From: a virus
Direction: 5' to 3' (one strand)
Length of the DNA: 64,000 bases
IMG/VR virus record: IMGVR_UViG_3300043449_002675
Location: 27,969-91,968 of that record
The position numbers were made by a program, and so were the translations under genes. Each line of letters starts with the position of its first letter. Positions within the stretch are counted from its first letter, which is position 1. Shown one piece after another: positions 1 through 64,000 of this stretch. The notes under the pieces were generated by a model. It was not told where the DNA came from and ran no database searches. It saw nothing but the letters and a program-made list of their open reading frames with translations.

Positions 1-1
1 C

Positions 2-2197
2 ACAATAGTAGTAGACAAAATAAATACAAATTTGACAGTTGACAATAGTGCTGTTCAAGCTGTGATTGCAAAAATTGGAAAGATTGATCCATTTTTGAGG
101 AGTCTGGTAAGCGTTGCGACTAGCATTCAGCAGCTCGATCAGATGGGTGGGGTCAATGTACCAGAAGGACAAACAATAAAAGATTCCGGCAATAGACTAG
201 CGGAAGCAGCTGCTGGAGTTCTGTCGGTGGCCAACGATATTGCCGTTAAAACTGCAAATATTGATATGGCCGGAACAGCAACGGCCGCATTGAAACTCGC
301 AGCAGTAAGTAAATTTATAGATCCATTAGTAAATTTCTTGAAAATGTTTTCCGATAAAAGTGATTTACTTGCCAAGGCGAACAAGGATGCAAGCGTAGTC
401 CCTCCTGTAGATAACATAAAAACAAATGCACCAAAAATTTCCGAGGCTGTCACAGCAATAATGGGCTTATATAACACTGTTGTTAAAGGCACAGCAGGTG
501 TATCCATGGAAGGCACAGAGGAAGCAGGGAATAGATTGAAGGCTATTTTGCCAGTTATGGAAAGCATTTCTTCTGTTATTGAAAGCATGAACAAGGCATT
601 TGCAGCTCTTAATGAGGAAGATGTAGATGCAAGTGCTGGTGCAAAATCTACGAGTAAAATTAAAAACCTCGAAAAAACTATTAATGACATGTTGGGCAAA
701 GGTGCTGACAATCCTCTTCTCAATGTGTTTAAGTTTATTCAATCTGGTCTTATTGCTCCACTCAATGATTTGGATCTTGATCCAGATGAAATAGCAGATG
801 CTGGAAAAACTTTTGAAGGACTTGCCAAAATAGCAACATCTGTTGCGACATCTATTACTTCCCTAGGGGGCGCTTTCTCTAAAGTTACTATGGGCAAAAC
901 ATCATATCTTGATGTGGTAACAAAAATTCTTAAAAACAACAAGGGACAGATTATTGAAATGATCAAGGCACTAGGAGACTTTGTTGTTCCTATTGCCAAT
1001 CTGGAAATAGATGGCGAAGATGCCGACGATGCCGCAAAGATCATAGAAGCTTCAAACAAAATTCTCAGAGTGCTTGCAGGAGACAAGGGCGATGCCGAAA
1101 TGGGTCTTATAGGATATATGGGAAATAGATTAAGGCAGATCGGCGAACAGGTGGCAAAACAAGGTGGTGGTGTTGAACCAAGTCTGGCACAAAAGGCAAA
1201 AACAGGCTTGGAGAATTTTGCAAAGACATGGGAAACTATGCTTCCTGCAATTAACACACTAATTATGAAAACAGTAGAACATGGCGGTAGTGGAGACGAT
1301 GCAGAAGAAGCGGCGAAGATAATTGCCGGTAGTGAAAAGATAGTAAAAGCACTGCCATCTTTGTTGGAGAACATGTCAAAGAGTTTGCCAACCTTGGCAC
1401 AGCAGGCTGCAAATATAGCACAGCAAGCGGGATTGGGGCAGCAGTTACAGGGCAAAGGACCGGCATTAGCTAATTTGCTTATCGGTGTTTTTGATTTCTT
1501 ACGAGTGGGTGTCATAGAGCCTATTGGCAATCTTGAAATGAATTATGACATTGAGGATGTTGCTCAAACACTAACAGATGCAAGCACTTTGGCTGAAACT
1601 TTGGCGGGGCCAGTATCAACAATAGCAGCCAATCTATCTAATCTCGATTTAACTCAAATAGATTTTTCCAAAATGACAAATTTTGGACCTTTATTCCAAG
1701 GATTGAATAATTTGGCAAATGAGATCATGAGAGCAAATCTTCCTGATTTAGCTACAAATCTTACTCAAGCAGCCACAGATCTTGCTCTCGTTGACCAAGC
1801 TTTGCAAAGTTTAGTAGCAAGCTTTGCAGGAATTTCCGGAAGCTTGAATTCCTTGCAAGGAATGGGAAATCTAAATGTTAGTGCTAATGTAAGTCAAACA
1901 GCAACTACAGCAGTAGAGAATCCAGCTAACCAAGCAGCCAAAACTGTAGACATGAGCTTGGCACCAACTGCTATGGGTGCTGCACAGAGTGCTGATATGT
2001 CTAAGCTTACTGCAGCCGCTGAAGCAACAGCCAACAACACTGCACAAATGCTGTCTTTAATGCGTAGTTACCAGCAGGCACCTGCAGCGTCTGCACCAAG
2101 CAAGAGATCTACTGCATCAGGTGGTGATACTGGATCTTTCAGGGCTAGGCAACAGCTAAAATTTAGTAGTGCCACAGATGCGGCAAACTTTAAATAG
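2..2197 (+). CDS. Tape-measure-like tail protein, 5' end outside window
   Basis: The reading frame is open from base 2 with no stop and no convincing start, so the gene begins upstream of the window; the TTG at 32 is not needed. The visible part (about 730 residues) is rich in Ala, Leu, Asn and hydrophobic helices with no catalytic motif. It contains diverged internal repeats, each an F/I-x-x-P-I/L-x-x-L segment followed by an acidic D-x-x-D-A stretch (near residues 232-280, 312-350 and 485-530 counted from base 32). It lies directly upstream of a tail-tube adaptor-like and a gp53-like gene, where T4-like phages keep the tape measure. Tape measure is inferred from position, helicity and repeats; another tail-core protein is possible. 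Confidence 0.5.
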   Translation, partial: TIVVDKINTNLTVDNSAVQAVIAKIGKIDPFLRSLVSVATSIQQLDQMGGVNVPEGQTIKDSGNRLAEAAAGVLSVANDIAVKTANIDMAGTATAALKLAAVSKFIDPLVNFLKMFSDKSDLLAKANKDASVVPPVDNIKTNAPKISEAVTAIMGLYNTVVKGTAGVSMEGTEEAGNRLKAILPVMESISSVIESMNKAFAALNEEDVDASAGAKSTSKIKNLEKTINDMLGKGADNPLLNVFKFIQSGLIAPLNDLDLDPDEIADAGKTFEGLAKIATSVATSITSLGGAFSKVTMGKTSYLDVVTKILKNNKGQIIEMIKALGDFVVPIANLEIDGEDADDAAKIIEASNKILRVLAGDKGDAEMGLIGYMGNRLRQIGEQVAKQGGGVEPSLAQKAKTGLENFAKTWETMLPAINTLIMKTVEHGGSGDDAEEAAKIIAGSEKIVKALPSLLENMSKSLPTLAQQAANIAQQAGLGQQLQGKGPALANLLIGVFDFLRVGVIEPIGNLEMNYDIEDVAQTLTDASTLAETLAGPVSTIAANLSNLDLTQIDFSKMTNFGPLFQGLNNLANEIMRANLPDLATNLTQAATDLALVDQALQSLVASFAGISGSLNSLQGMGNLNVSANVSQTATTAVENPANQAAKTVDMSLAPTAMGAAQSADMSKLTAAAEATANNTAQMLSLMRSYQQAPAASAPSKRSTASGGDTGSFRARQQLKFSSATDAANFK

Positions 2198-2206
2198 GGG
2201 TAATTG

Positions 2207-2749
2207 ATGCTAGGGACAACAGATACAGGAATTTTTAGATTTGTAGATGACTGTTACATACAAGTGGGTTCCCTTGCGCCTATAAGAATGTATATTATGC
2301 CTGATATTTCGGACAGTCATAGTGCAAACTGGCCAACGCAAAACGGCATAGGTCGCAGTTTGCCTGCCTACACTTTCGGAAATGGCGAAGCCAGAACAAT
2401 AAGTTGGACAATACACTTATATGCCGATTACCCAGATAGATTAATATATAATTTGCAAACTCTTAGGATTATCGAGAGCTGTACTTATCCAAGAAACGGA
2501 ACAGGAGCATTGCCTTTTGTTCCTCCAAGTATTTGCAAATTGAAATGTGGAGCAACTTTGGGAAGTTATCCTATAGCTGCTGTTTTGAAAAGTTACAGCG
2601 TATCTTTTCCAGTTGACGTTCCTTGGAGCGAAAATATAAGCGGTTATGGTCCTATTCCATACAAGTTTGATATACAATGTAGTTTCGAAGTTGTCTACGA
2701 TGCAAGCCAGTTGCCCGGAGCTGAAAGAATAATTACTGAAGGTAATTAA
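2207..2749 (+). CDS. Baseplate/tail-tube adaptor (gp48/gp54 or CIS-tube LysM-type)
   Basis: A 180-residue protein; the ATG at 2207 is preceded by AGGGG at 2196-2200. Residues around 105-170 have a P-P-x-x-x-x-L-x-C-G segment, then beta strands and a terminal V-V-Y-D-x-x-Q-L-P-G segment. This resembles the C-terminal part of contractile-tail adaptor proteins (T4 gp48/gp54, Afp7/Pvc7-type), which join the tail tube to the baseplate. It sits between the tape-measure-like gene and the gp53-like gene, as expected. The family call rests on pattern memory and gene order. Confidence 0.5.
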   Translation: MLGTTDTGIFRFVDDCYIQVGSLAPIRMYIMPDISDSHSANWPTQNGIGRSLPAYTFGNGEARTISWTIHLYADYPDRLIYNLQTLRIIESCTYPRNGTGALPFVPPSICKLKCGATLGSYPIAAVLKSYSVSFPVDVPWSENISGYGPIPYKFDIQCSFEVVYDASQLPGAERIITEGN

Positions 2750-2752
2750 TAT

Positions 2753-2760
2753 TATATAAC
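2753..2760 (+). promoter_or_regulatory. TATATAAC box (candidate phage promoter)
   Basis: TATATAAC lies 11 bases before the ATG of the gp53-like gene, followed by TGAGGGA. The same octamer precedes 29774 and 45092, and close variants precede 7053, 26365 and 40366. It resembles the T4 late-promoter box TATAAATA. Confidence 0.35.
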
Positions 2761-2771
2761 TGAGGGAACTT

Positions 2772-3104
2772 ATGGCTAATTTATTTACTTTTGCTGATTC
2801 ATTGATTCCAACTGATTACGTTGTTACAACCAGCAGGTATGTAAACAGCGATGTTGGATTTTATGGTCCGCAAAATAAAATAACATTCAACATTTATCAG
2901 AGAAAACAATTTGCCGTGAGTGCCGATGATAGGTACATTCTTATTACGCCCGGTTACGAGTATAGACCCGATTTAGTTAGCCAGAAGGCTTATGGGCTGC
3001 CGGACTATTGGTGGATATTACTTCAAGCAAACAATATAAATGATGTTTACCAATTTACAACTGGCAAAACCATAAGAATTCCGGCTGATATAACAAGTAT
3101 TTAG
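2772..3104 (+). CDS. 53: Baseplate wedge protein, gp53-like
   Basis: A 110-residue protein whose C-terminal half (residues 64-104) carries the family signature: Y-R-P-D-L-V-S-x-K-x-Y-G-x-P-D-Y-W-W, an I-L-L-x-A-N core and a G-K-T-I-R-I-P end. In T4, gp53 clamps neighbouring wedges into the baseplate ring. Length is short compared with T4 gp53 but normal for this family in other myoviruses. The start is supported by TGAGGGA at 2761-2767. It lies in a row of tail genes on the same strand. Confidence 0.75.
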   Translation: MANLFTFADSLIPTDYVVTTSRYVNSDVGFYGPQNKITFNIYQRKQFAVSADDRYILITPGYEYRPDLVSQKAYGLPDYWWILLQANNINDVYQFTTGKTIRIPADITSI

Positions 3105-3111
3105 GTGAATT

Positions 3112-4731
3112 ATGGCTAGAGCAGGTAGAACATGTTTATTACCGGGTGCAGCAAAACAATTTGCTTGTGGAATTATAGCAAAGCCCCTGATAAACAACTT
3201 TAATCAGGCTGTAAAAACTGGTTTTGTAAACATTATCATGGTTAGCAAGCAAAATGGTGGTAAAAAAATTACAGTAGGAAATAAATCTTCTCCATTTTAT
3301 CAAAATAGAACTTTTGTAAAAAACTTTCAGTTTGGCGGCAATAACAACGCTAGTGCATCGTTTACTCTATATGATGCATCTGGTAATGATATAGGAGTAT
3401 TCTTAGACTCCCTTTACTTGGACAGTTGTACCGCTTCTAATAATACTGTTTTAGTGGAGTTTGGTTGGATTTTGCAGAATACCGATGGTTCTGTAACTAA
3501 GTACAGTACTGCTGATAAAACATATGCTCCTTATGCACGTATAGATCCAAAAGCAAAACCAAATCCCGGCGGCTTATTGGGTTTTGTTGTAGGGAAAATA
3601 CAAGTACAGCCTGACGCTGGTGGTGGATGGCTATACACTGTAGAGTTGCAAACTTTGCTAGACAAAAGAAACAGAAGAAATAAACTTGCAACTCCTGCAG
3701 GAACAAACAATCATCCAGAGAATTTGAAATCTGCGTCTAAAAAAGCTCTCAGAAAGATTTGCCCAAAGAGCAAAAAGAATGCTGGCGCAGTAATATTTGC
3801 CAGAGAAGATAGTAGAGGACTTTTGTCTGAATTTGGATTCCCAAATAATGAGGGTGGTTTTCAAGGACCAAGAAGCGTATGGGATCCTAATCGTTTAAGC
3901 TGTGTTGGTGCTGTCAGAAACTGGTTTAATGGACAAAGAACTGACCGTGGGCTGGGCATGACGATTTATACTGATCCCAGTGTTGATACGCCAAATATTG
4001 TTGTTCTTGAATCTGATCCTAGTTGGTGCTTGAATCCCAGAGTAAAATATTGCCCACAAAAAAGTGGTCCAAAATATATTTATATCGTAAATGGTGGAGA
4101 CTGCAGTCCTGTTTTGCAAGACGGATTTAGACCTACGGTAACATATTTTGCAAATGCTAGACCGCAGGGCGGCGGTACTACGGGCATGTCTAGCAAAGCG
4201 GTGCAAGCCGAAGGCAGAAAGGTTAACCCGTGTCCGCAAAACGTCAATAATCAATTTGAAAATATAGAAGATAACGCCGAAGGCATACAAACCCTAGTAA
4301 CAGTACCAAGTGCTGCTATGAATTATAGATTTCCAACAGATGCAGTAGAAAAACAAGCAGTGGCAATTAATGCAAATCTGATCGCTAACGCTGGTCGTAT
4401 TATGACATCAAATATAGAGGCTGATTTAAAAATACAGGGTAATCCAGAATATGTGAATATAGCAAGATGTCAAGGATTGCAGGTCGGCATAATATACATG
4501 AATATACCTCAAGTGTATGCTGGACAGCAGCCCGGAATTCAAGGGCCAGCCCAGCCAAACCAAACTGATTGGTTGGCGCAACCTTATGTAAATAATACTT
4601 TTAGTCGCTTAGACTATCTTATTCAAGGCGTAAGTCACAACATCGATGATGGTGGTGATTATACGACAACTTTAAGAGTTCAGGCAATTCCTGAGCAAGC
4701 AAAAAAGAACAAGAAAAAGAAAAACAATTAG
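3112..4731 (+). CDS. Baseplate hub protein, possibly gp27-like
   Basis: A 539-residue protein with a beta-rich N-terminal half (residues about 30-190) and a very basic Lys/Asn tail. A TAGGTG motif precedes the ATG. It lies between a gp53-like and a gp5-like gene, the place of the hub protein that binds the spike. No residue motif makes the family certain. The C-terminal part has a tail-hub-like ending (D-Y-L-I-Q-G-V-S-H, then D-G-G-D-Y-T-T-T-L-R-V) often seen in gpD/gp27-type hub proteins. Role inferred mainly from context. Confidence 0.5.
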   Translation: MARAGRTCLLPGAAKQFACGIIAKPLINNFNQAVKTGFVNIIMVSKQNGGKKITVGNKSSPFYQNRTFVKNFQFGGNNNASASFTLYDASGNDIGVFLDSLYLDSCTASNNTVLVEFGWILQNTDGSVTKYSTADKTYAPYARIDPKAKPNPGGLLGFVVGKIQVQPDAGGGWLYTVELQTLLDKRNRRNKLATPAGTNNHPENLKSASKKALRKICPKSKKNAGAVIFAREDSRGLLSEFGFPNNEGGFQGPRSVWDPNRLSCVGAVRNWFNGQRTDRGLGMTIYTDPSVDTPNIVVLESDPSWCLNPRVKYCPQKSGPKYIYIVNGGDCSPVLQDGFRPTVTYFANARPQGGGTTGMSSKAVQAEGRKVNPCPQNVNNQFENIEDNAEGIQTLVTVPSAAMNYRFPTDAVEKQAVAINANLIANAGRIMTSNIEADLKIQGNPEYVNIARCQGLQVGIIYMNIPQVYAGQQPGIQGPAQPNQTDWLAQPYVNNTFSRLDYLIQGVSHNIDDGGDYTTTLRVQAIPEQAKKNKKKKNN

Positions 4732-4738
4732 GTGAAAT

Positions 4739-6979
4739 ATGGCCGGAAATCCTTTTATGCCCCGTCAAGGTTATGCTATTGCAGATCAAGGCGATGATGA
4801 TAGATTATTGAAACTTGAAGAGAAAATGTTTCGAGTCGAGGAATTCATAAATCTGGCAGAACAAACAAAAGATACACAAACTGATATTAATCAAGGCTCA
4901 TATGGTGTGTTTCTTGGCTACTGTGTAGACACACTCGATATTTACAAACAAAATAGAATACGATTCTTTTGCCCTTTGTTTCATCGTCCTGACACACCTA
5001 TAGGCAGCTTGCCATTTGCGCTGCCAATTACCAATTTTGGCGGCATTGATGATTGTGGTGGCAACTGGGTGCCTCCAGCAGGCTCTACTGTAGCTTTGGT
5101 TTTTGAAGGCGGAGACAGATTGAGCCCGTTTTATCTAGGCACAACTTGGACAAGACTTAATGGAGGGTTGTTTCAAGGCGAATATTACAATATTCCCATG
5201 ACAGAATATGATTTGTTGTACAAGGGGCAGAGAGGAGGCTATTTGTGTGGTCCTAATAATGGAACGCAAGTTCTGCCACCTTGGAATACTGAGAGCTATA
5301 ACGGCTTTGACATCACCTCTGTATCTGATATAAACAATGCTCCCAATTTATTGCAGAAAATGACGTTCCCTAACATTTATGGATTCAAAACACCTCAAAA
5401 ACACATGTTTAAGATGGTGGATGGAGATGCCAAGTGTAATCAAAAGTGGAAAAGAATAGAAATATTATCCGGATGTGGAAACTGGATGATCATGAAAGAT
5501 GATCACTTACACTATTGTGGACAGTGGGCACATCCAGTATGCGGTGCCGTTCCGGGAGATACTAGTTGTCAGGTTGGTATAGTAAATCCCCCTCCACAAA
5601 CAGCCATAGATGCTAATGGCGTACTGGTTCCAGCCGAACCTGCCGGCGGATCAAATGTTTTTAGTTCGGAAGTTAGCGAAATAGAAGATGCATATGCGAC
5701 TATAAATTTCTTCGGGGAAAAGAAAGAAAACCCGTCCGGATCTTCATTATGTGGCGGTAGAACGATTGGCGGGAATCCAGACTATCCGGGCAAAAATACA
5801 CAGAGAGGTGCAAATCCTTTTTTCAAACAACAAAGTGAGTGCCGCCCATATCGTGGACCGCAAACACCACAAAATAACAAATGTGACTTACCACAGTCTG
5901 GCATTCAGTTATTAAGCATCTCTGGTCACACCTTTGTTATGGATGATTCTGTCGAAGCTCCTCAAGGTGGCATGGAGTGGCAAAGAAGTACGCAGCCTTT
6001 TGATTTCGGTTGCACAAACAAATATCTTGGAAGAACCTATTGGAAAAGCAGCACGGGACATCAAATAGTTTTAGATGACAGCGAATTAATGGGTTCTGCC
6101 AAAGAAACAAGAAGTATTAACAACGGCATTCAGTTGCTCACAGCTTTAGGAAATCAAATTTATCTTTCCGATTCATCTGCCGGCCCTACATGTCCAAGTT
6201 TGGCAACTGAGCAGCAGGGTATAAGCGTAAGAAGCACCAGCGGTCATAGATTGATCATGAGTGACAACAATAATGATCGCCAAATCCCTTGCAGGAAAGG
6301 ATATGGCTATCCAAATCCGCAGAATAATGCCAAAAATGCTTACATCGAAATGCGTAGCGGTTATGGGCTAGCTTTGGAGATGTTCGATGGAGCAAGTCAA
6401 AAAGAGGCTAGTGACGATACTTACATGCGATTGCTGGCACCACAAACTGGCAATGATAGAGGTCCTCATTTTCTTCAATTCCAAGAAAGAAAGAGTCAAA
6501 ATGGCTATGTTCTTTTGAGGGCAGGAGGAGATTATAGGTTAGAAACCTTTGGCGGCGTGTCTGAAATTATCGGATTCAGCGACAGTCAAAATAGTGTTGG
6601 TAACAGAGTTACACAGATCAAAAACAACAGTTTTGAACTGGTAAATCAGACTCGCTATCAAAAAAATGCATTAAATCTAAACATAAGTGATACTAAATCT
6701 TTAATTTTGGCTGGAAAAGACTACGATCAAAAGCCTTCTAAAGAACAATTACAAGCTGAAGAGGATGCCAGAGCAGCCGGTTTGCCCGTTCCGCCAAGGG
6801 AAAAAGTCCCGAATGTATGCCCAGTTGTGGTTTTTGACGGTGCGAGAGGCTTATTGGTATGCAGCGATAGGGTTTTTGCTAGTGCGAGCCCTAATGCACC
6901 GCCTGCAAGCATATTCAATTTAACACCTTTGACGCCTTATAAGAATATTGATGAGTTCAAAAAAGCTCTTAAGTCATAA
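4739..6979 (+). CDS. 5: Baseplate spike/hub protein, gp5-like with OB fold
   Basis: A 746-residue protein. Residues 55-140 look like the gp5/VgrG-type OB fold: G-V-F-L-G-Y-C-V-D, an I-R-F-F-C-P strand, then W-V-P-P-A-G-S-T-V-A-L-V-F-E-G-G-D and P-F-Y-L-G-T-T-W. Later segments repeat a G-H-x-x-x-x-D-D/S-D/N pattern (around residues 398, 440, 470 and 503), suggesting a repetitive beta spike. I see no T4-type lysozyme domain, so it is probably a spike without the tail lysozyme. The C-terminal 70 residues are Pro/Ala-rich. Its position next to gp25- and gp6-like genes fits the central hub. Confidence 0.7.
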   Translation: MAGNPFMPRQGYAIADQGDDDRLLKLEEKMFRVEEFINLAEQTKDTQTDINQGSYGVFLGYCVDTLDIYKQNRIRFFCPLFHRPDTPIGSLPFALPITNFGGIDDCGGNWVPPAGSTVALVFEGGDRLSPFYLGTTWTRLNGGLFQGEYYNIPMTEYDLLYKGQRGGYLCGPNNGTQVLPPWNTESYNGFDITSVSDINNAPNLLQKMTFPNIYGFKTPQKHMFKMVDGDAKCNQKWKRIEILSGCGNWMIMKDDHLHYCGQWAHPVCGAVPGDTSCQVGIVNPPPQTAIDANGVLVPAEPAGGSNVFSSEVSEIEDAYATINFFGEKKENPSGSSLCGGRTIGGNPDYPGKNTQRGANPFFKQQSECRPYRGPQTPQNNKCDLPQSGIQLLSISGHTFVMDDSVEAPQGGMEWQRSTQPFDFGCTNKYLGRTYWKSSTGHQIVLDDSELMGSAKETRSINNGIQLLTALGNQIYLSDSSAGPTCPSLATEQQGISVRSTSGHRLIMSDNNNDRQIPCRKGYGYPNPQNNAKNAYIEMRSGYGLALEMFDGASQKEASDDTYMRLLAPQTGNDRGPHFLQFQERKSQNGYVLLRAGGDYRLETFGGVSEIIGFSDSQNSVGNRVTQIKNNSFELVNQTRYQKNALNLNISDTKSLILAGKDYDQKPSKEQLQAEEDARAAGLPVPPREKVPNVCPVVVFDGARGLLVCSDRVFASASPNAPPASIFNLTPLTPYKNIDEFKKALKS

Positions 6980-6994
6980 TGTTTCTGTGTAGAC

Positions 6995-7002
6995 TATATA
7001 AT
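6995..7002 (+). promoter_or_regulatory. TATATAAT box (candidate promoter)
   Basis: TATATAAT lies in the 73-base gap between the gp5-like and gp25-like genes, 50 bases before the ATG at 7053. It belongs to the TATATAA series described at 2753. Confidence 0.3.
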
Positions 7003-7052
7003 TTATTAGTTGAAAAAACTATTAATAATATGTAGATTTCGCATGGAGAATC

Positions 7053-7466
7053 ATGGAACTTTTAGGGTGCCCCTATCCAATTGTCAAAACTCCGCTAGGA
7101 CTTTTGCCTACCGTTTATGACATTCAGGCTGTTAAGGCAGACCTAATGCAGCTTATTCTTACCAATCCCGGTGAGAGAGTTATGATGCCGGATTTCGGCA
7201 CGCCATTAAGAAATCTGCTTTTTGAACAAAATGATCCTACTATTTACGATAAAATTCGCAGTGTAATAATTGCTTCTGTAGCCCAATGGGAACCAAGAAT
7301 TGTGGTTACGGAAGTAGAGGTGACTGACGAAAGCAACCAATCTGGCGCTATAGCCGAATTGAGCAATGCAAATACAAACAGTGTTTATGTGAAAATTAAT
7401 TTTTACTTGCCAAACAAGATACAGGCATCAGAAAGATTGGTATTAAAACTACCAACAGGAGAATAA
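7053..7466 (+). CDS. 25: Baseplate wedge protein gp25 (GPW/gp25 family)
   Basis: A 137-residue protein with the GPW/gp25 signature at residues 38-60: N-P-G-E-R-V-M-M-P-D-F-G-T-P-L, then L-L-F-E-Q-N-D. The Arg and Pro-D-F-G core is strictly conserved in this family. gp25 forms part of the wedge core that contacts the sheath. Length matches the family (about 130 residues). The start is supported by GGAGA ahead of ATG. It ends two bases before the gp6-like gene, so the two are likely co-translated. Confidence 0.9.
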   Translation: MELLGCPYPIVKTPLGLLPTVYDIQAVKADLMQLILTNPGERVMMPDFGTPLRNLLFEQNDPTIYDKIRSVIIASVAQWEPRIVVTEVEVTDESNQSGAIAELSNANTNSVYVKINFYLPNKIQASERLVLKLPTGE

Positions 7467-7467
7467 A

Positions 7468-9057
7468 ATGGCGGAACTTTGTCCTTTTGAAGTAGCACCG
7501 ACAAAAATCACATCAAGCCCGAATCGTCCAACACCCGTTAGTTTAAACTATACGAACCAAGATTTTTGGTCGTTGAAAAATCGACTTGTCCAGTATTGCA
7601 GAGAAAATTTCGATCAGCAATTTAATGATTTTATAGAATCTAGCTTGGCTATCATGCTTATAGAAAACTGGGCATTTATCGGAGATACTCTCAGCTTTAA
7701 AACAGACCAAGTGGCAAATGAAGTTTTTATTGATACAGTGACAGAACTTGACAGTGCTTTCAGGTTGGCAAAACTAGTCGGATATCAACCAACGCCGCCA
7801 ATAGCCGGTAAGAGCTTGTGGTCAGCAAAAATAAATACTCCACAAGATATAAATCTCATTATACCAACACCTTTAGAAATCGACTTGGTTAACAACAATA
7901 TTCCTCTAACGATAGAATTATTCCCAGCTGATCAGTATGAAAGACCTTTGTTGGATCAGCCAATTATTATTCAGGCTGGTAATTTACAGAACACAAATAT
8001 TGTAGGACTAGAGGGGCAGACCTATACGCAGTCATTCATAGGCACTGGGGAAATAAATCAAGTAGTAGTGCTTGAATTTGCGCCAGTGCTTTTGGGAAGC
8101 ATTAGAGTTTACGTTGATGGACTTCAATGGAAACAAGTTCAATTCTTTACGGAAAGTGCGCCATTACAAGAATATAGAATTGAATACAATAGCCAGTATC
8201 AGGTGTTCGTATATTTTGGGAATAATAGAGCTGGCTTAGTACCACCAGCTGGTGCCAATATAACTGTGGTTTATAGAGTTGGCGGAGGAACTATAGGAAA
8301 TATAGTAAGCAACTTCGTAAATACTGACATTTTGATTCCTTTGGAAGGCAGGGCTTACTCTGTACCAGTAAACTTCAGCAATTACACAAGGGGCAAGTAT
8401 GGATATGACGGCGACACAATTGAAGACATAAGAAGAAACCTTCCTGCTTGGACAAACGTGCAGAACAGAGCTGTAACTGGTTCGGATTACAAGAACTTAG
8501 TAGATATTTTCACAACTGCCTATAACGGTAAAACAGGAAAAGGGTTGGCCGCTTTAAGGCATAGTGGTTGCAGTGCGAATCTTATAATATTATATGTTTT
8601 GGTATCTGAGGGATTGGATGGTCTTGCGCCTCCTAGTTCACAATTCAAGGCTGAATTACAAGAATATATCGATGCGAAAAAAATGTTAACTGACAGCATT
8701 GCTATACAAGACGGCGGGGTTCTTTACACTCAAATCAACATCGATGTATTTATGACACCTCAATATCAGCCATTTGAGGAAGAAGTTACCGCTGCCATTT
8801 TGCGAAACTTGGCAGTATTCTTTAATGTTAAAAACTGGGATTATGGACAAGCTTTGAGAACGATTGATGTGTTGAAGGCCTTGGCAAATATTAGTCAGCC
8901 TTACAAATATGACATACAATTTGTCGTTGAACCAGAAAATTTGACTAGCCCACTGCTTCCAAACAACCCGAACCTAACTAATCCTGTAGAGGTAGTGCCT
9001 AGGTTTTTTGAAATTATCAGACCAAGTAATATTGTTTTGAATTACATTTACGAATAA
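7468..9057 (+). CDS. 6: Baseplate wedge protein gp6/J-like
   Basis: A 529-residue protein directly after gp25. The first 120 residues show the J-like pattern: D-F-x-x-L-K-N-R-L, an L-I-E-N-W-A-F-I-G-D segment with a following D-x-V-A-N-E-x-F-I-D helix, and A-x-L-V-G-Y. The middle has the typical G-D-T-I-E-D-I-R-R-N-L-P and N-R-A-V-T-G-S-D-Y-K-N-L strings of the Baseplate_J family. gp6 dimers form the inner ring of the wedge. It is shorter than T4 gp6 (about 660 residues), as in most non-T4 homologues. Confidence 0.85.
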   Translation: MAELCPFEVAPTKITSSPNRPTPVSLNYTNQDFWSLKNRLVQYCRENFDQQFNDFIESSLAIMLIENWAFIGDTLSFKTDQVANEVFIDTVTELDSAFRLAKLVGYQPTPPIAGKSLWSAKINTPQDINLIIPTPLEIDLVNNNIPLTIELFPADQYERPLLDQPIIIQAGNLQNTNIVGLEGQTYTQSFIGTGEINQVVVLEFAPVLLGSIRVYVDGLQWKQVQFFTESAPLQEYRIEYNSQYQVFVYFGNNRAGLVPPAGANITVVYRVGGGTIGNIVSNFVNTDILIPLEGRAYSVPVNFSNYTRGKYGYDGDTIEDIRRNLPAWTNVQNRAVTGSDYKNLVDIFTTAYNGKTGKGLAALRHSGCSANLIILYVLVSEGLDGLAPPSSQFKAELQEYIDAKKMLTDSIAIQDGGVLYTQINIDVFMTPQYQPFEEEVTAAILRNLAVFFNVKNWDYGQALRTIDVLKALANISQPYKYDIQFVVEPENLTSPLLPNNPNLTNPVEVVPRFFEIIRPSNIVLNYIYE

Positions 9058-9066
9058 TGGTGAGAA

Positions 9067-12000
9067 ATGCCGCTGAAACCGTACAATCAGAATCCTAAAA
9101 CATCAGATAATATTCTGTTTGATCTTTATACTCCCATGTCAAATGGCTGCTTTACTCAACAGCCATCAACTTTTGATTCAATAAAGATTTTCTTTATTGC
9201 TAGAAGTCCGGTTTTGAATAATGAATTTGAAAATCAACAAATTACTTACAAAGAAGATTTGCAAAGAGCTGTGTATGAAGTTACTGAGCAATATTGCACA
9301 GAAACTGATGAGTTGAGAAAACAAAGACTGGCTCTTTTACAACAAAGTCTGGAGACAGATTTGGCCACAAATGCTTTGACTCCCACAACCGGAACTAATG
9401 TCGAACCGGGAGCAAACACAAATACAACATATTACTACGAAGCCCAAATGGTATTTTGTGCCGGTGTTGCTTGCGATAATGGAGCAGGTCCATTGTGGAT
9501 ACAGGGAGAAGATAATAGTACATCTATAGTGCAGAGGGTGGCTACTGATAAAGAATTAGGTAATGGACATTTTGCATTTATATGGGAGCCCGGTCCAATT
9601 AAGGAAGGTGATTATTACATTTGTTACGGCTACACCATGCAGACATCTGCGTATTTATACAAATCCGAGGCTAAGTTTTTGCACTTTTACATCGGAGCGG
9701 CAATTCAAAATGAAGTAGCCATACCGACCCACGCCGTTCCTCCTGAAAAATATTTCACTCTTCTTAATGCATATCTTCCCCGAATGTATTTTGAAAAATA
9801 TGCAGTGAACGACGATAGCATGCTTACCTTGGAAGCTTTAAATAAATCAGTAGGAAAGGCATTTACAGACCTAGACAACCAAGTTTCCAGAATTATTGAT
9901 ATATTAGACGCAAATGTAACACCAGAACCATACTTGCCGCTTTTGGCACAAATGTTTGCCTTAAAGCTTAGAAGTTTGGATATTACAAGATGGAGAGGGC
10001 AAATTATAACAGCTGTCCCTCAATTTAAGAAAAAAGGAACGCTAGAATCTCTGACACAGGCGTTAGATCAAGCAGGCATGCAATTGCTTCAGTACAAACA
10101 ATATTGGCAAATAGCGTGGCCCCAAGTTTACACTCAAACCTTGAAATTTGAAAACGATTATGAATTTATTCTCGATAAGTACACAGACAATACACTGTTC
10201 TATGAATTTGCAAGCCTTTATGAACTACAACTTGCCCATGTCGGCACTACTGTTTGGACCAGCACAAATATTGCCGCAATATCTTTTTCTCAAAATACTA
10301 AAGGCGAAACAGTTTTAACATGGGATCCAACTATTACGCAGCTTAAAGGTGGCGATCAGATATTGATTACATACGTTACTGAAACCATGACTGGCACGCA
10401 AGTAGATTTATATCAATACTGGAAAGACTTCTTTGTTCGTCAGGATATCAGAGTGCAGAATCCAGACGGTTACTTCTTAATTACACCCGAAATGCAGCCG
10501 GCTAATTGGAACATGAGACTGATGCCAAAGGATGATCCTTTGTTCTCTGTGTTTATTCCAATTATGAATCCTTTTTATGATCCAGTGATTTTCGGCATGC
10601 TTAGAACGGACTTTCCATATAGCGAAAATGTCTATAACATGGAAGAATATAATGGCAGCCTTCGTCCAACCACCGATCCTGCTAATATGGCAGCTGATTA
10701 TCTAGAAGGCTGTAGCGGTACACTAAGTGCCGATTATGGTCTTGCCGTAAAGATACAAAACCTCTCAGATTTTAGGATTTCGGAATGCCTTGGAATAATT
10801 AGAGAGTATACTCCTTACCATGCCATATTAAGAACTTTAGAGGTTGTTGGGCAAATACAAGATTTCATGTTGCCACCAGTGGAAACAATAGAGTGGTTAA
10901 TACAAATTACTTTTAATGACTTCTTGATTGCAGGGGATGCTCAATATGCTTTCAATAGAAAATCAATCTTATATAATTACACTCCGGAAGTGTATACTTA
11001 CACTGATGGGCATGGCAAACTAGCATTTTACAGAACAGATTTTGCCACCGAAAACACTACACCAGCTGCTCAAGGCACACTTACGGTTTATAACAAGTCC
11101 ATGGTGTTACAAGCTCAAAGTAATATAAGAAATTTAAACAGCTATAACGTCACAAAAAATAGTTGTTATCTTGAAATCTTGGATGGAAATTATGCTGGGG
11201 CATATACAAACATAATAGAATCTATAAATGACTTTTCACTTACAATTGAAGGCCCTGCGGCTGCAGCTTTTGCCGGAATGGCTCCCATAACACAAAATTA
11301 CACATTTGGATGGCGATTTTCAAACATTTTAGATAACGGACCATACACCATATCAAACGCATATCAGTTCACCATTTCTGATAGCTCAATTAACTACAGC
11401 GATTACAATATAAAAACTGTTGCACTAGATGGAACTGGTTGTTACCAAGTTAAAATTGGCGCAGCTTATTACAACATATTGTTGATCAATAACAATTCTT
11501 TGTATTTAGAAAATCAGAGTGGCAGCCCATTGCCAGCAACTGATTCTACCGGATTAAATTATGAGGTATACAATCCAAGTGGCATGCAGCTTATTTTTGA
11601 GTCTACTACTGGCGACTTTAAAGTATGCAAGCTGGCAAAGGTTACTAGCACAGCTGGTACACCATTCAGCATGACCAATATGTGTATAGTTGTTCCAAAT
11701 CCTGAAATTTATTTTTCACCGGATGCCGGAACTAATTTTTATAAGTTCTATTCTATTGACGTAAATGATCCTAATTCGTTTTACATTTTGGACTACACGA
11801 TTGGTTTAACACCTTCATCTGTGACTGGCACTGTGTACAACAGATTATTTGAAACCATGGGTTCATTTAATTTCGTTGGAATGGTCGCTTCATACGGTTC
11901 ATGGCCTCTATTTGCAGATCCAGATGTTGCCGTATTGCAAAACAGCAATTTCCCATCTCAGTATATTCTAACTTTAGATCCTGCTGGTGCTAATCCATAT

Positions 12001-12384
12001 AGCTACAGAATTGGTGTGGACTTTACAACAAACCCGCCGTTATTGATTGATATATTTGGATATTTTATATTTGCTGGTACTCCTGATACCAATGTTGCTG
12101 GAGAAACTTTTACATTTGAACTAAATAAATTTAATCTTATAGAGGAGCCGGGCATAGTGCCTATTATGAATGGTCAAACACTCTATTATGTAAACAGAGC
12201 TGGGCAATCTGTGTGGGATTCACAAACTACTGGGGCTGGTGGATTTATGATGGCTATGAACAAAATGTCGAGTGAAAATCAATCAGCCGGTCATCCTAGC
12301 GATGTAATAATGGCGCAGGAAGGCATTTCATTTGTTGTGCAGACAAAAGATGGCGAAGTCAAACAAAGCGGAGAAATAAAATGA
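9067..12384 (+). CDS. Large tail/baseplate protein, tail-protein-I/gp7-like N-terminus
   Basis: A 1105-residue protein. Residues about 235-350 resemble P2-type tail protein I: L-L-N-A-Y-L-P-R-M, a long helix, L-P-L-L-A-Q-M-F-A-L-K-L and K-K-K-G-T-L-E-S-L-T-Q-A-L-D-Q-A-G. That family links baseplate wedge and tail fibre. The rest is beta-rich and may hold fibre-attachment or decorative domains, comparable in position to T4 gp7. It overlaps the next gene by ATGA. Fusion of a protein-I-like module to about 750 extra residues is unusual compared with the P2 protein. Confidence 0.65.
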   Translation: MPLKPYNQNPKTSDNILFDLYTPMSNGCFTQQPSTFDSIKIFFIARSPVLNNEFENQQITYKEDLQRAVYEVTEQYCTETDELRKQRLALLQQSLETDLATNALTPTTGTNVEPGANTNTTYYYEAQMVFCAGVACDNGAGPLWIQGEDNSTSIVQRVATDKELGNGHFAFIWEPGPIKEGDYYICYGYTMQTSAYLYKSEAKFLHFYIGAAIQNEVAIPTHAVPPEKYFTLLNAYLPRMYFEKYAVNDDSMLTLEALNKSVGKAFTDLDNQVSRIIDILDANVTPEPYLPLLAQMFALKLRSLDITRWRGQIITAVPQFKKKGTLESLTQALDQAGMQLLQYKQYWQIAWPQVYTQTLKFENDYEFILDKYTDNTLFYEFASLYELQLAHVGTTVWTSTNIAAISFSQNTKGETVLTWDPTITQLKGGDQILITYVTETMTGTQVDLYQYWKDFFVRQDIRVQNPDGYFLITPEMQPANWNMRLMPKDDPLFSVFIPIMNPFYDPVIFGMLRTDFPYSENVYNMEEYNGSLRPTTDPANMAADYLEGCSGTLSADYGLAVKIQNLSDFRISECLGIIREYTPYHAILRTLEVVGQIQDFMLPPVETIEWLIQITFNDFLIAGDAQYAFNRKSILYNYTPEVYTYTDGHGKLAFYRTDFATENTTPAAQGTLTVYNKSMVLQAQSNIRNLNSYNVTKNSCYLEILDGNYAGAYTNIIESINDFSLTIEGPAAAAFAGMAPITQNYTFGWRFSNILDNGPYTISNAYQFTISDSSINYSDYNIKTVALDGTGCYQVKIGAAYYNILLINNNSLYLENQSGSPLPATDSTGLNYEVYNPSGMQLIFESTTGDFKVCKLAKVTSTAGTPFSMTNMCIVVPNPEIYFSPDAGTNFYKFYSIDVNDPNSFYILDYTIGLTPSSVTGTVYNRLFETMGSFNFVGMVASYGSWPLFADPDVAVLQNSNFPSQYILTLDPAGANPYSYRIGVDFTTNPPLLIDIFGYFIFAGTPDTNVAGETFTFELNKFNLIEEPGIVPIMNGQTLYYVNRAGQSVWDSQTTGAGGFMMAMNKMSSENQSAGHPSDVIMAQEGISFVVQTKDGEVKQSGEIK

Positions 12385-12899
12385 TTTCAGAAAGTCAAGT
12401 AAAAACTGTTGGGCATGTTTTTTGTGATATTGAGTACAAAAACGGCAAAAAGATTGAGATGAATTTTGCTAATACCGTTTTGATTGGCGGCAGAGAAGCA
12501 TTGGCACAGGTATTAACTAATACTTTAGGCACCTGTCCAAGTGTCAACACTAGTACTTCTACAGATCTTGTGCCAAGTTTATACATAAGCAATATGCTTT
12601 TCGGCAATAATGGAGTTGAAACAATAAGCAATACTCCCAAGGTAGTGAGTCCGGCTAGAACTTCTTTATTTGGCACGCCTGTAATTATCAAGCCAGTAAA
12701 TAGCTACACCAATCAGACAATAACTACTCAGGCTATTTTCACTACAACCCTGCTATTTGGCGATGCAGTTGGCATTTATTTGAGTGAAATGGCTTTGCAA
12801 CTAAGCAATGGTGTGTTGTATAGCATGGTAACTTTCCCGCCTATTTATAAATCTGCCGAAACACAGATTACGTTTAATTGGACGTTGAATTTTGTTTAA
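12381..12899 (+). CDS. Virion/tail-associated protein of unknown role
   Basis: A 172-residue protein whose ATG overlaps the upstream stop as ATGA, so translation is coupled. The sequence is beta-rich with an N-terminal F-A-N-T-V-L-I-G-G-R helix-strand turn and a C-terminal L-Y-S-M-V-T-F-P-P-I-Y-K-S segment followed by F-N-W-T-L-N-F. A remotely similar layout is seen in the minus-strand protein at 33564-34070. Probably a fibre-associated or baseplate peripheral protein; I do not recognise a named family. Confidence 0.5.
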   Translation: MISESQVKTVGHVFCDIEYKNGKKIEMNFANTVLIGGREALAQVLTNTLGTCPSVNTSTSTDLVPSLYISNMLFGNNGVETISNTPKVVSPARTSLFGTPVIIKPVNSYTNQTITTQAIFTTTLLFGDAVGIYLSEMALQLSNGVLYSMVTFPPIYKSAETQITFNWTLNFV

Positions 12900-12925
12900 A
12901 AATATTTGAGGAACATAAATAAGGT

Positions 12926-13750
12926 ATGCCAGATTTACCATCCAATGTGCCTGTATACACAGCAGATCAGCCATATTACTACAAGTTTGATAACTTGCCC
13001 ATAGACTCTTTGATTCAAAGAGACAATATCATAAACGCACAGGTAGATGCTAATACTGCAATTTTAGAAGAAGCAGCAGGTACGGCAGGTACATTGCCAG
13101 TAAGACTAAGTCAGTGCATGGATCCTTTGGGCAACCTTACTGCTTTGGGTGTAAATAATGCAGAACACAACATTGGTTACCACGTAGATGGCGCTGGCCC
13201 AGATTCAGTTGAATATGTAAGGATGACTTTAGACGAGCGCACCAAATTGGAAACAGTTGCGGCAGATGCAACCAGCTTTTATATAAAAGTAACTCCTGAA
13301 AATACTGGTGGTTCTCCATCTAATAACCCAGTTCCTTTCGAGCAAGGATTTGTTACATTTGAGCCAAGCGACACAGTTACTTGGAGCATAAATAATGGTC
13401 AGAAGATCACGGCAAACGTAGTGGCTTTACCTGATAGTGAAGTTAGATTTAGCAATGTTGTTCCTGAAAATGCGTACTTAACTCCTGATTACAAAAATTA
13501 CCTTACTGGTATTGGTGCGCCATTTTTATCCGGAAGTCTTTCAGTTTACATCAATGGCATTCGTATTTTTGAAACAAAAACAGTTTATGCAACATCGATG
13601 TCTGGAGTTGGCGTAGTGGCAAATCCAAATCTCAAGTGGGTTCCCAGAAGCTTCGTGCCAACAATCAATAAATTGGGTTTTTCCTTAAATTCCGGACTGT
13701 GCAGCGATGATGTAGTAATGATTGATTTTGCAGTCAGCACAAACGCTTGA
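12926..13750 (+). CDS. Putative short tail-fibre protein
   Basis: A 274-residue protein. The first 40 residues form an extended Tyr/Asp-rich segment followed by a helix (I-I-N-A-Q-V-D-A-N-T-A-I-L-E-E-A), a layout like fibre proteins that dock to a baseplate; the rest is beta-rich. The best Shine-Dalgarno match is GAGGA near 12908. Fibre function is inferred from its place between baseplate and adhesin genes and from composition. Confidence 0.45.
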   Translation: MPDLPSNVPVYTADQPYYYKFDNLPIDSLIQRDNIINAQVDANTAILEEAAGTAGTLPVRLSQCMDPLGNLTALGVNNAEHNIGYHVDGAGPDSVEYVRMTLDERTKLETVAADATSFYIKVTPENTGGSPSNNPVPFEQGFVTFEPSDTVTWSINNGQKITANVVALPDSEVRFSNVVPENAYLTPDYKNYLTGIGAPFLSGSLSVYINGIRIFETKTVYATSMSGVGVVANPNLKWVPRSFVPTINKLGFSLNSGLCSDDVVMIDFAVSTNA

Positions 13751-13798
13751 AATTCTTTTTAAAATATGTTCTAATTGTTAGTCTCAAGGAGGCTTTCA

Positions 13799-14323
13799 AT
13801 GATTTATTTTGAAAAAGATTTAAATTTGACCATCGGAATTCTAGCAGCAAACAAAACATTTGAGCAAATACGAGCAACTTATGAATCTCTTGGTGTACTT
13901 AAGTACCCAGTTCAGAGACTTGTAAATGTGCCAGAAGATTATGATATAACCGAACTTAAAAACAGAAAATATAATTTTATTCAAAAGGGCAAAACGCTAA
14001 CAAGCCTAATAGATGGTTTGTGCAAAGAGGCCAAGACAGAATGGATTTATTTTGCATTCGCAGGAAGAAAAGTGCAAAAAAACATTGATAGCAAATATTC
14101 AATTTATGCAAGCGATTATAAGAATGTGATATTTCCTGTAGTAAGGAGGGTGTGGAATTTTGTTGACGGGTCTATGGACGGTCTTTTGATAAACAAAAAG
14201 TTCCATGAAGAGGTTGGCGAATTTGGTGATGGGGATGATTTGGAAATTACTAAGTTAATGTGGGCCGGAAAAGCCGTCGAAAAGGGCGCAAAATTTAAAG
14301 CTATAATAGGAGCAGCATACTGA
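13799..14323 (+). CDS. Glycosyltransferase-like (GT-A type) protein
   Basis: A start at 13799 is chosen because AAGGAGG at 13786-13792 is ideally spaced; an upstream in-frame ATG at 13775 lacks a site. The 174-residue protein begins with a L-T-I-G-I-L-A-A-N strand as in family-2 transferases. It has a W-I-Y-F-A-F-A-G strand in the middle and a late D-G-L-L-I-N-K-K-F-H-E-E-V-G-E-F-G-D-G-D segment, like the acceptor side of GT-A enzymes. No canonical D-x-D is obvious. It may modify sugars on virion or host, or be a decayed enzyme. The next gene starts in its stop codon. Confidence 0.45.
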   Translation: MIYFEKDLNLTIGILAANKTFEQIRATYESLGVLKYPVQRLVNVPEDYDITELKNRKYNFIQKGKTLTSLIDGLCKEAKTEWIYFAFAGRKVQKNIDSKYSIYASDYKNVIFPVVRRVWNFVDGSMDGLLINKKFHEEVGEFGDGDDLEITKLMWAGKAVEKGAKFKAIIGAAY

Positions 14324-14967
14324 TGGAAATACTCGAAAAAGCAGCAAAAATACTCGAAGAATGCTATCTTCCATCTTGCCACTCTAATTTCCAAATTAAA
14401 AACTTTATTATTGGCAAAGAGAGCAGCAGGATAGGTAAAATTTGGCAGGCTGTTAGGGAAATACAGACGAGAAGGGAATCACTTGCTAATTTAGCAAATG
14501 ATCTAGAAGAAATAAAAGATAACATAGAACTTGCCAAACTAGATGTTCAAGAAGAAAGTTTTGTAGAAGCCAGCGACCAAGATCCTGCAAAAGAGAGTAT
14601 TTTACAGGCAAGGAAAGAAATAAATATACGCAAAAAAGAACGAGCGCTTAAGAAACTATACGTTGCTCAGAATGGATTATTGACCCAGCAGAATAATATG
14701 CTGAATGAATTATCGGTGTTTTTGGAAGTTTTTGACAAACTTGGCGGTATAGAAGCCTTCAAAAACTACAATGAAGAAGATGCTCAGGTTGAATATTGGA
14801 AGGGAAAATTCGAAAGGGAATTTATACTTTCTAGCATTCTACAGCAACCAATGAGTCCAGAATTCATAAAAAGTTGTCTTGCTTTAGCTGAAAACGCCAA
14901 AATGAGCGAAAATATTGGAGCTACGCTCGATATTATTAATAAAAAACTGTTAAATCAAAATAACTAA
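14323..14967 (+). CDS. Coiled-coil protein of unknown function
   Basis: A 214-residue, almost wholly alpha-helical protein with charged heptad-like stretches from about residue 50 to 140 (many Glu/Lys/Leu). The ATG overlaps the upstream stop (TGATG), so it is co-translated with the glycosyltransferase-like gene. No membrane segment or catalytic motif is seen. It may be a structural or chaperone-type partner for the adhesin genes that follow, but nothing in the sequence proves it. Confidence 0.5.
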   Translation: MEILEKAAKILEECYLPSCHSNFQIKNFIIGKESSRIGKIWQAVREIQTRRESLANLANDLEEIKDNIELAKLDVQEESFVEASDQDPAKESILQARKEINIRKKERALKKLYVAQNGLLTQQNNMLNELSVFLEVFDKLGGIEAFKNYNEEDAQVEYWKGKFEREFILSSILQQPMSPEFIKSCLALAENAKMSENIGATLDIINKKLLNQNN

Positions 14968-14972
14968 TATAT

Positions 14973-16034
14973 ATGCCAGTAGATAAGTTAGCATCAAATG
15001 ATTCAGGATATGAAGTAGGCGATCTGTCACTTTATCCCACAGCTATTGATTCATACTTTAATTTGTATGAAGCACAAAACAATAGCACAACAATACTTAA
15101 GTCTAGTTTGTCAGTTACTGGTGATGTATTGGTGGTAGAAAGTACCGATTCTTTTCCCAGTCAAGGCATTCTTAGGCTTTCTCTGCCAAATAAAAAAGGC
15201 TTGTCTGTAGAATACATTTATTATGCGCATAAAACAAATAACACTTTCTATAATCTAAAAAGGGGATTTTTGGGAAATGAACGCAATCTTATTAGCAAAG
15301 TAAATAACTGGCCCACAAACACGGTGGTAGAGTCTGGAGTTTTTGCAGAGCATCATAATGCTGTAAGAGATGCTGTTTTAAATACGGAAAACTTTGTTGG
15401 ACTAAGAAACCCTTACAGTACAGAAACAAACAGTTTTGTAACTACAACAGTAAATGGTTTGTTGACAGATTTAGAGTACAGGTATTTAGCACCTAACGCA
15501 GTTTTCAGAGCTTTTCCTTTATATGGACCGCCGCCTTTAACAGTAAATTTTCATTGTTTTACAAACAGAATAGTTAATAGATTTTTCTGGGATTTTGGTG
15601 ATGGCGGTGTTTCTATCCAAAAAAATCCTTCGCACACATACCTTAAGACGGGTATTTTCCCTGTGCAGCTTAGGGTTATATCTGACGTGGGCGGACAAGG
15701 TGTCACTACTAAAATGGGATATATTAATGTCAGCAACCAGTATGTAGTGCCGTTCGGATATGTTATGCCCAATGTTGGCATAAGTATTCAAACAGCCACT
15801 GAAACGTCTACAACTCCAACAACATTTACATTTTATGATCAGACAGACGGACCAATCATCAACAGACTATGGCAATTTGGAGACGGACAAAATAGCTTTC
15901 AAGAAAATCCTAATATTCACGTTGTAACACATCAATATCAAAGACCGGGAATCTATAAACCTTCTGTTTTGATTACAATCGAGGATAATATTACAACAAG
16001 AGCAATTTTTGAAGAAACAGTAGAGGTATCATAA
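14973..16034 (+). CDS. PKD-domain virion adhesin, paralogue 1
   Basis: A 353-residue protein. Residues 1-150 are an N-terminal module shared with the next two genes, ending in the motif H-H-N-A-V-R-D-A plus N-T-E-N-F-V-G-L. Two PKD-type beta-sandwich domains follow (about 165-255 and 262-352). Each has the hallmark W-D/Q-F-G-D-G, then H-T/Q-Y and a G-I-F/Y-x-V/P strand. PKD domains act as extracellular spacers or carbohydrate-binding supports. The start lacks a Shine-Dalgarno site. The next gene begins within its stop (TAATG). Confidence 0.7.
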   Translation: MPVDKLASNDSGYEVGDLSLYPTAIDSYFNLYEAQNNSTTILKSSLSVTGDVLVVESTDSFPSQGILRLSLPNKKGLSVEYIYYAHKTNNTFYNLKRGFLGNERNLISKVNNWPTNTVVESGVFAEHHNAVRDAVLNTENFVGLRNPYSTETNSFVTTTVNGLLTDLEYRYLAPNAVFRAFPLYGPPPLTVNFHCFTNRIVNRFFWDFGDGGVSIQKNPSHTYLKTGIFPVQLRVISDVGGQGVTTKMGYINVSNQYVVPFGYVMPNVGISIQTATETSTTPTTFTFYDQTDGPIINRLWQFGDGQNSFQENPNIHVVTHQYQRPGIYKPSVLITIEDNITTRAIFEETVEVS

Positions 16035-18250
16035 TGTCGATACCATCAGTAGTGTATCCAGATCAATACGACACAACTACAACATTGTATAATGCTGTTG
16101 ATGCATTGGTTATAACTTTGGCCAAGGATTATAATCCAAATGATACCACAATATTTGTGACTGTAAATCCTTATATCATGTCTAGATTTCCGGAAACTGG
16201 CATAATAACATTGACCGAAAACTGCAGCGATCCTGCTTTACGTGCAGTATCATTTTATTATGGCACTAAAAACAATGAAGGGTTTTTCTTCACTGATTTG
16301 ACAATTTTGCCAGAAACCCCTGATTCTTATAAGCCAAAAGTTTCCACCACAGTATCCCTGAGCGTAACAGCACAACATCACAACAATATAAAAGATGCTA
16401 TAATATCAACCGAAGAATTTATTGGACTTGAAAGTGATATTTCTTATATTCCATTTGAAGGTTCTATTGCGGCTAGAACTAAGTTTTTGTTTGAATCAGT
16501 TTTTACTCCGAGAGCGTGGTTTGTAGCAGACAAAAGAATAGGAAGAGCACCATTGTTTGCGGTTGTATTTACTAGTTCCAGCTTGTATTTGGGAGAGCAA
16601 ATAAACGGCAATACCGTAACTTACGAATGGGATTTTGGCGATGGGGGCACATTTACTAGTACCAATAAAACCGTAGAACACACTTATATGTTGCCGGGTA
16701 TTTATACGGTTTCTTTAACTGTTACAAACATGTTTGGCGCAGATACAGTAACATTTGCTAATTATATTGACGCACTTTGGTTGGCTCCGGAGACAGCCGA
16801 AATTGAATTTTTAGTAGAGGCTGGGCAAAAAGATTTTGATTCTGGCGGAAATGATTTTATAAAAACGCCTACTGGTGTTTATGTTTACATGGGCACTAGT
16901 AATGAAATTGATCCATTAGATCCGACAAGAACTTATAGTGGGGCACATGTAGAAAGCGGCGATGTAATAGATCCCATAAATAATTTCCAGTGGGATTTGG
17001 GTGATACACTTTCTCATGGTAATGATCCTAATACTAAGGCACTTTACACTATCGGTGGAATTTATGAAGTAATACTTCGATGCACCACGGAATCGGGAGC
17101 ATATAGGATTACCACTGATTCTAAAACTATAAACGTAATTGAAAGGCAGAATGCTTGGTTGTTTGTAACCCCCACTACAGATCCGCCTTTAGCAACAGGT
17201 ACCGTATATGCTGGAGAACTTGGCTTTTTAAATGAAACATTTAAACCACTCCAAAACACCGCATACGTTTATATAAGGAATGCAAGCTTCATAACCGATT
17301 CGTCACATCTAGACAAACCCAGAATGTTGCTTGAGTTTGAGAGGAATACCAATATAAATGCGAGAAGCACAGTGCCCTCTGGTTTACAGGGGCAAGCAAT
17401 ATTGTCTTGGGCAAGCGGCAGAAATCTAACAGACTTGCCAAGTACTGAAAAAATAAGCTTTGTGGCCTTTAGTGGTTTTGACGAGGCTTATTCCGCTGTA
17501 AGCTGGGAAATTACCAGATGCTGGAACTGGATTGCATTCAATGGTACTGGCGTTACTTATTACCTATTAGGCAACGCTCAAAGTCAACCACCAAATACAA
17601 GTCCTGTTGATTTAACACTCGTATCAAACAATCTTTTGGCAGGAACTTATCAAACAGATTTAACTTTTTCAGCTGGAAGTTTTGCTGGTGCCTCAAATAC
17701 CCTTTCATACAACGCAGCTCAGTATGACGGTACAGGATATAACGTTTATGGAGCATACAGCGCATACAGATATGCATTCAGAGGAAGAACTGGCTATATT
17801 TTAAAAAACCTAACAGTAGGCAGCAATTTTAAGATCAACTCATTTTACAGCACTACTGAAAGTGGAAATGGAATAATTACCGGCTTCAAGAAATTGCCAG
17901 ATATGGGTGGGCCAGTAAAAACACAAGGTGTCTTGTTAAACCTAACTACAGGACTGTTTTTCTTCAATAATAGCGGAAGCGTTCTGCAATTTGATGTGAC
18001 GGCAAATGTGTGGAAAACTGGCGGTCCCGGTTACAATTCAGTTGCTTATACTAACTTACAAGACACATCTGTTCCAAATTATGATGATGAAAATAATAGT
18101 CTAGTTGGAACAACTGATTTTGGCGACAATGCATTTTTATCTTTTGATTACAGCAATAACGCATTTATGAAGTTTAACGATATTGATTTAACATTTACAA
18201 AGCTAAATAGCAGACCGGAAGGTGAACAATGGATTTTTGGAAGCTACTAG
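16034..18250 (+). CDS. PKD-domain virion adhesin, paralogue 2
   Basis: A 738-residue protein that begins with the same module as its neighbours (motif H-H-N-N-I-K-D-A, then S-T-E-E-F-I-G-L near residue 120-135). A PKD domain follows at about 155-245 (Y-E-W-D-F-G-D-G-G, H-T-Y, G-I-Y-T-V). A second degenerate one is at about 310-370 (F-Q-W-D-L-G-D). The C-terminal 340 residues are Gly/Tyr/Ser-rich beta sequence without a recognised family and could hold the receptor-binding part. Translation is coupled to the upstream paralogue. Confidence 0.65.
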   Translation: MSIPSVVYPDQYDTTTTLYNAVDALVITLAKDYNPNDTTIFVTVNPYIMSRFPETGIITLTENCSDPALRAVSFYYGTKNNEGFFFTDLTILPETPDSYKPKVSTTVSLSVTAQHHNNIKDAIISTEEFIGLESDISYIPFEGSIAARTKFLFESVFTPRAWFVADKRIGRAPLFAVVFTSSSLYLGEQINGNTVTYEWDFGDGGTFTSTNKTVEHTYMLPGIYTVSLTVTNMFGADTVTFANYIDALWLAPETAEIEFLVEAGQKDFDSGGNDFIKTPTGVYVYMGTSNEIDPLDPTRTYSGAHVESGDVIDPINNFQWDLGDTLSHGNDPNTKALYTIGGIYEVILRCTTESGAYRITTDSKTINVIERQNAWLFVTPTTDPPLATGTVYAGELGFLNETFKPLQNTAYVYIRNASFITDSSHLDKPRMLLEFERNTNINARSTVPSGLQGQAILSWASGRNLTDLPSTEKISFVAFSGFDEAYSAVSWEITRCWNWIAFNGTGVTYYLLGNAQSQPPNTSPVDLTLVSNNLLAGTYQTDLTFSAGSFAGASNTLSYNAAQYDGTGYNVYGAYSAYRYAFRGRTGYILKNLTVGSNFKINSFYSTTESGNGIITGFKKLPDMGGPVKTQGVLLNLTTGLFFFNNSGSVLQFDVTANVWKTGGPGYNSVAYTNLQDTSVPNYDDENNSLVGTTDFGDNAFLSFDYSNNAFMKFNDIDLTFTKLNSRPEGEQWIFGSY

Positions 18251-18266
18251 GTAGACAGGGGTAAAT

Positions 18267-21200
18267 TTGGGAACTATACTGCCAAATTCGAATTATCCTA
18301 AGACTTATGATACGGATACAAGTCTGTTTCAGGTGTATAACACCTCGCAAACCGTACTGTCTGCAACTCTAAATTCTTGGCAAACCTCCATAAACATAGT
18401 GCCAGTAGCTGTTGGAGAACCTGAGTTATGGGCTAACTCTGGATACGTGACTATTGAAGGAGAGCTAATATATTACGCCTCTGTTCACTTGGATGTGAAT
18501 GGCAAAGTTGACAAGCTTTTAGAATGCATAAGAAGAACTAATGGTACTGTGCCAAGAAATTACCCCGCTGGCACTCCTGTTCGTGGGTTTGTAATAGCAC
18601 AACACCATAACAATCTTGCACAGAGTATTGTTAATGTTGAAAACTTTGTTGGAACTTTGACTACAACAGATCAAGATACTATTTACTGGAAATTGCAGCA
18701 AATTGCGAACCTGCGTCCATTAACTGACGATTCAGGATGTCCGCAAATTGAATTCTATTACAGGGTCATTAGCACGAGTCCTATTGAAGGAACGGAAATT
18801 TCCTATAGTTTGAATATTATTGGAAATATAAACAATTTTTTGATAGATTTTGGTGATGGCACTACTGAATCAACCACCCAAAACGGTACGCACTTTTATG
18901 CGCCAAATAAACGCATAGATCCAAGTGTTACAGTAACAACTGACGAATGTGATTGCTTGCAAACTAGCGCAGAAAGACTTAGAATAGACGATTTGGCTCA
19001 AAATACAATTGCTGGTCAAACGACTTTTCCAGTTATTGTGCCGCCAATTCCGGACTTCCCGAATTTGGATTTGGCAGTTGTAAATGAAGTGCCAAACAAC
19101 ATACAGTTCCCACCTATAGTTTTCCCTTGTTTGGATATTGGTCCATTCGGGCCAATAGTTGTTCCTAGCACAATTAGTATTGTTAATCCGTATCCAATTC
19201 CAAGTGTGATCACGTTTGAAGACGTGCCTGTATTCCCAAGTCAGATAGTAATTACAAGTTCTGTGGTTATACCCACAAGAATAAGCATAATTGGCAATTT
19301 GCCTAGTACACTTAGTGTTATTGGCAACATACCAAGCACAATCAGCGTTGTTGGAATTCCTTCAACTATAAATGTAGTTGCGCCAAGTAATTTAAATATA
19401 GGCATAAGTGTAATTAATACCGTCCCATGTACAATTTCAGTAATTGGCAATATACCAAGTGTTATAGCCATAGATGATTTATCTGCTTCGCTTGACGTAT
19501 TTCTAAATGGCGACTATTGCACAAATTGTACTGGTAGTACCGGTTGTTCGAATAATGGACAAACTATACAGGCTATTACAGATATAGGTTGCGACCCTTG
19601 TGCTGGCGCAAATCCAAAAATTACAAGGGTCACGGTAGTATTACATGACTTTATAGTTACTACCTTGGATCCTGCCAATCCAGAATCTACAAGATACGAT
19701 TTAGTAAAAGTCTTGATTGTTGCACCTGATGGCACAAATTGTTTGGTTATGGGAGGTGCTCAAACTGGAGCAACAACCTTCCCAGACTACACAATGAATG
19801 AACCAGTGACCCTTACATTCGCTGACGGTTCTAACAATAACATTTACGATTTTACCAAGCCCTTAGAAACAAAAACTTATGCTCCAAATGCAAATGGGAA
19901 TAATGCTTCTTACACCGCTGGTCAAGTAAATTTAGGTCTTCCAGCTCCTCCGCCTACTGGGGCTACTGGGTATGGGACAAATTTGGCAGTATTTACTGAT
20001 TCCAAGTTGCAGAAGGGTCCTTGGTATGCCTACATTTCCGCAGGTCCGAGAGGCGGGGCATATACAAATATAGTAAACGTTGGGAAAGTTTGTGCTAGAG
20101 TAACTTCGGCTCAGGAATCTCCTTGTGATTTCCCATCCCCAACGCCGACATCTACTGCAAGAGTCACACAAACTCCAGTTGCAACTCCGAGGAAAACACC
20201 ATTACCGACACCTCTTCCTTCTCAAAGTCCGGCTCCTACTGCTACGCCAAGACCAAGTCCTTCAGCAACTCCATTTCTACCATTTGATTTGCCAACGCCG
20301 GGACCCAACGTTACACCAATAATTCCCCCCAGACCTCAACCACAACCCACACCACCTCCCAGACCCTCAGGCACTCCCGGACCAACTCCCGCTCCTTCTG
20401 CAACCTTTACATGTGGCACATGTACTTATGTTCCACAATTAGAGGATTGTGGTTCTGGTGTTTGCACTTATTATTGGGATGGAAGCAGCTGGGGCAGATG
20501 CGGAGAATGCACTTCTTGCGGTAGTGCGGGAGAGAACTGCGGATGTCAAGAAGCAAGAATAATGCGTGCATTTAACATTCTGCCGCCTGACGGAGAAGAT
20601 AACCCTGACGTAAACACGAATTGTTACAAGGTAGTTTGGACTGATCAGTCATTGACTGATTGCAATGGTGGTTTTTGTACTTATAGTTTCAATATGACCA
20701 CCAAACAATGGGATTATTTCCCAGAAGATTCTTTTTGTAGTGGTACCGGTGACAATGCCTGCAAGTGCCAAGATGCCAACAAGATTTTGGTGCCAGCCGG
20801 AATACTTCCACCAAATCCCGGCACAAATGAAACAAAACACACAAATTGTTACAAAGTTGTTAATTCGTTAAATAACTGCACAGCGGGTAGTTGTGAGTGT
20901 CCGCCTGCTCCTACTTCTCAGTTCATAACAGGCTCCACACAACAGTTGAAATTAAATTGTGTACCAGAATGCGGACGTTGTTATAATTACTGGTCTGTAA
21001 ACAAAGGCGCTCCATGTGATCCTGATCCTGCAGATTATGGTTGCAGCTACGAGTATATTGATGACGGATGGGAACGCATAAACAATTTTTGTCCTTGCGA
21101 GAATTTTGAATGTTTGGATGCCGATATAGCTGTATCTGAAGGGCTATTGACACCAGTAGGGGAGCAGGGAGAAATCGTAAGATTATCTTGTTATCAAGCA

Positions 21201-22928
21201 AGCTGGTATCACATAGACGATTGTGACCCAGAAATTGGTGATTGTCGTTGTCCTCCGACACCAACCCCTCCAGCAAGTGGTGCAAATGCAGGCAAAATAT
21301 ATTTAGAGGAAGCTTGCGTCCATCCAACTTCGACACCAACCCCAACCCAAGGATGCGGATACTGCGAATATCAGTGGCAACCAAACGCATGTCCTACCGG
21401 CGGATTTTGTATTTACACATATTACGCTGCTGTTAATGGCTGGGAAAGGGTTAGTGATTGCCAAGGAGGATGCGGATGTCCAAGCATAGAAATTTTAGTT
21501 GATGGCGGAGTTTTACCTATACCATATACCGATGGAGCCAAAGTTTCTATGAATTGCCTGCCCCCACCGGGACCTTACGCTGGCAATTGGGGTCTTTGGT
21601 ACAACGGATGTACAACTAATGATTGCAAATGTCCAAACGAAACTCCTCCAGTTCAAGGGCAGTATTTCAACCAAAGATGGAATTTGAATTGCGAAATTAA
21701 AACGACGCCAACACCAACACCATCAGCTTCTTCTGGATGCGATTGCAACATAGTTGGTTCGGCATGTGGATGGCAGTGTCAAAATAGCGGTGGAACTTAT
21801 AAGTGGGTGAAATTACAAGATGGCTGCAACTTATTCTGTGCGGCTGGCTCTTGTCAGTGTATACCGCCATCAGGACCATGCTCCGCTTCTACTGAGGGTG
21901 AGGTTTCGCAAACAAAATGCACAAATATCGGCACTGCCACACCTACACCCATGCCAACCACACCTCCTCCTACACCGAGTCCTTCATTGGGTGCATGCTT
22001 GGGATGTTTCCTTACATGGAATTACAGTACTAAGACATATGATATAAGCGGAAATAATTGTTTGGCAGCGGGATGTAATGGGTGTTATATTCCTACAGCA
22101 TACCAAGGCCAAAACATAACAATGCCCTGCGCCAACAATCCCCCTGAAAGTAAATGTAGTTCAAAGCCAAGTGAAAGTTGGCCGCAGTATTGTACGTGGG
22201 AGTGTGATGGAGGCGGCAACTGGATTCTTACGTCGCAGTGCGCTGCTGGCTGTGATTGCCCGTATCCTTGGCTTAATTTGTGTAATGCATTTTCAGATGT
22301 TGTTTACGAGCTATGTAGACCAGCAGCTCCTCCAGTGAACTTTGACGGAAATACCTACGTAGATGAGGGACTTCCTTTATCAAACATGTCTGTAAATTTA
22401 GATGAGCCTACCATATCTCCTCCTCCACGCATCATAGCTGAAGGAGTTAAGGTGGAATTGGTTCCAGTCAGCAGGGAACGAGTCAAGCTTTGCAAGTACG
22501 CTGGCAGACAGCCATTAGAGATGGTTAAACAAGGATGCGGCGCATGTGCTGTACGTACTTGTGAAAAATTCGGATTGTGTTCTCACAGTGGTGTCATAGA
22601 GGGCAGAGACGATGTTTATTGCTGTCAAATGTGCGATGAATATGATTCTGGACAACAAGTAAAAATAGAATCATCTCAATCAGCAGAAGCACCCAAGTCT
22701 GCGGCCATAACTACAACTAATAATTCGATAGAAACAAAGAGCGTAGAAAAGATAAATGCACCAGTGGCATCATCAAAAACTTTACCAAAAATTATCGATC
22801 CATTTACTGCAGCAGATGAGTATATGAAGAAAAGTAATATGGTAAAAATTGCGCCAGTCAACTTATCTATTAAAGTAGATGTAGATAACCTTATTGAAGG
22901 CAAAAATGATACGGAGCAAGGCGGATAA
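18267..22928 (+). CDS. Giant Cys-rich modular adhesin-like protein, paralogue 3
   Basis: A 1553-residue protein from a TTG start preceded by AGGGG. Residues 1-130 are the shared N-terminal module (H-H-N-N-L-A-Q-S, then V-E-N-F-V-G-T). A possible degenerate PKD (F-L-I-D-F-G-D-G-T) follows near 195. At about 300-405 there is a short beta repeat built on I-P-S-T-I-S-V-I-G-N. At about 450-615 there is a beta domain resembling the proprotein-convertase P domain. A Thr/Pro-rich linker occupies about 623-712. Then several Cys-rich modules run to about 1350, divided by more Thr/Pro linkers. A C-terminal Cys cluster lies at 1400-1470 (C-K-Y-A-G and later C-G-A-C, C-C-Q-M-C-D-E-Y). Probably a virion surface protein; function unknown. 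Confidence 0.6.
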   Translation: MGTILPNSNYPKTYDTDTSLFQVYNTSQTVLSATLNSWQTSINIVPVAVGEPELWANSGYVTIEGELIYYASVHLDVNGKVDKLLECIRRTNGTVPRNYPAGTPVRGFVIAQHHNNLAQSIVNVENFVGTLTTTDQDTIYWKLQQIANLRPLTDDSGCPQIEFYYRVISTSPIEGTEISYSLNIIGNINNFLIDFGDGTTESTTQNGTHFYAPNKRIDPSVTVTTDECDCLQTSAERLRIDDLAQNTIAGQTTFPVIVPPIPDFPNLDLAVVNEVPNNIQFPPIVFPCLDIGPFGPIVVPSTISIVNPYPIPSVITFEDVPVFPSQIVITSSVVIPTRISIIGNLPSTLSVIGNIPSTISVVGIPSTINVVAPSNLNIGISVINTVPCTISVIGNIPSVIAIDDLSASLDVFLNGDYCTNCTGSTGCSNNGQTIQAITDIGCDPCAGANPKITRVTVVLHDFIVTTLDPANPESTRYDLVKVLIVAPDGTNCLVMGGAQTGATTFPDYTMNEPVTLTFADGSNNNIYDFTKPLETKTYAPNANGNNASYTAGQVNLGLPAPPPTGATGYGTNLAVFTDSKLQKGPWYAYISAGPRGGAYTNIVNVGKVCARVTSAQESPCDFPSPTPTSTARVTQTPVATPRKTPLPTPLPSQSPAPTATPRPSPSATPFLPFDLPTPGPNVTPIIPPRPQPQPTPPPRPSGTPGPTPAPSATFTCGTCTYVPQLEDCGSGVCTYYWDGSSWGRCGECTSCGSAGENCGCQEARIMRAFNILPPDGEDNPDVNTNCYKVVWTDQSLTDCNGGFCTYSFNMTTKQWDYFPEDSFCSGTGDNACKCQDANKILVPAGILPPNPGTNETKHTNCYKVVNSLNNCTAGSCECPPAPTSQFITGSTQQLKLNCVPECGRCYNYWSVNKGAPCDPDPADYGCSYEYIDDGWERINNFCPCENFECLDADIAVSEGLLTPVGEQGEIVRLSCYQASWYHIDDCDPEIGDCRCPPTPTPPASGANAGKIYLEEACVHPTSTPTPTQGCGYCEYQWQPNACPTGGFCIYTYYAAVNGWERVSDCQGGCGCPSIEILVDGGVLPIPYTDGAKVSMNCLPPPGPYAGNWGLWYNGCTTNDCKCPNETPPVQGQYFNQRWNLNCEIKTTPTPTPSASSGCDCNIVGSACGWQCQNSGGTYKWVKLQDGCNLFCAAGSCQCIPPSGPCSASTEGEVSQTKCTNIGTATPTPMPTTPPPTPSPSLGACLGCFLTWNYSTKTYDISGNNCLAAGCNGCYIPTAYQGQNITMPCANNPPESKCSSKPSESWPQYCTWECDGGGNWILTSQCAAGCDCPYPWLNLCNAFSDVVYELCRPAAPPVNFDGNTYVDEGLPLSNMSVNLDEPTISPPPRIIAEGVKVELVPVSRERVKLCKYAGRQPLEMVKQGCGACAVRTCEKFGLCSHSGVIEGRDDVYCCQMCDEYDSGQQVKIESSQSAEAPKSAAITTTNNSIETKSVEKINAPVASSKTLPKIIDPFTAADEYMKKSNMVKIAPVNLSIKVDVDNLIEGKNDTEQGG

Positions 22929-23808
22929 ACAAGCTATTAAAAGATTGAAGGCCATGGATTCCCAAGGAAATCCTTTGCTTTTGACCTTTAAGAAACATGA
23001 AAATCAAAACGAATATCTTCATTATGGCAATCATTGGATAAGAAATTTCTCTGGGGTGAACATAAATCCAGCGGATATAAATAACTTTTTCAAAAATGAA
23101 GATGTCCGTATTTTGGCAGACAATGAAATAAGAAACAGCAATCACAGATATCCAGTTTTGGAGCCTGACCTATTTAAAAGGTTTCAGGATATACTCATAG
23201 TAGGGGACGGCATAGGTTTTGAAGATCATAAATTAATTAATTACATCAGGCCAAATGTATGTTGTTTCGTTGTAAATCAAGCCGCAAGATTGTGGGAATC
23301 ACAGGTGCAGCCAGAATTTATGCTGGTAAATAATCCTTATGAAACTGTAATGAACAGCATGCCTGTCAGAAACTTCCCGAAGTTAATTGCAAACAGAAAA
23401 ACACATTATCAATTCATAAGATCCTACAGAAACATAATCTACCTTTATGATTCCGTGCCTGATTCAAATTACGAAAGCTCTATCTCCAAGAATACAGACT
23501 TGCATTTTGACGATTATCGCAACCCAATTTGTGCGATAATTAGTTTGGCAAATAAGTATCTTAAAGGTAATGTTTACTTGGCATTTTGTTCTAGTGGTTT
23601 CAAACAGAATCGGGATGCAACTGTTAAAATTGAAGATGGAGTTTATCAATATCCTGTGCAAATTACCGCTGATCAAATAATAGATGGTAATTTATTTTGG
23701 TATAATTTTTCGAACCGAGCATCTAAAATATATCATACTGGTGTTAAAAATAGTTATAAGTTTTCTAAATACTTAACGTTAGATGATTTTATTGGTAACT
23801 TAACATGA
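22906..23808 (+). CDS. Possible glycan-related enzyme (MptE/DUF115-like)
   Basis: The ATG at 22906, preceded by GAAGG, lies inside the end of the giant adhesin gene. The 300-residue protein has a Rossmann-like core: D-I-L-I-V-G-D-G-I-G near residue 94, then a V-C-C-F-V-V-N-Q strand and an E-F-M-L-V-N-N-P-Y-E segment. This is reminiscent of MptE-like/DUF115 proteins found in glycan and flagellin-modification loci. The match is by eye and weak. Neighbouring adhesin and transferase genes fit a role in sugar handling. The next gene starts at its stop as ATGA. Confidence 0.35.
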   Translation: MIRSKADKQAIKRLKAMDSQGNPLLLTFKKHENQNEYLHYGNHWIRNFSGVNINPADINNFFKNEDVRILADNEIRNSNHRYPVLEPDLFKRFQDILIVGDGIGFEDHKLINYIRPNVCCFVVNQAARLWESQVQPEFMLVNNPYETVMNSMPVRNFPKLIANRKTHYQFIRSYRNIIYLYDSVPDSNYESSISKNTDLHFDDYRNPICAIISLANKYLKGNVYLAFCSSGFKQNRDATVKIEDGVYQYPVQITADQIIDGNLFWYNFSNRASKIYHTGVKNSYKFSKYLTLDDFIGNLT

Positions 23809-24104
23809 ACAATAAAAAGTTTTTTTCGCCAAACTTTATGGCAGAATTTAAGAAGTGGATGTCTGAAAACCAAGACAGCAAGAATTCATTTGTTAAAGGA
23901 CAACATGTATACAGCGGAGCCAAACTTAAACACATAGTTGAAACTATAGACTGTTTGGATGTTGGAGAAAATGCCGTGCTTGATGTAAGCAAATATTTCA
24001 TCAAGCACGGCGGTGTTGTAAAAGAGGTAAACGGGGATCAAGTTACAATCAAGAATAAAAAAGGAACATTTATCCTTTCCAATCAGGATTTGGTTTCACA
24101 GTAA
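23805..24104 (+). CDS. Small hypothetical protein
   Basis: A 99-residue protein whose ATG overlaps the upstream stop (ATGA). The N-terminus begins F-F-S-P-N-F-M-A-E-F-K-K-W and the C-terminal half is beta-rich with a short KOW-like turn (G-G-V-V-K-E-V-N-G-D-Q-V-T-I). No family recognised. It ends exactly one base before the end of the convergent minus-strand gene, with no room for a separate terminator. Confidence 0.5.
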   Translation: MNNKKFFSPNFMAEFKKWMSENQDSKNSFVKGQHVYSGAKLKHIVETIDCLDVGENAVLDVSKYFIKHGGVVKEVNGDQVTIKNKKGTFILSNQDLVSQ

Positions 24105-24650
24105 TTACGGTTTTTTGATTTTTAAATTTTCTTTAGCATTTGGGGGTATCACAATTTTACCTGTTTCTGGACAGGTGAAATCGTCAATAGCTGCGTGGTA
24201 TCCATTTTCATATTGTTTGTCTATATCTTCTCTTGCATTTTGTTCGCCGGTTGTCATACCTTTATGGTATGCAGCACGGCATAACAGGCTCAAAAATTGG
24301 CCATCCTCACTTTGAGGTGACTTTTCAGCAACCTCAATTATTTTATCGATTTGGTCTTGCGATATATTGGCAAGTGGAGTGCTATTCATGACCAGAAGGG
24401 CTTCGACTTTGCCGTCAATTTTACCCTGTGATCTGAAATAGTTCATATCCTCTAGCCCGAATATATCCCAGTCATTTTTCGGCCCTTTTGTTTTAAGGGA
24501 CAAAAGCAAACTGGTTATTTCTGACTTCTGGATATAGTCGTTTTGCCTTTCTTCACGAAGGCGCACGTTTTCCAGCCACAGCATGCCGCAAAATACGGCG
24601 CTACAAGACCATGCAATAGCAATGGATCCAGTCAAAGCCCATAACTTCAT
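24105..24650 (-). CDS. Membrane-anchored protein, paralogue A
   Basis: The start at 24650 is chosen because it lies 11 bases after the upstream stop with AAAGGTG ahead; an earlier in-frame start would run back into the upstream gene. The 181-residue protein has one N-terminal hydrophobic segment (residues about 4-26), so it is likely membrane-anchored or secreted. The soluble part has a Q-G-K-I-D-G-K-V-E-A helix and a Y-H-K-G-M-T-T-G then Y-E-N-G-Y-H-A-A pattern. Both patterns recur in the upstream neighbour, so the two are paralogues. Function unknown. Confidence 0.55.
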   Translation of the reverse strand: MKLWALTGSIAIAWSCSAVFCGMLWLENVRLREERQNDYIQKSEITSLLLSLKTKGPKNDWDIFGLEDMNYFRSQGKIDGKVEALLVMNSTPLANISQDQIDKIIEVAEKSPQSEDGQFLSLLCRAAYHKGMTTGEQNAREDIDKQYENGYHAAIDDFTCPETGKIVIPPNAKENLKIKKP

Positions 24651-24660
24651 GGCAGCACCT

Positions 24661-25176
24661 TTACTTGGAGGGTTTGATTTCTTCTTTTTTCTCTGGGTTT
24701 GCAATAGCTTTGGCTTGATTATTTACAAAATTCTCAATAGCGGATTTGACATTATCGCCGCTTTTGAGAATTGTTTGAATTGCTTTCATGTTTTCATTGG
24801 TGCCCATTTGAAAGCCAGCAGCATATCCCTTTTCGTAATTCATTTCGCCAACGAAATCAGTTTGTTCCAATCCACGCTGATATCCAGCGTGCCAAATCGA
24901 GCTAATTTCATTGCTTTGAGGGCTTGCGTTGTGAACCAAGGAGATAATTCCTTCTACCTTGCCTTGCATTTTGGCGTATTCAAGGGCAGAGGTGTCATCA
25001 GCAAAGCCATTACGCTTGCTCAAGATAAACTCGTTGATTTGATCTTCGTTGATTTGACTTCTTTTGACTTCAACGTCGAGAAGAAATTGAGTTCTTGTCT
25101 GTCGGTACAGCTGAAATCCATTCCCAGACAAGGAAACCGCAAGAATTCCGCCAAGAATCATCGCCGTGCTACGCAT
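24661..25176 (-). CDS. Membrane-anchored protein, paralogue B
   Basis: A 171-residue protein with strong GGAGG before its ATG. Residues 5-22 form a hydrophobic signal/anchor. The soluble region shares with its downstream neighbour the sequence features M-Q-G-K-V-E-G-I, a Y-Q-R-G-L-E-Q-T helix and Y-E-K-G-Y-A-A-G-F. The C-terminus is Lys/Glu-rich. The pair probably arose by tandem duplication and may act together at the cell envelope; no family known to me. Confidence 0.55.
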   Translation of the reverse strand: MRSTAMILGGILAVSLSGNGFQLYRQTRTQFLLDVEVKRSQINEDQINEFILSKRNGFADDTSALEYAKMQGKVEGIISLVHNASPQSNEISSIWHAGYQRGLEQTDFVGEMNYEKGYAAGFQMGTNENMKAIQTILKSGDNVKSAIENFVNNQAKAIANPEKKEEIKPSK

Positions 25177-25178
25177 GG

Positions 25179-25598
25179 TTAGTCCTCCGTGAAAAGATGA
25201 TGCAAAGACCTTATAGCCGAAAATAAAAACAAAATCAAGAGATCAATTTCTTTTTTTTGGACCATCACTCTAGGTTGTTTTGATTTGAGACTTTTGAATT
25301 CACTCATTGTGCCGTAAAGAAGAGGCGTTAGTGTGCTTGGCAATCCTTTATAACCACGTCTGCCTAATCGGTTTATAAAATCTTGGTGATCTTTGAAATT
25401 TTCTAAGTAAAGCTGCCATTCCATAACCCTTTGATTTTGCAAATTTTCAATTTTTTGCAAAATGTTTGCTGGTATATCTCCGTTAATTACAGAAATTTTG
25501 TCAATTGTTTCAGGGTAAGAAAAATTTTCTCTATTCGCTCCTGTGGCCAAAACTTCGACGCACTTTTTATCACGTCTAGCAAAATATAACACCTGCAT
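25179..25598 (-). CDS. Hypothetical protein
   Basis: The ATG at 25598 overlaps the stop of the small upstream gene (TAATG), so it is preferred over a GTG four codons earlier. The 139-residue protein has a hydrophobic stretch close to the C-terminus (L-L-I-L-F-L-F-S-A-I) but no other recognisable feature. It may be tail-anchored. Three bases downstream the next gene's Shine-Dalgarno region begins, so this is one transcription unit with the two paralogous membrane proteins. Confidence 0.45.
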   Translation of the reverse strand: MQVLYFARRDKKCVEVLATGANRENFSYPETIDKISVINGDIPANILQKIENLQNQRVMEWQLYLENFKDHQDFINRLGRRGYKGLPSTLTPLLYGTMSEFKSLKSKQPRVMVQKKEIDLLILFLFSAIRSLHHLFTED

Positions 25599-25732
25599 TA
25601 TTTGCCACACAGCATTTTAAAAAGTTGTTCCAGAACTATGATACTTGTAGGGTCTTGAAGGTCAAATTGAGCAAAAAACTCTTTCAAACCTTCCTCAACG
25701 CCATTCAAATCTTCTTCTTTTGGTTCAGACAT
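25598..25732 (-). CDS. Small acidic protein (44 residues)
   Basis: A short ORF with AGGAAG eight bases before its ATG, reading M-S-E-P-K-E-E-D-L-N then a helical segment ending L-F-K-M-L-C-G-K. It is translationally coupled to the next gene by TAATG. Its start codon and that of the divergent gene at 25731 share the palindrome ACATGT, so the two genes begin back to back. Likely the first gene of the minus-strand operon that ends at 24105. Confidence 0.5.
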   Translation of the reverse strand: MSEPKEEDLNGVEEGLKEFFAQFDLQDPTSIIVLEQLFKMLCGK

Positions 25733-26309
25733 GTATTTGCTTCCTGACTTAGATAAAGTTTCAGAATACCTGCCAATTATCTATAATGGGCACAATAAAT
25801 TAGTAGCCGCTAAATTAATACTTTTAACAGCAAAGTACAGAAAATTAGATAATTTACAGTATTGTTTAGTGTTAAAAAATGATCATGCTAAAGATTTTCC
25901 TTACAACTTCGTGATTTCGCAAGGCGATTACGAAAAACAGAAGAAAAGCTTTGCAAAATTTTGTATATGCAAGGAAATTGAAGGAGGAGATCCCATTGAA
26001 AAGTTTGCACAGGAAAACAAATTGGATATTAAAATAGCAAATGCAAAAAAGGAAAAAGGACCAATATATTTTCTTGGGACCCACGAAAACTATAAATTGG
26101 CTATAAAAACAAGTGCTTCATATTACTTAAAAAATGCAGTAATAACCGATTCGGCTTTAGAGTGTGTAGAAAAAGGCTCCACGGTGATAGGCGTCGAAAG
26201 TGTTGGACTACTTGCCTGTGCCTATAAAGGCAAAAATATTATTTTGTCCAACAAAGAAAACACAAATTCATTCCGAATGATGTTTCCAGACACAAATTTA
26301 CTGAAATAA
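25731..26309 (+). CDS. Hypothetical protein, weak GT-B-like C-terminus
   Basis: A 192-residue protein without a Shine-Dalgarno site at its ATG. The C-terminal part has alternating strands and helices with T-V-I-G-V-E-S-V-G-L-L-A-C-A-Y-K-G-K, a layout reminiscent of nucleotide-sugar-binding halves of GT-B enzymes. The N-terminal half has no recognisable motif. The neighbouring gene cluster has other glycosyltransferase-like proteins, which makes a related role plausible but unproven. Confidence 0.35.
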   Translation: MYLLPDLDKVSEYLPIIYNGHNKLVAAKLILLTAKYRKLDNLQYCLVLKNDHAKDFPYNFVISQGDYEKQKKSFAKFCICKEIEGGDPIEKFAQENKLDIKIANAKKEKGPIYFLGTHENYKLAIKTSASYYLKNAVITDSALECVEKGSTVIGVESVGLLACAYKGKNIILSNKENTNSFRMMFPDTNLLK

Positions 26310-26314
26310 GTTGA

Positions 26315-26322
26315 TATATAAA
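26315..26322 (+). promoter_or_regulatory. TATATAAA box (candidate promoter)
   Basis: TATATAAA lies 42 bases before the ATG at 26365, a spacing similar to that of the box before 45092. It begins just after the stop of the upstream gene, where a new promoter is needed for a strongly initiated gene. Confidence 0.35.
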
Positions 26323-26364
26323 ATACGCTGGTGTTGCATAAATATTCTAGACAAAGGAGATGCC

Positions 26365-26958
26365 ATGAGTGTTTTTCAGGTAAATTTAAATAATCAATAC
26401 CAAGGCTACTTAGATATAGATCCTCAGACGGGCATTGAGTTCGAAGTAGACTATAACAATCCCTCTATACAGAGGAAAATGTATGTAGCCGGACCTAATG
26501 GCGAGAGTCTTGAGTTTAGCGATGGTCAGATTTTTACTGACTGTAATTATTGGAAAAGGTTTGCTTACCCACAGGTTCCACTAACACAAGCTTTCATCAC
26601 AGTTTTGAATGACGATGGAAGTATTTGGAGCAATAACCCAGCCGAAAACAACTACCCTGTTGTTTATGCCGAAACACTGGCTGCTGCTGGAAGCTATAGT
26701 ATTGACTTTACAAATAACGGTGGATTTGCAAGCTTCTGCCAAATAAGCAACACTGGTGCTGGAGATCTGTCCGTGGAATTAAATGGTTTGCCAAGCGCTA
26801 CAATAAGCATTGCAACAGGCGCAACACAAATCTTTAATTATGGGGATTTATCTTTGACTGCTCTCAACTTGACTAGCGTTGCAGGCACAACATTCCAAGT
26901 TGTTGCTGGTGTTCAGGTTACTTGCAGCCCGATAGTAACATCTTTCGTCAACAACTAA
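26365..26958 (+). CDS. Putative virion structural protein
   Basis: The start at 26365 has AAAGGAGA seven bases ahead, better than an earlier in-frame ATG. The 197-residue protein has an N-terminal part with aromatic and acidic residues (T-D-C-N-Y-W-K-R-F) and a C-terminal all-beta, Thr/Ser/Gly-rich domain of jelly-roll or Ig type. A good promoter-like box, a strong ribosome site and a perfect terminator-like hairpin make it a single-gene, well-expressed unit, as expected of a virion protein. Confidence 0.5.
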   Translation: MSVFQVNLNNQYQGYLDIDPQTGIEFEVDYNNPSIQRKMYVAGPNGESLEFSDGQIFTDCNYWKRFAYPQVPLTQAFITVLNDDGSIWSNNPAENNYPVVYAETLAAAGSYSIDFTNNGGFASFCQISNTGAGDLSVELNGLPSATISIATGATQIFNYGDLSLTALNLTSVAGTTFQVVAGVQVTCSPIVTSFVNN

Positions 26959-26978
26959 GCCAAGACCGAAATACTATA

Positions 26979-27008
26979 ATAGGGGCAGAGGAATATCTCT
27001 GCCCCTAT
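26979..27008 (+). terminator. Perfect 12-bp hairpin with T-run; overlaps next start codon
   Basis: The arms at 26979-26990 and 26997-27008 are perfect inverted repeats around a six-base loop, followed by GTTTTTT, a classic intrinsic terminator. The right arm contains the ATG of the next gene at 27007, and the left arm contains the only nearby GAGG, so the hairpin could also control translation of that gene. Confidence 0.75.
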
Positions 27009-27948
27009 GTTTTTTAACAATAAAGCTTTTGAAATTACTGTCAGTGGATTTAAAAAAGTTCACAACAGAATTTGCGTGTATCGGGCTGTTGGAGGCCTTG
27101 GCGACATCATAGCTATGCGCATGATATTCGAGGATTTTAAGAAAAAATATCCAAAATTTCACCTTACTTGGGCAGTGCCATACAAATATTTTCCTGTGGC
27201 AGACAAACATCCATTTGTGGATGAATTGATTCATTTAGAAGACTTTAAAAAACACAATTATATCGAAGTGTACGACATCACAACCGCATGCGGCAAATAT
27301 GAAACTATGAATGCCAAGGGCAATTTGAAAAACAGGTCCGATATATGGGCAGAACACTTTGGCTTGAAATTAGACAGTCATAATTTGCACATGCCAAGCT
27401 ATCTGGACAGAAAAGAAAAAGTAATTAAAAGACTAACAGAGCTTGGATGGGATAAAAAAAAGAAATTAGTTGCATTTGCTCCAAGGAGTGCAATTGGTAT
27501 TAAAAATATGACTTTTGAGCAAATTAAAACCGTCAAAGATATGACAAATAAATTTTTTATTTTCTGCCTTCATCACGTGCCAATTTTAGAAGTAGAACAA
27601 GTAGGAATCCCAGCGGTTTACAATTTCAGCCTTCAAGAGTGTTTATGTGCTATAGAAATTTCGGATTTCATGATTTCAACAGACACAGGCTTGATGCATG
27701 CTGCTGCCGGCTATGGAAAGCCAACTTTGGCTACTTTTAGCTTTGTAGACGGAGAAACATACTGCAAATATTACCCAAAGGTACAAATTATACAGCTGCA
27801 TTACAAGAACATAGACAATTGGTGCGGACCATGCTATGATTATTCTAAATGTCCTTATACATCTCAAATTACCACAAAACCGTGCCAATCAGAAATATCT
27901 GCAAAAATGTTGCAAGAAAATTGGGACAAACTATTAAATAGATTGTAG
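27007..27948 (+). CDS. Glycosyltransferase, GT9/heptosyltransferase-like
   Basis: A 313-residue protein with a GT-B layout. The N-terminal loop G-G-L-G-D-I-I (residues 29-35) and the C-terminal S-T-D-T-G-L-M-H-A-A-A-G-Y-G-K-P (about 223-239) match the heptosyltransferase family, which adds heptose or other sugars to lipopolysaccharide cores. A small Cys cluster (W-C-G-P-C then K-C-P and K-P-C) near the C-terminus is unusual for the family. The ATG lies in the base of the terminator-like hairpin, so the true start or its control is uncertain; the next in-frame Met (residue 38) would delete the donor loop. Confidence 0.7.
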   Translation: MFFNNKAFEITVSGFKKVHNRICVYRAVGGLGDIIAMRMIFEDFKKKYPKFHLTWAVPYKYFPVADKHPFVDELIHLEDFKKHNYIEVYDITTACGKYETMNAKGNLKNRSDIWAEHFGLKLDSHNLHMPSYLDRKEKVIKRLTELGWDKKKKLVAFAPRSAIGIKNMTFEQIKTVKDMTNKFFIFCLHHVPILEVEQVGIPAVYNFSLQECLCAIEISDFMISTDTGLMHAAAGYGKPTLATFSFVDGETYCKYYPKVQIIQLHYKNIDNWCGPCYDYSKCPYTSQITTKPCQSEISAKMLQENWDKLLNRL

Positions 27949-27968
27949 CTATTTTACTGTATTATTAT

Positions 27969-28217
27969 ATGGCAGTACTTATTGAACCAAGTAATTTGAA
28001 AGTGATCAGCCAAAATGGACAGGTCACATTAGCCCTGCAGATTGAGTTAAATATCAATCTCAACAGCAACGTCACGACTACCGATGCTGGAAATAGTGGA
28101 GGTAGCCACAATTTCAAAACCAGCACAACACCACTCAAAAACGCTCAAGATGAAGAAAAAACAGAATGGTTGGTCCCTGATTTTACAGCTAAAGAAAAGG
28201 TTAAGTTTGGCAAATGA
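27969..28217 (+). CDS. Small hypothetical protein
   Basis: An 82-residue protein starting without a Shine-Dalgarno site directly after ATTATTAT. It has an N-terminal beta part (L-A-L-Q-I-E-L-N-I-N-L-N) and a polar C-terminus ending K-V-K-F-G-K. No family recognised. Its stop lies 47 bases before the actin-like ATPase gene's preferred start, suggesting a shared message. Confidence 0.45.
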   Translation: MAVLIEPSNLKVISQNGQVTLALQIELNINLNSNVTTTDAGNSGGSHNFKTSTTPLKNAQDEEKTEWLVPDFTAKEKVKFGK

Positions 28218-28264
28218 GGGGAGCATATGGCAACAATAGTCCTAGAAAAGAGAAAGGCAAAAAT

Positions 28265-29278
28265 ATGGCAGTTTCAGTTGACGTAGGCACTTATACATTG
28301 GTATCTTGTAAAAGAGATGCCGATAATAATTTTGTCTTCAAGAAAGAAATTAATGCATTTCTTGAATTGCCTTTGGAAAATCGTTTCGTATTTAACATGA
28401 TGAAACAGGCTGGAGTACCGCTAATTGAGCGTGAAAATGTTGCTTATGCACTTGGCGAAGCTGCGGTAAATATGGCATATACTCTACCAAGTCTAGAGCT
28501 AAAGCGACCCATGAAAGATGGCTGCGTAAATCCAAGGGAAAAAGACGCATTCCAAATTATGTCTATTATGTTACACTCATTAATTGAACCGGTTTCAAAA
28601 GATGGCGAAACACTTTATTATTGCGTTCCCGCAAATGCCATCAATCAGGACACAGATGCTGATTATCATCAGAAAGTTATAGAATCAATTTTCCGCAGCT
28701 ATGAAAGTGAACAAGGATTCAAAGTAACACCAAAGCCAATTAATGAAGCTTTGGCTTTGGTTTACTCGGAATTAGCAAATAAAATGTTTACTGGCGTTGG
28801 AATCAGCTGCGGCGGCGGCATGGTTAATGTTTGTTACGCCATGTATGGCAATCCTATATTCCAGTTTGCCATAGTAAATTCTGGCGACTGGATTGACCGT
28901 CAGGCCGCTAAGGCCACAGGCGAATCACCCACTTTCATCAACAAAGAAAAAATGAAGGTAGATCTCACAAAGGAACCAAAAAACTTGGTGGAAAGAGCAA
29001 TAATTACTCAGTACAGACTGATGATTGAAAAAACAATTACTGGAATTAGAGATGGCTTGGCATCTGCAAAGCAATCAGTAAAATCAGAACATCCTGTTGA
29101 TTTTGTTGTTGCTGGTGGAACCAGCATGGCAGTTGGTTTTGTTGAAATATTTACCGAAACTTTGAAGCAGGCTAATCTTAGCATTCAAGTTGGTGATGTA
29201 ATCAGGCCAGCAGAGCCTCTTTACAGCGTTGCCAAGGGATGTTTGATTGCCGCCGAAGCAGCAGACGCAGGAACCTAA
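28265..29278 (+). CDS. Actin-like ATPase (ParM/MreB/FtsA superfamily)
   Basis: The start at 28265 places the phosphate-1 strand at the N-terminus (M-A-V-S-V-D-V-G-T-Y); GAAAGG lies upstream. Other actin-fold signatures are the phosphate-2 loop near residue 178 (G-V-G-I-S-C-G-G-G-M-V-N-V) and the adenosine motif near 280 (V-V-A-G-G-T-S-M-A-V-G-F). Length (337) suits ParM/Alp-type filament proteins, which segregate plasmid or phage DNA or act as cytoskeleton. The classical D-x-G is present as D-V-G. A downstream protein 15 bases away may be its partner. Filament function is inferred, not shown. Confidence 0.75.
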   Translation: MAVSVDVGTYTLVSCKRDADNNFVFKKEINAFLELPLENRFVFNMMKQAGVPLIERENVAYALGEAAVNMAYTLPSLELKRPMKDGCVNPREKDAFQIMSIMLHSLIEPVSKDGETLYYCVPANAINQDTDADYHQKVIESIFRSYESEQGFKVTPKPINEALALVYSELANKMFTGVGISCGGGMVNVCYAMYGNPIFQFAIVNSGDWIDRQAAKATGESPTFINKEKMKVDLTKEPKNLVERAIITQYRLMIEKTITGIRDGLASAKQSVKSEHPVDFVVAGGTSMAVGFVEIFTETLKQANLSIQVGDVIRPAEPLYSVAKGCLIAAEAADAGT

Positions 29279-29293
29279 GAAAGCGAGAATTGA

Positions 29294-29749
29294 ATGACGG
29301 CTTCTAATGTACAAAAGCCGGTACACGATTTGGGTGTAGCGGCTTTTATTCTAATGCAGTCTTTTCAATTGGCAGGAAGAAAAGAAAAAAGTTTTATTTT
29401 CTCCGTGCCAAAAGAAAAACTAAAAGAATTCGAAGACAATAAAACAGCATATCTTTTTAGTGAATTTCACTACTTTGATCACTGCCTAATGGGTCTGAAA
29501 AAACTTGAAGAATACCCTTTCAGTATAAATTCTAATAAATTTGTTACAGATTTGGGTGCTGCTGCATTTTTATTAATGCATAAGTTCAAGTTGGTGGGCA
29601 AAAAAGGACGTGCATTTTACTTCGAATGCAACAGCAAGGAAGATGAATCGCAGTTTGATGATTTAAACTTGCAGTATGCATCTTCAGTATTTCATGACTT
29701 CGATAGCAAGCTTATGAGTCTTAAAAAAATAGGCGAATTCAGCAGATAA
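29294..29749 (+). CDS. Tandem DUF5659-like protein
   Basis: A 151-residue protein made of two copies of one domain. Copy 1 (about 11-70) and copy 2 (about 85-147) share D-L-G-V/A-A-A-F-I/L-L-M, then a basic strand, an F-Y/I-F strand, and H-Y/D-F-D followed by L-M-x-L-K-K. The pattern resembles DUF5659, a small phage and plasmid domain with a helix-strand-helix fold, normally single. It is 15 bases downstream of the actin-like ATPase, so a functional link, for example as an adaptor, is plausible. Confidence 0.55.
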   Translation: MTASNVQKPVHDLGVAAFILMQSFQLAGRKEKSFIFSVPKEKLKEFEDNKTAYLFSEFHYFDHCLMGLKKLEEYPFSINSNKFVTDLGAAAFLLMHKFKLVGKKGRAFYFECNSKEDESQFDDLNLQYASSVFHDFDSKLMSLKKIGEFSR

Positions 29750-29753
29750 AATA

Positions 29754-29761
29754 TATATAAC
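29754..29761 (+). promoter_or_regulatory. TATATAAC box (candidate promoter)
   Basis: TATATAAC followed 12 bases later by the ATG at 29774, with TGAGG in between, the same arrangement as at 2753-2772. Confidence 0.35.
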
Positions 29762-29773
29762 TATTGAGGTTAT

Positions 29774-31033
29774 ATGACTAATTTAGCAAAACTTACAGAA
29801 GCTGCCAAAATATGCTTGACACAAAAGCAATATTTTGGACTTGTTGATAAGATCACGAAACATATAGATGATAGTGTTGCTAAACTGGGTCTAGAACTTA
29901 AGTTGAGTGGTAAAACCATGCCAAAAAGGGGCATGTTTGATCGCCTAAAAAACTGGTGGTCAAACATGTGGCATGGCCACTCAAATGAAAAAAATCCATA
30001 TTACCAGCAAAATAAACTTGGATACTGGGGCAGACCTAGTATGCGAAATGAGATGACTCTCCATGAGTATAAGTTGCTGAAAGATCAATCTGAATCACTA
30101 GAAACAGTTCTGAACGAACGGCTTGCTCTTGATGATTTACTGGATGATTGGCTGCGTAATTTGAAACGAGACGTATTCGATTACATGAGTCAATTCTATT
30201 ACAAGAATGCTAGTACTGACTCTGGGCAAGCATCTGGCGGAGGCAGTCCTCCTGATGACGGATTACCACCATCATCACCAGTTTCATCAACTGCGGCTCC
30301 AGAAGAAACACAATCTCATACGACAAATTTTGAGCCTGAACCAGAAGAAGAAACTGATTCCGATACAGATACTGATACAGGTGATGATATAGGTGATGAA
30401 GTTTCGCCTGCCGAGACAGGAGAAGAAGGCAGCAGTGGCGATTCTGGCGAGGAAACGACTGATAGTTCTAAGTTTTCTCCATTTGATATAACAGGTGCTG
30501 CTGGCGATGAAGACAATCGTGCGTTAAGTTTTCTTAAAATTAGAAAACAAGGTGGCGGAGATCAAAGCGGAGAGCAAAAAAGCGCAACAGATGACTTTTT
30601 AAAATCTTCAGGAACAACTGCTCCACCCGTTTCTGAGGATGATCCATTTTTAAAGTCATTTGAGCGGATGAAAACAGGTCGCCCTAAACGAAGAATTGGA
30701 ACAGATGTAATACGTGCCCCTTTGTCCACCCGACCTACAGGCAGCGGCAAGAAACAAGGTCAAGCTGGCGATAAAGGTGCAGAAACTCCAGCTGTTTCAA
30801 AACCTGCTGCGCCTTTAAGTACTGATAGTTTATTAGCCAAAATAAAAGGGTCACGTTGGACGAAGCGGGAAGAATCATCTGCCTCCGCACATAAAAAAGT
30901 TTTAAATGAAAAGTTTAGAATATCTAAAAAGGATATGGAAAATACCACCCTATATGAGAGAACTCTGGTGTGCTTAGATAAAATGAGAGAACTCAAGTCT
31001 GAAACATTTGCAGAAGATCTTCTACGTTCTTAG
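29774..31033 (+). CDS. Low-complexity acidic protein, possibly virion-associated
   Basis: A 419-residue protein in three parts: a helical, basic and Trp-rich N-terminus (1-145), a long disordered Ser/Thr/Asp/Glu-rich middle (150-260) with S-D-T-D-T-D-T-G repeats, and a Lys/Arg-rich C-terminus. No catalytic motif. Promoter-like box plus TGAGG support the start. Its 3' end overlaps the convergent gene by 41 bases, a long overlap for unrelated strands. Could be an internal virion or DNA-binding protein; that is inference from composition. Confidence 0.45.
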   Translation: MTNLAKLTEAAKICLTQKQYFGLVDKITKHIDDSVAKLGLELKLSGKTMPKRGMFDRLKNWWSNMWHGHSNEKNPYYQQNKLGYWGRPSMRNEMTLHEYKLLKDQSESLETVLNERLALDDLLDDWLRNLKRDVFDYMSQFYYKNASTDSGQASGGGSPPDDGLPPSSPVSSTAAPEETQSHTTNFEPEPEEETDSDTDTDTGDDIGDEVSPAETGEEGSSGDSGEETTDSSKFSPFDITGAAGDEDNRALSFLKIRKQGGGDQSGEQKSATDDFLKSSGTTAPPVSEDDPFLKSFERMKTGRPKRRIGTDVIRAPLSTRPTGSGKKQGQAGDKGAETPAVSKPAAPLSTDSLLAKIKGSRWTKREESSASAHKKVLNEKFRISKKDMENTTLYERTLVCLDKMRELKSETFAEDLLRS

Positions 31034-31328
31034 GCGGTTCTGTAGTATCAGATACCGCCACCGTCTTGCTTTTTTCTTCTGGTTCTTCTATTTCGACTAC
31101 TTTTTCTTCGGCTATAGAAATAATTTTATCAAAAAATAAAAAATTCAAACATTTGGTTTTTATATGTTCATACCAAATTCCTGACTCATCAATTTTAGTA
31201 ACTTTGCCTACAAAATAATCAATCATGCTTTGTTCGTCGAATGATCTGTTTATGGATGGAACAATAAATGTAACAACTTTGTCTATGAAATACCCAAGTT
31301 CTCTTCTTTGCGCACCTGAAAGGTTCAT
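30993..31328 (-). CDS. Hypothetical protein
   Basis: A 111-residue protein; the second of two adjacent ATG codons is chosen because GGAG lies five bases ahead. Its start overlaps the end of the primase-like gene, so the two are likely co-translated. The first 75 residues mix helices and strands (F-V-G-K-V-T-K-I-D-E-S-G-I-W-Y-E); the C-terminus is acidic and charged. No recognisable family. Confidence 0.45.
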   Translation of the reverse strand: MNLSGAQRRELGYFIDKVVTFIVPSINRSFDEQSMIDYFVGKVTKIDESGIWYEHIKTKCLNFLFFDKIISIAEEKVVEIEEPEEKSKTVAVSDTTEPPKNVEDLLQMFQT

Positions 31329-32311
31329 CATATCTCCATTTTCTTGATATTTTGATTAATGTATGCCAAAACAATTTTATCATCAAATTTTTTATACAAT
31401 TCATTCCAATCTTTTGTAATTTCTGGAGGTCTAACAGTCATTACATCATTATAATTGTTGTATTGGATTATTTTGTTGTACATGTTTATTTTTTCTTGGT
31501 CGCCAGCCTCATCTGCATCTAAAGCAATGACTATGTTATAGTAGGATAGAATAATTGATTGTTTTTCACTTAGGAATTTACCGCCGCAGGCTGCGCTTTT
31601 CAATCCACATAGATGTAAGGAATAAGCATCAAATTCTCCTTCACATAAAAACAAAGTATCGCCAATTTCTGGGAACTTGGGGAAATAAATTACATCTTCT
31701 TTGCCAACCCCAATAGCCTTTTCTGGGCCTTTATACCTTAGCGGATTGTTTCCAAGATCTCGGCTGTTAAAATAAACAAGTTTTTTTGCAGAATTGTAAT
31801 ATGGGATTATTACTCTGTTTTCATATTTTCCAGAAGTGCATACCATGAAATCTTCAACGGGGATTTTCCTTGATGCGAGATACTCAGAGGCTCTCTTGTG
31901 ATAGACTGTCGGAGCTTTGTTTATTTCATAAACATTTGGGGGCAAACTAATTACTTTTTGTTCTTTTTCGTAATCGAGATCAACTCTTTCATCCAAAAAA
32001 TTTATGTCGAAGTCAATTTCATCTGTATAGTGCCTGAATGTACTTTGTATTCCAAGCAATTCCATGGCTTTTTGTCTGGTACACTTTTCTACTTCCATAA
32101 CCAAACTAATTAATGTGCCTTTTTTATTTGTTTTCCAGCAGTGATAAACGCCGTATCGTATTTGGTTTTTACCGCCAGAGGGATTGCACCATAATTTTTT
32201 CTTCCTATCTTCTGTAAAGATAGAATCTACGCAAATTTCATCTCCTTTAATATCAACGGAGCCGAATTTTGTTTGTGCCCAATCTAAAAATTTATCGTAC
32301 AAGGTGTCCAT
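31328..32311 (-). CDS. DNA primase-like protein (TOPRIM)
   Basis: The ATG at 32311 is preceded by AGGTGA; a GTG three codons earlier overlaps this site. The 327-residue protein has an N-terminal Zn-finger-like part (W-C-N-P then H-C-W) and a TOPRIM core at about 222-268: L-C-E-G-E-F-D-A, then A-L-D-A-D-E-A-G-D. The E and D-x-D residues are the metal ligands of primases. T4 gp61 and phage DnaG-like proteins share this two-part layout; no helicase follows. It is divergent from a RecB-like nuclease gene, which fits a replication or recombination locus. Confidence 0.75.
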   Translation of the reverse strand: MDTLYDKFLDWAQTKFGSVDIKGDEICVDSIFTEDRKKKLWCNPSGGKNQIRYGVYHCWKTNKKGTLISLVMEVEKCTRQKAMELLGIQSTFRHYTDEIDFDINFLDERVDLDYEKEQKVISLPPNVYEINKAPTVYHKRASEYLASRKIPVEDFMVCTSGKYENRVIIPYYNSAKKLVYFNSRDLGNNPLRYKGPEKAIGVGKEDVIYFPKFPEIGDTLFLCEGEFDAYSLHLCGLKSAACGGKFLSEKQSIILSYYNIVIALDADEAGDQEKINMYNKIIQYNNYNDVMTVRPPEITKDWNELYKKFDDKIVLAYINQNIKKMEI

Positions 32312-32427
32312 AGATATCACCTATAATTATTCATATGAACATAGAACATCTAAGCGTTAGCCGAAGCGGATGCTTTGACCAATGCAAACAACAGTACAAA
32401 TTTAGGTATCACCTCAAGGTGATACCT
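32312..32427. repeat. Three near-identical 11-bp sites, two as a perfect palindrome
   Basis: AGGTATCACCT at 32404-32414 and its exact reverse complement at 32417-32427, separated by CA, form a perfect palindrome inside the RecB-like gene. A one-mismatch copy (AGATATCACCT) lies at 32312-32322 between the divergent starts. Candidate operator or hairpin. Confidence 0.45.
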
Positions 32428-33102
32428 GCAAGGCCAGAACAGCTCTATTTTACTTATGGTAAACTTGTTCATACCGCTGCTGAGCTTTACGTATTAGGCA
32501 AAGGAAGTCGCCCCATAACTGACATTGTAAGCGATTTGCTGCAAGGAAGAATTGATTTTGAAGGCAGCGACAACATTTGCAATTTAGATGATTCGTATTA
32601 TAAAAAGCTATACAAGCATGTTGCTTTTATACAAAGATTTACAGAAAAGGTGGGTTTCGACGGAGAGATAGAATATGAAATCAAGTATGATCTTGATCCG
32701 CCAAACAACAAAAACTTTTTGGGATATATTGATCGTTTGATTTTGAAAAATGATGAAGCAATAATTATTGATTACAAAACTTCAAAAAACAATGCATGGC
32801 GCAAAAACAAAGTTACAATTAAAAAGGATTTACAATTAAATGCATATGCATTGCATGTTCATGAAAAATTTGGAATTGCACCAGAAAAAATACAGGCAGC
32901 TTTGGTTTATCTGGAAGACCCGCAAGTGGTCAGCACTTCTTTTACCAAAAAAGGCTTGGAAGAAACAAAAAACATTTTGAAAAACGCTTATTATTCAATT
33001 GAATCTTTCCCCGAGGATAAGGTAAAAGGTAACGTAGGACATCACTGCACACGATGTGATTATCAAGACGTTTGCCCGTTTTTTGACAGGGCTTCCTTTT
33101 AG
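32335..33102 (+). CDS. RecB/Cas4-like PD-(D/E)XK nuclease
   Basis: A 255-residue protein with the RecB-family set: H46 in L-V-H-T-A-A-E, D133 in G-Y-I-D-R-L, D146 and K148 in I-I-D-Y-K-T-S, and Q167 in Q-L-N-A-Y. Cys residues at 13/17 and 238, 241 and 247 match the split four-cysteine arrangement that holds an Fe-S cluster in Cas4/AddB-type enzymes. It probably processes DNA ends during replication or recombination. There is no Shine-Dalgarno site ahead of the ATG. No CRISPR genes are nearby, so Cas4-like refers only to the fold. Confidence 0.8.
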   Translation: MNIEHLSVSRSGCFDQCKQQYKFRYHLKVIPARPEQLYFTYGKLVHTAAELYVLGKGSRPITDIVSDLLQGRIDFEGSDNICNLDDSYYKKLYKHVAFIQRFTEKVGFDGEIEYEIKYDLDPPNNKNFLGYIDRLILKNDEAIIIDYKTSKNNAWRKNKVTIKKDLQLNAYALHVHEKFGIAPEKIQAALVYLEDPQVVSTSFTKKGLEETKNILKNAYYSIESFPEDKVKGNVGHHCTRCDYQDVCPFFDRASF

Positions 33103-33109
33103 GTGGATC

Positions 33110-33586
33110 ATGGCCAAAGCATATACTTTCTACATTTATAACCATCTTCTGTTTTTGAATGAGAATCAAAGATACGACTTATTCGCCTGCGTGCCTGTAA
33201 AAACAACTGGCATCATGATGAAGTCCAAATTGAGCACAAAAGACCTAGACCCACAGTCAATAAATGAAATTTTTTGCAATTACATAATAGATTGCAACAT
33301 ATCAGAGAACGCAATTGAAATGATGGATAACAAAATAGTAATCCATTTGCCCGCACAAGGAAGTTACGATGAATTTCCTCCTTTCCAGCCCCACAATCTT
33401 GAGAAATATGATCTCTATGATTTGTTGAATAGAAGTGAGGGCGGAAGAGAAGAGTTATTTTATGAAACTGTGAGTGAGGACTTGGCCAGAAAGGTCAAGT
33501 CATATCACAAAATTGAAATCAAGGACGAAAAGCAGTTTGATGATACAGTTGAATTTGTCTCATTTAACATGAGCCAAGTGTCATAG
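33110..33586 (+). CDS. Hypothetical protein
   Basis: The start at 33110 has AGGTGG ahead, eight bases after the nuclease stop. The 158-residue protein starts K-A-Y-T-F-Y-I-Y-N-H-L-L-F-L and has no membrane segment or motif I recognise; the second half is acidic. It is probably co-transcribed with the nuclease. Its last 23 bases overlap the convergent gene. Confidence 0.45.
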   Translation: MAKAYTFYIYNHLLFLNENQRYDLFACVPVKTTGIMMKSKLSTKDLDPQSINEIFCNYIIDCNISENAIEMMDNKIVIHLPAQGSYDEFPPFQPHNLEKYDLYDLLNRSEGGREELFYETVSEDLARKVKSYHKIEIKDEKQFDDTVEFVSFNMSQVS

Positions 33587-34070
33587 CAAACTTCATGCTG
33601 ACTACGTTTCCTGCGGTGATATACAGAGTGGTTCCGAATGAAATAGTGCTTATAAGCAGACCTGAGTATCCTGTATTCACGTTGCAAAGAAACATGTCAG
33701 TAGCGGAGTAACCAGCTCCAGAGCCGGTAAATGAAATTGTTGTGCTTCTTACTTTTGGAGGTGTAACTGCGGGAACAAATTCAAAATTTGTCCCATTTAC
33801 CAAAGGTTGTCTTTGGTATCCGTTACCAGATGGTTCCCCCGATATATCTGCCATAGTTTGACTTGCCGTGATAGTCGAACGATTGTCTAGTCCTACATAG
33901 TATTCCACTGGAACTGTCGTTCCCATAAACATGCAGCTCAATATTAAAGATTGACCGCCGTAATTCAAAACATTTCGGATGTTTTCTTTTTTATAGATTA
34001 TGTTATTTGTATCCTTTTCGGTTACAAGCAGCTCTTCTAGTACAACTAAACCATTCCACGGCTTTTCCAT
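33564..34070 (-). CDS. Putative virion/fibre-associated protein
   Basis: A 168-residue beta-rich protein. A helix-strand N-terminus containing I-I-Y-K-K-E-N-I-R-N-V-L-N-Y-G-G is followed by strands with Gly/Ser/Thr loops and a C-terminal T-L-Y-I-T-A-G-N-V-V-S segment. Its layout recalls the protein at 12381-12899, but identity by eye is low. AAGGTGT precedes the ATG. It stands alone on the minus strand between plus-strand genes. Confidence 0.45.
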   Translation of the reverse strand: MEKPWNGLVVLEELLVTEKDTNNIIYKKENIRNVLNYGGQSLILSCMFMGTTVPVEYYVGLDNRSTITASQTMADISGEPSGNGYQRQPLVNGTNFEFVPAVTPPKVRSTTISFTGSGAGYSATDMFLCNVNTGYSGLLISTISFGTTLYITAGNVVSMKFAMTLGSC

Positions 34071-34114
34071 AATACACCTTTTAATGTTATTTATATCAAC
34101 TTCATATATATTTT

Positions 34115-34561
34115 ATGCATTTTAAAGAATGGTTGCTACAAAATGAAACGGCAGGAGATAGTTGGATTGATCCAACTGCGCAGCCTATACAATGGCTATT
34201 ACGAGCCCAAATAAACGGCGCTCCATTACAGGGCGTTATGAATTTGAGTGATTATCCGCCCGGAAGTATAAGAGATCCGTATAAAGCGGACTTGCTTGCT
34301 AAATTAACAAATTACTTCAAAAGACATAAAAAAGACAAAAAAGATGATATAAAGTTTCATCATGCAAATGAATCATTGAAAAGTAGTGATACCGTTCATG
34401 AAAAGCTTGTAAAGTGGTACATGAAAATGAAGCCTAAAATGCCGAGACCACAGGAATTTAAAGACGCTCCTGACCAGTATACGACTGCTGGCTGGGATGC
34501 CGTAGGTGAGCCGGATACTGGTCAGAGAGCAAATTTCAAAGTTTTACCGAGTTACACTTAG
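34115..34561 (+). CDS. Hypothetical protein, F-K-E-W-L N-terminus
   Basis: A 148-residue protein beginning M-H-F-K-E-W-L-L-Q-N-E, similar to the start of the repeat protein at 58216. A basic Lys-rich patch (residues 68-78) and another at 108-116 follow. No Shine-Dalgarno site; CATATATATTTT precedes the ATG. Small basic proteins with this kind of N-terminus can be internal head proteins in T4-like phages, but the prohead-protease cleavage rule is not met here. Confidence 0.45.
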   Translation: MHFKEWLLQNETAGDSWIDPTAQPIQWLLRAQINGAPLQGVMNLSDYPPGSIRDPYKADLLAKLTNYFKRHKKDKKDDIKFHHANESLKSSDTVHEKLVKWYMKMKPKMPRPQEFKDAPDQYTTAGWDAVGEPDTGQRANFKVLPSYT

Positions 34562-34857
34562 TCGCCGAGACTTTCATCGTCATCGTCTTCGTCGTCCCAG
34601 TCTTCGTCGGCGTCGTCGTCGTCATCTTCCCATTCGTCATCATCTTCGTAGTCGTCCTCATCCTCATCATCGTCGTCTTCATCCTCATCGGGATCTTCCC
34701 ATAAATCATCCTCTTCTTCTTCTTCTTCGTCCTCATCTCCATCCATCCATTCTTCTTCCCAACCATCCTCATCGTCCTCATCTTCATCCTCTGGGTAGGA
34801 TATTGCGCCGATGACAGGGTCGAGATACCTCTCTTCAATTAAATCCAAAATAGTCAT
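34558..34857 (-). CDS. Ultra-acidic small protein
   Basis: A 99-residue protein of which about two thirds are Asp or Glu from residue 23 on, interspersed with Trp. The N-terminus (M-T-I-L-D-L-I-E-E-R-Y) is a normal amphipathic helix and the last residues are S-L-G-D. It may mimic DNA or bind basic partners, which is inference from charge. Its ribosome site AAGGAGG lies beyond a 7-bp hairpin, 18 bases from the ATG. It overlaps the convergent gene at 34561 by four bases. Confidence 0.5.
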   Translation of the reverse strand: MTILDLIEERYLDPVIGAISYPEDEDEDDEDGWEEEWMDGDEDEEEEEEDDLWEDPDEDEDDDDEDEDDYEDDDEWEDDDDDADEDWDDEDDDDESLGD

Positions 34858-34863
34858 AATTTT

Positions 34864-34881
34864 GGGGAGAAGTATCTCCCC
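34864..34881 (-). promoter_or_regulatory. Hairpin between ribosome site and start of the acidic gene
   Basis: GGGGAGA at 34864-34870 and TCTCCCC at 34875-34881 pair around AGTA. On the minus strand AAGGAGG (34881-34887) adjoins the hairpin on the 5' side and the ATG lies seven bases beyond it, so folding would bring the ribosome site close to the start. Confidence 0.35.
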
Positions 34882-34938
34882 CTCCTTTCTGTTAATAAAA
34901 ATATTATATGTAACAACAAGTAATTTATAAAAATATTT

Positions 34939-36615
34939 TTATGTATTTTGAGAATTACATAGATTGCTGTTATATCTTGCTGTACCGCAGCTGCCATTGT
35001 ATCTGGTACCTGTGCAACTGTTATATCTGCATGCGCAGCTAGAAATTATCTTAGGCTGTGGTTTTTGAGCGCATCCACAGCTTCCATATGTACAGCAACC
35101 TGTGTTATTTTTACATTTCCAGCATTTGCCAAATTCTGGATTGCCGGGAACTAGACAGTTATTAGTAAATCCATTATCACCACAGCAGCTAATGAATTTA
35201 CGTACTAAACTGTTACTATCATCCTTATACCATTGCTTGTCTTCTTCGGGACCATACATATTATTTTCAATGATGTCTATTAAACAACATTTTGCACTTT
35301 CGCATGCTTCATTTTCTGTTGCACACATTTGCATCCATTCTCCATCATCGTTGTAAAGTGCTTCGTCGCATGGCAAACTCACTTTAAGCTGCATAATTTC
35401 GTCCAAGTATTCATTTGTGCTTGAAGCAAAAACAACATCTCCAAGCAAGTCAGAAGCCATGGCCTCGCCTTTGTTAATTACTACCAATTGATCCTCCGTT
35501 TTACTTTCATTCAATAAGGTTTTGTTTACATCAAATTTTTTCTCATAGTAGAGAGCAGATTGTGCTCCTAACATTTTCGACATTAGATTTCTGGAAATGA
35601 ATATGTTAGTCATTTGCTCAGCAATCGAAGGGCTTTTCATTTTCATTACTTCGACCCAAGTTTTACAAAATACAGGCATGAAATTAGCTGATGCAGGCGC
35701 TTTTTTGCATGCGAGGATGAAGGTTTCTGCCAACAAATCTCTTGCTTGATTTACAGCAGCCTCATTTTTGCCAAACATTTCATATGCTTTAACAAAACAC
35801 TGGTAAAATGCACCAGTCATGACACGGCTGAAGCTATGAGGCTCGGATGCCAATTGGTCATTAGGCGCATTTTTAGGTAGGTTTTTGGGGTCTGTGTAAA
35901 GGAAATTATTCAATCCCTTTCTTAAAGCCCCGCCCAAGCCTAACCCGATGCCAAATTGCTCTGCCAAACCTTCAACAATGTTTGGTTTACGTAAATCACC
36001 GCCAGTTTTGGCCAACATGTCTTTGACAACAAGAGGTTGTGCAAGCATAGAAAGAATGGCCATAATATCACCAAAGCTTTCATGGAACGCCCAAATCTCT
36101 GCAGATGCCATATTGAAAAACTCTGGACGCATGCCATCCAAAAGTGCATGTCCTAGCTCATGAGTTACAATGTCAGCTGATAGACATGTAAAAATCTTTT
36201 GGTTTTGCTTGTTATTAAAATAGAAAAACTTAAGATTTTGCCTGTCGTAGAATGCATTTGCTTGCACTCCAGCTAAGGGATCTACATTTAACATTTGGAC
36301 TAATGCCCATTTGTTTAATTCGGCTCGGCGATTCAAATAATTAATACTGTGGCAAAGTACAGCATAAGTATTAGCGGCTTGCCCAGCAGAACGATCTAGA
36401 GGACCGCCGTTTCCGGTGTAATATTTAACATTAAAGTTAAGTTTGTAAGTGGCGGGATTGATAGCCAAACCCATCAATTCAGGGGTGGTTGGGTCATTCA
36501 GATAATATTTAATTTTTACACTATTCAAATCAAGTTGCTCTTGAGCATGCAACTCTTCGCCTTCGGTAAAATTTGATTTAAATTTTGAAAACAGATTTTT
36601 AAAGAAATTTATCAT
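34939..36615 (-). CDS. Thermolysin-like (M4-type) zinc metallopeptidase
   Basis: A 558-residue protein. H152-E-L-G-H156 in D-I-V-T-H-E-L-G-H-A is the zinc motif, and E179 in A-F-H-E-S-F-G-D-I is in the right place for the third ligand of the thermolysin (gluzincin) fold. No signal peptide or pro-domain is seen, unlike secreted thermolysins. The last 130 residues are Cys-rich (C-C, C-K-x-C and S-C-G-C-A patterns) and may bind metal or form disulphides. A phage could use it for virion maturation or to cleave a host target; neither can be decided here. Confidence 0.75.
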   Translation of the reverse strand: MINFFKNLFSKFKSNFTEGEELHAQEQLDLNSVKIKYYLNDPTTPELMGLAINPATYKLNFNVKYYTGNGGPLDRSAGQAANTYAVLCHSINYLNRRAELNKWALVQMLNVDPLAGVQANAFYDRQNLKFFYFNNKQNQKIFTCLSADIVTHELGHALLDGMRPEFFNMASAEIWAFHESFGDIMAILSMLAQPLVVKDMLAKTGGDLRKPNIVEGLAEQFGIGLGLGGALRKGLNNFLYTDPKNLPKNAPNDQLASEPHSFSRVMTGAFYQCFVKAYEMFGKNEAAVNQARDLLAETFILACKKAPASANFMPVFCKTWVEVMKMKSPSIAEQMTNIFISRNLMSKMLGAQSALYYEKKFDVNKTLLNESKTEDQLVVINKGEAMASDLLGDVVFASSTNEYLDEIMQLKVSLPCDEALYNDDGEWMQMCATENEACESAKCCLIDIIENNMYGPEEDKQWYKDDSNSLVRKFISCCGDNGFTNNCLVPGNPEFGKCWKCKNNTGCCTYGSCGCAQKPQPKIISSCACRYNSCTGTRYNGSCGTARYNSNLCNSQNT

Positions 36616-36667
36616 AAGAAACCCTTTCTATAATATTTATTATGTAGTTTCCAGAAAAAGAGGACAT

Positions 36668-37183
36668 ATGGGTGTAGAAGATAGAATTATAGAGATTCGT
36701 ACATCAGAAGCTATCAGAAAGAATTTGATGGGGCAAGAAGGCAAATTGTATCTGATCGCAAAATTCATGGGTCATCCTATTGTTAAACAGTCTCAAGACA
36801 TAAGCTATTTAAATTTTGAAATGTTTAATGAAGATCCAGATACTATCCCAATCATGGACAGTGATGTTACAAGTTATGAAATAGGCTACACATTTGATGG
36901 ATTATCAAGAGGTTTGAATTTGGAGATACTTTGCAAAGACTATGAGGGTGTTATAAAAATGTCTTGGGAAGGCAGATGCTATTACCAAGAAGAAAACAAT
37001 TCATTGCAGAGATATGTTCCCGATGAAAGGTTAGAGAAAATTATTGATAGTCTTTATAATGTTGTTGAACAGAGAATAAAGGAAGAATATAGAAAAATTA
37101 AGAAGCAAGAAATAAAAGAAGCGCCTAAGTTGGAACAAGAAGAACTTAGACGCTTGAGAGATAAGTGGGGAGATGCAATTTAG
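36668..37183 (+). CDS. Hypothetical protein with C-terminal coiled coil
   Basis: A 171-residue protein with AGAGGA before the ATG. The first 115 residues are a mixed alpha-beta domain; residues about 128-165 form a charged helix rich in Lys, Glu and Leu. No family recognised. It is divergent from the metallopeptidase gene and overlaps the following convergent gene by four bases. Confidence 0.45.
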   Translation: MGVEDRIIEIRTSEAIRKNLMGQEGKLYLIAKFMGHPIVKQSQDISYLNFEMFNEDPDTIPIMDSDVTSYEIGYTFDGLSRGLNLEILCKDYEGVIKMSWEGRCYYQEENNSLQRYVPDERLEKIIDSLYNVVEQRIKEEYRKIKKQEIKEAPKLEQEELRRLRDKWGDAI

Positions 37184-38022
37184 GGAGGGCTAATTAAATC
37201 TCCGCTTTGTAATGTATAAGGAGTTTCCAATTTCGCACACAAGGTTGTTCCGCTGTAAAGATAGTAAGTTTTCTTTGCAGCATCACCAACTGTGGCTCCA
37301 GCGTAGTATTTTAATTCTTCAGTCAATTGCCCAGAAGTATTATACACTGTATTATAGAATAAATAAGCGTCGTTACTTCCTCTCATTAACTGCCAATCAG
37401 CCAATGGAGCGTTTGGATCCATGCCTTGCCATTGAATTAGCTGTGCTTCGTATGGATTAGCACCGGGATCTAACAAAATTATTCTGTCTGGCCCTAGAGT
37501 AGGAAACTGGAATCTTTCCTGCATATCCCAACGTGTAAAATAAGTAGGAAGTTCACGGATTGGAGCGCTTCTGTTGTATTGAAGTACTGTTTCGGCTCCA
37601 GTGTTTTGAATATATGCTCTGAAGTGGCCGCCACCAGCATTCTTTGTGTACTTGATTAGAACAGATGAAGGAGCGAATTGATAATATTGCGAAGAAAATA
37701 CACTAGCTTGGAACATGGTATTAAAAATCGCATTGCTATTCAGGCTAGATGCAACTTCGGCTGCAGTCACAGCACTCATGTTTGCGCCAGTAATTGTAAT
37801 ATTTAAGGGGCTATAACCCAGCAAGCTTGGGTCATACGCATAATACATGGTAAGGACGTTATTGCCGGGAGCAGATAGGTCGTAGGGACCAACCTGCTTG
37901 TTTACCATGTAATCTGGGCGATTTGTATTGCCCGGAACATTCCAAGTGGTTTGATACTGTCTGTCTGAACCAAATAATGAACCACGAAACTCAAAATTAA
38001 ATACATTCTGGAAAAAAGGCAT
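37180..38022 (-). CDS. Putative virion structural protein
   Basis: A 280-residue beta-rich protein with many Tyr, Asn, Gly and Pro residues, beginning M-P-F-F-Q-N-V-F-N-F-E-F-R-G-S. There is no signal peptide and no catalytic motif. The composition and the lack of helices match head-decoration or neck proteins. It lies next to the ferritin-like gene and upstream of packaging genes, all minus strand here, and could share a transcript with them. Confidence 0.5.
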   Translation of the reverse strand: MPFFQNVFNFEFRGSLFGSDRQYQTTWNVPGNTNRPDYMVNKQVGPYDLSAPGNNVLTMYYAYDPSLLGYSPLNITITGANMSAVTAAEVASSLNSNAIFNTMFQASVFSSQYYQFAPSSVLIKYTKNAGGGHFRAYIQNTGAETVLQYNRSAPIRELPTYFTRWDMQERFQFPTLGPDRIILLDPGANPYEAQLIQWQGMDPNAPLADWQLMRGSNDAYLFYNTVYNTSGQLTEELKYYAGATVGDAAKKTYYLYSGTTLCAKLETPYTLQSGDLISPP

Positions 38023-38040
38023 TTTTACCCCTTAATAGTC

Positions 38041-38499
38041 CTAAAGACCCTTTAATATCATCTTATAGTTATCTACATCCTCTCTGCTTTTTTTGATCTG
38101 CTCCTCATAGAATATTTCCATCCATCTTCTATCAGGATCGTCTAACAGACCCAAATTGTCAGAAATACGAGAAGAATAATTTTTTACCACATCCGATTCC
38201 ATTTTGTGAGCGAAAGTCATTAGTTCCTTTAGATCGGTAGAAATAACGTATGGATAATTCGTGTAAACTTCCTCTGCTTCCGTCAAATCTACTCCTAAAC
38301 CCAACAAGGCATTTTGGAATTGGATGACATGCTGAAGCTCTCCCTGAGCTTCTTTTTCAAAAAGCTCTTTAAATTCTTCCCTGTGTGGGCCGCAAACAGT
38401 TGAGGCTGCTGTGGCGTAAAATAGAAGGTGCGTGCGTTCATTCTTTAGGTCGCCAAGCATGAAATTAACAAATAAGGCGTAATCGGCATTCTTCAGCAT
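38041..38499 (-). CDS. Ferritin-like diiron-type protein
   Basis: A 152-residue four-helix protein. Helix 1 has E21 in L-K-N-E-R-T-H, helix 2 has E54-L-Q-H57, helix 3 has E101 and helix 4 has E133 in E-E-Q-I-K. These match the ferritin/bacterioferritin ligand pattern, except that the expected His of the last E-x-x-H is Lys, so metal binding may be altered. Family members store iron or oxidise substrates. The promoter region is shared with the divergent terminase gene. Confidence 0.65.
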   Translation of the reverse strand: MLKNADYALFVNFMLGDLKNERTHLLFYATAASTVCGPHREEFKELFEKEAQGELQHVIQFQNALLGLGVDLTEAEEVYTNYPYVISTDLKELMTFAHKMESDVVKNYSSRISDNLGLLDDPDRRWMEIFYEEQIKKSREDVDNYKMILKGL

Positions 38500-38551
38500 T
38501 TTAAGTCCCTCCTACTATAGATATTATAGTGTTATTATTAAGTAGTAAAAT

Positions 38552-40339
38552 ATGAGCAGTGTTTGGAAAAAAAAGTATAAATCTTTGAAAGCTTATTATA
38601 AAGCTGAATATGATCAAGATTTCTATTACTTCGACAAAATGCAGCTGGAGATTGATCCAGATGAAACTGTCGATGAAGTTAGTTTGTACGATACTTACCA
38701 ACAGGCAGAAGAAATAGAAAAATGTGTTCAAAGTTTTCCCTATTTTTGTCACAAATATGTAAAGATTCTGCACCCAACTAAAGGTTTGATACCTTTTGTT
38801 ATGTATAAATATCAAGCCAGAAGTATAGAATTCTATCAAAAACATAGGTTTAATATTATTAGCAAGTTCCGACAGGGTGGTTTGACAACAGTTACTTTGC
38901 TTTATGGTTTATGGAAATGCATGTTTGAGCTTGACCAGCAGATAATGGCATTAAGCAAAACAGATAGAGAAGCCGTAGGCATCGGCATGATGGTGGATAG
39001 AGCTGTTGAACATATGCCTACTTGGATGAAACCAAAAAAAGATGGCAAATGGAATGATCACTTAAAACAATTCCCAGATACAGGTGGAGCATTACAGTTT
39101 TTCTCTCCTGAAGCTGCCCGTGGTAAATCAGTTACCTTCCTAATAATAGACGAAGCGGCGTTCATTCCAGATATGGAAAATCACTGGAAAGCTATGTGGC
39201 CGGTGTTGTCAACTGGTGGAAGTTGTGTGCTTGTTTCAACAGTAAATGGACTTGGTAACTGGTACGAAGAGACATACACAAACGCCAAAGACGGCAAAAA
39301 CATGTTCCATGTAATCGACTTGGATTACTGGGAACATCCTGATTATTCTCCAAAAAATAATCCCAACTGGGAAAAGGAACAAAGAAGCCAGCTTGGGGAA
39401 AAAGGCTTCCTACAGGAAGTTTTGCGTAGTTTCTTGGGGTCTGGCGACACCTACATACCAGCAGACAAAATTACCGCCATAGAACAACAAATAAGAAACA
39501 AATATCCTACAAAAAGACTTTTCCCACATTTTTGTAACAAAGATAATCCAGAAGAAAATGATTCAGAGTTCGAAAAAGGTTCTTTGTGGATTTGGCAAGA
39601 ACCAAAAGATGGTGCCGATTACATTCTTGGTGTAGACTGCGCTGAAGGTATCGGATCACATGGCGATAATTCCTGCATACAAGTTATAAATTCAAATACT
39701 TTAGAACAAGTCGGTGAATTTTACAGCAATAGCATTCAACCACATGATTTTTCCCACATAGTGCATGAATTGGCTACAGCCTACAACTCAGCCATGGTAA
39801 TTGTAGAAGATATGTCAAGTGGCGGCATAGTTTTGGATATGTTGTTTAGAGAATTATCTTACGAAAATTTATTTTATCCCCCAAAATTTACCAAAAATGT
39901 AAAGCCCGGCATAAAGATGTCTGTAAATACTAGACCTATAGTATTGCAAGGTTTTCAAAGCAGAATATTAAACGGAGCCTTGATTGTTAACAGCCGTAGA
40001 TTGATAAATGAAATGAAAACATTTGAGTACAATAGTGGTACTAAAAAAGCCGAGGCTGCCAAGGGCAAACATGATGATGCCATAATTGCCATGGCCTTGG
40101 CTCTGTATGCCAGAGATCAAAGTATAAGAGATATTCCCTTGGGAATGACTGCGGGAGAATCACAAACTAAGACGCAAGCAAACGTGGCAGATATTCGTGC
40201 CGAATTAAGGAAAGGACTTAGGGAATCTATAATTGAAAAAGTCTTGAAAAAAGAAAAAACGGTCGAAGACTTGGAAAACGAAAACTTGTTGAAAATGTAC
40301 AGAAAACAAAATGCACTTTTAAAGGACTTTGGTTGGTAA
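38552..40339 (+). CDS. 17: Terminase large subunit (gp17-like)
   Basis: A 595-residue packaging motor. The ATPase half has the Walker A-like loop near residue 105 (S-K-F-R-Q-G-G-L-T-T) and Walker B near 198 (F-L-I-I-D-E-A-A-F), then a coupling motif V-S-T-V-N-G. The nuclease half has G-V-D-C-A-E-G near 362, V-E-D-M near 418 and K-H-D-D-A near 506, the acidic residues of the RNase H-like headful nuclease. Length matches T4 gp17 (610). No Shine-Dalgarno site precedes the ATG. No small terminase is visible nearby. Confidence 0.95.
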   Translation: MSSVWKKKYKSLKAYYKAEYDQDFYYFDKMQLEIDPDETVDEVSLYDTYQQAEEIEKCVQSFPYFCHKYVKILHPTKGLIPFVMYKYQARSIEFYQKHRFNIISKFRQGGLTTVTLLYGLWKCMFELDQQIMALSKTDREAVGIGMMVDRAVEHMPTWMKPKKDGKWNDHLKQFPDTGGALQFFSPEAARGKSVTFLIIDEAAFIPDMENHWKAMWPVLSTGGSCVLVSTVNGLGNWYEETYTNAKDGKNMFHVIDLDYWEHPDYSPKNNPNWEKEQRSQLGEKGFLQEVLRSFLGSGDTYIPADKITAIEQQIRNKYPTKRLFPHFCNKDNPEENDSEFEKGSLWIWQEPKDGADYILGVDCAEGIGSHGDNSCIQVINSNTLEQVGEFYSNSIQPHDFSHIVHELATAYNSAMVIVEDMSSGGIVLDMLFRELSYENLFYPPKFTKNVKPGIKMSVNTRPIVLQGFQSRILNGALIVNSRRLINEMKTFEYNSGTKKAEAAKGKHDDAIIAMALALYARDQSIRDIPLGMTAGESQTKTQANVADIRAELRKGLRESIIEKVLKKEKTVEDLENENLLKMYRKQNALLKDFGW

Positions 40340-40350
40340 ATTAGGACTAT

Positions 40351-40360
40351 TATATAAATA
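40351..40360 (+). promoter_or_regulatory. TATATAAATA box, contains the T4 late-promoter octamer
   Basis: Includes TATAAATA, the consensus of T4 late promoters, five bases before the ATG at 40366. A start of transcription the usual distance downstream would fall on the ATG, suggesting a leaderless message. Confidence 0.4.
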
Positions 40361-40365
40361 GAGAT

Positions 40366-41154
40366 ATGCACAAGCCAATTATTACAGCTGATCTTTCTGC
40401 CTATCATGATGCCATGGCTCTGAGCCTTCATGACGATGAATGGTTTTCGGCTGCATTGAAAAATAAAGAAAATCTCTATGAGATCACAAAACATATAACT
40501 AAAGAAAATACCGAAGTAGCTGTAAACAAATTTCTTTCTAGCAAAAATATAGGCGAAATATTAAAATATAAAAAAGTGTCCATGATAGATGAGACAGCTA
40601 TGAATATACTACTAGATACTAAATCTATAGATAGCAAAAAATCTATTATTGATGCAATTAGCAAAAAGACAGAACACAATTGTGCAGTAACAGTATCTCT
40701 TTTAAGTGAATACTGCGACAAAACTAGAGATTTGTTCGATGCGCAAGTAACACCTTTTCCTGAAAATATCGAAGATACTTTTGCTCCTATAAAGAAGTTC
40801 AAAATTAATGTTGGCGAAAAACATTTAATAGTTGCTTTAGAGACCAACAGGCTGGTCACAGACAATACTGAACATGTAAATTCTATAAATGAATATTTTC
40901 TTGATAGAGCAAAAAGTAAAAACATATGCAGAGGTTATTTTTGTTTGGAAAATGAGCAGGAAGTTGCAAACCTGAGGAACAGACTTTTGTATTTCAAAGA
41001 AGTAAAGCTACCCATGGCTTTCGCCAACACAAAAGAAGGTGATTATAAAGTAATCTACAGAGAAAATCAGATATGCCATTTGGGAACCTATGATTTTACT
41101 ATAGATGGCGGATATTTGAAGGTTTTACATATTGAGAAGTCGGGTGACTCATGA
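40366..41154 (+). CDS. Hypothetical protein between terminase and portal
   Basis: A 262-residue protein without a Shine-Dalgarno site. The N-terminal 130 residues are helical and the C-terminal half is mixed with a central F-K-I-N-V-G-E-K-H-L-I-V strand. In T4-like phages this interval holds tail sheath and tube genes, but this sequence does not look like either. Its end overlaps the next start (ATGA), so the two are coupled. Confidence 0.45.
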   Translation: MHKPIITADLSAYHDAMALSLHDDEWFSAALKNKENLYEITKHITKENTEVAVNKFLSSKNIGEILKYKKVSMIDETAMNILLDTKSIDSKKSIIDAISKKTEHNCAVTVSLLSEYCDKTRDLFDAQVTPFPENIEDTFAPIKKFKINVGEKHLIVALETNRLVTDNTEHVNSINEYFLDRAKSKNICRGYFCLENEQEVANLRNRLLYFKEVKLPMAFANTKEGDYKVIYRENQICHLGTYDFTIDGGYLKVLHIEKSGDS

Positions 41155-41492
41155 ATACCAGTGAAGCAAAACTTTTAAACATACGCAAAACTCTAGAAAA
41201 TTGTCTTCGTGAATTGCCAGATCAATTTGCTTTAGTAGAAGTCAAAACAAATCTTAGTAAAACTGTGGAGTCCATAAAAAACATACAAAACAAACGTAAA
41301 AAAAGAAAAATACAAGAATTACAGAATGAAAACACCAAGAAGATGGGATTTTTATCAATAGACGATGCCAAACGAGCTTTAGAAATTCTTGACAGCATGA
41401 TGAAAGATGAGCAAAAAGTTATAGACTCTGCAAACAGTCAGAATAACCAAGATGGCGGTCAAGACTTCACAGGCGGAATGTTATTAGGTTAG
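41151..41492 (+). CDS. Small coiled-coil protein
   Basis: A 113-residue helical protein. A Lys/Arg-rich stretch (K-N-K-R-K-K-R-K around residues 52-60) is flanked by helices, and the C-terminus is Gln/Gly-rich. Start coupled by ATGA to the upstream gene. Possibly a small packaging or head-completion protein; no family recognised. Confidence 0.45.
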   Translation: MNTSEAKLLNIRKTLENCLRELPDQFALVEVKTNLSKTVESIKNIQNKRKKRKIQELQNENTKKMGFLSIDDAKRALEILDSMMKDEQKVIDSANSQNNQDGGQDFTGGMLLG

Positions 41493-41960
41493 TGCAAATT
41501 TATACTGAGGCGGCACACCAACAAAATCGGCTACACTTATTAATTTTTTTTGCAAATTTATAAAATCATCGTCTAAAATAATATTGTCTTTGTTCCTTCG
41601 CAACACTTGTTTTATAAAGGCTTTGCGGCGCTCTAAGTAATCATAAGCACAATCTTTGTGTATAAGTCCGCTGCTTTTAATTCTGGCTAGGGCTACCTGA
41701 TCATCATCATTTCTTAAATATATTATTTTAGAAAAATCGAGAGTATCTTTAAGACCAGTTTGCCAATTATGGACCAAAATGTCAAAAAATCTTGAAAACC
41801 TTTGTTTGCCATTTTTCTTCTCTAAAGCTATCTGTCTGTTGTAGTATACATGGTTAGAATTATATATATAATCAGATATTAAAAAGGGATTGCTTCGCAT
41901 GAGTTGGTCCCATACGGTTATATTACATCCTAAGTGACTGAGAATAAAAAAATATTGCAT
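41484..41960 (-). CDS. Hypothetical protein, weak sulfotransferase-like features
   Basis: A 158-residue protein from the ATG at 41960, which lacks a Shine-Dalgarno site. It begins M-Q-Y-F-F-I-L-S-H-L-G-C-N-I and has K-I-I-Y-L-R-N-D-D-D-Q-V-A in the middle, a pattern reminiscent of the strand-loop and R-x-D/R-N segments of P-loop sulfotransferase-like proteins; the phosphate-binding loop itself is degenerate. It overlaps the end of the convergent gene by nine bases and is divergent from the portal. Confidence 0.35.
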   Translation of the reverse strand: MQYFFILSHLGCNITVWDQLMRSNPFLISDYIYNSNHVYYNRQIALEKKNGKQRFSRFFDILVHNWQTGLKDTLDFSKIIYLRNDDDQVALARIKSSGLIHKDCAYDYLERRKAFIKQVLRRNKDNIILDDDFINLQKKLISVADFVGVPPQYKFALT

Positions 41961-42009
41961 ATCTATAGTAGGCAAACTACATAAAATATACTAGTAGAGG
42001 TTTTCAGAT

Positions 42010-44556
42010 ATGGCAACGCCGATTTGGGCAGACTTTTTTAAAACATGGGATTTTGCATTCGCAAGGGATCCTGTTTCAAGGTCTATTGACCCGAAAGACC
42101 TTGTTGGCGCAGGTATTGGACAGCCAGATGCGATTCCAACATTAAATCCAGACGGAAGCTTTTGGAGCAATTCTGACTCTAGGCTAATTAGATTACGTGA
42201 AACTAATGATTTTATCGATCTTTCAACAGTTTCAAATAGACAAAGCAGATACAAGGAATATGAAAGACTAAGAACAATACCGGAAATTGAGTGTGCCCTA
42301 AATGTTTTTTCAGATGAAGCATGCTTGTCTGGAAAAACTCCTGTAGCAACACCATTTGGTTTTATTCCTATTGAAAAGCTTGCTACAACACATAAAAGCG
42401 ATAAATTTTTAGTATATTGCTACGACTTCACTAAAAAAGATTACGCTCTGGGCTGGGCTCATAGTCCTAGAAAAACCAAAACAGCCGAAACCGTTAATGT
42501 AGTTTTAGATAACGGCAAAGATTTGCAATGCACCCCAGATCATAGAATTTTGATGAGAGATGGCACTTGGAAATATGCCGGTGACTTGAAGGAAGGCGAT
42601 TTATTAATGCCTTTTTACAGGAACCCAGTAAATCAATTTGCAAACAATTTGCCTAGTAAACAATATCCAAGAATATTTACTTTTACCCATGGATGGATAC
42701 ATGAGAGACACTTTGTCGATAGTTGGAGAACTGGTAAAGTTGACAAAAAAATGGAGAGAATTGCTCTCTACGGAAGATTACTTGCACAAGATCTAAATAT
42801 GAATCAAATCGCACAACAAGCGGATTGCGATTGGAAAACTGTGAAAAACAGATTGCGTTCTGAGGGCCACACAGTAGATGAACTTAGATGGCTGGCAAGG
42901 CACAAAGATCACAGGAGAGTATTGGGTGTTTTTAAAGGCGAAGTTCAAGATGTTTATGACTTAACAGTTGAAGAGCACCATAATTTCGCAACAGATTCAA
43001 CAATAGTTCATAATTGCCAGAAAGACAGCGATGGGAATGTTGTACAGGTGCATTGTGCGGATGAAGATGTGAAAATGGAGATAGAATTCCTGTTTTTGCA
43101 CAGGAATATGATCAATCTAAACAGAAGAATTTGGTCTGATTTCAAGAGCATGTTGCTGTATGGGGATTTGTTTTATGAGTTAGTAATAAACTTGGATGAT
43201 CCCAAAGAAGGTGTCATGAAGATCACTCGCCTTCCTCCTGAATCCATGTACAGAATTGAAACAACAAAGGGAAGAGTCGTTGAATTTCAACAATCTAAAG
43301 AAGGCCCTGATTATCAGTCATTGACTAAAGCTCCAGTTGTACATGCCACAGATCAAGAAATCGCTATGGCTACAGCCATACGATTCAGTCCTGAACAAGT
43401 GGTACACGCCCGCTTGGGTGATGACAGGAGAACATTCTACCCTTATGGTGTGAGCATAGTAGAGCCAGCCAGAGGGCCTGCCAATCAATTAAGACTCATG
43501 GAAGACTCAATGTTGGTTTATAGACTTGCAAGAAGTCCGGAAAGAAGAGTGTTTTATATTGATGTTGGTCAGTTGCCTCCTTTTAAAGCAGAGGCTTTCG
43601 TAGAAAGATTGAAAGATCAATTCCGCAAAAAGAAAGTAAGTCATCACCAAGGGCAAGCCGGCGGTTATAACCCTAATGCAGTTGATGAAAAGTACCACGC
43701 CCCCGCTGTAGATGAAGATTTCTGGCTGCCTATCAGACCAAATTCCAATACTAAAATTGAAACTTTGCCCGGTGCCCAAAACTTGGGAGAAATTGACGAT
43801 GCAATCTATTTCAGAAATAGGTTATTCACAGCACTACAGTTCCCAAAAAATTACATGAATACAGAAGACCCTCAGCAAACTAAGGTTACTTTAAGTAGCC
43901 AAGATGTTAGAGTGGCAAGGCTTATTGAAAGATTCCAAGCTCCTTACGAAGACATTTTGTGGGAAATAGCTGATAGACATTTGAAACTGAGAGGTTTTCC
44001 AACTGAAACCTATGAAGATTTAAAAATCAAAATGACACAGCCTTCTGAGTGGCGTGAATTAAGCCGTGCAGAGGTTGTTAATGCCAGAATACAAAATGCA
44101 ACTTCTCTTAAGGGCTCTGCTATTTTATCAGATTATGATATATTGACTGGCTGGATGAAATATAGTGAAGAACAAGCCAAAGTATTGACAGCACGTATGA
44201 AAATGCAGAAAATTGAAGATGCCAAATTGCAAGTTCTATCACAAAATCCTGCGCTTCTTGGTGTTGGCATTCCTAGTGACCAAGAAAATCAAGAAAACAA
44301 AATTGGCGCTACGCCCGAAGGCCCGAACAATGAACTTACGCCTGAAGGCTTGCCTAGCACTCCAGAACAACCTGCTGGTGGTGAATTGGGTGGTGAGCAA
44401 CCTCCAGAAAATGCCAAATCAGAACCCTCTGCTGGCTCTCAAAGCACAACAACGCTTCAACAGCCCACTGAAGAGGATTTGGTCAAGTATGATATTGAAA
44501 TACAGAATTACGCCAGCGAAGAAGACATGGAACCGCCGGATTACAGCGAATATTAA
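42010..44556 (+). CDS. 20: Portal protein (gp20-like) interrupted by an intein
   Basis: An 848-residue precursor. Exteins 1-104 and 336-848 together (617 residues) resemble T4-type portals: Y-E-R-L-R-T-I-P-E-I-E-C-A-L-N, then C-Q-K-D-S-D-G-N-V-V, I-W-S-D-F-K-S-M-L-L-Y-G-D-L-F-Y-E-L, and N-Y-M-N-T-E-D-P. The portal forms the dodecameric DNA gate at the head vertex and nucleates assembly. The C-terminus is disordered and Pro/Glu-rich. Splicing is needed for function. AGAGG lies upstream of the start. Gene order terminase-portal-protease-scaffold-capsid matches T4. Confidence 0.92.
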   Translation: MATPIWADFFKTWDFAFARDPVSRSIDPKDLVGAGIGQPDAIPTLNPDGSFWSNSDSRLIRLRETNDFIDLSTVSNRQSRYKEYERLRTIPEIECALNVFSDEACLSGKTPVATPFGFIPIEKLATTHKSDKFLVYCYDFTKKDYALGWAHSPRKTKTAETVNVVLDNGKDLQCTPDHRILMRDGTWKYAGDLKEGDLLMPFYRNPVNQFANNLPSKQYPRIFTFTHGWIHERHFVDSWRTGKVDKKMERIALYGRLLAQDLNMNQIAQQADCDWKTVKNRLRSEGHTVDELRWLARHKDHRRVLGVFKGEVQDVYDLTVEEHHNFATDSTIVHNCQKDSDGNVVQVHCADEDVKMEIEFLFLHRNMINLNRRIWSDFKSMLLYGDLFYELVINLDDPKEGVMKITRLPPESMYRIETTKGRVVEFQQSKEGPDYQSLTKAPVVHATDQEIAMATAIRFSPEQVVHARLGDDRRTFYPYGVSIVEPARGPANQLRLMEDSMLVYRLARSPERRVFYIDVGQLPPFKAEAFVERLKDQFRKKKVSHHQGQAGGYNPNAVDEKYHAPAVDEDFWLPIRPNSNTKIETLPGAQNLGEIDDAIYFRNRLFTALQFPKNYMNTEDPQQTKVTLSSQDVRVARLIERFQAPYEDILWEIADRHLKLRGFPTETYEDLKIKMTQPSEWRELSRAEVVNARIQNATSLKGSAILSDYDILTGWMKYSEEQAKVLTARMKMQKIEDAKLQVLSQNPALLGVGIPSDQENQENKIGATPEGPNNELTPEGLPSTPEQPAGGELGGEQPPENAKSEPSAGSQSTTTLQQPTEEDLVKYDIEIQNYASEEDMEPPDYSEY
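42322..43014 (+). other. Mini-intein in the portal gene
   Basis: Residues 105-335 of the portal precursor (231 residues). It starts with C-L-S-G-K-T-P-V (block A), has T175-P-D-H178 (block B), and ends F-A-T-D-S-T-I-V-H-N before Cys336 (blocks F and G). The LAGLIDADG endonuclease is missing. In its place is a short insert with a helix-turn-helix-like stretch (M-N-Q-I-A-Q-Q-A-D-C-D-W-K-T-V-K-N). Splicing residues C1, T/H, H-N and +1 Cys are all intact, so it should still splice. Confidence 0.9.
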
Positions 44557-44942
44557 TTGTAATAACTGTTATTAGTTGCGCCGTTTTGGTTTGGATTTGG
44601 CGAATTGATGATCTGATTTTCGCCATCGATATATCCAAGTCCTTTGGTTATGGGATTCTGGAAAAAGTTTTTGACCCTATCAACCATATTTTGTGCAGTT
44701 TGTTGCTCGTAATTACTTGTGGCATTGCTTATCACGAAATCTGCACATTTAACAAAACCATTTTTGTTTCCAAGCATACTGTTAAACATTTCAATCATTT
44801 GATTTCTGATAATTCTTCTGTCTTCGGCATCCAAACTACCGAACATTTTTAGAATTTCCTCCTTGTTAGAAGCAGGATAATCCTTAGCTTTAAAGTCGCC
44901 TAAGTCTTGTTTTTGTTCAATAAAGTCGGAAAATTTTTTCAT
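44553..44942 (-). CDS. Hypothetical protein, M-K-K-F-S-D-F-I N-terminus
   Basis: A 129-residue mainly helical protein preceded by GGTGG. The N-terminal M-K-K-F-S-D-F-I-E resembles capsid-targeting-type starts in T4-like phages. The C-terminus is Asn/Pro/Gly-rich and likely disordered. It lies antisense between portal and the next head gene and overlaps the portal stop by four bases, an exception to the plus-strand orientation of the head block. Confidence 0.45.
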   Translation of the reverse strand: MKKFSDFIEQKQDLGDFKAKDYPASNKEEILKMFGSLDAEDRRIIRNQMIEMFNSMLGNKNGFVKCADFVISNATSNYEQQTAQNMVDRVKNFFQNPITKGLGYIDGENQIINSPNPNQNGATNNSYYN

Positions 44943-45022
44943 ATGCCACCAATAATTGCGATCTTCTGCATAGATAAATGGTTAGTTGGATGTATTTTTT
45001 CTTTGTACATCAAGATAAACAA
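44939..45022 (-). CDS. Candidate 27-residue leader peptide
   Basis: A TTG codon at 45022 has an ideal AAAGGAGG seven bases ahead; the frame contains two internal Met codons and stops at TGA overlapping the next ATG (ATGA). The peptide is M-F-I-L-M-Y-K-E-K-I-H-P and on to G-G-I. The strong ribosome site has no other use on this strand. Short length makes this tentative. Confidence 0.35.
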   Translation of the reverse strand: MFILMYKEKIHPTNHLSMQKIAIIGGI

Positions 45023-45039
45023 AGAATTACCTCCTTTAA

Positions 45040-45047
45040 TATATAAC
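45040..45047 (+). promoter_or_regulatory. TATATAAC box before the head-gene block
   Basis: TATATAAC lies 44 bases before the ATG at 45092 in the 150-base gap that separates the portal block from the four highly codon-adapted head genes. Best placed of the series to be a real late promoter. Confidence 0.45.
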
Positions 45048-45091
45048 GATGGGATAGTTATATTAAAAAAAATCTTTTAAGGAGATTTGGC

Positions 45092-46954
45092 ATGAAAAAG
45101 AAATTTGTAGATTTCCAGACATATAGAGACATTGAAAAAGGCTCCTTAACTTCTGTTGAGAGAGAATTAATTGAAGCCGCCGAGTTGGTAGGCAGAGCCT
45201 GTGGCGATGACAACGTTCAGTTTTATTGCATGACTGAAGACACCGCTACTTTTGTAAACAGTGACGGCAATTTTATTCAGGCAAACTTCACAGTTGAGTC
45301 TGACAAGATTTTGCTTGAGAACATTCAGGAGCTTGTAGTTGAGCAGAACAATTTAGAAAATGCTCGCAAGTCTGTTGTTGCATCTATGGTTGATCAGATT
45401 CTTGAAGACAACCTTTCTGCAGCAAATGACCATTTCTCTGAGTATTTCGCAACTCCCGTCGTAAAAGCATCTCTCCGTGAGGGCGTAATTACCGAATCAA
45501 AGAAGGATGGAAAGAAAAAGAAGAAGAAGGGCATGCCAGAAGGACTTAAAAAGTATCTTGAAAAGCATGGTTCACCTTTGCACAAGGGCAAGACCAGCAA
45601 AAAAGACAAGAGAGATATGAAGAAGGGCACACTTGACCACAAGAGACTAAAAGATGTCGCCAAGAAAGCCGGCGATCACAAGGTCAAAGAGTGGGCCAGC
45701 ATCGCCAAGAACATCTTGGAATTTGTTGATTTCCGCACAAATGGCGATCTTTACCAGAGCGTTCGCACGCAGCGTGATGGCAAAGGAAACATTACAGGTC
45801 TAAGCGTCCCACGCACAAGTGTACGCAATGAAGGCAAGGTTCTTATGCTTCAGTATAAGGACATGGCTAATATCATTGATGGACGTTACAAGACTCTATG
45901 CGAGAGCTTTTCTCAGCAGCCCACTTGGATTAAGGCTGTTGTTGACATGCGTCGTTACAACGCCATGTCCAGCAACGAAGACCTCCAACAGTGCTTCGAA
46001 AACGTTGTTGCTGCTTGGCCAGCTTTGATTTACCTCCGTCGTGAGGAAGTTGCTGACAAGATCAATGAAGCTTTAAGCCTATCTGGCGTTAAGAACTTCA
46101 GCGATGAAACATGCGCCTTCTTAGCTGATGGCGTTGTTCGCACAGCCCACAAAACATACACCGACAAGGTCGGCAAGATCTTCAATATCGCTGGTAAAGC
46201 AGCTGATCTAGATGATTTTGACGCTTTCGCAAATGTTGCCGAAGCAGTATTTGCCAAGGCTGATGAAACAGCCCGCAGCGAAAAGCAAGTATTCAAGGAT
46301 CTATATCGTTCCTTGAGCGAAGTATACAACATTTCCCGTCGCACAGGCGATGAAGCTACCTGCGTTGAGGTTGCCAGCCTAATTCATGAGTGCGAAACTG
46401 TTCTCAAGAACGAATCAAAACCTAGCTTGTTGGTTGCTGAAGATCTAGCACTTTACCTAGAAGCAGCCACACAATCTCTTGATTTTGATGGTGCCCCGTG
46501 GACCGTTATGGCTCCAGTAATCAGCCTAAACGGCGACAATCCTTTCATTCACAAATACGGACCTATGAACGGCGCTCCCGGCGACCACACCGGTCCTTAC
46601 AAACTCAGCCCATCCTCCGATGGTCACTCTGTAAAGGTAGACCTAGGAGACATGGAATACTACACAGGCATGAAAGGCAACGACTTGAATCCTCAGGTTC
46701 GCAATCCTTATGTTCCACAAGCCGGCGACTTTGTTATCAAAGGCGCAACTCCTATTGCCTCCGATAAGGACGAACTAGGAACCTTCGGCGACAAGGATAC
46801 ATGGCCTGCTCTAAGCAATCCTTATATTCCCGGTCAGGAAATGACTTTGGGTGACAGCTTCAAACTAATCGATCCAAGCAATGCTTATACCTATTACAAG
46901 AAGCACGACAGCGGAATGGTAAAACATCACGACGTTCTAGCGGACGGCGAGTAA
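45092..46954 (+). CDS. Head protein in the prohead-core position, 620 residues
   Basis: AAGGAGA precedes the ATG. The first 130 residues are helical, followed by a very basic segment at about 137-200 (a K-K-D-G-K-K-K-K-K-K run and many Lys) and a C-terminal Pro/Gly/Tyr-rich region. C-ending codon use is like the protease, scaffold and capsid genes, unlike the rest of the window, indicating high expression. It sits where T4 has gp67/gp68 core proteins but is several times longer. Possible roles are an internal core protein or a packaged DNA-binding protein. Confidence 0.55.
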   Translation: MKKKFVDFQTYRDIEKGSLTSVERELIEAAELVGRACGDDNVQFYCMTEDTATFVNSDGNFIQANFTVESDKILLENIQELVVEQNNLENARKSVVASMVDQILEDNLSAANDHFSEYFATPVVKASLREGVITESKKDGKKKKKKGMPEGLKKYLEKHGSPLHKGKTSKKDKRDMKKGTLDHKRLKDVAKKAGDHKVKEWASIAKNILEFVDFRTNGDLYQSVRTQRDGKGNITGLSVPRTSVRNEGKVLMLQYKDMANIIDGRYKTLCESFSQQPTWIKAVVDMRRYNAMSSNEDLQQCFENVVAAWPALIYLRREEVADKINEALSLSGVKNFSDETCAFLADGVVRTAHKTYTDKVGKIFNIAGKAADLDDFDAFANVAEAVFAKADETARSEKQVFKDLYRSLSEVYNISRRTGDEATCVEVASLIHECETVLKNESKPSLLVAEDLALYLEAATQSLDFDGAPWTVMAPVISLNGDNPFIHKYGPMNGAPGDHTGPYKLSPSSDGHSVKVDLGDMEYYTGMKGNDLNPQVRNPYVPQAGDFVIKGATPIASDKDELGTFGDKDTWPALSNPYIPGQEMTLGDSFKLIDPSNAYTYYKKHDSGMVKHHDVLADGE

Positions 46955-46967
46955 TTAAAGGAGATAC

Positions 46968-47639
46968 ATGAACCAGTACCTACTTATTGACTGCTGTACG
47001 CATGGAGGCATTGAGCTTTCCATGAACGAGTCCTCCGAAAGGGGACTGACTAAGTTTCGTGGGAAATTCCAAGAAGCGGAGGCTGTCAACAAAAACAAAC
47101 GCATGTATAGCTACAGCGTACTTGACGAGAATGTAAAGAAATTGAATGAATGTGTAAAAGCAAGAGGTCTTGTGGGTGAGTTAGATCATCCAGAAGATAG
47201 CATTATTCATTTTGAAAAAGCATCACACGTTATTACTAAGTTATGGTGGGAAGGCAATGTCCTCATGGGAGAAGGAGAAATCCTAAACACTCCACATGGC
47301 AAGATATTAAGAGCCCTTATTAACGACGGAGTACGTGTTGGTGTTTCTAGCCGTGGCGTAGGCAACGGCAAGACAAATGAAAATGGTATTCTTGTCATTG
47401 ATGAATCATATAAACTCATCACGTTTGATGTAGTTGCTGATCCATCAACGTTTGCCGCTTTTCAGAAGAAGGTAGGCACAACCAAGGAGAATCAGGAGTA
47501 TTCTCCAGCGGTTTATGATAAATCCCAGAAAAAAAATGAGACCAGAAGCATACATAATGTTAATAAAGATGCTCTGATAGCATGTCTGGGCGGGTTTGTA
47601 AGAGAACAAACTAACAACATAAAAATGAGGTTAGGATAA
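46968..47639 (+). CDS. 21: Prohead protease (gp21-like)
   Basis: A 223-residue protein with AAAGGAGA ahead. The serine-protease signature of T4 gp21 (family S77) is present: H74 in G-E-L-D-H-P and S127/S128 in V-G-V-S-S-R-G-V-G, with the F-D-V-V-A-D-P-S strand after. It cleaves scaffold and capsid proteins after (L/I)-x-E during head maturation. Length matches T4 gp21 (212). The scaffold gene begins in its stop codon (TAATG), as coupling requires. Confidence 0.9.
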   Translation: MNQYLLIDCCTHGGIELSMNESSERGLTKFRGKFQEAEAVNKNKRMYSYSVLDENVKKLNECVKARGLVGELDHPEDSIIHFEKASHVITKLWWEGNVLMGEGEILNTPHGKILRALINDGVRVGVSSRGVGNGKTNENGILVIDESYKLITFDVVADPSTFAAFQKKVGTTKENQEYSPAVYDKSQKKNETRSIHNVNKDALIACLGGFVREQTNNIKMRLG

Positions 47640-48544
47640 TGGAACATAAAATCGTTGAATCATTAAAAAAGCTTCTGCCTGAAGAGCAAGTTAACGAAGT
47701 AGCCTCGGCTGTTTCCGAAATGCTAGCGGAAGCTACTGAGAGACTTGAGCAAGAGTACAACAACAATCTTGAAGAGGCTTACTCTCAGCTATCGTCTGAA
47801 TTGGCTACTGCCGAGAAGACAGCTTATAAAGGATACCAAGAGGCTTACGAGATCATCAACGACTTAAATGCCCGCTTGGCTATTCAGAAGGAAGAATTCG
47901 AGCAAACACTCGAAGAAGGCTACGAAGAAGCATATCAGATGCTTTTGTCAGAGCGCAACAGCAAGGGCAAAGTCGAAGTTGACCTCTACGAGGAATACGA
48001 CGCTAAGCTCGCTGAAATGAAAAACTACATCGTTGAGAAGGTCGATCAGTTCCTTCAGCTCAAGGGTGGAGAGATTTACGAGCAGGCTCGTCATGACCTA
48101 ATGAACGACCCCCGCATCGTAGAGCACAAAGTCGCCCTTGACAAGATTGTCAACATTACAAGCAACTATCTATCCGACGAGGAGAAGACCTTCGCTACTT
48201 CTAGCAAGCTAGATGAAGCCATGAAGAGGGTTGATGAACTCAAGGGACAGCTACGCATGCTTGAAGCACGCAACATTCGTCTCTCAACCGATAACACTCG
48301 TTTGACCGAGTCTGTACGCAAAACCCAGAATGTCCTAACAGAGAGCCGCAAGGCTTCCCCTGTTGAGAACAAGAGGGCTAAGTTGATTACAGAGCAGAAA
48401 GAAAGAGCACAGAAAGTAAAGAACGCAAGCGGGAGAGGACATATTGACACCGAAAACGTCCAAGTTATTGCGGAATATAACAATGGCGGCGGTGAAGTAA
48501 ACGAGCTACTTATTCTATCAGGCGTTAAGAAGAATAAGAATTAA
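47639..48544 (+). CDS. 22: Prohead scaffold protein (gp22-like)
   Basis: A 301-residue protein, almost all charged helix with long Glu/Lys/Leu heptads (about 20-230). It lies between protease and capsid, the T4 gp22 place. I-T-E-Q-K-E and L-T-E-S-R-K include candidate (L/I)-x-E protease sites. The ATG overlaps the protease stop. Assignment rests on coiled-coil content, position and length (T4 gp22 is 269). Confidence 0.85.
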   Translation: MEHKIVESLKKLLPEEQVNEVASAVSEMLAEATERLEQEYNNNLEEAYSQLSSELATAEKTAYKGYQEAYEIINDLNARLAIQKEEFEQTLEEGYEEAYQMLLSERNSKGKVEVDLYEEYDAKLAEMKNYIVEKVDQFLQLKGGEIYEQARHDLMNDPRIVEHKVALDKIVNITSNYLSDEEKTFATSSKLDEAMKRVDELKGQLRMLEARNIRLSTDNTRLTESVRKTQNVLTESRKASPVENKRAKLITEQKERAQKVKNASGRGHIDTENVQVIAEYNNGGGEVNELLILSGVKKNKN

Positions 48545-48562
48545 TCTTAATAGGAGTATTAC

Positions 48563-50002
48563 ATGAACGCTAATGCACGTTTTTTGAATGAAGCAAGAGA
48601 ATTAGAGACTCGTTGGAGCAAAACCGGTATTCTAAAGGGCATCGAAGACCCTTATGTCCGCTCTGCTACAGCAGTTCTACTAGAGAACCAGAGACTCATC
48701 AATGAAACAGCAACCGACACATCCGACGTTGCTCAGTTCAAGAGAATCTCTATTCCTCTTGTCCGTCGTATTTATCCCCAGCTAATCGCTAACAAGATTG
48801 TTAGTGTGCAGCCTCTACTTGGCCCAACCGGCTTGGTATACTACCTCCGCTTCCGTTATAGCTCCAACAAGGGCTATATGCAGGGCGCTTCCAACGACAG
48901 CGGCTTCCCCGCTGACGATGTGAACTCCCTCCAGCAGAGGGCTAGTGGTGATGCCAATCTTGACATCTACTACTCCAGCCAGTTCGTCCAGAACGAGAAG
49001 ACCCCTGACACAATCGCTGTGCCAAACGCTACAGTGAACATGGGCAACTTCCAGCACACACCAGTCCTAGCTGGCACAATCACCGGAACCGTTTATCTAA
49101 ACGGCACCGTGACCCAGACCTTCACAGTAGCTAGCTCTGGAACCTTCACATTCAATACCGTTTCCGGTACTGACCTAGCTACAGCTGGCAGCCTTGACCT
49201 AAACACAGGCGGCTTCAGCCTAACTTGGAACGGCACTGCAGCTGGCCCTGTTTATTGCGTAGTCTCCTACGAGTACAACATGGAGTGCAATCAGGACCTC
49301 CCTGAAATCAACCTAGTCGTTGAGTCAGAAGAGATCGCTGCCAAGACCCGCAAATTGAAGGCTGTTTGGTCCTATGAGGCTCAGCAGGACCTCCGCTCTC
49401 AGCACAATCTAGACGCTGAGGCTGAGTTGACCGCTGTTCTCGCTCAGGAAATCAACCTCGAAATCGACCGTGAGTGCGTTCAGGACCTTCGCCAGAACGC
49501 CGGTACTGTCGCTGCTTGGGACCTCGCTACCGCCCTTGGTGATACCATCAAAGAAAAGTATGAGTCTCTCTATGTGAAGATCGTTGAAGTTTCCAACGTT
49601 ATCCACAGGAAGACCCTACGTGGCGGCGCTAACTTCATCGTGACCTCACCTGAAGTTTCCTCAATCTTCGAGACAGCCACCGCAGGTTTCGCACCAGCTC
49701 CTTCTGAGACATTTACTAGCTCACTTGGTATTCAGTACGTCGGTACTGTTGCTAACCGCTATCGTCTCTACAAGGATCCACTATTCCCCACCAACCAATT
49801 GTTGATGGGTTATAAGGGCGACTCCTACATGGATTCGGGCTATTTCTATTGCCCCTATGTACCACTAACACAAACACCAGTTGTGCTAGATCCAGAAAGC
49901 TTCTGCCCACGAAAAGGTATACTTACTAGATATGGCAAGAAATTGCTACGTGAAGGTGCAAAGTTCTATGCCCGTCTATCAATTGCTAACTTTGTTGTCT
50001 AG
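48563..50002 (+). CDS. 23: Major capsid protein (gp23-like)
   Basis: A 479-residue protein with TAGGAG before the ATG. It carries the T4 gp23 signatures: L-E-T-R-W-S-K-T-G-I-L near residue 14, A-T-A-V-L-L-E-N-Q-R-L near 35, then P-L-V-R-R-I-Y-P-Q-L-I-A-N-K-I-V-S-V-Q-P. A candidate protease cut is I46-N-E48. Residues about 150-240 are an all-beta Thr/Gly-rich insert of Ig type, absent from T4 gp23. Codon use is the most adapted in the window. A strong terminator follows. Confidence 0.93.
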   Translation: MNANARFLNEARELETRWSKTGILKGIEDPYVRSATAVLLENQRLINETATDTSDVAQFKRISIPLVRRIYPQLIANKIVSVQPLLGPTGLVYYLRFRYSSNKGYMQGASNDSGFPADDVNSLQQRASGDANLDIYYSSQFVQNEKTPDTIAVPNATVNMGNFQHTPVLAGTITGTVYLNGTVTQTFTVASSGTFTFNTVSGTDLATAGSLDLNTGGFSLTWNGTAAGPVYCVVSYEYNMECNQDLPEINLVVESEEIAAKTRKLKAVWSYEAQQDLRSQHNLDAEAELTAVLAQEINLEIDRECVQDLRQNAGTVAAWDLATALGDTIKEKYESLYVKIVEVSNVIHRKTLRGGANFIVTSPEVSSIFETATAGFAPAPSETFTSSLGIQYVGTVANRYRLYKDPLFPTNQLLMGYKGDSYMDSGYFYCPYVPLTQTPVVLDPESFCPRKGILTRYGKKLLREGAKFYARLSIANFVV

Positions 50003-50030
50003 GGATATCTCTAGATATCAAATTGATATC

Positions 50031-50064
50031 AAAAGAACCCCGGCTGCAAAGTCGGGGTTCTTTT
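50031..50064 (+). terminator. Rho-independent terminator after the capsid gene
   Basis: A 12-base arm at 50031-50042 (AAAAGAACCCCG) pairs perfectly with 50053-50064 around a 10-base loop, followed by further T residues. It ends the head-gene transcript. Confidence 0.9.
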
Positions 50065-50068
50065 TTTC

Positions 50069-50097
50069 TTGCCTTTTAAAATTCTTTGTGATATAAT
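50069..50097 (+). promoter_or_regulatory. Sigma-70-type promoter for the endonuclease gene
   Basis: TTGCCT at 50069-50074, a 17-base spacer and a perfect TATAAT at 50092-50097, 28 bases before the ATG at 50126. Host-type elements here differ from the TATATAA boxes used elsewhere. Confidence 0.6.
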
Positions 50098-50125
50098 CGA
50101 CTTGTCCACACAAGGTAGTCATATC

Positions 50126-51064
50126 ATGAATGAAAATAAACCGCACAACCCTTGGAAAAAAAGTGATCAAGCTAAAAAGAACATGTCTGAAGCTGCAAAA
50201 AGGAAATGGGCATCTGAACTTGGGCGAAAACTAAAACAGAGATTAAGCGAATTAACTGCGCAAAAAATTGTATCAGGAAAACAGAAGAAAACTAATCGTG
50301 GATATTTTTATAGCACGAAAATGGGTGATTATATACCTTGGTATTCAACATACGAGTTAAAAGCACTTACCATTTTAGAATCAGACCATAAAGTTTTGAA
50401 TTACAAAACTGCACATTATTATCATGTTAATGGGCGCAGTCGTGTCGCAGATATACTAGTTAATAATAATAAAATAATTGAAGTCAAGCCACAAGATATT
50501 TTAGATCGTAATTATCCAAAAGTCATAGAACAAATAGAAGATGCAAAAGCATATTGTGATATTCAAAAATATGAATATGAAATATGGACAGAAAAAGAAT
50601 TGGGATTTAGTAGTTACCATGATGCTAGAATGTGGTCGGACGAATTCAGAAAAACACTTGAAGGTATTGATTATCCAGCAGTAAGAAAAAAGAAAGGCCG
50701 TGACAGAGCAAACAAACATTATTGGCTAAAGATAGCTGGGGTTACAGTAACCAATTTTTGCAAACATTGTGAGTGCAGTCATACACAACTTAAAGTAACA
50801 TTTATGAAAAACATAAAAAAAAATAATGGCGAGTACATTTGTTGGAAGGAAAATGGCAGACGTATAGGAAAGTTGCCAAAAGATCATCTAAAAAGGATAA
50901 ATCCATATGCACATGAAAACAAACAGGAGTGCATAAATTGCAAGAATGTGCTTGACTATTCAAACTTTTCTGTTAAAAATAAAAAAACTGGAAATTTGAT
51001 GAATGTGTGCAAAGGTTGTCGGTCCAAAAAAGCTTTGGAGAAATATCATGCAACCAAGAAGTAA
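50126..51064 (+). CDS. Homing-type endonuclease (PD-(D/E)XK with NUMOD3-like start)
   Basis: A 312-residue protein. Residues 14-30 resemble a NUMOD3 DNA-binding helix (A-K-K-N-M-S-E-A-A-K-R-K-W). The nuclease core has E77, then D109 in R-V-A-D-I-L-V and E119-V-K121, a PD-(D/E)XK/TnsA-like active site. The C-terminus has two zinc-finger-like parts (C-K-H-C and C-I-N-C with C-K-G-C). Its own promoter, position behind the capsid terminator and ordinary AT-rich codon use suggest an inserted selfish gene. AAGGTAG precedes the ATG. Confidence 0.65.
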   Translation: MNENKPHNPWKKSDQAKKNMSEAAKRKWASELGRKLKQRLSELTAQKIVSGKQKKTNRGYFYSTKMGDYIPWYSTYELKALTILESDHKVLNYKTAHYYHVNGRSRVADILVNNNKIIEVKPQDILDRNYPKVIEQIEDAKAYCDIQKYEYEIWTEKELGFSSYHDARMWSDEFRKTLEGIDYPAVRKKKGRDRANKHYWLKIAGVTVTNFCKHCECSHTQLKVTFMKNIKKNNGEYICWKENGRRIGKLPKDHLKRINPYAHENKQECINCKNVLDYSNFSVKNKKTGNLMNVCKGCRSKKALEKYHATKK

Positions 51065-51224
51065 TTTCGGTCACAAATTCTCTATAAGGTTGTGGAAAGA
51101 TAAAATATTTGATAGCAACATACACAAACATAACTCTTTCGATCATTATTATACCAGATCATGTTTATTTGGATTAGAGAGCGTCAATTGTTATTGTTTT
51201 TTTGGCCTTGGTTATTTTAATTGA
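51048..51224 (+). CDS. Small hypothetical protein, repeat copy 1
   Basis: A 58-residue ORF starting inside the end of the endonuclease gene. It contains F-S-I-R-L-W-K-D-K-I-F-D-S and F-D-H-Y then C-L-F-G, matching the pattern in the next ORF. It may be a remnant of a duplicated phage gene. Expression uncertain. Confidence 0.35.
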   Translation: MQPRSNFGHKFSIRLWKDKIFDSNIHKHNSFDHYYTRSCLFGLESVNCYCFFGLGYFN

Positions 51225-51236
51225 GGCAAGAAGTCC

Positions 51237-51425
51237 ATGATTTTGCGAACGAAGTTTTCTTGGGAATCTAAAATATTCGATTCCGGCGCAGACAATTATC
51301 ACATTTTTGATGGTGTTTTTGATATGAGTGATTGTTTCTCAGGCAGAGCAGCACATGCATTTCCATTTAATTTTACCAAATTGAATCCATATAATTGGGT
51401 CAAGGAAATTGAAATTTTTAAATAA
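51237..51425 (+). CDS. Small hypothetical protein, repeat copy 2
   Basis: A 62-residue ORF with GAGG upstream. F-S-W-E-S-K-I-F-D-S, then F-D-G-V-F-D and C-F-S-G align with the previous ORF. Function unknown; the pair lies between two mobile-type endonucleases and before the tRNA gene. Confidence 0.35.
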   Translation: MILRTKFSWESKIFDSGADNYHIFDGVFDMSDCFSGRAAHAFPFNFTKLNPYNWVKEIEIFK

Positions 51426-51488
51426 TTAAACACCACTATAATACTTTATATGCAGTAATTGCATAGTTTATGCGATAAGTGCATATTT

Positions 51489-51560
51489 GCGGGTGTGGCA
51501 TATCGGCTGTGCGTTAGGTTTCCAACCTAATTTAGGTGGGTTCGACTCCCTCCATCCGCT
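51489..51560 (+). tRNA. tRNA-Gly(UCC)
   Basis: A complete 72-base cloverleaf. The acceptor GCGGGTG pairs with CATCCGC (one G-U). The D-stem is 51498-51501 with 51509-51512. The anticodon stem TTAGG/CCTAA is perfect, with loop TTTCCAA giving anticodon UCC. The T-arm loop is TTCGACT on a five-pair stem with one T-T mismatch. Discriminator U, C35 and C36 agree with glycine identity. The CCA end is not encoded. It reads GGA, a codon used freely here. The 3' half overlaps the endonuclease gene on the other strand. Confidence 0.85.
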
Positions 51561-51960
51561 TTTCTCTTAACTCATGATGTAATTTTCTGTGGCAATTGCT
51601 ACAGATAGGAATGCATTTTTTAAGTTCAATCAATCCTTTATTAATTGCACCTTCATTGAAAAAAGCTGATACGTCTTTTTCTTTATTATCTTCTGGGTGA
51701 TGAAAGTCTATGCAAGCTGGGTGTGATTCGCCGCAAGCGCATTTGAATTGTTTTTTATATTCTTGCCACCAATCTCTAATTTGTTTTTTCTTTTCGCTAG
51801 CGGCCAAAATATATTTTTCAGAATATTTTTTGTAATGGTTATTAGTATCAACTCTGTGACAAGTTTTGCATTTCGAATGTCTTGTATTTTTTGCTTTGCA
51901 TTTGAAACTGAAATCCTCTAAGGGTTTTTCAGTTTGGCAGGAGTTGCAAAACTTACGCAT
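51532..51960 (-). CDS. HNH endonuclease with N-terminal zinc finger
   Basis: A 142-residue protein. Two C-x-x-C pairs (C5-N-S-C8 and C-K-T-C) form an N-terminal zinc finger. The HNH core is I-D-F-H-H-P, a later Cys pair, and C-S-N-C-H-R-K-L-H-H at the C-terminus. The last eight codons and the stop lie within the 3' half of the tRNA on the opposite strand. There is no Shine-Dalgarno site. Free-standing HNH genes of this kind are usually selfish nicking enzymes. Confidence 0.8.
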   Translation of the reverse strand: MRKFCNSCQTEKPLEDFSFKCKAKNTRHSKCKTCHRVDTNNHYKKYSEKYILAASEKKKQIRDWWQEYKKQFKCACGESHPACIDFHHPEDNKEKDVSAFFNEGAINKGLIELKKCIPICSNCHRKLHHELREKRMEGVEPT

Positions 51961-52023
51961 AAAAAATTGTAAGTAAAAATAAATTAGCGGGCAAAATTTG
52001 CTATAATTATTTTGAGGTGTAAA

Positions 52024-52485
52024 ATGGCTACATTGAATGACTTATTGACTGCACTAAAAAGGGCAAAACCGGAAAGTTTGGTTGGCATTTACACACCAAG
52101 TGGTGTGAGTGTGCCATGTCACTTTCACATAACCGAAATAGGGCAAGCCATAAAAAACTTTGTCGATTGCGGCGGAGTAAAGAGACAAACAACTAATACC
52201 ACATTTCAGGTGTGGGTTGCTGATGACTATGACCACAAACTCACAGTTGAAAAGTTAACTAAGATCATAAATGCTGGGTATGATTTAATTAACCCTGAAG
52301 ATGAAATAGTCGTTGAGTTTGATAATAAATATACTATTGGTCTTTATGGTGTGGAATCTACACAAATACTGGATGAATTTGTGAACATATATTTGAGTAA
52401 GATACAGGCTAATTGTTTAGCGCCTGACAAGTGTGGAATAAAACCAAAAACTGTCACATGTTGTGGCAGTAAGGGGTGCTGCTAA
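52024..52485 (+). CDS. DUF6428-like protein with Cys-rich tail
   Basis: GAGGTG ahead of the ATG sets the start. The 153-residue protein has an H-F-H-I-T-E-I segment near residue 34, then D-C-G-G, a V-W-V-A-D-D strand and a helix, as I recall for DUF6428, a bacterial domain of unknown function. It ends in a Cys-rich tail (C-C-G-S-K-G-C-C) likely to bind metal. In bacteria such proteins occur next to metal-response genes; the phage role is unknown. Confidence 0.5.
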   Translation: MATLNDLLTALKRAKPESLVGIYTPSGVSVPCHFHITEIGQAIKNFVDCGGVKRQTTNTTFQVWVADDYDHKLTVEKLTKIINAGYDLINPEDEIVVEFDNKYTIGLYGVESTQILDEFVNIYLSKIQANCLAPDKCGIKPKTVTCCGSKGCC

Positions 52486-52595
52486 CTATATTAAGTTGGC
52501 TGGTAGGTATATGGTGGTCGTTTTAGCTCTTTCCTGACTCGGATGCCTTTTAGCGAAGTGGCGAAGATTAAGAGCGTCAGCGCTTTGCACAGCCT

Positions 52596-53423
52596 TTAAT
52601 CAATTTCATGTAAAAGCTTATTAGTATTTTCAATGCCTCTCATAAACATAAAGAAGTAGAATATGTTGTAAGTTACTCCGTACAACTTATCCACATACAG
52701 TAAGGTGGATGTAATTGCTCCTACCGTTGGATTAGTATAAACCAAGACAAGCATGATGCATACGTGCATCAGTATGGATAAAGAGTCGTTAAAAAAGAAA
52801 TTTGCAGCGTCTAAATTAGATTTCTTTATGTAATCTGAACCTAGGTTAATTAAGTGTGGTTTGTATTCGAGATTTTCCATCAAAGAATGGTTTATATTTT
52901 CTTTATTGTTTTGTATGTCTAAATCTACTTTTTGTGTTTTAAAGCTGTACACTTTGTTGACAATAATCATAAAGAAAAACAAAACTGTTGCGATCAAGCC
53001 AATTTTATGATCGGTTATGTAGAGCATGGTTAGAGCAGTTCCTGCTCCGATAAAGGAGTTAATTATTTGTGGCAAGCTATATTCGAAAAAGTCTGAATAG
53101 TATCCTACCAGTTGATACCTAGCTGCTATTTTAGCAGGTATCATATTTTTATTTCTTAATATTTGTACTGCTTTTATTGCCTTATCACAAAATATTTTCA
53201 TGAATACAATGGTATCAATTCTTTTAAGGCCATAGCCCAAGATTAATGCAGTTATTTCCGCTATCAGGAGAAAAACAAGGCCGGAATTGTCTTTTATTAG
53301 CAAGCCATCTATGGCCTTACCCAAAAGGTAAGGCATAATCGAAAACAAACCGTACTGTATGATGAGAAGGGAGTAGATTAAGGAAATCTGTAGTTTATTT
53401 TCCTTCAGAATTTCCTTGATCAT
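52596..53423 (-). CDS. ABC-transporter-type transmembrane domain without ATPase
   Basis: A 275-residue membrane protein with about six hydrophobic segments. It starts K-E-I-L-K-E-N-K then I-Y-S-L-L-I-I-Q-Y, has the P-Y-L-L-G-K-A-I-D loop and the cytoplasmic helices seen in type-1 ABC exporters, and stops where the nucleotide-binding domain would begin. No Walker A, signature or Walker B motif is present here or in neighbouring genes, so it cannot hydrolyse ATP alone. It may hijack a host ATPase, act as a decoy or be a fragment. Start ATG 53423 overlaps the upstream gene. Confidence 0.6.
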   Translation of the reverse strand: MIKEILKENKLQISLIYSLLIIQYGLFSIMPYLLGKAIDGLLIKDNSGLVFLLIAEITALILGYGLKRIDTIVFMKIFCDKAIKAVQILRNKNMIPAKIAARYQLVGYYSDFFEYSLPQIINSFIGAGTALTMLYITDHKIGLIATVLFFFMIIVNKVYSFKTQKVDLDIQNNKENINHSLMENLEYKPHLINLGSDYIKKSNLDAANFFFNDSLSILMHVCIMLVLVYTNPTVGAITSTLLYVDKLYGVTYNIFYFFMFMRGIENTNKLLHEID

Positions 53424-53574
53424 TTTGTTCACTCATGAATGGGCACTTTGATTCGATGTAATCTTCATTATCATTAAAGCAATTGGGATTCGGAGCATCA
53501 TTCATAGTGAAGACACTAACGATTCCATAAAGGACAATAGCAAACATAGCTACCATCACAATGATTTGCAACAT
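53395..53574 (-). CDS. Membrane microprotein
   Basis: A 59-residue protein with one N-terminal transmembrane helix (L-Q-I-I-V-M-V-A-M-F-A-I-V-L-Y) and a polar tail with two Cys. Its ATG overlaps the upstream stop (TGATG) and its end overlaps the ABC-like gene, so all three are one coupled unit. Confidence 0.5.
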   Translation of the reverse strand: MLQIIVMVAMFAIVLYGIVSVFTMNDAPNPNCFNDNEDYIESKCPFMSEQNDQGNSEGK

Positions 53575-53717
53575 CACTTTTTGTCTCCATCGATGTTTTC
53601 GTCGTAATCAACTGGGCTTGGATCTATTGTGGCAAATACTGCTGCCATTAGGGTAACTAGTCCGAAAATAAGGACCATAAATATGCAAAAATTGAGAATT
53701 CCCATAAAGATGTCCAT
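53574..53717 (-). CDS. Membrane microprotein (47 residues)
   Basis: M-D-I-F-M-G-I-L-N-F followed by a hydrophobic helix and an acidic tail (D-Y-D-E-N-I-D-G-D-K-K). The ATG directly follows the stop of the upstream gene and its stop overlaps the next ATG. One transmembrane helix of about 25 residues. Too short for family recognition. Confidence 0.5.
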   Translation of the reverse strand: MDIFMGILNFCIFMVLIFGLVTLMAAVFATIDPSPVDYDENIDGDKK

Positions 53718-54005
53718 TTAGTTCCAGCCGCCTTCTAAAGGTTGTCCTTTTGTAATACCTCTGATAACTTCATGGAGTCTTTCAATTTCGTCCAAGCACT
53801 TAATTATATCCATTTTTGCATGTGCAATAAACGTGGCATTATTCTCTTGATTTTGGTTTTGATTGATTCGTGCAATTGGGTGATAGTGGTACAATTCACC
53901 GCAGTACACGGACCATATTCCGTCCCTTAAATCTGTAACCCAAGGGCCGTTGGTAGCTTTTTTGCACCTTGCTTCAATTTCTTTTATTTCAATTGGTGTT
54001 AGCAT
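53718..54005 (-). CDS. Phage Ead/Ea22-like small protein
   Basis: A 95-residue protein with E-A-R-C-K-K-A-T-N-G-P-W near the start, and T-F-I-A-H-A-K-M-D-I then L-D-E-I-E-R-L-H in the second half. This set is typical of a widespread phage protein family of unknown function, often annotated Ead/Ea22-like. It is coupled to neighbours on both sides by short overlaps. Confidence 0.55.
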   Translation of the reverse strand: MLTPIEIKEIEARCKKATNGPWVTDLRDGIWSVYCGELYHYHPIARINQNQNQENNATFIAHAKMDIIKCLDEIERLHEVIRGITKGQPLEGGWN

Positions 54006-54334
54006 ATGTTAAACGAGTAACAATTAAATTCTTTTTTTAGCAATCCTAATACTTCGTGAAGTGCCATATTTTTAACTGTACCGTCTCCTAAGTTTTTATG
54101 TTCTTGAGTGGTAACATGATCTGCATAATTTTTGATAATTTGCAAACACTGTTGAATTGTATCTCGCTCTATAGTTTCCTTATTACATTTTTTGATTTTG
54201 TAAGTTATATCTTCATGTTCTCTGAGTAATGCTTGTAAAAGTTTAATTGGTAAAACTATAGAAGGATTCATTACAATATTTTCATGATTATTTAGTCTTT
54301 TGGTTATTTCTTCTGCTGGATTAATCTCATTCAT
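53999..54334 (-). CDS. Small helical hypothetical protein
   Basis: A 111-residue, mainly helical protein starting M-N-E-I-N-P-A-E-E-I. The ATG overlaps the upstream gene by eight bases and the end overlaps the next gene by seven. No motif recognised; one of a chain of small co-translated accessory genes. Confidence 0.45.
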   Translation of the reverse strand: MNEINPAEEITKRLNNHENIVMNPSIVLPIKLLQALLREHEDITYKIKKCNKETIERDTIQQCLQIIKNYADHVTTQEHKNLGDGTVKNMALHEVLGLLKKEFNCYSFNIC

Positions 54335-54569
54335 TTTTATTTTCTTCTTCTGAAAAAAGTTCATCGTAATCTAGTATTTCCCACAGTTGTTCATCAGCTT
54401 TTCTGCGGTCTTCGTTGTAATTATCTACGGAAAGAATAGTTTTTCTGTGTTTATTCATTGCTCTTTTTAGGGCTTTTAATTTAGTTTCTATTTTAATCAT
54501 TATTTCCATAGCATCATCGAGGCTATCTTGAAGAATTTCGATATGTTCCATCATTTGTTCAGGATTCAT
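54327..54569 (-). CDS. Small coiled-coil hypothetical protein
   Basis: An 80-residue helical protein (M-N-P-E-Q-M-M-E-H-I, then alternating charged and hydrophobic residues). GAGGA lies directly ahead, and the start overlaps the upstream stop region. No recognised family. Confidence 0.45.
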   Translation of the reverse strand: MNPEQMMEHIEILQDSLDDAMEIMIKIETKLKALKRAMNKHRKTILSVDNYNEDRRKADEQLWEILDYDELFSEEENKNE

Positions 54570-54798
54570 TTTCCTCCGATTCGAAGTGTTTGCAACCTTG
54601 ATGTTCAAATGTTAATAGAGAAACTCTTGGGCTTTTTTTATTTGAGCAAATTCCCCAATCGTTGTTAATTTGTAATTTTTGGAAATATTTACAACTACAG
54701 CTGCAATCTGGTCCCCAATCATCTTGTCTGTTTCTTTGTCCAAATGGTTCAAAATCTTGATCTAAGCAGATAAGAATTTGATGCAAATGTTCGTGCAT
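54559..54798 (-). CDS. Small Cys-rich zinc-binding-type protein
   Basis: A 79-residue protein with C-S-C-S-C near residue 32, a W-G-I-C-S-N strand and T-F-E-H-Q-G-C-K-H-F-E at the end. The Cys/His spacing suggests one structural metal site. The same arrangement (W-G-x-C-x-N, L-L-T-F-E-H-Q-G-C) is familiar from small bacterial and phage hypotheticals, function unknown. Confidence 0.5.
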   Translation of the reverse strand: MHEHLHQILICLDQDFEPFGQRNRQDDWGPDCSCSCKYFQKLQINNDWGICSNKKSPRVSLLTFEHQGCKHFESEENES

Positions 54799-54799
54799 T

Positions 54800-54940
54800 T
54801 TAATTTCTCTTGATATATTCTTTTAGCTTTCTATTTTCTGATTTGTAGTTATGAATTTGGACTGTTAGTAAGGTGACTACGAATAGCCAGATTACAAAAA
54901 GACCAGTGGCAAGTTTTTCAACAAGTGTGATGTTCATCAT
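54800..54940 (-). CDS. Membrane microprotein
   Basis: About 46 residues (start at the first of two ATG codons after AAGGA). One transmembrane helix (L-A-T-G-L-F-V-I-W-L-F-V-V-T-L-L) is followed by a basic tail (K-L-K-E-Y-I-K-R-N). The start overlaps the stop of the upstream membrane gene. Confidence 0.45.
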   Translation of the reverse strand: MMNITLVEKLATGLFVIWLFVVTLLTVQIHNYKSENRKLKEYIKRN

Positions 54941-55122
54941 TGTGGTTCCTTCAAATGATGACTCAATGACATGAGAAATGAAGCTAGGCAAGCAAAGAGT
55001 AAGCCCTGCAGTTTTCCTTCTTCGCTCCTAAGACCGAAGAAGAAGAGAAAGCAGAAGAGGACGCTTAAGAAACTGCAGATAATGCAGCTTGTGTACAGGG
55101 CTTTGCGGATGTTCTCTGGCAT
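54937..55122 (-). CDS. Small two-helix membrane protein
   Basis: A 61-residue protein with GAGGAGG before the ATG and two hydrophobic segments (about 10-31 and 38-54) joined by a short charged loop, like a small hairpin membrane protein. A holin would have this size, but charge pattern and place do not single it out. It overlaps the upstream gene by 58 bases. Confidence 0.45.
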   Translation of the reverse strand: MPENIRKALYTSCIICSFLSVLFCFLFFFGLRSEEGKLQGLLFACLASFLMSLSHHLKEPQ

Positions 55123-55331
55123 TTTTTGGCCTCCTCAAGTTGTGCTCTTAAGTAGACTACTTCATCAGCCAGCTTTTTGCAAGCGATTTTGTATCCTCTG
55201 CTGGTTTTGGAGACAGGGACGACCAAATCATCGAACCATATGTTGGCATCTGTGATGATTTCATCTATTGAGTAATTATTTGTTTTGAGTGAATCTAAAT
55301 TAAGTTCTCTCAAGTTTTCAGGTTTTAGCAA
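55065..55331 (-). CDS. Small hypothetical protein
   Basis: An 88-residue protein from a TTG start one base after the upstream stop. The central part is helical (A-C-K-K-L-A-D-E-V-V-Y-L-R-A-Q-L-E-E-A) and the tail Ala/Ser/Cys-rich. The long 3' overlap with a gene that has a better ribosome site makes the end region uncertain. Confidence 0.4.
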   Translation of the reverse strand: MLKPENLRELNLDSLKTNNYSIDEIITDANIWFDDLVVPVSKTSRGYKIACKKLADEVVYLRAQLEEAKKCQRTSAKPCTQAALSAVS

Positions 55332-55332
55332 A

Positions 55333-55581
55333 TTAATCTCTTGGGTATAAGTCTCTTAGAATTTTTTTAAGTTTTCTAGCTTGGTTATGGCTCAAGTTAA
55401 TTTTTTTTGTATTGTGTTTGCGATCTTTATCTCTTTCGATTTGTTCTAATCTTATTCCGGCAAAGGATGCTGGGTTAAATTTTACAATTATTTCGGAGAA
55501 GTCATATTCTGCATAGCCATCTGGCGATTTATATGTTGTTGTATCTTTACCTATAAAATTTTGACTTTGTCCACTTTTCAT
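55333..55581 (-). CDS. Small hypothetical protein
   Basis: An 82-residue protein with GAGGTGAT before the ATG. N-terminal half beta-like (Y-A-E-Y-D-F-S-E-I-I-V-K-F), C-terminal half a basic helix (H-N-Q-A-R-K-L-K-K-I-L-R-D-L-Y). Could bind nucleic acid; inference from charge only. Confidence 0.45.
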   Translation of the reverse strand: MKSGQSQNFIGKDTTTYKSPDGYAEYDFSEIIVKFNPASFAGIRLEQIERDKDRKHNTKKINLSHNQARKLKKILRDLYPRD

Positions 55582-55611
55582 AAATCACCTCGCAGTTATA
55601 AAATATTATAG

Positions 55612-55971
55612 TTATACAATAGAGAGAGCTGCAAAAGTTTTTTTCTTTTCTCCGTGATACTCTGTGCCTATTTTGTTCTCTATTAAAAATTCGGTTAAAT
55701 CCTTGCCATCTGGAAGCTCTATGCTTGCCCTAGCTCTGCCATATTTTTCCGATCCTTCATCCTTGACAATGACATACTTATTTTCTATCAGATTCCTAAC
55801 GAATTCCTTGGCCATTTTGCCTTTGGTAGTTGTTAGTTCAGGTGTATCGATGCCATCAAGTCTTATCTTGAATTTTTGTGTAACTCCAAAGCCCAGTTCA
55901 ATTAGTGCTTCAAAAGTATCCCCGTCAAGAACTCGTGTAACTAAGCCTTGGTAATGGTTTTCTGACTTCAT
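55612..55971 (-). CDS. Staphylococcal-nuclease homologue (SNase)
   Basis: A 119-residue single-domain protein with D16-G-D18-T, R37 in K-I-R-L-D-G, D42, E45 in D-T-P-E and R79 in K-Y-G-R-A, matching the catalytic Asp, Arg, Glu, Arg set of the family. It cleaves DNA or RNA with calcium. There is no signal peptide, so it acts inside the cell. Perfect GGAGG sets the start although it lies 47 bases inside the upstream deaminase gene. Confidence 0.88.
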   Translation of the reverse strand: MKSENHYQGLVTRVLDGDTFEALIELGFGVTQKFKIRLDGIDTPELTTTKGKMAKEFVRNLIENKYVIVKDEGSEKYGRARASIELPDGKDLTEFLIENKIGTEYHGEKKKTFAALSIV

Positions 55972-56452
55972 AAATGCCTCCAGTTAAATTGTTTACGCTT
56001 AAACTTTCTGTTAAGTCTATTTTATTTTGACTCTGTATTATTAATTCATTTCCCCAGTATTCACTATCATTGCAGCTCCAAGTAACCTTGTTTATGCCAA
56101 CTGAATCAAGGAGTTGCTGGCAATGGGCGCAAGGTTTGGCCATGCGAAATTGACCATGTCTATTGATTCTCAAACTTAAAATTTCTATGTCTTTTGGTTT
56201 GATGGTAACAGGAAGTTTTGTGACTAAATCACTTTCGGCGTGTGGAAAGGGATACTTGAGCCATTTTTTAACATTATGCAAACGTGCAAGCTCATAAATC
56301 TTGTAGCTAAAATAGTCTGGCTGATTTTTGCCAATTGCAATAAGCTGATTTTTCTTAATTGCAAATGCGTAATGAAATCTTTCTCTGCTCTTATCGTGAT
56401 CCCAATCACGATAGAGTATTTTAACACATTGTTTGATAATGTTCTGTTTCAC
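55925..56452 (-). CDS. Cytidine/dCMP deaminase-like protein
   Basis: A 175-residue protein with zinc motif H71-A-E73 and P107-C108-A-H-C111, the two halves of the nucleoside-deaminase fold. Substrate unknown; phage members often act on dCMP to supply dUMP for thymidylate, but the spacing differs from T4 dCMP deaminase. GTG start without a clear ribosome site. The C-terminus overlaps the nuclease gene by 47 bases. Confidence 0.75.
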   Translation of the reverse strand: MKQNIIKQCVKILYRDWDHDKSRERFHYAFAIKKNQLIAIGKNQPDYFSYKIYELARLHNVKKWLKYPFPHAESDLVTKLPVTIKPKDIEILSLRINRHGQFRMAKPCAHCQQLLDSVGINKVTWSCNDSEYWGNELIIQSQNKIDLTESLSVNNLTGGIYEVRKPLPRLSYTSS

Positions 56453-56519
56453 ATTTTGACTCGTACTATATTATACGTACAAAATTGTCTATGAAACTAC
56501 TTTATATTACAGAGGTTTT

Positions 56520-57032
56520 ATGAAAAACAGTTTTTTAAAATGGTGGCTTTTGAATGCAACCGTATTTGTATGTTTTGCAATAGCATCATATTTTGGTTTG
56601 CTAAAAGAAATTTATTTAAAAGATAGTAGTTTTCTAACATTTGTTATTATGCTGTTGTATTTTGCAAATAGCGCATATAACGGTTATTTGGCTTGGAATA
56701 TTGATAAAGGTGCGATTTTAGAAGAAGAAGAATCTGATACTGGATGGTTTGTATCCGAAATTTGTTTGTCTCTTGGAATGATTGGAACCGTTATAGGTTT
56801 TATTCAGATGTTAAGTGGATTTGCCAAGCCAGTGGAGGGTGTTCAGGCTTTACAAGCGCTTTTATCAAATATGAGTTATGGTATGGCTACAGCCCTTTAT
56901 ACAACTTTGGGCGGTTTGATATGCGGTAACCTACTTAAATTTCAATGCTTTATGCTTGAAAAGAATTTAGGAAAAAAGAAGGAAAAAGAATGTCAAAAAA
57001 CAGAAACTACGGATCACACACAAGCTTCCTAG
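56520..57032 (+). CDS. ExbB/TolQ/MotA-like proton-channel subunit
   Basis: A 170-residue protein with four hydrophobic segments (about 8-27, 40-58, 78-100, 113-135). Segment 3 has L-G-M-I-G-T-V-I-G-F-I, the family hallmark (ExbB: L-G-L-L-G-T-V-x-G), and segment 4 has Y-G-M-A-T-A-L-Y-T-T-L-G-G-L, the second hallmark. In bacteria five such subunits form a channel that turns ion flow into force on a partner. Shorter than ExbB (about 240). AGAGG sets the start. Ends with a basic Lys tail. Confidence 0.8.
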   Translation: MKNSFLKWWLLNATVFVCFAIASYFGLLKEIYLKDSSFLTFVIMLLYFANSAYNGYLAWNIDKGAILEEEESDTGWFVSEICLSLGMIGTVIGFIQMLSGFAKPVEGVQALQALLSNMSYGMATALYTTLGGLICGNLLKFQCFMLEKNLGKKKEKECQKTETTDHTQAS

Positions 57033-57601
57033 ATTTGTTATTTAATTCTTTACTGGCTTTCGTGGGGTTTTTCATTTTAACTTTGATGTACATTAAAGAA
57101 AATGAAGATAAAAGTCCTGTTGATCAACCGAAAGTTGAGTTTTTGATTACTTTAACTTGGCCAGCTGGCAACGATGACGATATAGACATATGGTTGGTAG
57201 ATCCTCTTGATAGTATTGTGTATTTTGGCAGAAAAGAAGATGGGCTCATGCATTTAGACCGAGATGATGTTGGAAATAAAAACGATGAAATAACTTTGCC
57301 AGATGGAAAGAAATTTGTGTACAGAGAAAACAGGGAAGTAGTAACTATTAGGGGACACATTACTGGAGAATATGTTATAAATTTGCATGTATTTAAAAAA
57401 CGAACTGTTGCTGGTGTCAAGGCAAATGTGAAAATAGAAAAACTAAATCCATATAGCACGGTAATAGTAAAAGATGTTGAATTAACAAGTGAAGGTGAAG
57501 AAGTAACTATATGCAGAATGAATTTGAATGGTGAAGGTGTTGTAACAAGTGTGAAAGATGGTCCTAAAAGAAGCTTGATACAGAAAAAGGCTGCACCATG
57601 A
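56990..57601 (+). CDS. ExbD/TolR/MotB-like subunit with beta-sandwich domain
   Basis: A 203-residue protein with AAGGA ahead of its ATG, overlapping the ExbB-like gene by 43 bases. S12-F-L-D15-L-L-F-N opens the single transmembrane helix (about 13-35); the Asp at the membrane entry is the proton-carrying residue in ExbD/MotB. The periplasmic part (about 48-175) is all beta. Its T-W-P-A-G-N-D-D-D-I-D-I-W-L-V-D-P and D-R-D-D-V-G recall YfaP/DUF2135-type domains. No OmpA-like peptidoglycan domain. Confidence 0.75.
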   Translation: MSKNRNYGSHTSFLDLLFNSLLAFVGFFILTLMYIKENEDKSPVDQPKVEFLITLTWPAGNDDDIDIWLVDPLDSIVYFGRKEDGLMHLDRDDVGNKNDEITLPDGKKFVYRENREVVTIRGHITGEYVINLHVFKKRTVAGVKANVKIEKLNPYSTVIVKDVELTSEGEEVTICRMNLNGEGVVTSVKDGPKRSLIQKKAAP

Positions 57602-58167
57602 TTTCGGCATTAACTTTTCCATTACTATTTCTTATTTTGGGTGTACTTTGTGCATGGATTGTAATAGGTTGCAAAGGATACTGGGCTGCCAAGTGGTGGC
57701 TGATAAATTTTGTTTGTATATTTTGTCTAATTTTGTGGTTCAGTGTTAGTTCCTACTTAGGATGGCCATCCGATTCTGATTTACCATCAGAATTTAGATT
57801 GATGAGTTACGTTTCTGACGAGCCTAAAAATCTATTTATTTTGGCTAGTAGAGAAGAGCAAAAAACAATGTCTTTACATAAATTATTTGAATATCACACG
57901 CCAGATAAGCTGCGATTGTACAAGACACCTTATGATAAAGAATTTCATAAAAATTTAGAAGCAGCTATGGAAAAGGTTAGTAAAGGAGCTTACGTAATAG
58001 TAAGCAAAAAAAAGATCCTTGATGCGGATGCATTAAAACAATTCAATAAGGTGCATGATTTGTTGGACGGACTTGACAAATTGAACAATGACGGGCAATC
58101 AAAATCAGATAATCCATATAATTTTTACATTTTGCCTCCTAGCCGACTGATGAAAAAACCAGACTAG
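57598..58167 (+). CDS. Membrane protein, third gene of the ExbB/ExbD-like operon
   Basis: A 189-residue protein starting at ATGA on the stop of the ExbD-like gene. Two N-terminal hydrophobic helices (about 3-24 and 33-53) anchor a soluble domain of about 135 residues with alternating strands and helices (N-L-F-I-L-A-S, K-L-R-L-Y-K-T-P, A-Y-V-I-V-S-K-K). The fold is not one I recognise. Strict coupling suggests it is the effector or regulator of the channel pair. Confidence 0.55.
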   Translation: MISALTFPLLFLILGVLCAWIVIGCKGYWAAKWWLINFVCIFCLILWFSVSSYLGWPSDSDLPSEFRLMSYVSDEPKNLFILASREEQKTMSLHKLFEYHTPDKLRLYKTPYDKEFHKNLEAAMEKVSKGAYVIVSKKKILDADALKQFNKVHDLLDGLDKLNNDGQSKSDNPYNFYILPPSRLMKKPD

Positions 58168-58215
58168 ATTGATAAATAGATTACAGCTCAAAGAGCAAAC
58201 ATAAAGGGGTTTAAT

Positions 58216-58614
58216 ATGTTGACATTTCACGAATGGTTAAATGAAGCAGCTGGCATTGCTACAAGCAAAAAGCAATTCAAGCAGGGTGACGAACCCAGTT
58301 TTGCTGGTGCTGGCAGCGATTTAGGTGAAATTAAGCACGGACACAAAAAGAAAAAGAAACATGAAGCAGCCGGTATTGCAACAAGTAAAAAGCAATTCAA
58401 GCAGGGCGACGAACCCAGTTTCGCTGGCGCTGGTAGTGATTTAGGTGAAATTAAGCGTGGTAACAAAAAAAAGCAGAAAGATGAGGCTGCTGGTATTGCC
58501 ACAAGTTGCTCACAGTTTAAACAGGGTGACCAACCTAACTTCGCTGGCTCAGGGAGCAATATGGGATGCAAAGCAGAAAGAAAAAAGTCTGGCAAGAAAA
58601 CAAAAATGGACTAA
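58216..58614 (+). CDS. Three-repeat basic protein with capsid-targeting-like start
   Basis: A 132-residue protein. M-L-T-F-H-E-W-L-N-E then A matches, position by position, the pattern I recall for the T4 internal-protein capsid-targeting peptide (M-K-T-Y-Q-E-F-I-A-E/A), including an L-x-E prohead-protease site. Then come two near-identical 40-residue units and a diverged third, each with A-A-G-I-A-T-S, Q-F-K-Q-G-D, F-A-G and a Lys run. The basic runs fit packaging with DNA. AAGGGG precedes the ATG. Confidence 0.55.
   Translation: MLTFHEWLNEAAGIATSKKQFKQGDEPSFAGAGSDLGEIKHGHKKKKKHEAAGIATSKKQFKQGDEPSFAGAGSDLGEIKRGNKKKQKDEAAGIATSCSQFKQGDQPNFAGSGSNMGCKAERKKSGKKTKMD
58243..58611 (+). repeat. Three tandem 120-base coding repeats
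   Basis: Unit 1 at 58243-58362, unit 2 at 58363-58482 and a diverged unit 3 at 58483-58611. Units 1 and 2 differ by silent changes and a few residues, so the duplication is old enough to have diverged at synonymous sites but is kept at protein level. Confidence 0.85.
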
Positions 58615-58643
58615 GCGGATTTAGAAAATTTTTCGAGGGGGGC

Positions 58644-59066
58644 ATGGGAAATCCCGGCACCCCTTATCCACCTATAGACCAACCAACACAAGGCGGGAAA
58701 ACTCTCAACGCAGGGTGCGGCGGGGGTCCGGGTCCATGTCCTGCAAAACCGGCTGATATAAACATCAAACTTGATAATGCAGGTTGCCTTGGTGGAAGCG
58801 GAAGATGTGGTCCTATAGATAATAAATTAGATAATAAAGGATGTGGTGGTGGTCCCGGACCTTGCCCGCCTGTACCAAAAGGTTGTTCTGGAGGGCCGTG
58901 CCCTAATACACCAGCAGCCGGAACAGCTGTGAATACTGCGCCGACAAATCAAAATCCACAAGGTCCAATGCAGGGCGATGTGGGGAAAAATGGTTCCAAT
59001 TTCAATAAGGCAGCGGAAGATAGTGGCACCAATAAATATGGCGGCAAAACTTCTTCTCCAAACTAA
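58644..59066 (+). CDS. Gly/Cys/Pro-rich protein
   Basis: A start at 58644 is chosen because GAGGGGGG lies directly ahead; an earlier in-frame ATG inside the repeat gene is possible and would add an F-R-K-F-F-E-G-G segment. The 140-residue protein has three similar stretches with G-C-G-G-G-P-G-P-C-P or G-C-L-G-G-S-G-R-C-G separated by D-N-K-L-D-N. It looks disordered and disulphide- or metal-linked. Function unknown. Confidence 0.5.
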   Translation: MGNPGTPYPPIDQPTQGGKTLNAGCGGGPGPCPAKPADINIKLDNAGCLGGSGRCGPIDNKLDNKGCGGGPGPCPPVPKGCSGGPCPNTPAAGTAVNTAPTNQNPQGPMQGDVGKNGSNFNKAAEDSGTNKYGGKTSSPN

Positions 59067-59503
59067 GAAAGAAGCGCAGCAAAATGCAATTTAAGTACGT
59101 GCAGCTCGCCATCTAAAGAACTATGTCCTGAATTCAGTAAATTTAACTGTAAGTAATTGTTTGTTTTTTTGTTTCTTAACACACCATCTATGCAAATCAT
59201 ATTTTTTCTAGCATTACACATATTTGTCTTTATTGTCTCGAAAAGATGGTAATTCGAGGAGTTTGCCTTGAGTTTTAGCGAGACACATCCGCCTTCAATG
59301 CTGTATACATTTTTGAATCCTTTTGCTTTATAGTAACTGTTATAGTTGTATATAGCATCTTTTTTGTACATAGAAACTTCGGCGCTGTCAATGTCGAAGC
59401 CGAAAATAAATAGGTTTCTATGCCAAAATTCCATTCTTTTATGAGGAAGATCACGATAAATATTATTGGGTTCATCATATACATTAAAAACGGTTGGTTT
59501 CAT
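59063..59503 (-). CDS. Hypothetical protein
   Basis: A 146-residue protein from the ATG at 59503, with GAGG ahead; the longer upstream reading has no site. Mixed strands and helices, with a G-G-C-V-S-L-K-L and a D-G-E-L-H-V-L-K-L-H-F strand at the end. No family recognised. It is divergent from the peptidase gene at 59524, their ribosome sites back to back. Confidence 0.45.
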   Translation of the reverse strand: MKPTVFNVYDEPNNIYRDLPHKRMEFWHRNLFIFGFDIDSAEVSMYKKDAIYNYNSYYKAKGFKNVYSIEGGCVSLKLKANSSNYHLFETIKTNMCNARKNMICIDGVLRNKKTNNYLQLNLLNSGHSSLDGELHVLKLHFAALLS

Positions 59504-59523
59504 ATTCAAACCTCGGGGGCACG

Positions 59524-60090
59524 GTGAAGAAAATTTATCGCAAACGTATAAAAAACGAATCGATAAAAATAAACTTACCAGAAGTGCAACAAAAAACACA
59601 TTTTAGCTGTGCAGCAGCGGTGGTGCATAGTATTTGCAGCTATTGGGGTCTGCAATTACCGAGTCACTATGATTATTTTCCGCATTTGGAAACAGATGAG
59701 TCATACGGAACTTTGCCTCAAAAAATTGCAAAATATTTTAAGTCCACAGGACTGACAGCATCTATCCAGTATAATATGACAATCAAAAATCTTTGTCAAG
59801 AAATAAATCAAGGAAGACCAGTTATTTTAGCTTTACAAGCTTGGGGGAATCCCAAGCATTATGCACGAACTGGTAGTGGTCATTATGTTGTTGCCATAGG
59901 TTTTGATGAAAAAAATATTTATTTTGAGGACCCATGGTTAAATTGCTCAAGAGGTTTTATTCCTAAAAGCGAATTACTTAAACGCTGGCATGATATGGAT
60001 TACATGGGAGTGACACATAATCGCATGGGCATAATTGTATCACACAAGAAAAAGCCAACATATCCATTTACTGCCAAAAAGATTAACTAA
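59524..60090 (+). CDS. Papain-like cysteine peptidase (C39-like)
   Basis: The GTG at 59524, after GGGGG, is chosen over an upstream TTG. The 188-residue protein has C29 in T-H-F-S-C-A-A-A-V-V-H, H120 in S-G-H-Y-V-V-A-I-G-F and D136 in F-E-D-P-W, the Cys-His-Asp triad and order of C39-type peptidases, which cut after double glycine. There is no transporter or substrate next to it. No signal peptide, so probably cytoplasmic or packaged. Confidence 0.7.
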   Translation: MKKIYRKRIKNESIKINLPEVQQKTHFSCAAAVVHSICSYWGLQLPSHYDYFPHLETDESYGTLPQKIAKYFKSTGLTASIQYNMTIKNLCQEINQGRPVILALQAWGNPKHYARTGSGHYVVAIGFDEKNIYFEDPWLNCSRGFIPKSELLKRWHDMDYMGVTHNRMGIIVSHKKKPTYPFTAKKIN

Positions 60091-60682
60091 ATTCAATTCT
60101 TTTATAAACAGGCAATTTTTGCCCAATCAAATGCATAAATCTAATTTTGTTTTGATCTTTAAAAGAAATTATTTTGCTTCCGCCAAAGTTTTTTATTTCT
60201 CCAGCAATTCCAATTATTTTAAAGTAATCGTGAATATTATTAACTGAATTTTCGTCTAATCTGCTTATTCTCAAAGACACGTTATTTTTTGTAACATTAC
60301 CTTTGTCCATAAACCAGCAGGCCAAGCCAAAGTCTTGCAACATATCTAGCCATTCCATGCTTATGTGTTTTTTGTTTTTCTTGTAACAAAGATCATAAAA
60401 CTCATTCCAGCATGGGCAGCTAATGCTGTTCCACCTGAAACTGTCTTTATCAGCAACAAAAGATTTAGATCTAGAAAAGCGTTGCAATTCATATGCTTTG
60501 CATCGAATCCATGTGCCGCCTTTGGAAATACTTTCACGCATTTGAAAATGCGGGTTCTTACTTTTTTTTGGGTTTATTATGCTTGAATTTCCTAACAAAG
60601 TCCCAAGTATCAATTGTTTTTCTCTGTTTGTAAATATTAGCTTTCTTAGGCCATCTCCATCATTTTGCCATTGATCCATCAT
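60083..60682 (-). CDS. LAGLIDADG-type endonuclease, probably inactive
   Basis: A 199-residue protein; GAGGT ahead of the ATG at 60682 sets the start. Two dodecapeptide motifs are present, L-I-L-G-T-L-L-G-N-S and L-A-C-W-F-M-D-K-G. In active LAGLIDADG_2 enzymes the eighth position of each is Asp; here it is Asn and Lys, so both catalytic acids look lost. It lies next to the intein-bearing peptidase gene and overlaps the C39-like gene by eight bases. Confidence 0.7.
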   Translation of the reverse strand: MMDQWQNDGDGLRKLIFTNREKQLILGTLLGNSSIINPKKSKNPHFQMRESISKGGTWIRCKAYELQRFSRSKSFVADKDSFRWNSISCPCWNEFYDLCYKKNKKHISMEWLDMLQDFGLACWFMDKGNVTKNNVSLRISRLDENSVNNIHDYFKIIGIAGEIKNFGGSKIISFKDQNKIRFMHLIGQKLPVYKRIEFS

Positions 60683-60706
60683 TTTATACCTCATATAAAA
60701 AATATA

Positions 60707-60751
60707 TAGTAGTTTAACAAAATAAAAGATAGTAGTTTAACAAAATAAAAG
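60707..60751. repeat. Two perfect 22-base direct repeats
   Basis: TAGTAGTTTAACAAAATAAAAG at 60707-60728 and 60730-60751 with one base between. It lies between the minus-strand endonuclease start and the peptidase terminator. Function unknown; possible slippage product or protein-binding site. Confidence 0.7.
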
Positions 60752-60787
60752 TGCGTCAAAACCCTATTTTTAAAGGCTTTAACGCAC
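60744..60787 (-). terminator. Terminator of the intein peptidase gene
   Basis: On the minus strand GTGCGT (60787-60782) pairs with ACGCAC (60756-60751), extended inside by AAA/TTT and CC/GG with small bulges, and TTTTATTTTG follows. It lies 20 bases after the peptidase stop. Confidence 0.65.
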
Positions 60788-60807
60788 AATTTAAACTATG
60801 ACAAAAA

Positions 60808-62871
60808 TTAAATTTTCCAGCGTAATTTTCTTAGCGGAAATCCTTGAACTGCGCTGTAGCAGAATGAGTCATCTTGTTTGAGCATTTTGTCAATAACAGA
60901 CCAGTGTGCATAGAATCCGGCAGGACTTGGCTCTCCCGGTCCTATATTAGAAGTTCCCATATATGTGCCCCAAGAATTTAAAATAAATCCATGTTCTTCG
61001 CCATCTATAGTAGCGTAGCCAATTATGGCCATTTGATGCGCCCAAGATCCTGATGGCTTGCATACACCTTTTGAATTTCTTGATGTTGTAAAACCTTGGT
61101 TGCTAGCAACAGAAATGCCATAGCCTTGTACAAGAGATTTTTTTGCACTTTTCCAATCTGAAATTTGTGTAGTATATTTTACAGGGTGTTCTTTAACTAG
61201 TGGTTCCAAGTCATTTGGAACACCAGAAGCTCCCCATTGTCGGCATAATGATTCGGAGTATTTTTCAAGGTTATATTTTCCGTTTAAGAATGTGCCTCTG
61301 TTGATTATGCCATATTTTCTCACGAAATCTGCACCCCAAGCGCCTATACTTCCGTCTCCTCTACCTAGTCTTCCATTTCCTATTTCGACTCTGCTTCCTC
61401 CATAAACAATTTCTTGGACTAGTGGTTTAAATTCTTCTGCATCTCCTTGGGCTATTTCTGCGCACATCGTATATTCAATAGCGGAACAGCAGCCAAAAGC
61501 TACGCAGTTGTGTACGCCTATTCCTTCAACCACATAGCTATTATCACCCTCTACTTCAAAATTAAACACTTCTCCAGTGTATTTTGTTTCTCCAAGGTAT
61601 GTAATTTTGCGCCATTGTCTATTCTCATCTTGTTGTGGCTTGTTTAATCCGCCACCAGTAGAAATGATTAGATCATATCTTCTGCGTCTTGATTTTACGC
61701 CATGACTAACTTTCGGATCGCTTTTTCTTATAACTGGCGATAGACCAAGTTTATTTGTGATGTCGAACATATTGAGAGCTAGTTCGTGGGATACAGTAAC
61801 GCCTTGAATGCATTTCTTGGCAGAACTAACATGCCCATCACCGTCCATCCAGCCTCTAAATGTTTCTTTGAGAAACTTTAAAGGTCCGCATAAAAGATCT
61901 TTATGGATGGCTTTATTTCCGCTGCCATTGCCGCATAATTTTTCAAATAAATTGCTCCACTCTCTGCCGTGCAAAATAACTTTGCAGGTATTTTTTTCCG
62001 GTATTTCCCTTATTCTGGCAGAGGCATTCAATTGATTTTTGAGAATATCGACAACATCTTTTGCAAGGGTGTCTTTTTCATCAATATTGAATGTCCAGCA
62101 AACTTTGTTTTTGTCTGTATTTCCCTCAGCAAGGAAAAGTCCTATAAGTCTGCCGAAATCTTCTGTTAATTCTATTTCTTCTGGCATAGGAGATATTTGT
62201 ATTACTGATTTTTTCCTGCCCATGACACTTCCAGAAACACGGCAAATTTCTTTTCTTGTAATTTTTACATTCCAAGATGCATAATCTTGTGTTTTTATGG
62301 AAGTTTTGTTTTCTGGAATATACTTAGGACAGGAGACATAATCTCCTATTTTCAGCTCATCCATTCTTACATACCCTCTTTGTGTAAGAATTGGGTGTTC
62401 TGCGGTTGCTTGCAACCCATAATGCCCGTGGCATTTGAAAGATAACAAAGATTTGTTTTCTTCCCTTAGGAAACAAGTTGTTACCTTTCCAATATTTCCT
62501 TCGGCAGTAAGAACTTTATCCCTCAGCTTGATATCTTCTATATTTTTGTAAGAACCGTCTGCCATTCTTATTTTAGTACCTGCTGGGAAACAACTGCCCA
62601 CTTGTCCCTGATTTCTTGGAGGCAAATTGTCTCCAGTAACCATTTTTGCGAAGTCCCATAGATAGCAATGATCGGGCAGTTCATCATCCGCATATCCAGC
62701 TGCTGGTGTATCGCTAAAGTTTTTAATATCAAATGTAGCTAGCGTTTCTTGTACAGCTATAGGGTCATCAACCCAGCCGAAAGCAACGTCATTAGGAACA
62801 TATGTAATAGAATGGTCAAATCCTTCACTGGAAAGCAAGTCCATGTATGTTTGATATGCTGGATTATCCAT
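60808..62871 (-). CDS. Papain-family (C1A) cysteine peptidase with intein
   Basis: A 687-residue precursor; AGGGGG sets the start. Exteins 1-93 and 456-687 form a C1A peptidase of 325 residues: N-Q-G-Q-V-G-S then Cys456 (nucleophile, in C-V-A-F-G), H612 in S-W-A-H-Q-M and N632 in L-N-S-W-G. The pro-region is short and no signal peptide is seen. The intein is placed between G-S and the catalytic Cys, so activity needs splicing. It overlaps the upstream secreted-protein gene by eight bases. Role (virion or host protein cleavage) unknown. Confidence 0.85.
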   Translation of the reverse strand: MDNPAYQTYMDLLSSEGFDHSITYVPNDVAFGWVDDPIAVQETLATFDIKNFSDTPAAGYADDELPDHCYLWDFAKMVTGDNLPPRNQGQVGSCFPAGTKIRMADGSYKNIEDIKLRDKVLTAEGNIGKVTTCFLREENKSLLSFKCHGHYGLQATAEHPILTQRGYVRMDELKIGDYVSCPKYIPENKTSIKTQDYASWNVKITRKEICRVSGSVMGRKKSVIQISPMPEEIELTEDFGRLIGLFLAEGNTDKNKVCWTFNIDEKDTLAKDVVDILKNQLNASARIREIPEKNTCKVILHGREWSNLFEKLCGNGSGNKAIHKDLLCGPLKFLKETFRGWMDGDGHVSSAKKCIQGVTVSHELALNMFDITNKLGLSPVIRKSDPKVSHGVKSRRRRYDLIISTGGGLNKPQQDENRQWRKITYLGETKYTGEVFNFEVEGDNSYVVEGIGVHNCVAFGCCSAIEYTMCAEIAQGDAEEFKPLVQEIVYGGSRVEIGNGRLGRGDGSIGAWGADFVRKYGIINRGTFLNGKYNLEKYSESLCRQWGASGVPNDLEPLVKEHPVKYTTQISDWKSAKKSLVQGYGISVASNQGFTTSRNSKGVCKPSGSWAHQMAIIGYATIDGEEHGFILNSWGTYMGTSNIGPGEPSPAGFYAHWSVIDKMLKQDDSFCYSAVQGFPLRKLRWKI
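61507..62592 (-). other. Full-length LAGLIDADG intein in the peptidase gene
   Basis: Residues 94-455 of the precursor (362). Block A C-F-P-A-G-T-K-I, block B T156-A-E-H159, dodecapeptides R-L-I-G-L-F-L-A-E-G (241-250) and F-R-G-W-M-D-G-D-G (339-347), and ending G-I-G-V-H-N455 before Cys456. Splicing residues are intact and the endonuclease acids (E249, D345) are in place, so it is probably active and mobile. Confidence 0.92.
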
Positions 62872-63571
62872 TAAGTCCCCCTAGAATTTTCGCAACTCTG
62901 TTGAATTGTTCTTTGCATTTTTTTCTTAAATTATCATCTAAAACTGCATTAGGATCTGTGCCTAATACCTTGTCTAATTCGTTTGCAAGCACCTCTCTAA
63001 TTGGTTCAATTTTGCCTGCTTTTAGGTTTTGATAAGAAATAGATCGTATGGTTGAATAAAGTTGTCCAAGATTTTTGTATTTGGGATTATCAACTTCAAC
63101 TAGTGCCAACTGATATACTTGCGCCAGCTGTTTTATCGAATTTTCCTTATCGGACTCTTGCAGACCTCCGTAAATACCAGCAACATTATCTCTTAGTTCA
63201 TCTGGTTTGCTTGGATCGGGAGGTGTAGGAGGTGTTGGGGGCGTAGGCGGAGGGTTGGGGTTATCGCCAACAACGACCGTGGTAAATGCGGGATCGGTTG
63301 GAACATTATTTATGCTGGTGTATGCAAGAAGTCTGTAGGAGCCGTTTTTTGTAGCTACGACAACAGTAGTTTTTTTGTCGGCTAGTAAATTGGCGGGAAA
63401 TACGTTCAATCCGGGATCAAGAGCCACGAATTTTACGACTTCTCCCTTGGTTTGTGCGGTAATTGGCACAAAAGCTCCAACTTGTGCTTTTATTTGATCT
63501 GGAAGTAAAATTTCTGGTCCGACGCCTACCTGAGAAAATGCCAAAAGCGCAGCTATAATTAATGAATTCAT
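62864..63571 (-). CDS. Secreted Pro-rich protein, planctomycete type
   Basis: A 235-residue protein with GGAGA ahead. It begins with a short signal-like peptide (M-N-S-L-I-I-A-A-L-L-A-F-S). A small beta domain follows with G-E-V-V-K-F-V-A-L-D-P-G-L-N-V-F-P, then a T-P-P-T-P-P linker at about 107-120 and a helical C-terminus of about 110 residues. The beta-plus-Pro layout, especially L-N-V-F-P, is one I associate with planctomycete genomes. It overlaps the peptidase gene downstream, so it may deliver or anchor that activity. Confidence 0.55.
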   Translation of the reverse strand: MNSLIIAALLAFSQVGVGPEILLPDQIKAQVGAFVPITAQTKGEVVKFVALDPGLNVFPANLLADKKTTVVVATKNGSYRLLAYTSINNVPTDPAFTTVVVGDNPNPPPTPPTPPTPPDPSKPDELRDNVAGIYGGLQESDKENSIKQLAQVYQLALVEVDNPKYKNLGQLYSTIRSISYQNLKAGKIEPIREVLANELDKVLGTDPNAVLDDNLRKKCKEQFNRVAKILGGLNG

Positions 63572-63736
63572 GTCATTCTCCGTTTCAAAAGTGCCTTAAT
63601 TATTTATGTTTTACATAATAATTTTGTTATAGATTTATGATAAATTACATTTGGAAGGAATTTTTTCAAAAATTAATTTACCCATTTATAGATAATGCGC
63701 CTATTGAATTTTTTTTACTTTTACGGAGGCTTAATT

Positions 63737-64000
63737 ATGGGCGCTACTTCAGTTACAGGAACAGGACCCGGATCAGCGTTTGGATGGAACAAGGGCTCAC
63801 AGGAAATGACCCTAGGCGTTAGCCATCTAATTGGACCACACGTTGTGGCCGCAGGCGTTACACCACTAGTTGGCGGCGCAGCTACTGTCTATTTGCCATT
63901 CTTGACATCGGGCGCTATGGCAGTGCCACCCTATGTCACATCTGGCACACCAGCTCCTCAGCCAGCTTTCTGCGTTTTCGCAAGCGATAACACAAGCGGT
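63737..64000 (+). CDS. Virion-type protein, 3' end outside window
   Basis: A perfect GGAGG stands nine bases before the ATG and the frame stays open to the window edge (88 codons). It reads M-G-A-T-S-V-T-G-T-G-P-G, then G-V-S-H-L-I-G-P-H-V-V-A-A-G-V-T. It is rich in Gly, Ala, Val, Thr and Pro, and uses C-ending codons like the capsid block. Probably an abundant structural protein such as a decoration protein. An overlapping ORF starting at 63637 is judged spurious. Confidence 0.6.
   Translation, partial: MGATSVTGTGPGSAFGWNKGSQEMTLGVSHLIGPHVVAAGVTPLVGGAATVYLPFLTSGAMAVPPYVTSGTPAPQPAFCVFASDNTSG

What the first reader, a model, noticed from the sequence alone, without database searches (positions are those of the whole stretch)
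60808..62871. Intein exactly in front of a peptidase's catalytic cysteine
Seen: the extein reads N-Q-G-Q-V-G-S, then the intein (362 residues), then C-V-A-F-G; Cys456 is both the +1 splicing nucleophile and the papain active-site Cys. Known: inteins prefer conserved active sites. Inference: protease activity is switched on only by splicing, so protein splicing could time or localise a cytotoxic activity.
Basis: partly seen in the sequence, partly recalled or inferred. Interest (0 to 1): 0.75.

Follow-up and report, generated by a model that had tools for sequence, protein, structure and literature searches.

The report
Intein at phage protease's catalytic cysteine
A self-splicing, mobile protein insert (an intein) sits exactly in front of the catalytic cysteine of a phage papain-like protease, and its closest relatives sit at the same spot in about ten other, very different phage proteases, so splicing should be needed to make the enzyme, though nothing shows that it acts as a timed switch.

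Summary
The ORF at 60808-62871 (-) is a papain-family (C1) peptidase split by a 362-residue LAGLIDADG intein. Its first residue is Cys94, it ends His-Asn, and the +1 residue, Cys456, is the papain nucleophile. The empty site proves the boundaries: 66 related phage contigs and 45 copies in Gemmataceae genomes carry the same peptidase uninterrupted, with Gln, Cys, His and Asn conserved. An AlphaFold model of an intein-free homologue is a papain fold with that Cys at the start of the central helix.

New here: the window intein's nearest relatives in 2.9 million viral contigs (38-44% identical) lie at the same position in other phage papain-like peptidases whose exteins barely align. About 11 contigs have it; six of these inteins form a 100/99-supported clade.

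Best explanation: a class-1 mobile intein in an undeletable codon, whose precursor is very probably inactive until it splices. The "timed or localised cytotoxic switch" is not supported: no other member of the window peptidase's own family was seen with the intein (one close relative is cut off at the junction), both endonuclease motifs are intact, and conditional splicing was not tested. The peptidase is more likely a lysis-type enzyme than a toxin (modest evidence).

The parts
60808..62871 (-). Precursor ORF, 687 aa: papain-family (C1) peptidase interrupted by an intein
   Evidence: unbroken frame
62593..62871 (-). N-extein, residues 1-93, ending RNQGQVGS
   Evidence: abuts the C-extein directly in intein-free homologues
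62608..62610 (-). Codon of Gln88, papain oxyanion-hole Gln (-6 from the catalytic Cys)
   Evidence: motif conserved in homologues
61507..62592 (-). Intein, 362 aa: Hint splicing domain with LAGLIDADG endonuclease domain; Cys1 ... His361-Asn362
   Evidence: empty sites; Foldseek to TliVMA intein and PI-SceI
62395..62406 (-). Intein block B Thr-Ala-Glu-His (TxxH)
   Evidence: Thr63 and His66 invariant in relatives
62122..62148 (-). LAGLIDADG motif 1 (LIGLFLAEG), acidic residue present
   Evidence: Pfam LAGLIDADG_3
61834..61860 (-). LAGLIDADG motif 2 (FRGWMDGDG), acidic residue present
61507..61512 (-). Intein C-terminal His-Asn (block G)
   Evidence: NCBIfam intein_Cterm
61504..61506 (-). Codon of Cys456: splicing +1 nucleophile and papain catalytic Cys
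   Evidence: model of homologue L003 has this Cys (Cys71) at the first residue of helix 71-89
60808..61506 (-). C-extein, residues 456-687, with the stop codon
61036..61038 (-). Codon of catalytic His (C-extein residue 157, WAHQM)
   Evidence: conserved in the complete homologues
60976..60978 (-). Codon of catalytic Asn (C-extein residue 177, NSWGT)
   Evidence: conserved in the complete homologues
62864..63571 (-). Conserved partner gene: signal-peptide-like start, Ig-like part, Pro-rich linker, helical end; its stop overlaps the peptidase start
   Evidence: homologue beside the peptidase in 125 of 135 fetched loci, counted with some duplicate contigs
60083..60694 (-). Free-standing LAGLIDADG_2 homing endonuclease just downstream; possibly unrelated to the intein
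   Evidence: Pfam E 2.6e-23; also present in the L002 contig

Best explanation
This is a mobile class-1 intein with a LAGLIDADG homing endonuclease, inserted in the catalytic-cysteine codon of a phage papain-family peptidase. Likely mechanism: (1) the endonuclease cuts intein-free alleles at the DNA encoding (N/D)QGxxGS^C, and repair copies the intein in; (2) the gene is translated as a 687-residue precursor in which the intein separates oxyanion Gln88 from catalytic Cys456, so no papain active site exists; (3) Cys94 makes a thioester, Cys456 takes over the N-extein, Asn455 cyclises, and the flanks join as ...NQGQVGS-CVAFG..., restoring the enzyme. Using the catalytic Cys as +1 residue gives the intein a guaranteed nucleophile and makes imprecise deletion destroy the enzyme. 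The insert is best read as a persistent parasite rather than a regulator. The peptidase itself is most likely a late, wall- or envelope-directed lysis-type enzyme. Shown here: anatomy, empty sites, conserved catalytic residues, predicted fold of the intein-free enzyme, recurrence of related inteins at this site. Inferred: homing, splicing activity, inactive precursor, role of the peptidase.
For: Splice-block and domain matches. Exact empty sites in the family. Papain fold and catalytic residues of an intein-free homologue: pLDDT 92.5, Foldseek to cathepsins and xylellain at E about 1e-11. Strong purifying selection on the C-extein against its closest relative, dN 0.035 at dS about 1.2, so the enzyme is kept functional. 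Both LAGLIDADG motifs intact. Sporadic distribution: one carrier seen among over 110 family members. Related inteins at the same position in divergent phage C1 peptidases: inteins 38-44% identical over full length while C-exteins match only in short, weak stretches; clade support 100/99. Literature: phage inteins sit next to conserved motifs and splicing makes the active site (PMC5050341; PMC7765530). Lysis-type role: small membrane protein beside the peptidase in 96 of 135 loci; a homologous C1 domain fused to PG_binding_1 and a glycoside-hydrolase-like domain in Alicyclobacillus phage MMB025 'endolysin'.
Against: No splicing, cutting or protease assay exists. The intein model is only medium confidence (pLDDT 61.7, shallow alignment). 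The window peptidase only just reaches Pfam's C1 cut-off. The L002 contig, the nearest relative, ends 12 bases past the junction, so whether it carries the intein is unknown. The lysis role rests on neighbourhood, with weak PHROG hits only.
Confidence: 0.88

Rival explanations
1. Regulatory switch: splicing is conditional (redox, metal, temperature, infection stage) and releases the peptidase at a set time, for example lysis. The intein has been kept because it delays activity.
For: Active-site position makes activity depend on splicing; a catalytic Cys as +1 is redox-sensitive; lysis-type neighbourhood; the same site is used in about 11 phage peptidases; conditional splicing is documented for other inteins, e.g. 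mycobacterial DnaB (papers listed).
Against: No other member of the window's family was seen with it. Intact endonuclease motifs and recurrence at the same codon fit selfish homing. C5-methyltransferase relatives use the same +1 arrangement, so the arrangement alone says nothing about a protease switch.
Confidence: 0.07
2. Splicing-dependent protection: the insert keeps a protease silent inside the producing cell so that the phage avoids damage before assembly (a zymogen role, without environmental control).
For: Precursor should be inactive by structure; papain-like enzymes usually need a pro-form (general knowledge).
Against: Intein-free relatives persist without it; class-1 inteins often splice quickly, giving little delay (e.g. 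phage terminase inteins, PMC5050341).
Confidence: 0.04
3. Decaying insert: the intein no longer splices, or only cleaves, and the peptidase is being lost.
For: Block F has Asn where Asp is commonest.
Against: All key residues (C1, TxxH, HN, C+1) are present; Asn at that block-F place is also seen in relatives; the C-extein is under strong purifying selection.
Confidence: 0.03

Closest known systems
Inteins in phage DNA C5-cytosine methyltransferases (e.g. Lactobacillus phage Nyseid; loci L053-L055)
   Same: Class-1 intein with LAGLIDADG domain placed immediately before the catalytic Cys, which becomes the +1 residue
   Different: Host enzyme is a methyltransferase; inteins only about 28% identical and outside the papain-site clade
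Phage terminase and other active-site inteins (mycobacteriophages, PMC5050341)
   Same: Mobile inteins next to invariant motifs; splicing needed to form the active site
   Different: ATPases and nucleases, insertion near P-loop or metal motifs rather than at a protease nucleophile
Inteins in proteases: chloroplast ClpP (Wang and Liu 1997, cited in PMC5784728) and Lon protease (in the abbreviation list of PMC5784728)
   Same: Intein interrupts a protease
   Different: Not papain-family; position relative to their nucleophiles not tested here
TliVMA and yeast VMA (PI-SceI) inteins
   Same: Hint plus LAGLIDADG architecture; best structural matches
   Different: Host is the V-ATPase catalytic subunit; sequence identity about 15%
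Papain / cathepsin / xylellain peptidases (C1)
   Same: Fold and catalytic Gln-Cys-His-Asn
   Different: Phage/Planctomycetes subfamily, about 15-20% identical to solved ones; no PHROG family

Membership tests
Class 1 intein | Nucleophile at intein residue 1 (block A), TxxH in block B, C-terminal His-Asn, Cys/Ser/Thr at +1 | tested here: met
   C1, TAEH, HN, C+1
Class 1 intein | In-frame insert absent from homologous alleles, with exact flanks | tested here: met
Class 1 intein | Self-splicing to ligated exteins | not testable with these tools
   needs expression
LAGLIDADG homing endonuclease intein | Two LAGLIDADG motifs with acidic residues | tested here: met
   LIGLFLAEG and FRGWMDGDG
LAGLIDADG homing endonuclease intein | Cuts the empty allele | not testable with these tools
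   needs a cleavage assay
Papain family (C1) peptidase | Gln-Cys-His-Asn active site in order | tested here: met
Papain family (C1) peptidase | Papain fold | tested here: met
   predicted for intein-free homologue L003, pLDDT 92.5, Foldseek prob 1.00
Papain family (C1) peptidase | Pfam Peptidase_C1 at gathering score | tested here: met
   window 20.7 bits at cut-off 20.7; homologues L016 36.6 and L003 29.3
Papain family (C1) peptidase | Protease activity | not testable with these tools
   none
Phage lysin (considered for the peptidase) | Recognisable wall-binding domain or match to a known lysin family | tested here: not met
   no PHROG match; no binding domain in the window protein; only a distant relative, MMB025, has one
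Phage lysin (considered for the peptidase) | Lies in a holin/spanin cassette | tested here: inconclusive
   small membrane or coiled-coil genes adjacent in many relatives, weak matches; not clearly present in the window
Conditional (regulatory) intein | Splicing depends on a signal | not testable with these tools
   none

The most novel reading that the evidence does not exclude
A lineage of inteins has specialised on the active site of phage papain-family lysis enzymes, and splicing of the catalytic cysteine acts as a natural, possibly redox-gated timer of lysis.
Probability: 0.06. Interest if true: 0.85.

Novelty: new member of a known kind. Interest (0 to 1): 0.5.

Why it matters
It adds a new host enzyme family and, as far as the searches here reach, an unreported recurrent insertion site for inteins: the catalytic Cys of phage C1 peptidases. 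One Cys serves in splicing trans-esterification and ligation and then in proteolysis. Because related inteins occur in very divergent peptidases that share little more than the active-site motif, the set is a good system for asking how far a homing endonuclease can follow a protein motif, and for testing directly whether active-site inteins ever act as switches.

Tried and rejected
Intein as regulator conserved in the family: rejected, no intein in the other members whose junction could be read. Co-conversion tract around the insertion (L002 vs window): synonymous sites near saturation everywhere, no usable signal. Named phages for the peptidase: no match; for the intein: only C5-methyltransferases, ribonucleotide reductase, thymidylate synthase and others at 22-28%. 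N-extein as query: nothing. MAFFT alignment A3 of precursor plus homologues misplaced the N-extein motif and was discarded. Intein profile in 392 Planctomycetota genomes: only distant hits. A single-TM holin-like gene in the window genome itself: only a weak hit to a coiled-coil ORF. Papers on papain-like or endolysin inteins: none found in the held library; subscription literature was not searched. Planctomycete host: suggested only by the peptidase family; the terminase is closest to the uncultured 595-kb phage LR756511, so the host is left open.

Full report
WHAT IS THERE. The ORF at 60808-62871 on the minus strand encodes 687 residues. Residues 94-455 are an intein: Pfam Intein_splicing (2e-9), LAGLIDADG_3 (1.5e-8) and Hom_end_hint beginning at residue 94; NCBIfam intein_Nterm from 94 and intein_Cterm ending at the +1 residue 456. 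It has Cys1, block-B TAEH, two LAGLIDADG motifs with acidic residues, and a C-terminal His-Asn. AlphaFold gives a medium-confidence model (pLDDT 61.7) whose best PDB matches are the TliVMA intein (E 1.5e-15) and PI-SceI.

THE EMPTY SITE. The C-extein found 50 related viral contigs and a profile search 67, of which 17 are new. Wherever the junction could be read, N-extein residue 93 is joined directly to C-extein residue 1. Seven bacterial contigs were found, six labelled Limnoglobus, Gemmataceae or Planctomycetia and one binned as Bacteroidales, whose genome the tool nevertheless grouped in the same family as Limnoglobus. Of 95 genomes of that family 34 carry the peptidase in 45 copies, whose matches leave no room for an intein. 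Together 66 viral contigs and 45 genomic copies lack the intein; only the window was seen with it. The nearest relative, L002 (94% identical C-extein), cannot be scored because its contig ends 12 bases after the junction; an assembly fork between filled and empty alleles would do this, but it is only suggestive.

THE CATALYTIC CYSTEINE. The homologues keep the papain pattern Gln (-6), Cys (+1), His and Asn. The model of the intein-free homologue L003 (pLDDT 92.5) has the Cys as first residue of the central helix and matches procathepsins, papain and xylellain (E about 1e-11, probability 1.00). Between L002 and the window the C-extein has dN 0.035 at dS about 1.2, which means the spliced product matters to the phage.

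RECURRENCE, the main new result. A degenerate DNA scan for QGxxG[S/T]C followed by an intein start and then an intein profile found more papain-like peptidases split at the same place: L189, the same contig as L178 (DQGQLGS^C); L204 = L175 (DQGQQGS^C); L190 (NQGTTPM^C); L193 (NDQRNTNS^C); L194 (ENQNGSSS^C); L188 (DQGQTSS^C); L230 (a mini-intein, LDQDGRGA^C); and L192 = L176 (NQGNEGS^C) and L174 (NQGSHGS^C), whose contigs end inside the intein. L187 (QKIGS^C) is probable: its Gln is at -5 and Pfam does not reach Peptidase_C1; L188 and L204 are also assigned by motif only. Pfam Peptidase_C1 is reached by the window, L189, L190, L193, L194 and L230. Window intein against L187, L188, L189, L190: 38-44% identity over full length, E 1e-77 or better; the C-exteins give only short or weak matches, best E 2e-4 among all pairs with the window. 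In a 46-row tree the window, L187, L188, L189, L190 and L192 form a 100/99 clade, nine papain-site inteins fall in an 11-row set (95/88), and the label needs 3 changes against 8.4 in shuffles, with 0 of 500 as low. Sampling favours relatives of the seeds, and several long branches are unsure; L193, L194 and L204 are placed less firmly. The simplest reading is one intein lineage moving horizontally between divergent C1 peptidases through the shared active-site codons. Window and L187 share GGCAGT^TGCGTA around the insertion point although the proteins hardly align, a hint of a DNA recognition core.

HOW IT PROBABLY WORKS. Homing (inferred) puts the intein into the most constrained codon; class-1 splicing (inferred from the residues) joins the halves and restores the enzyme. 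A precursor with Gln88 and Cys456 on either side of a 40-kDa insert should be inactive; that is an inference from the fold. Nothing tested here shows that splicing is delayed or conditional. Active-site insertion is a general habit of phage inteins (PMC5050341; PMC7765530), and other inteins found here use a catalytic Cys as +1: DNA C5-methyltransferases and a ribonucleotide reductase in LR756511; which Cys is catalytic in those enzymes is general knowledge, not tested here.

WHAT THE PEPTIDASE MAY DO. A partner gene with a signal-peptide-like start lies beside the peptidase in 125 of 135 fetched loci and a short membrane/coiled-coil protein in 96 (some contigs counted twice). Small membrane genes also lie near the intein-bearing L187, L188, L190 and L194, with weak PHROG hits to Rz-like spanins for two. 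A homologue of the L189 C-extein is the C1 domain of an Alicyclobacillus phage MMB025 protein annotated endolysin, which also has PG_binding_1 and a glycoside-hydrolase-like domain. I therefore favour a late, lysis-type enzyme (about 0.5) over a toxin; the window protein has no wall-binding domain and no lysin family match, so this is not a membership claim.

VERDICT. Observation confirmed; interpretation partly supported. An ordinary kind of element (class-1 mobile intein) in an unusual and, in the sources searched, unreported host site that recurs across phages.

Noticed in passing
42322-43014 (+), inside the portal gene 42010-44556: A second intein, 231 aa, in the portal protein (FSDEA^CLSG...VHN^CQKD); present at the same site in the L002 contig, 75% identical.
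   Followed up: partly
60083-60694 (-): Free-standing LAGLIDADG_2 homing endonuclease directly downstream of the intein-bearing gene; also in the L002 contig (70% identical) but not seen beside the peptidase in the L003 locus.
   Followed up: partly
59494-60090 (+): A second cysteine peptidase gene, C39-like (Pfam 3e-15), with a PHROG match to an endolysin (1.8e-7), two genes from the C1 peptidase.
   Followed up: no
58216-58614 (+): ORF made of three near-identical repeats (EAAGIATSKKQFKQGDEPSFAGAGSDLGEIK).
   Followed up: no
L015 (and L113, same contig): The partner gene and the peptidase are fused in one frame, apparently by loss of the junction; supports a functional pair, or is an assembly join.
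   Followed up: no
L002 start; L174; L176/L192; L191: Contigs that end at the intein junction (L002) or inside an intein (others), as expected if filled and empty alleles coexist in the samples.
   Followed up: partly
L191, residues 118-134 of ORF 5602-7029: A related intein (35%) in another protein at MGNDVHGDCT^C, which resembles a different cysteine-peptidase motif; contig ends in the intein.
   Followed up: no
38552-40339 (+): Terminase large subunit is closest (48.6%) to the uncultured 595-kb phage LR756511, so the 92-kb record may be a fragment of a very large phage.
   Followed up: partly
G080 (4 copies), G066 (4 copies): Some Gemmataceae genomes carry several copies of the intein-free peptidase, so the family is also cellular or in prophages.
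   Followed up: no
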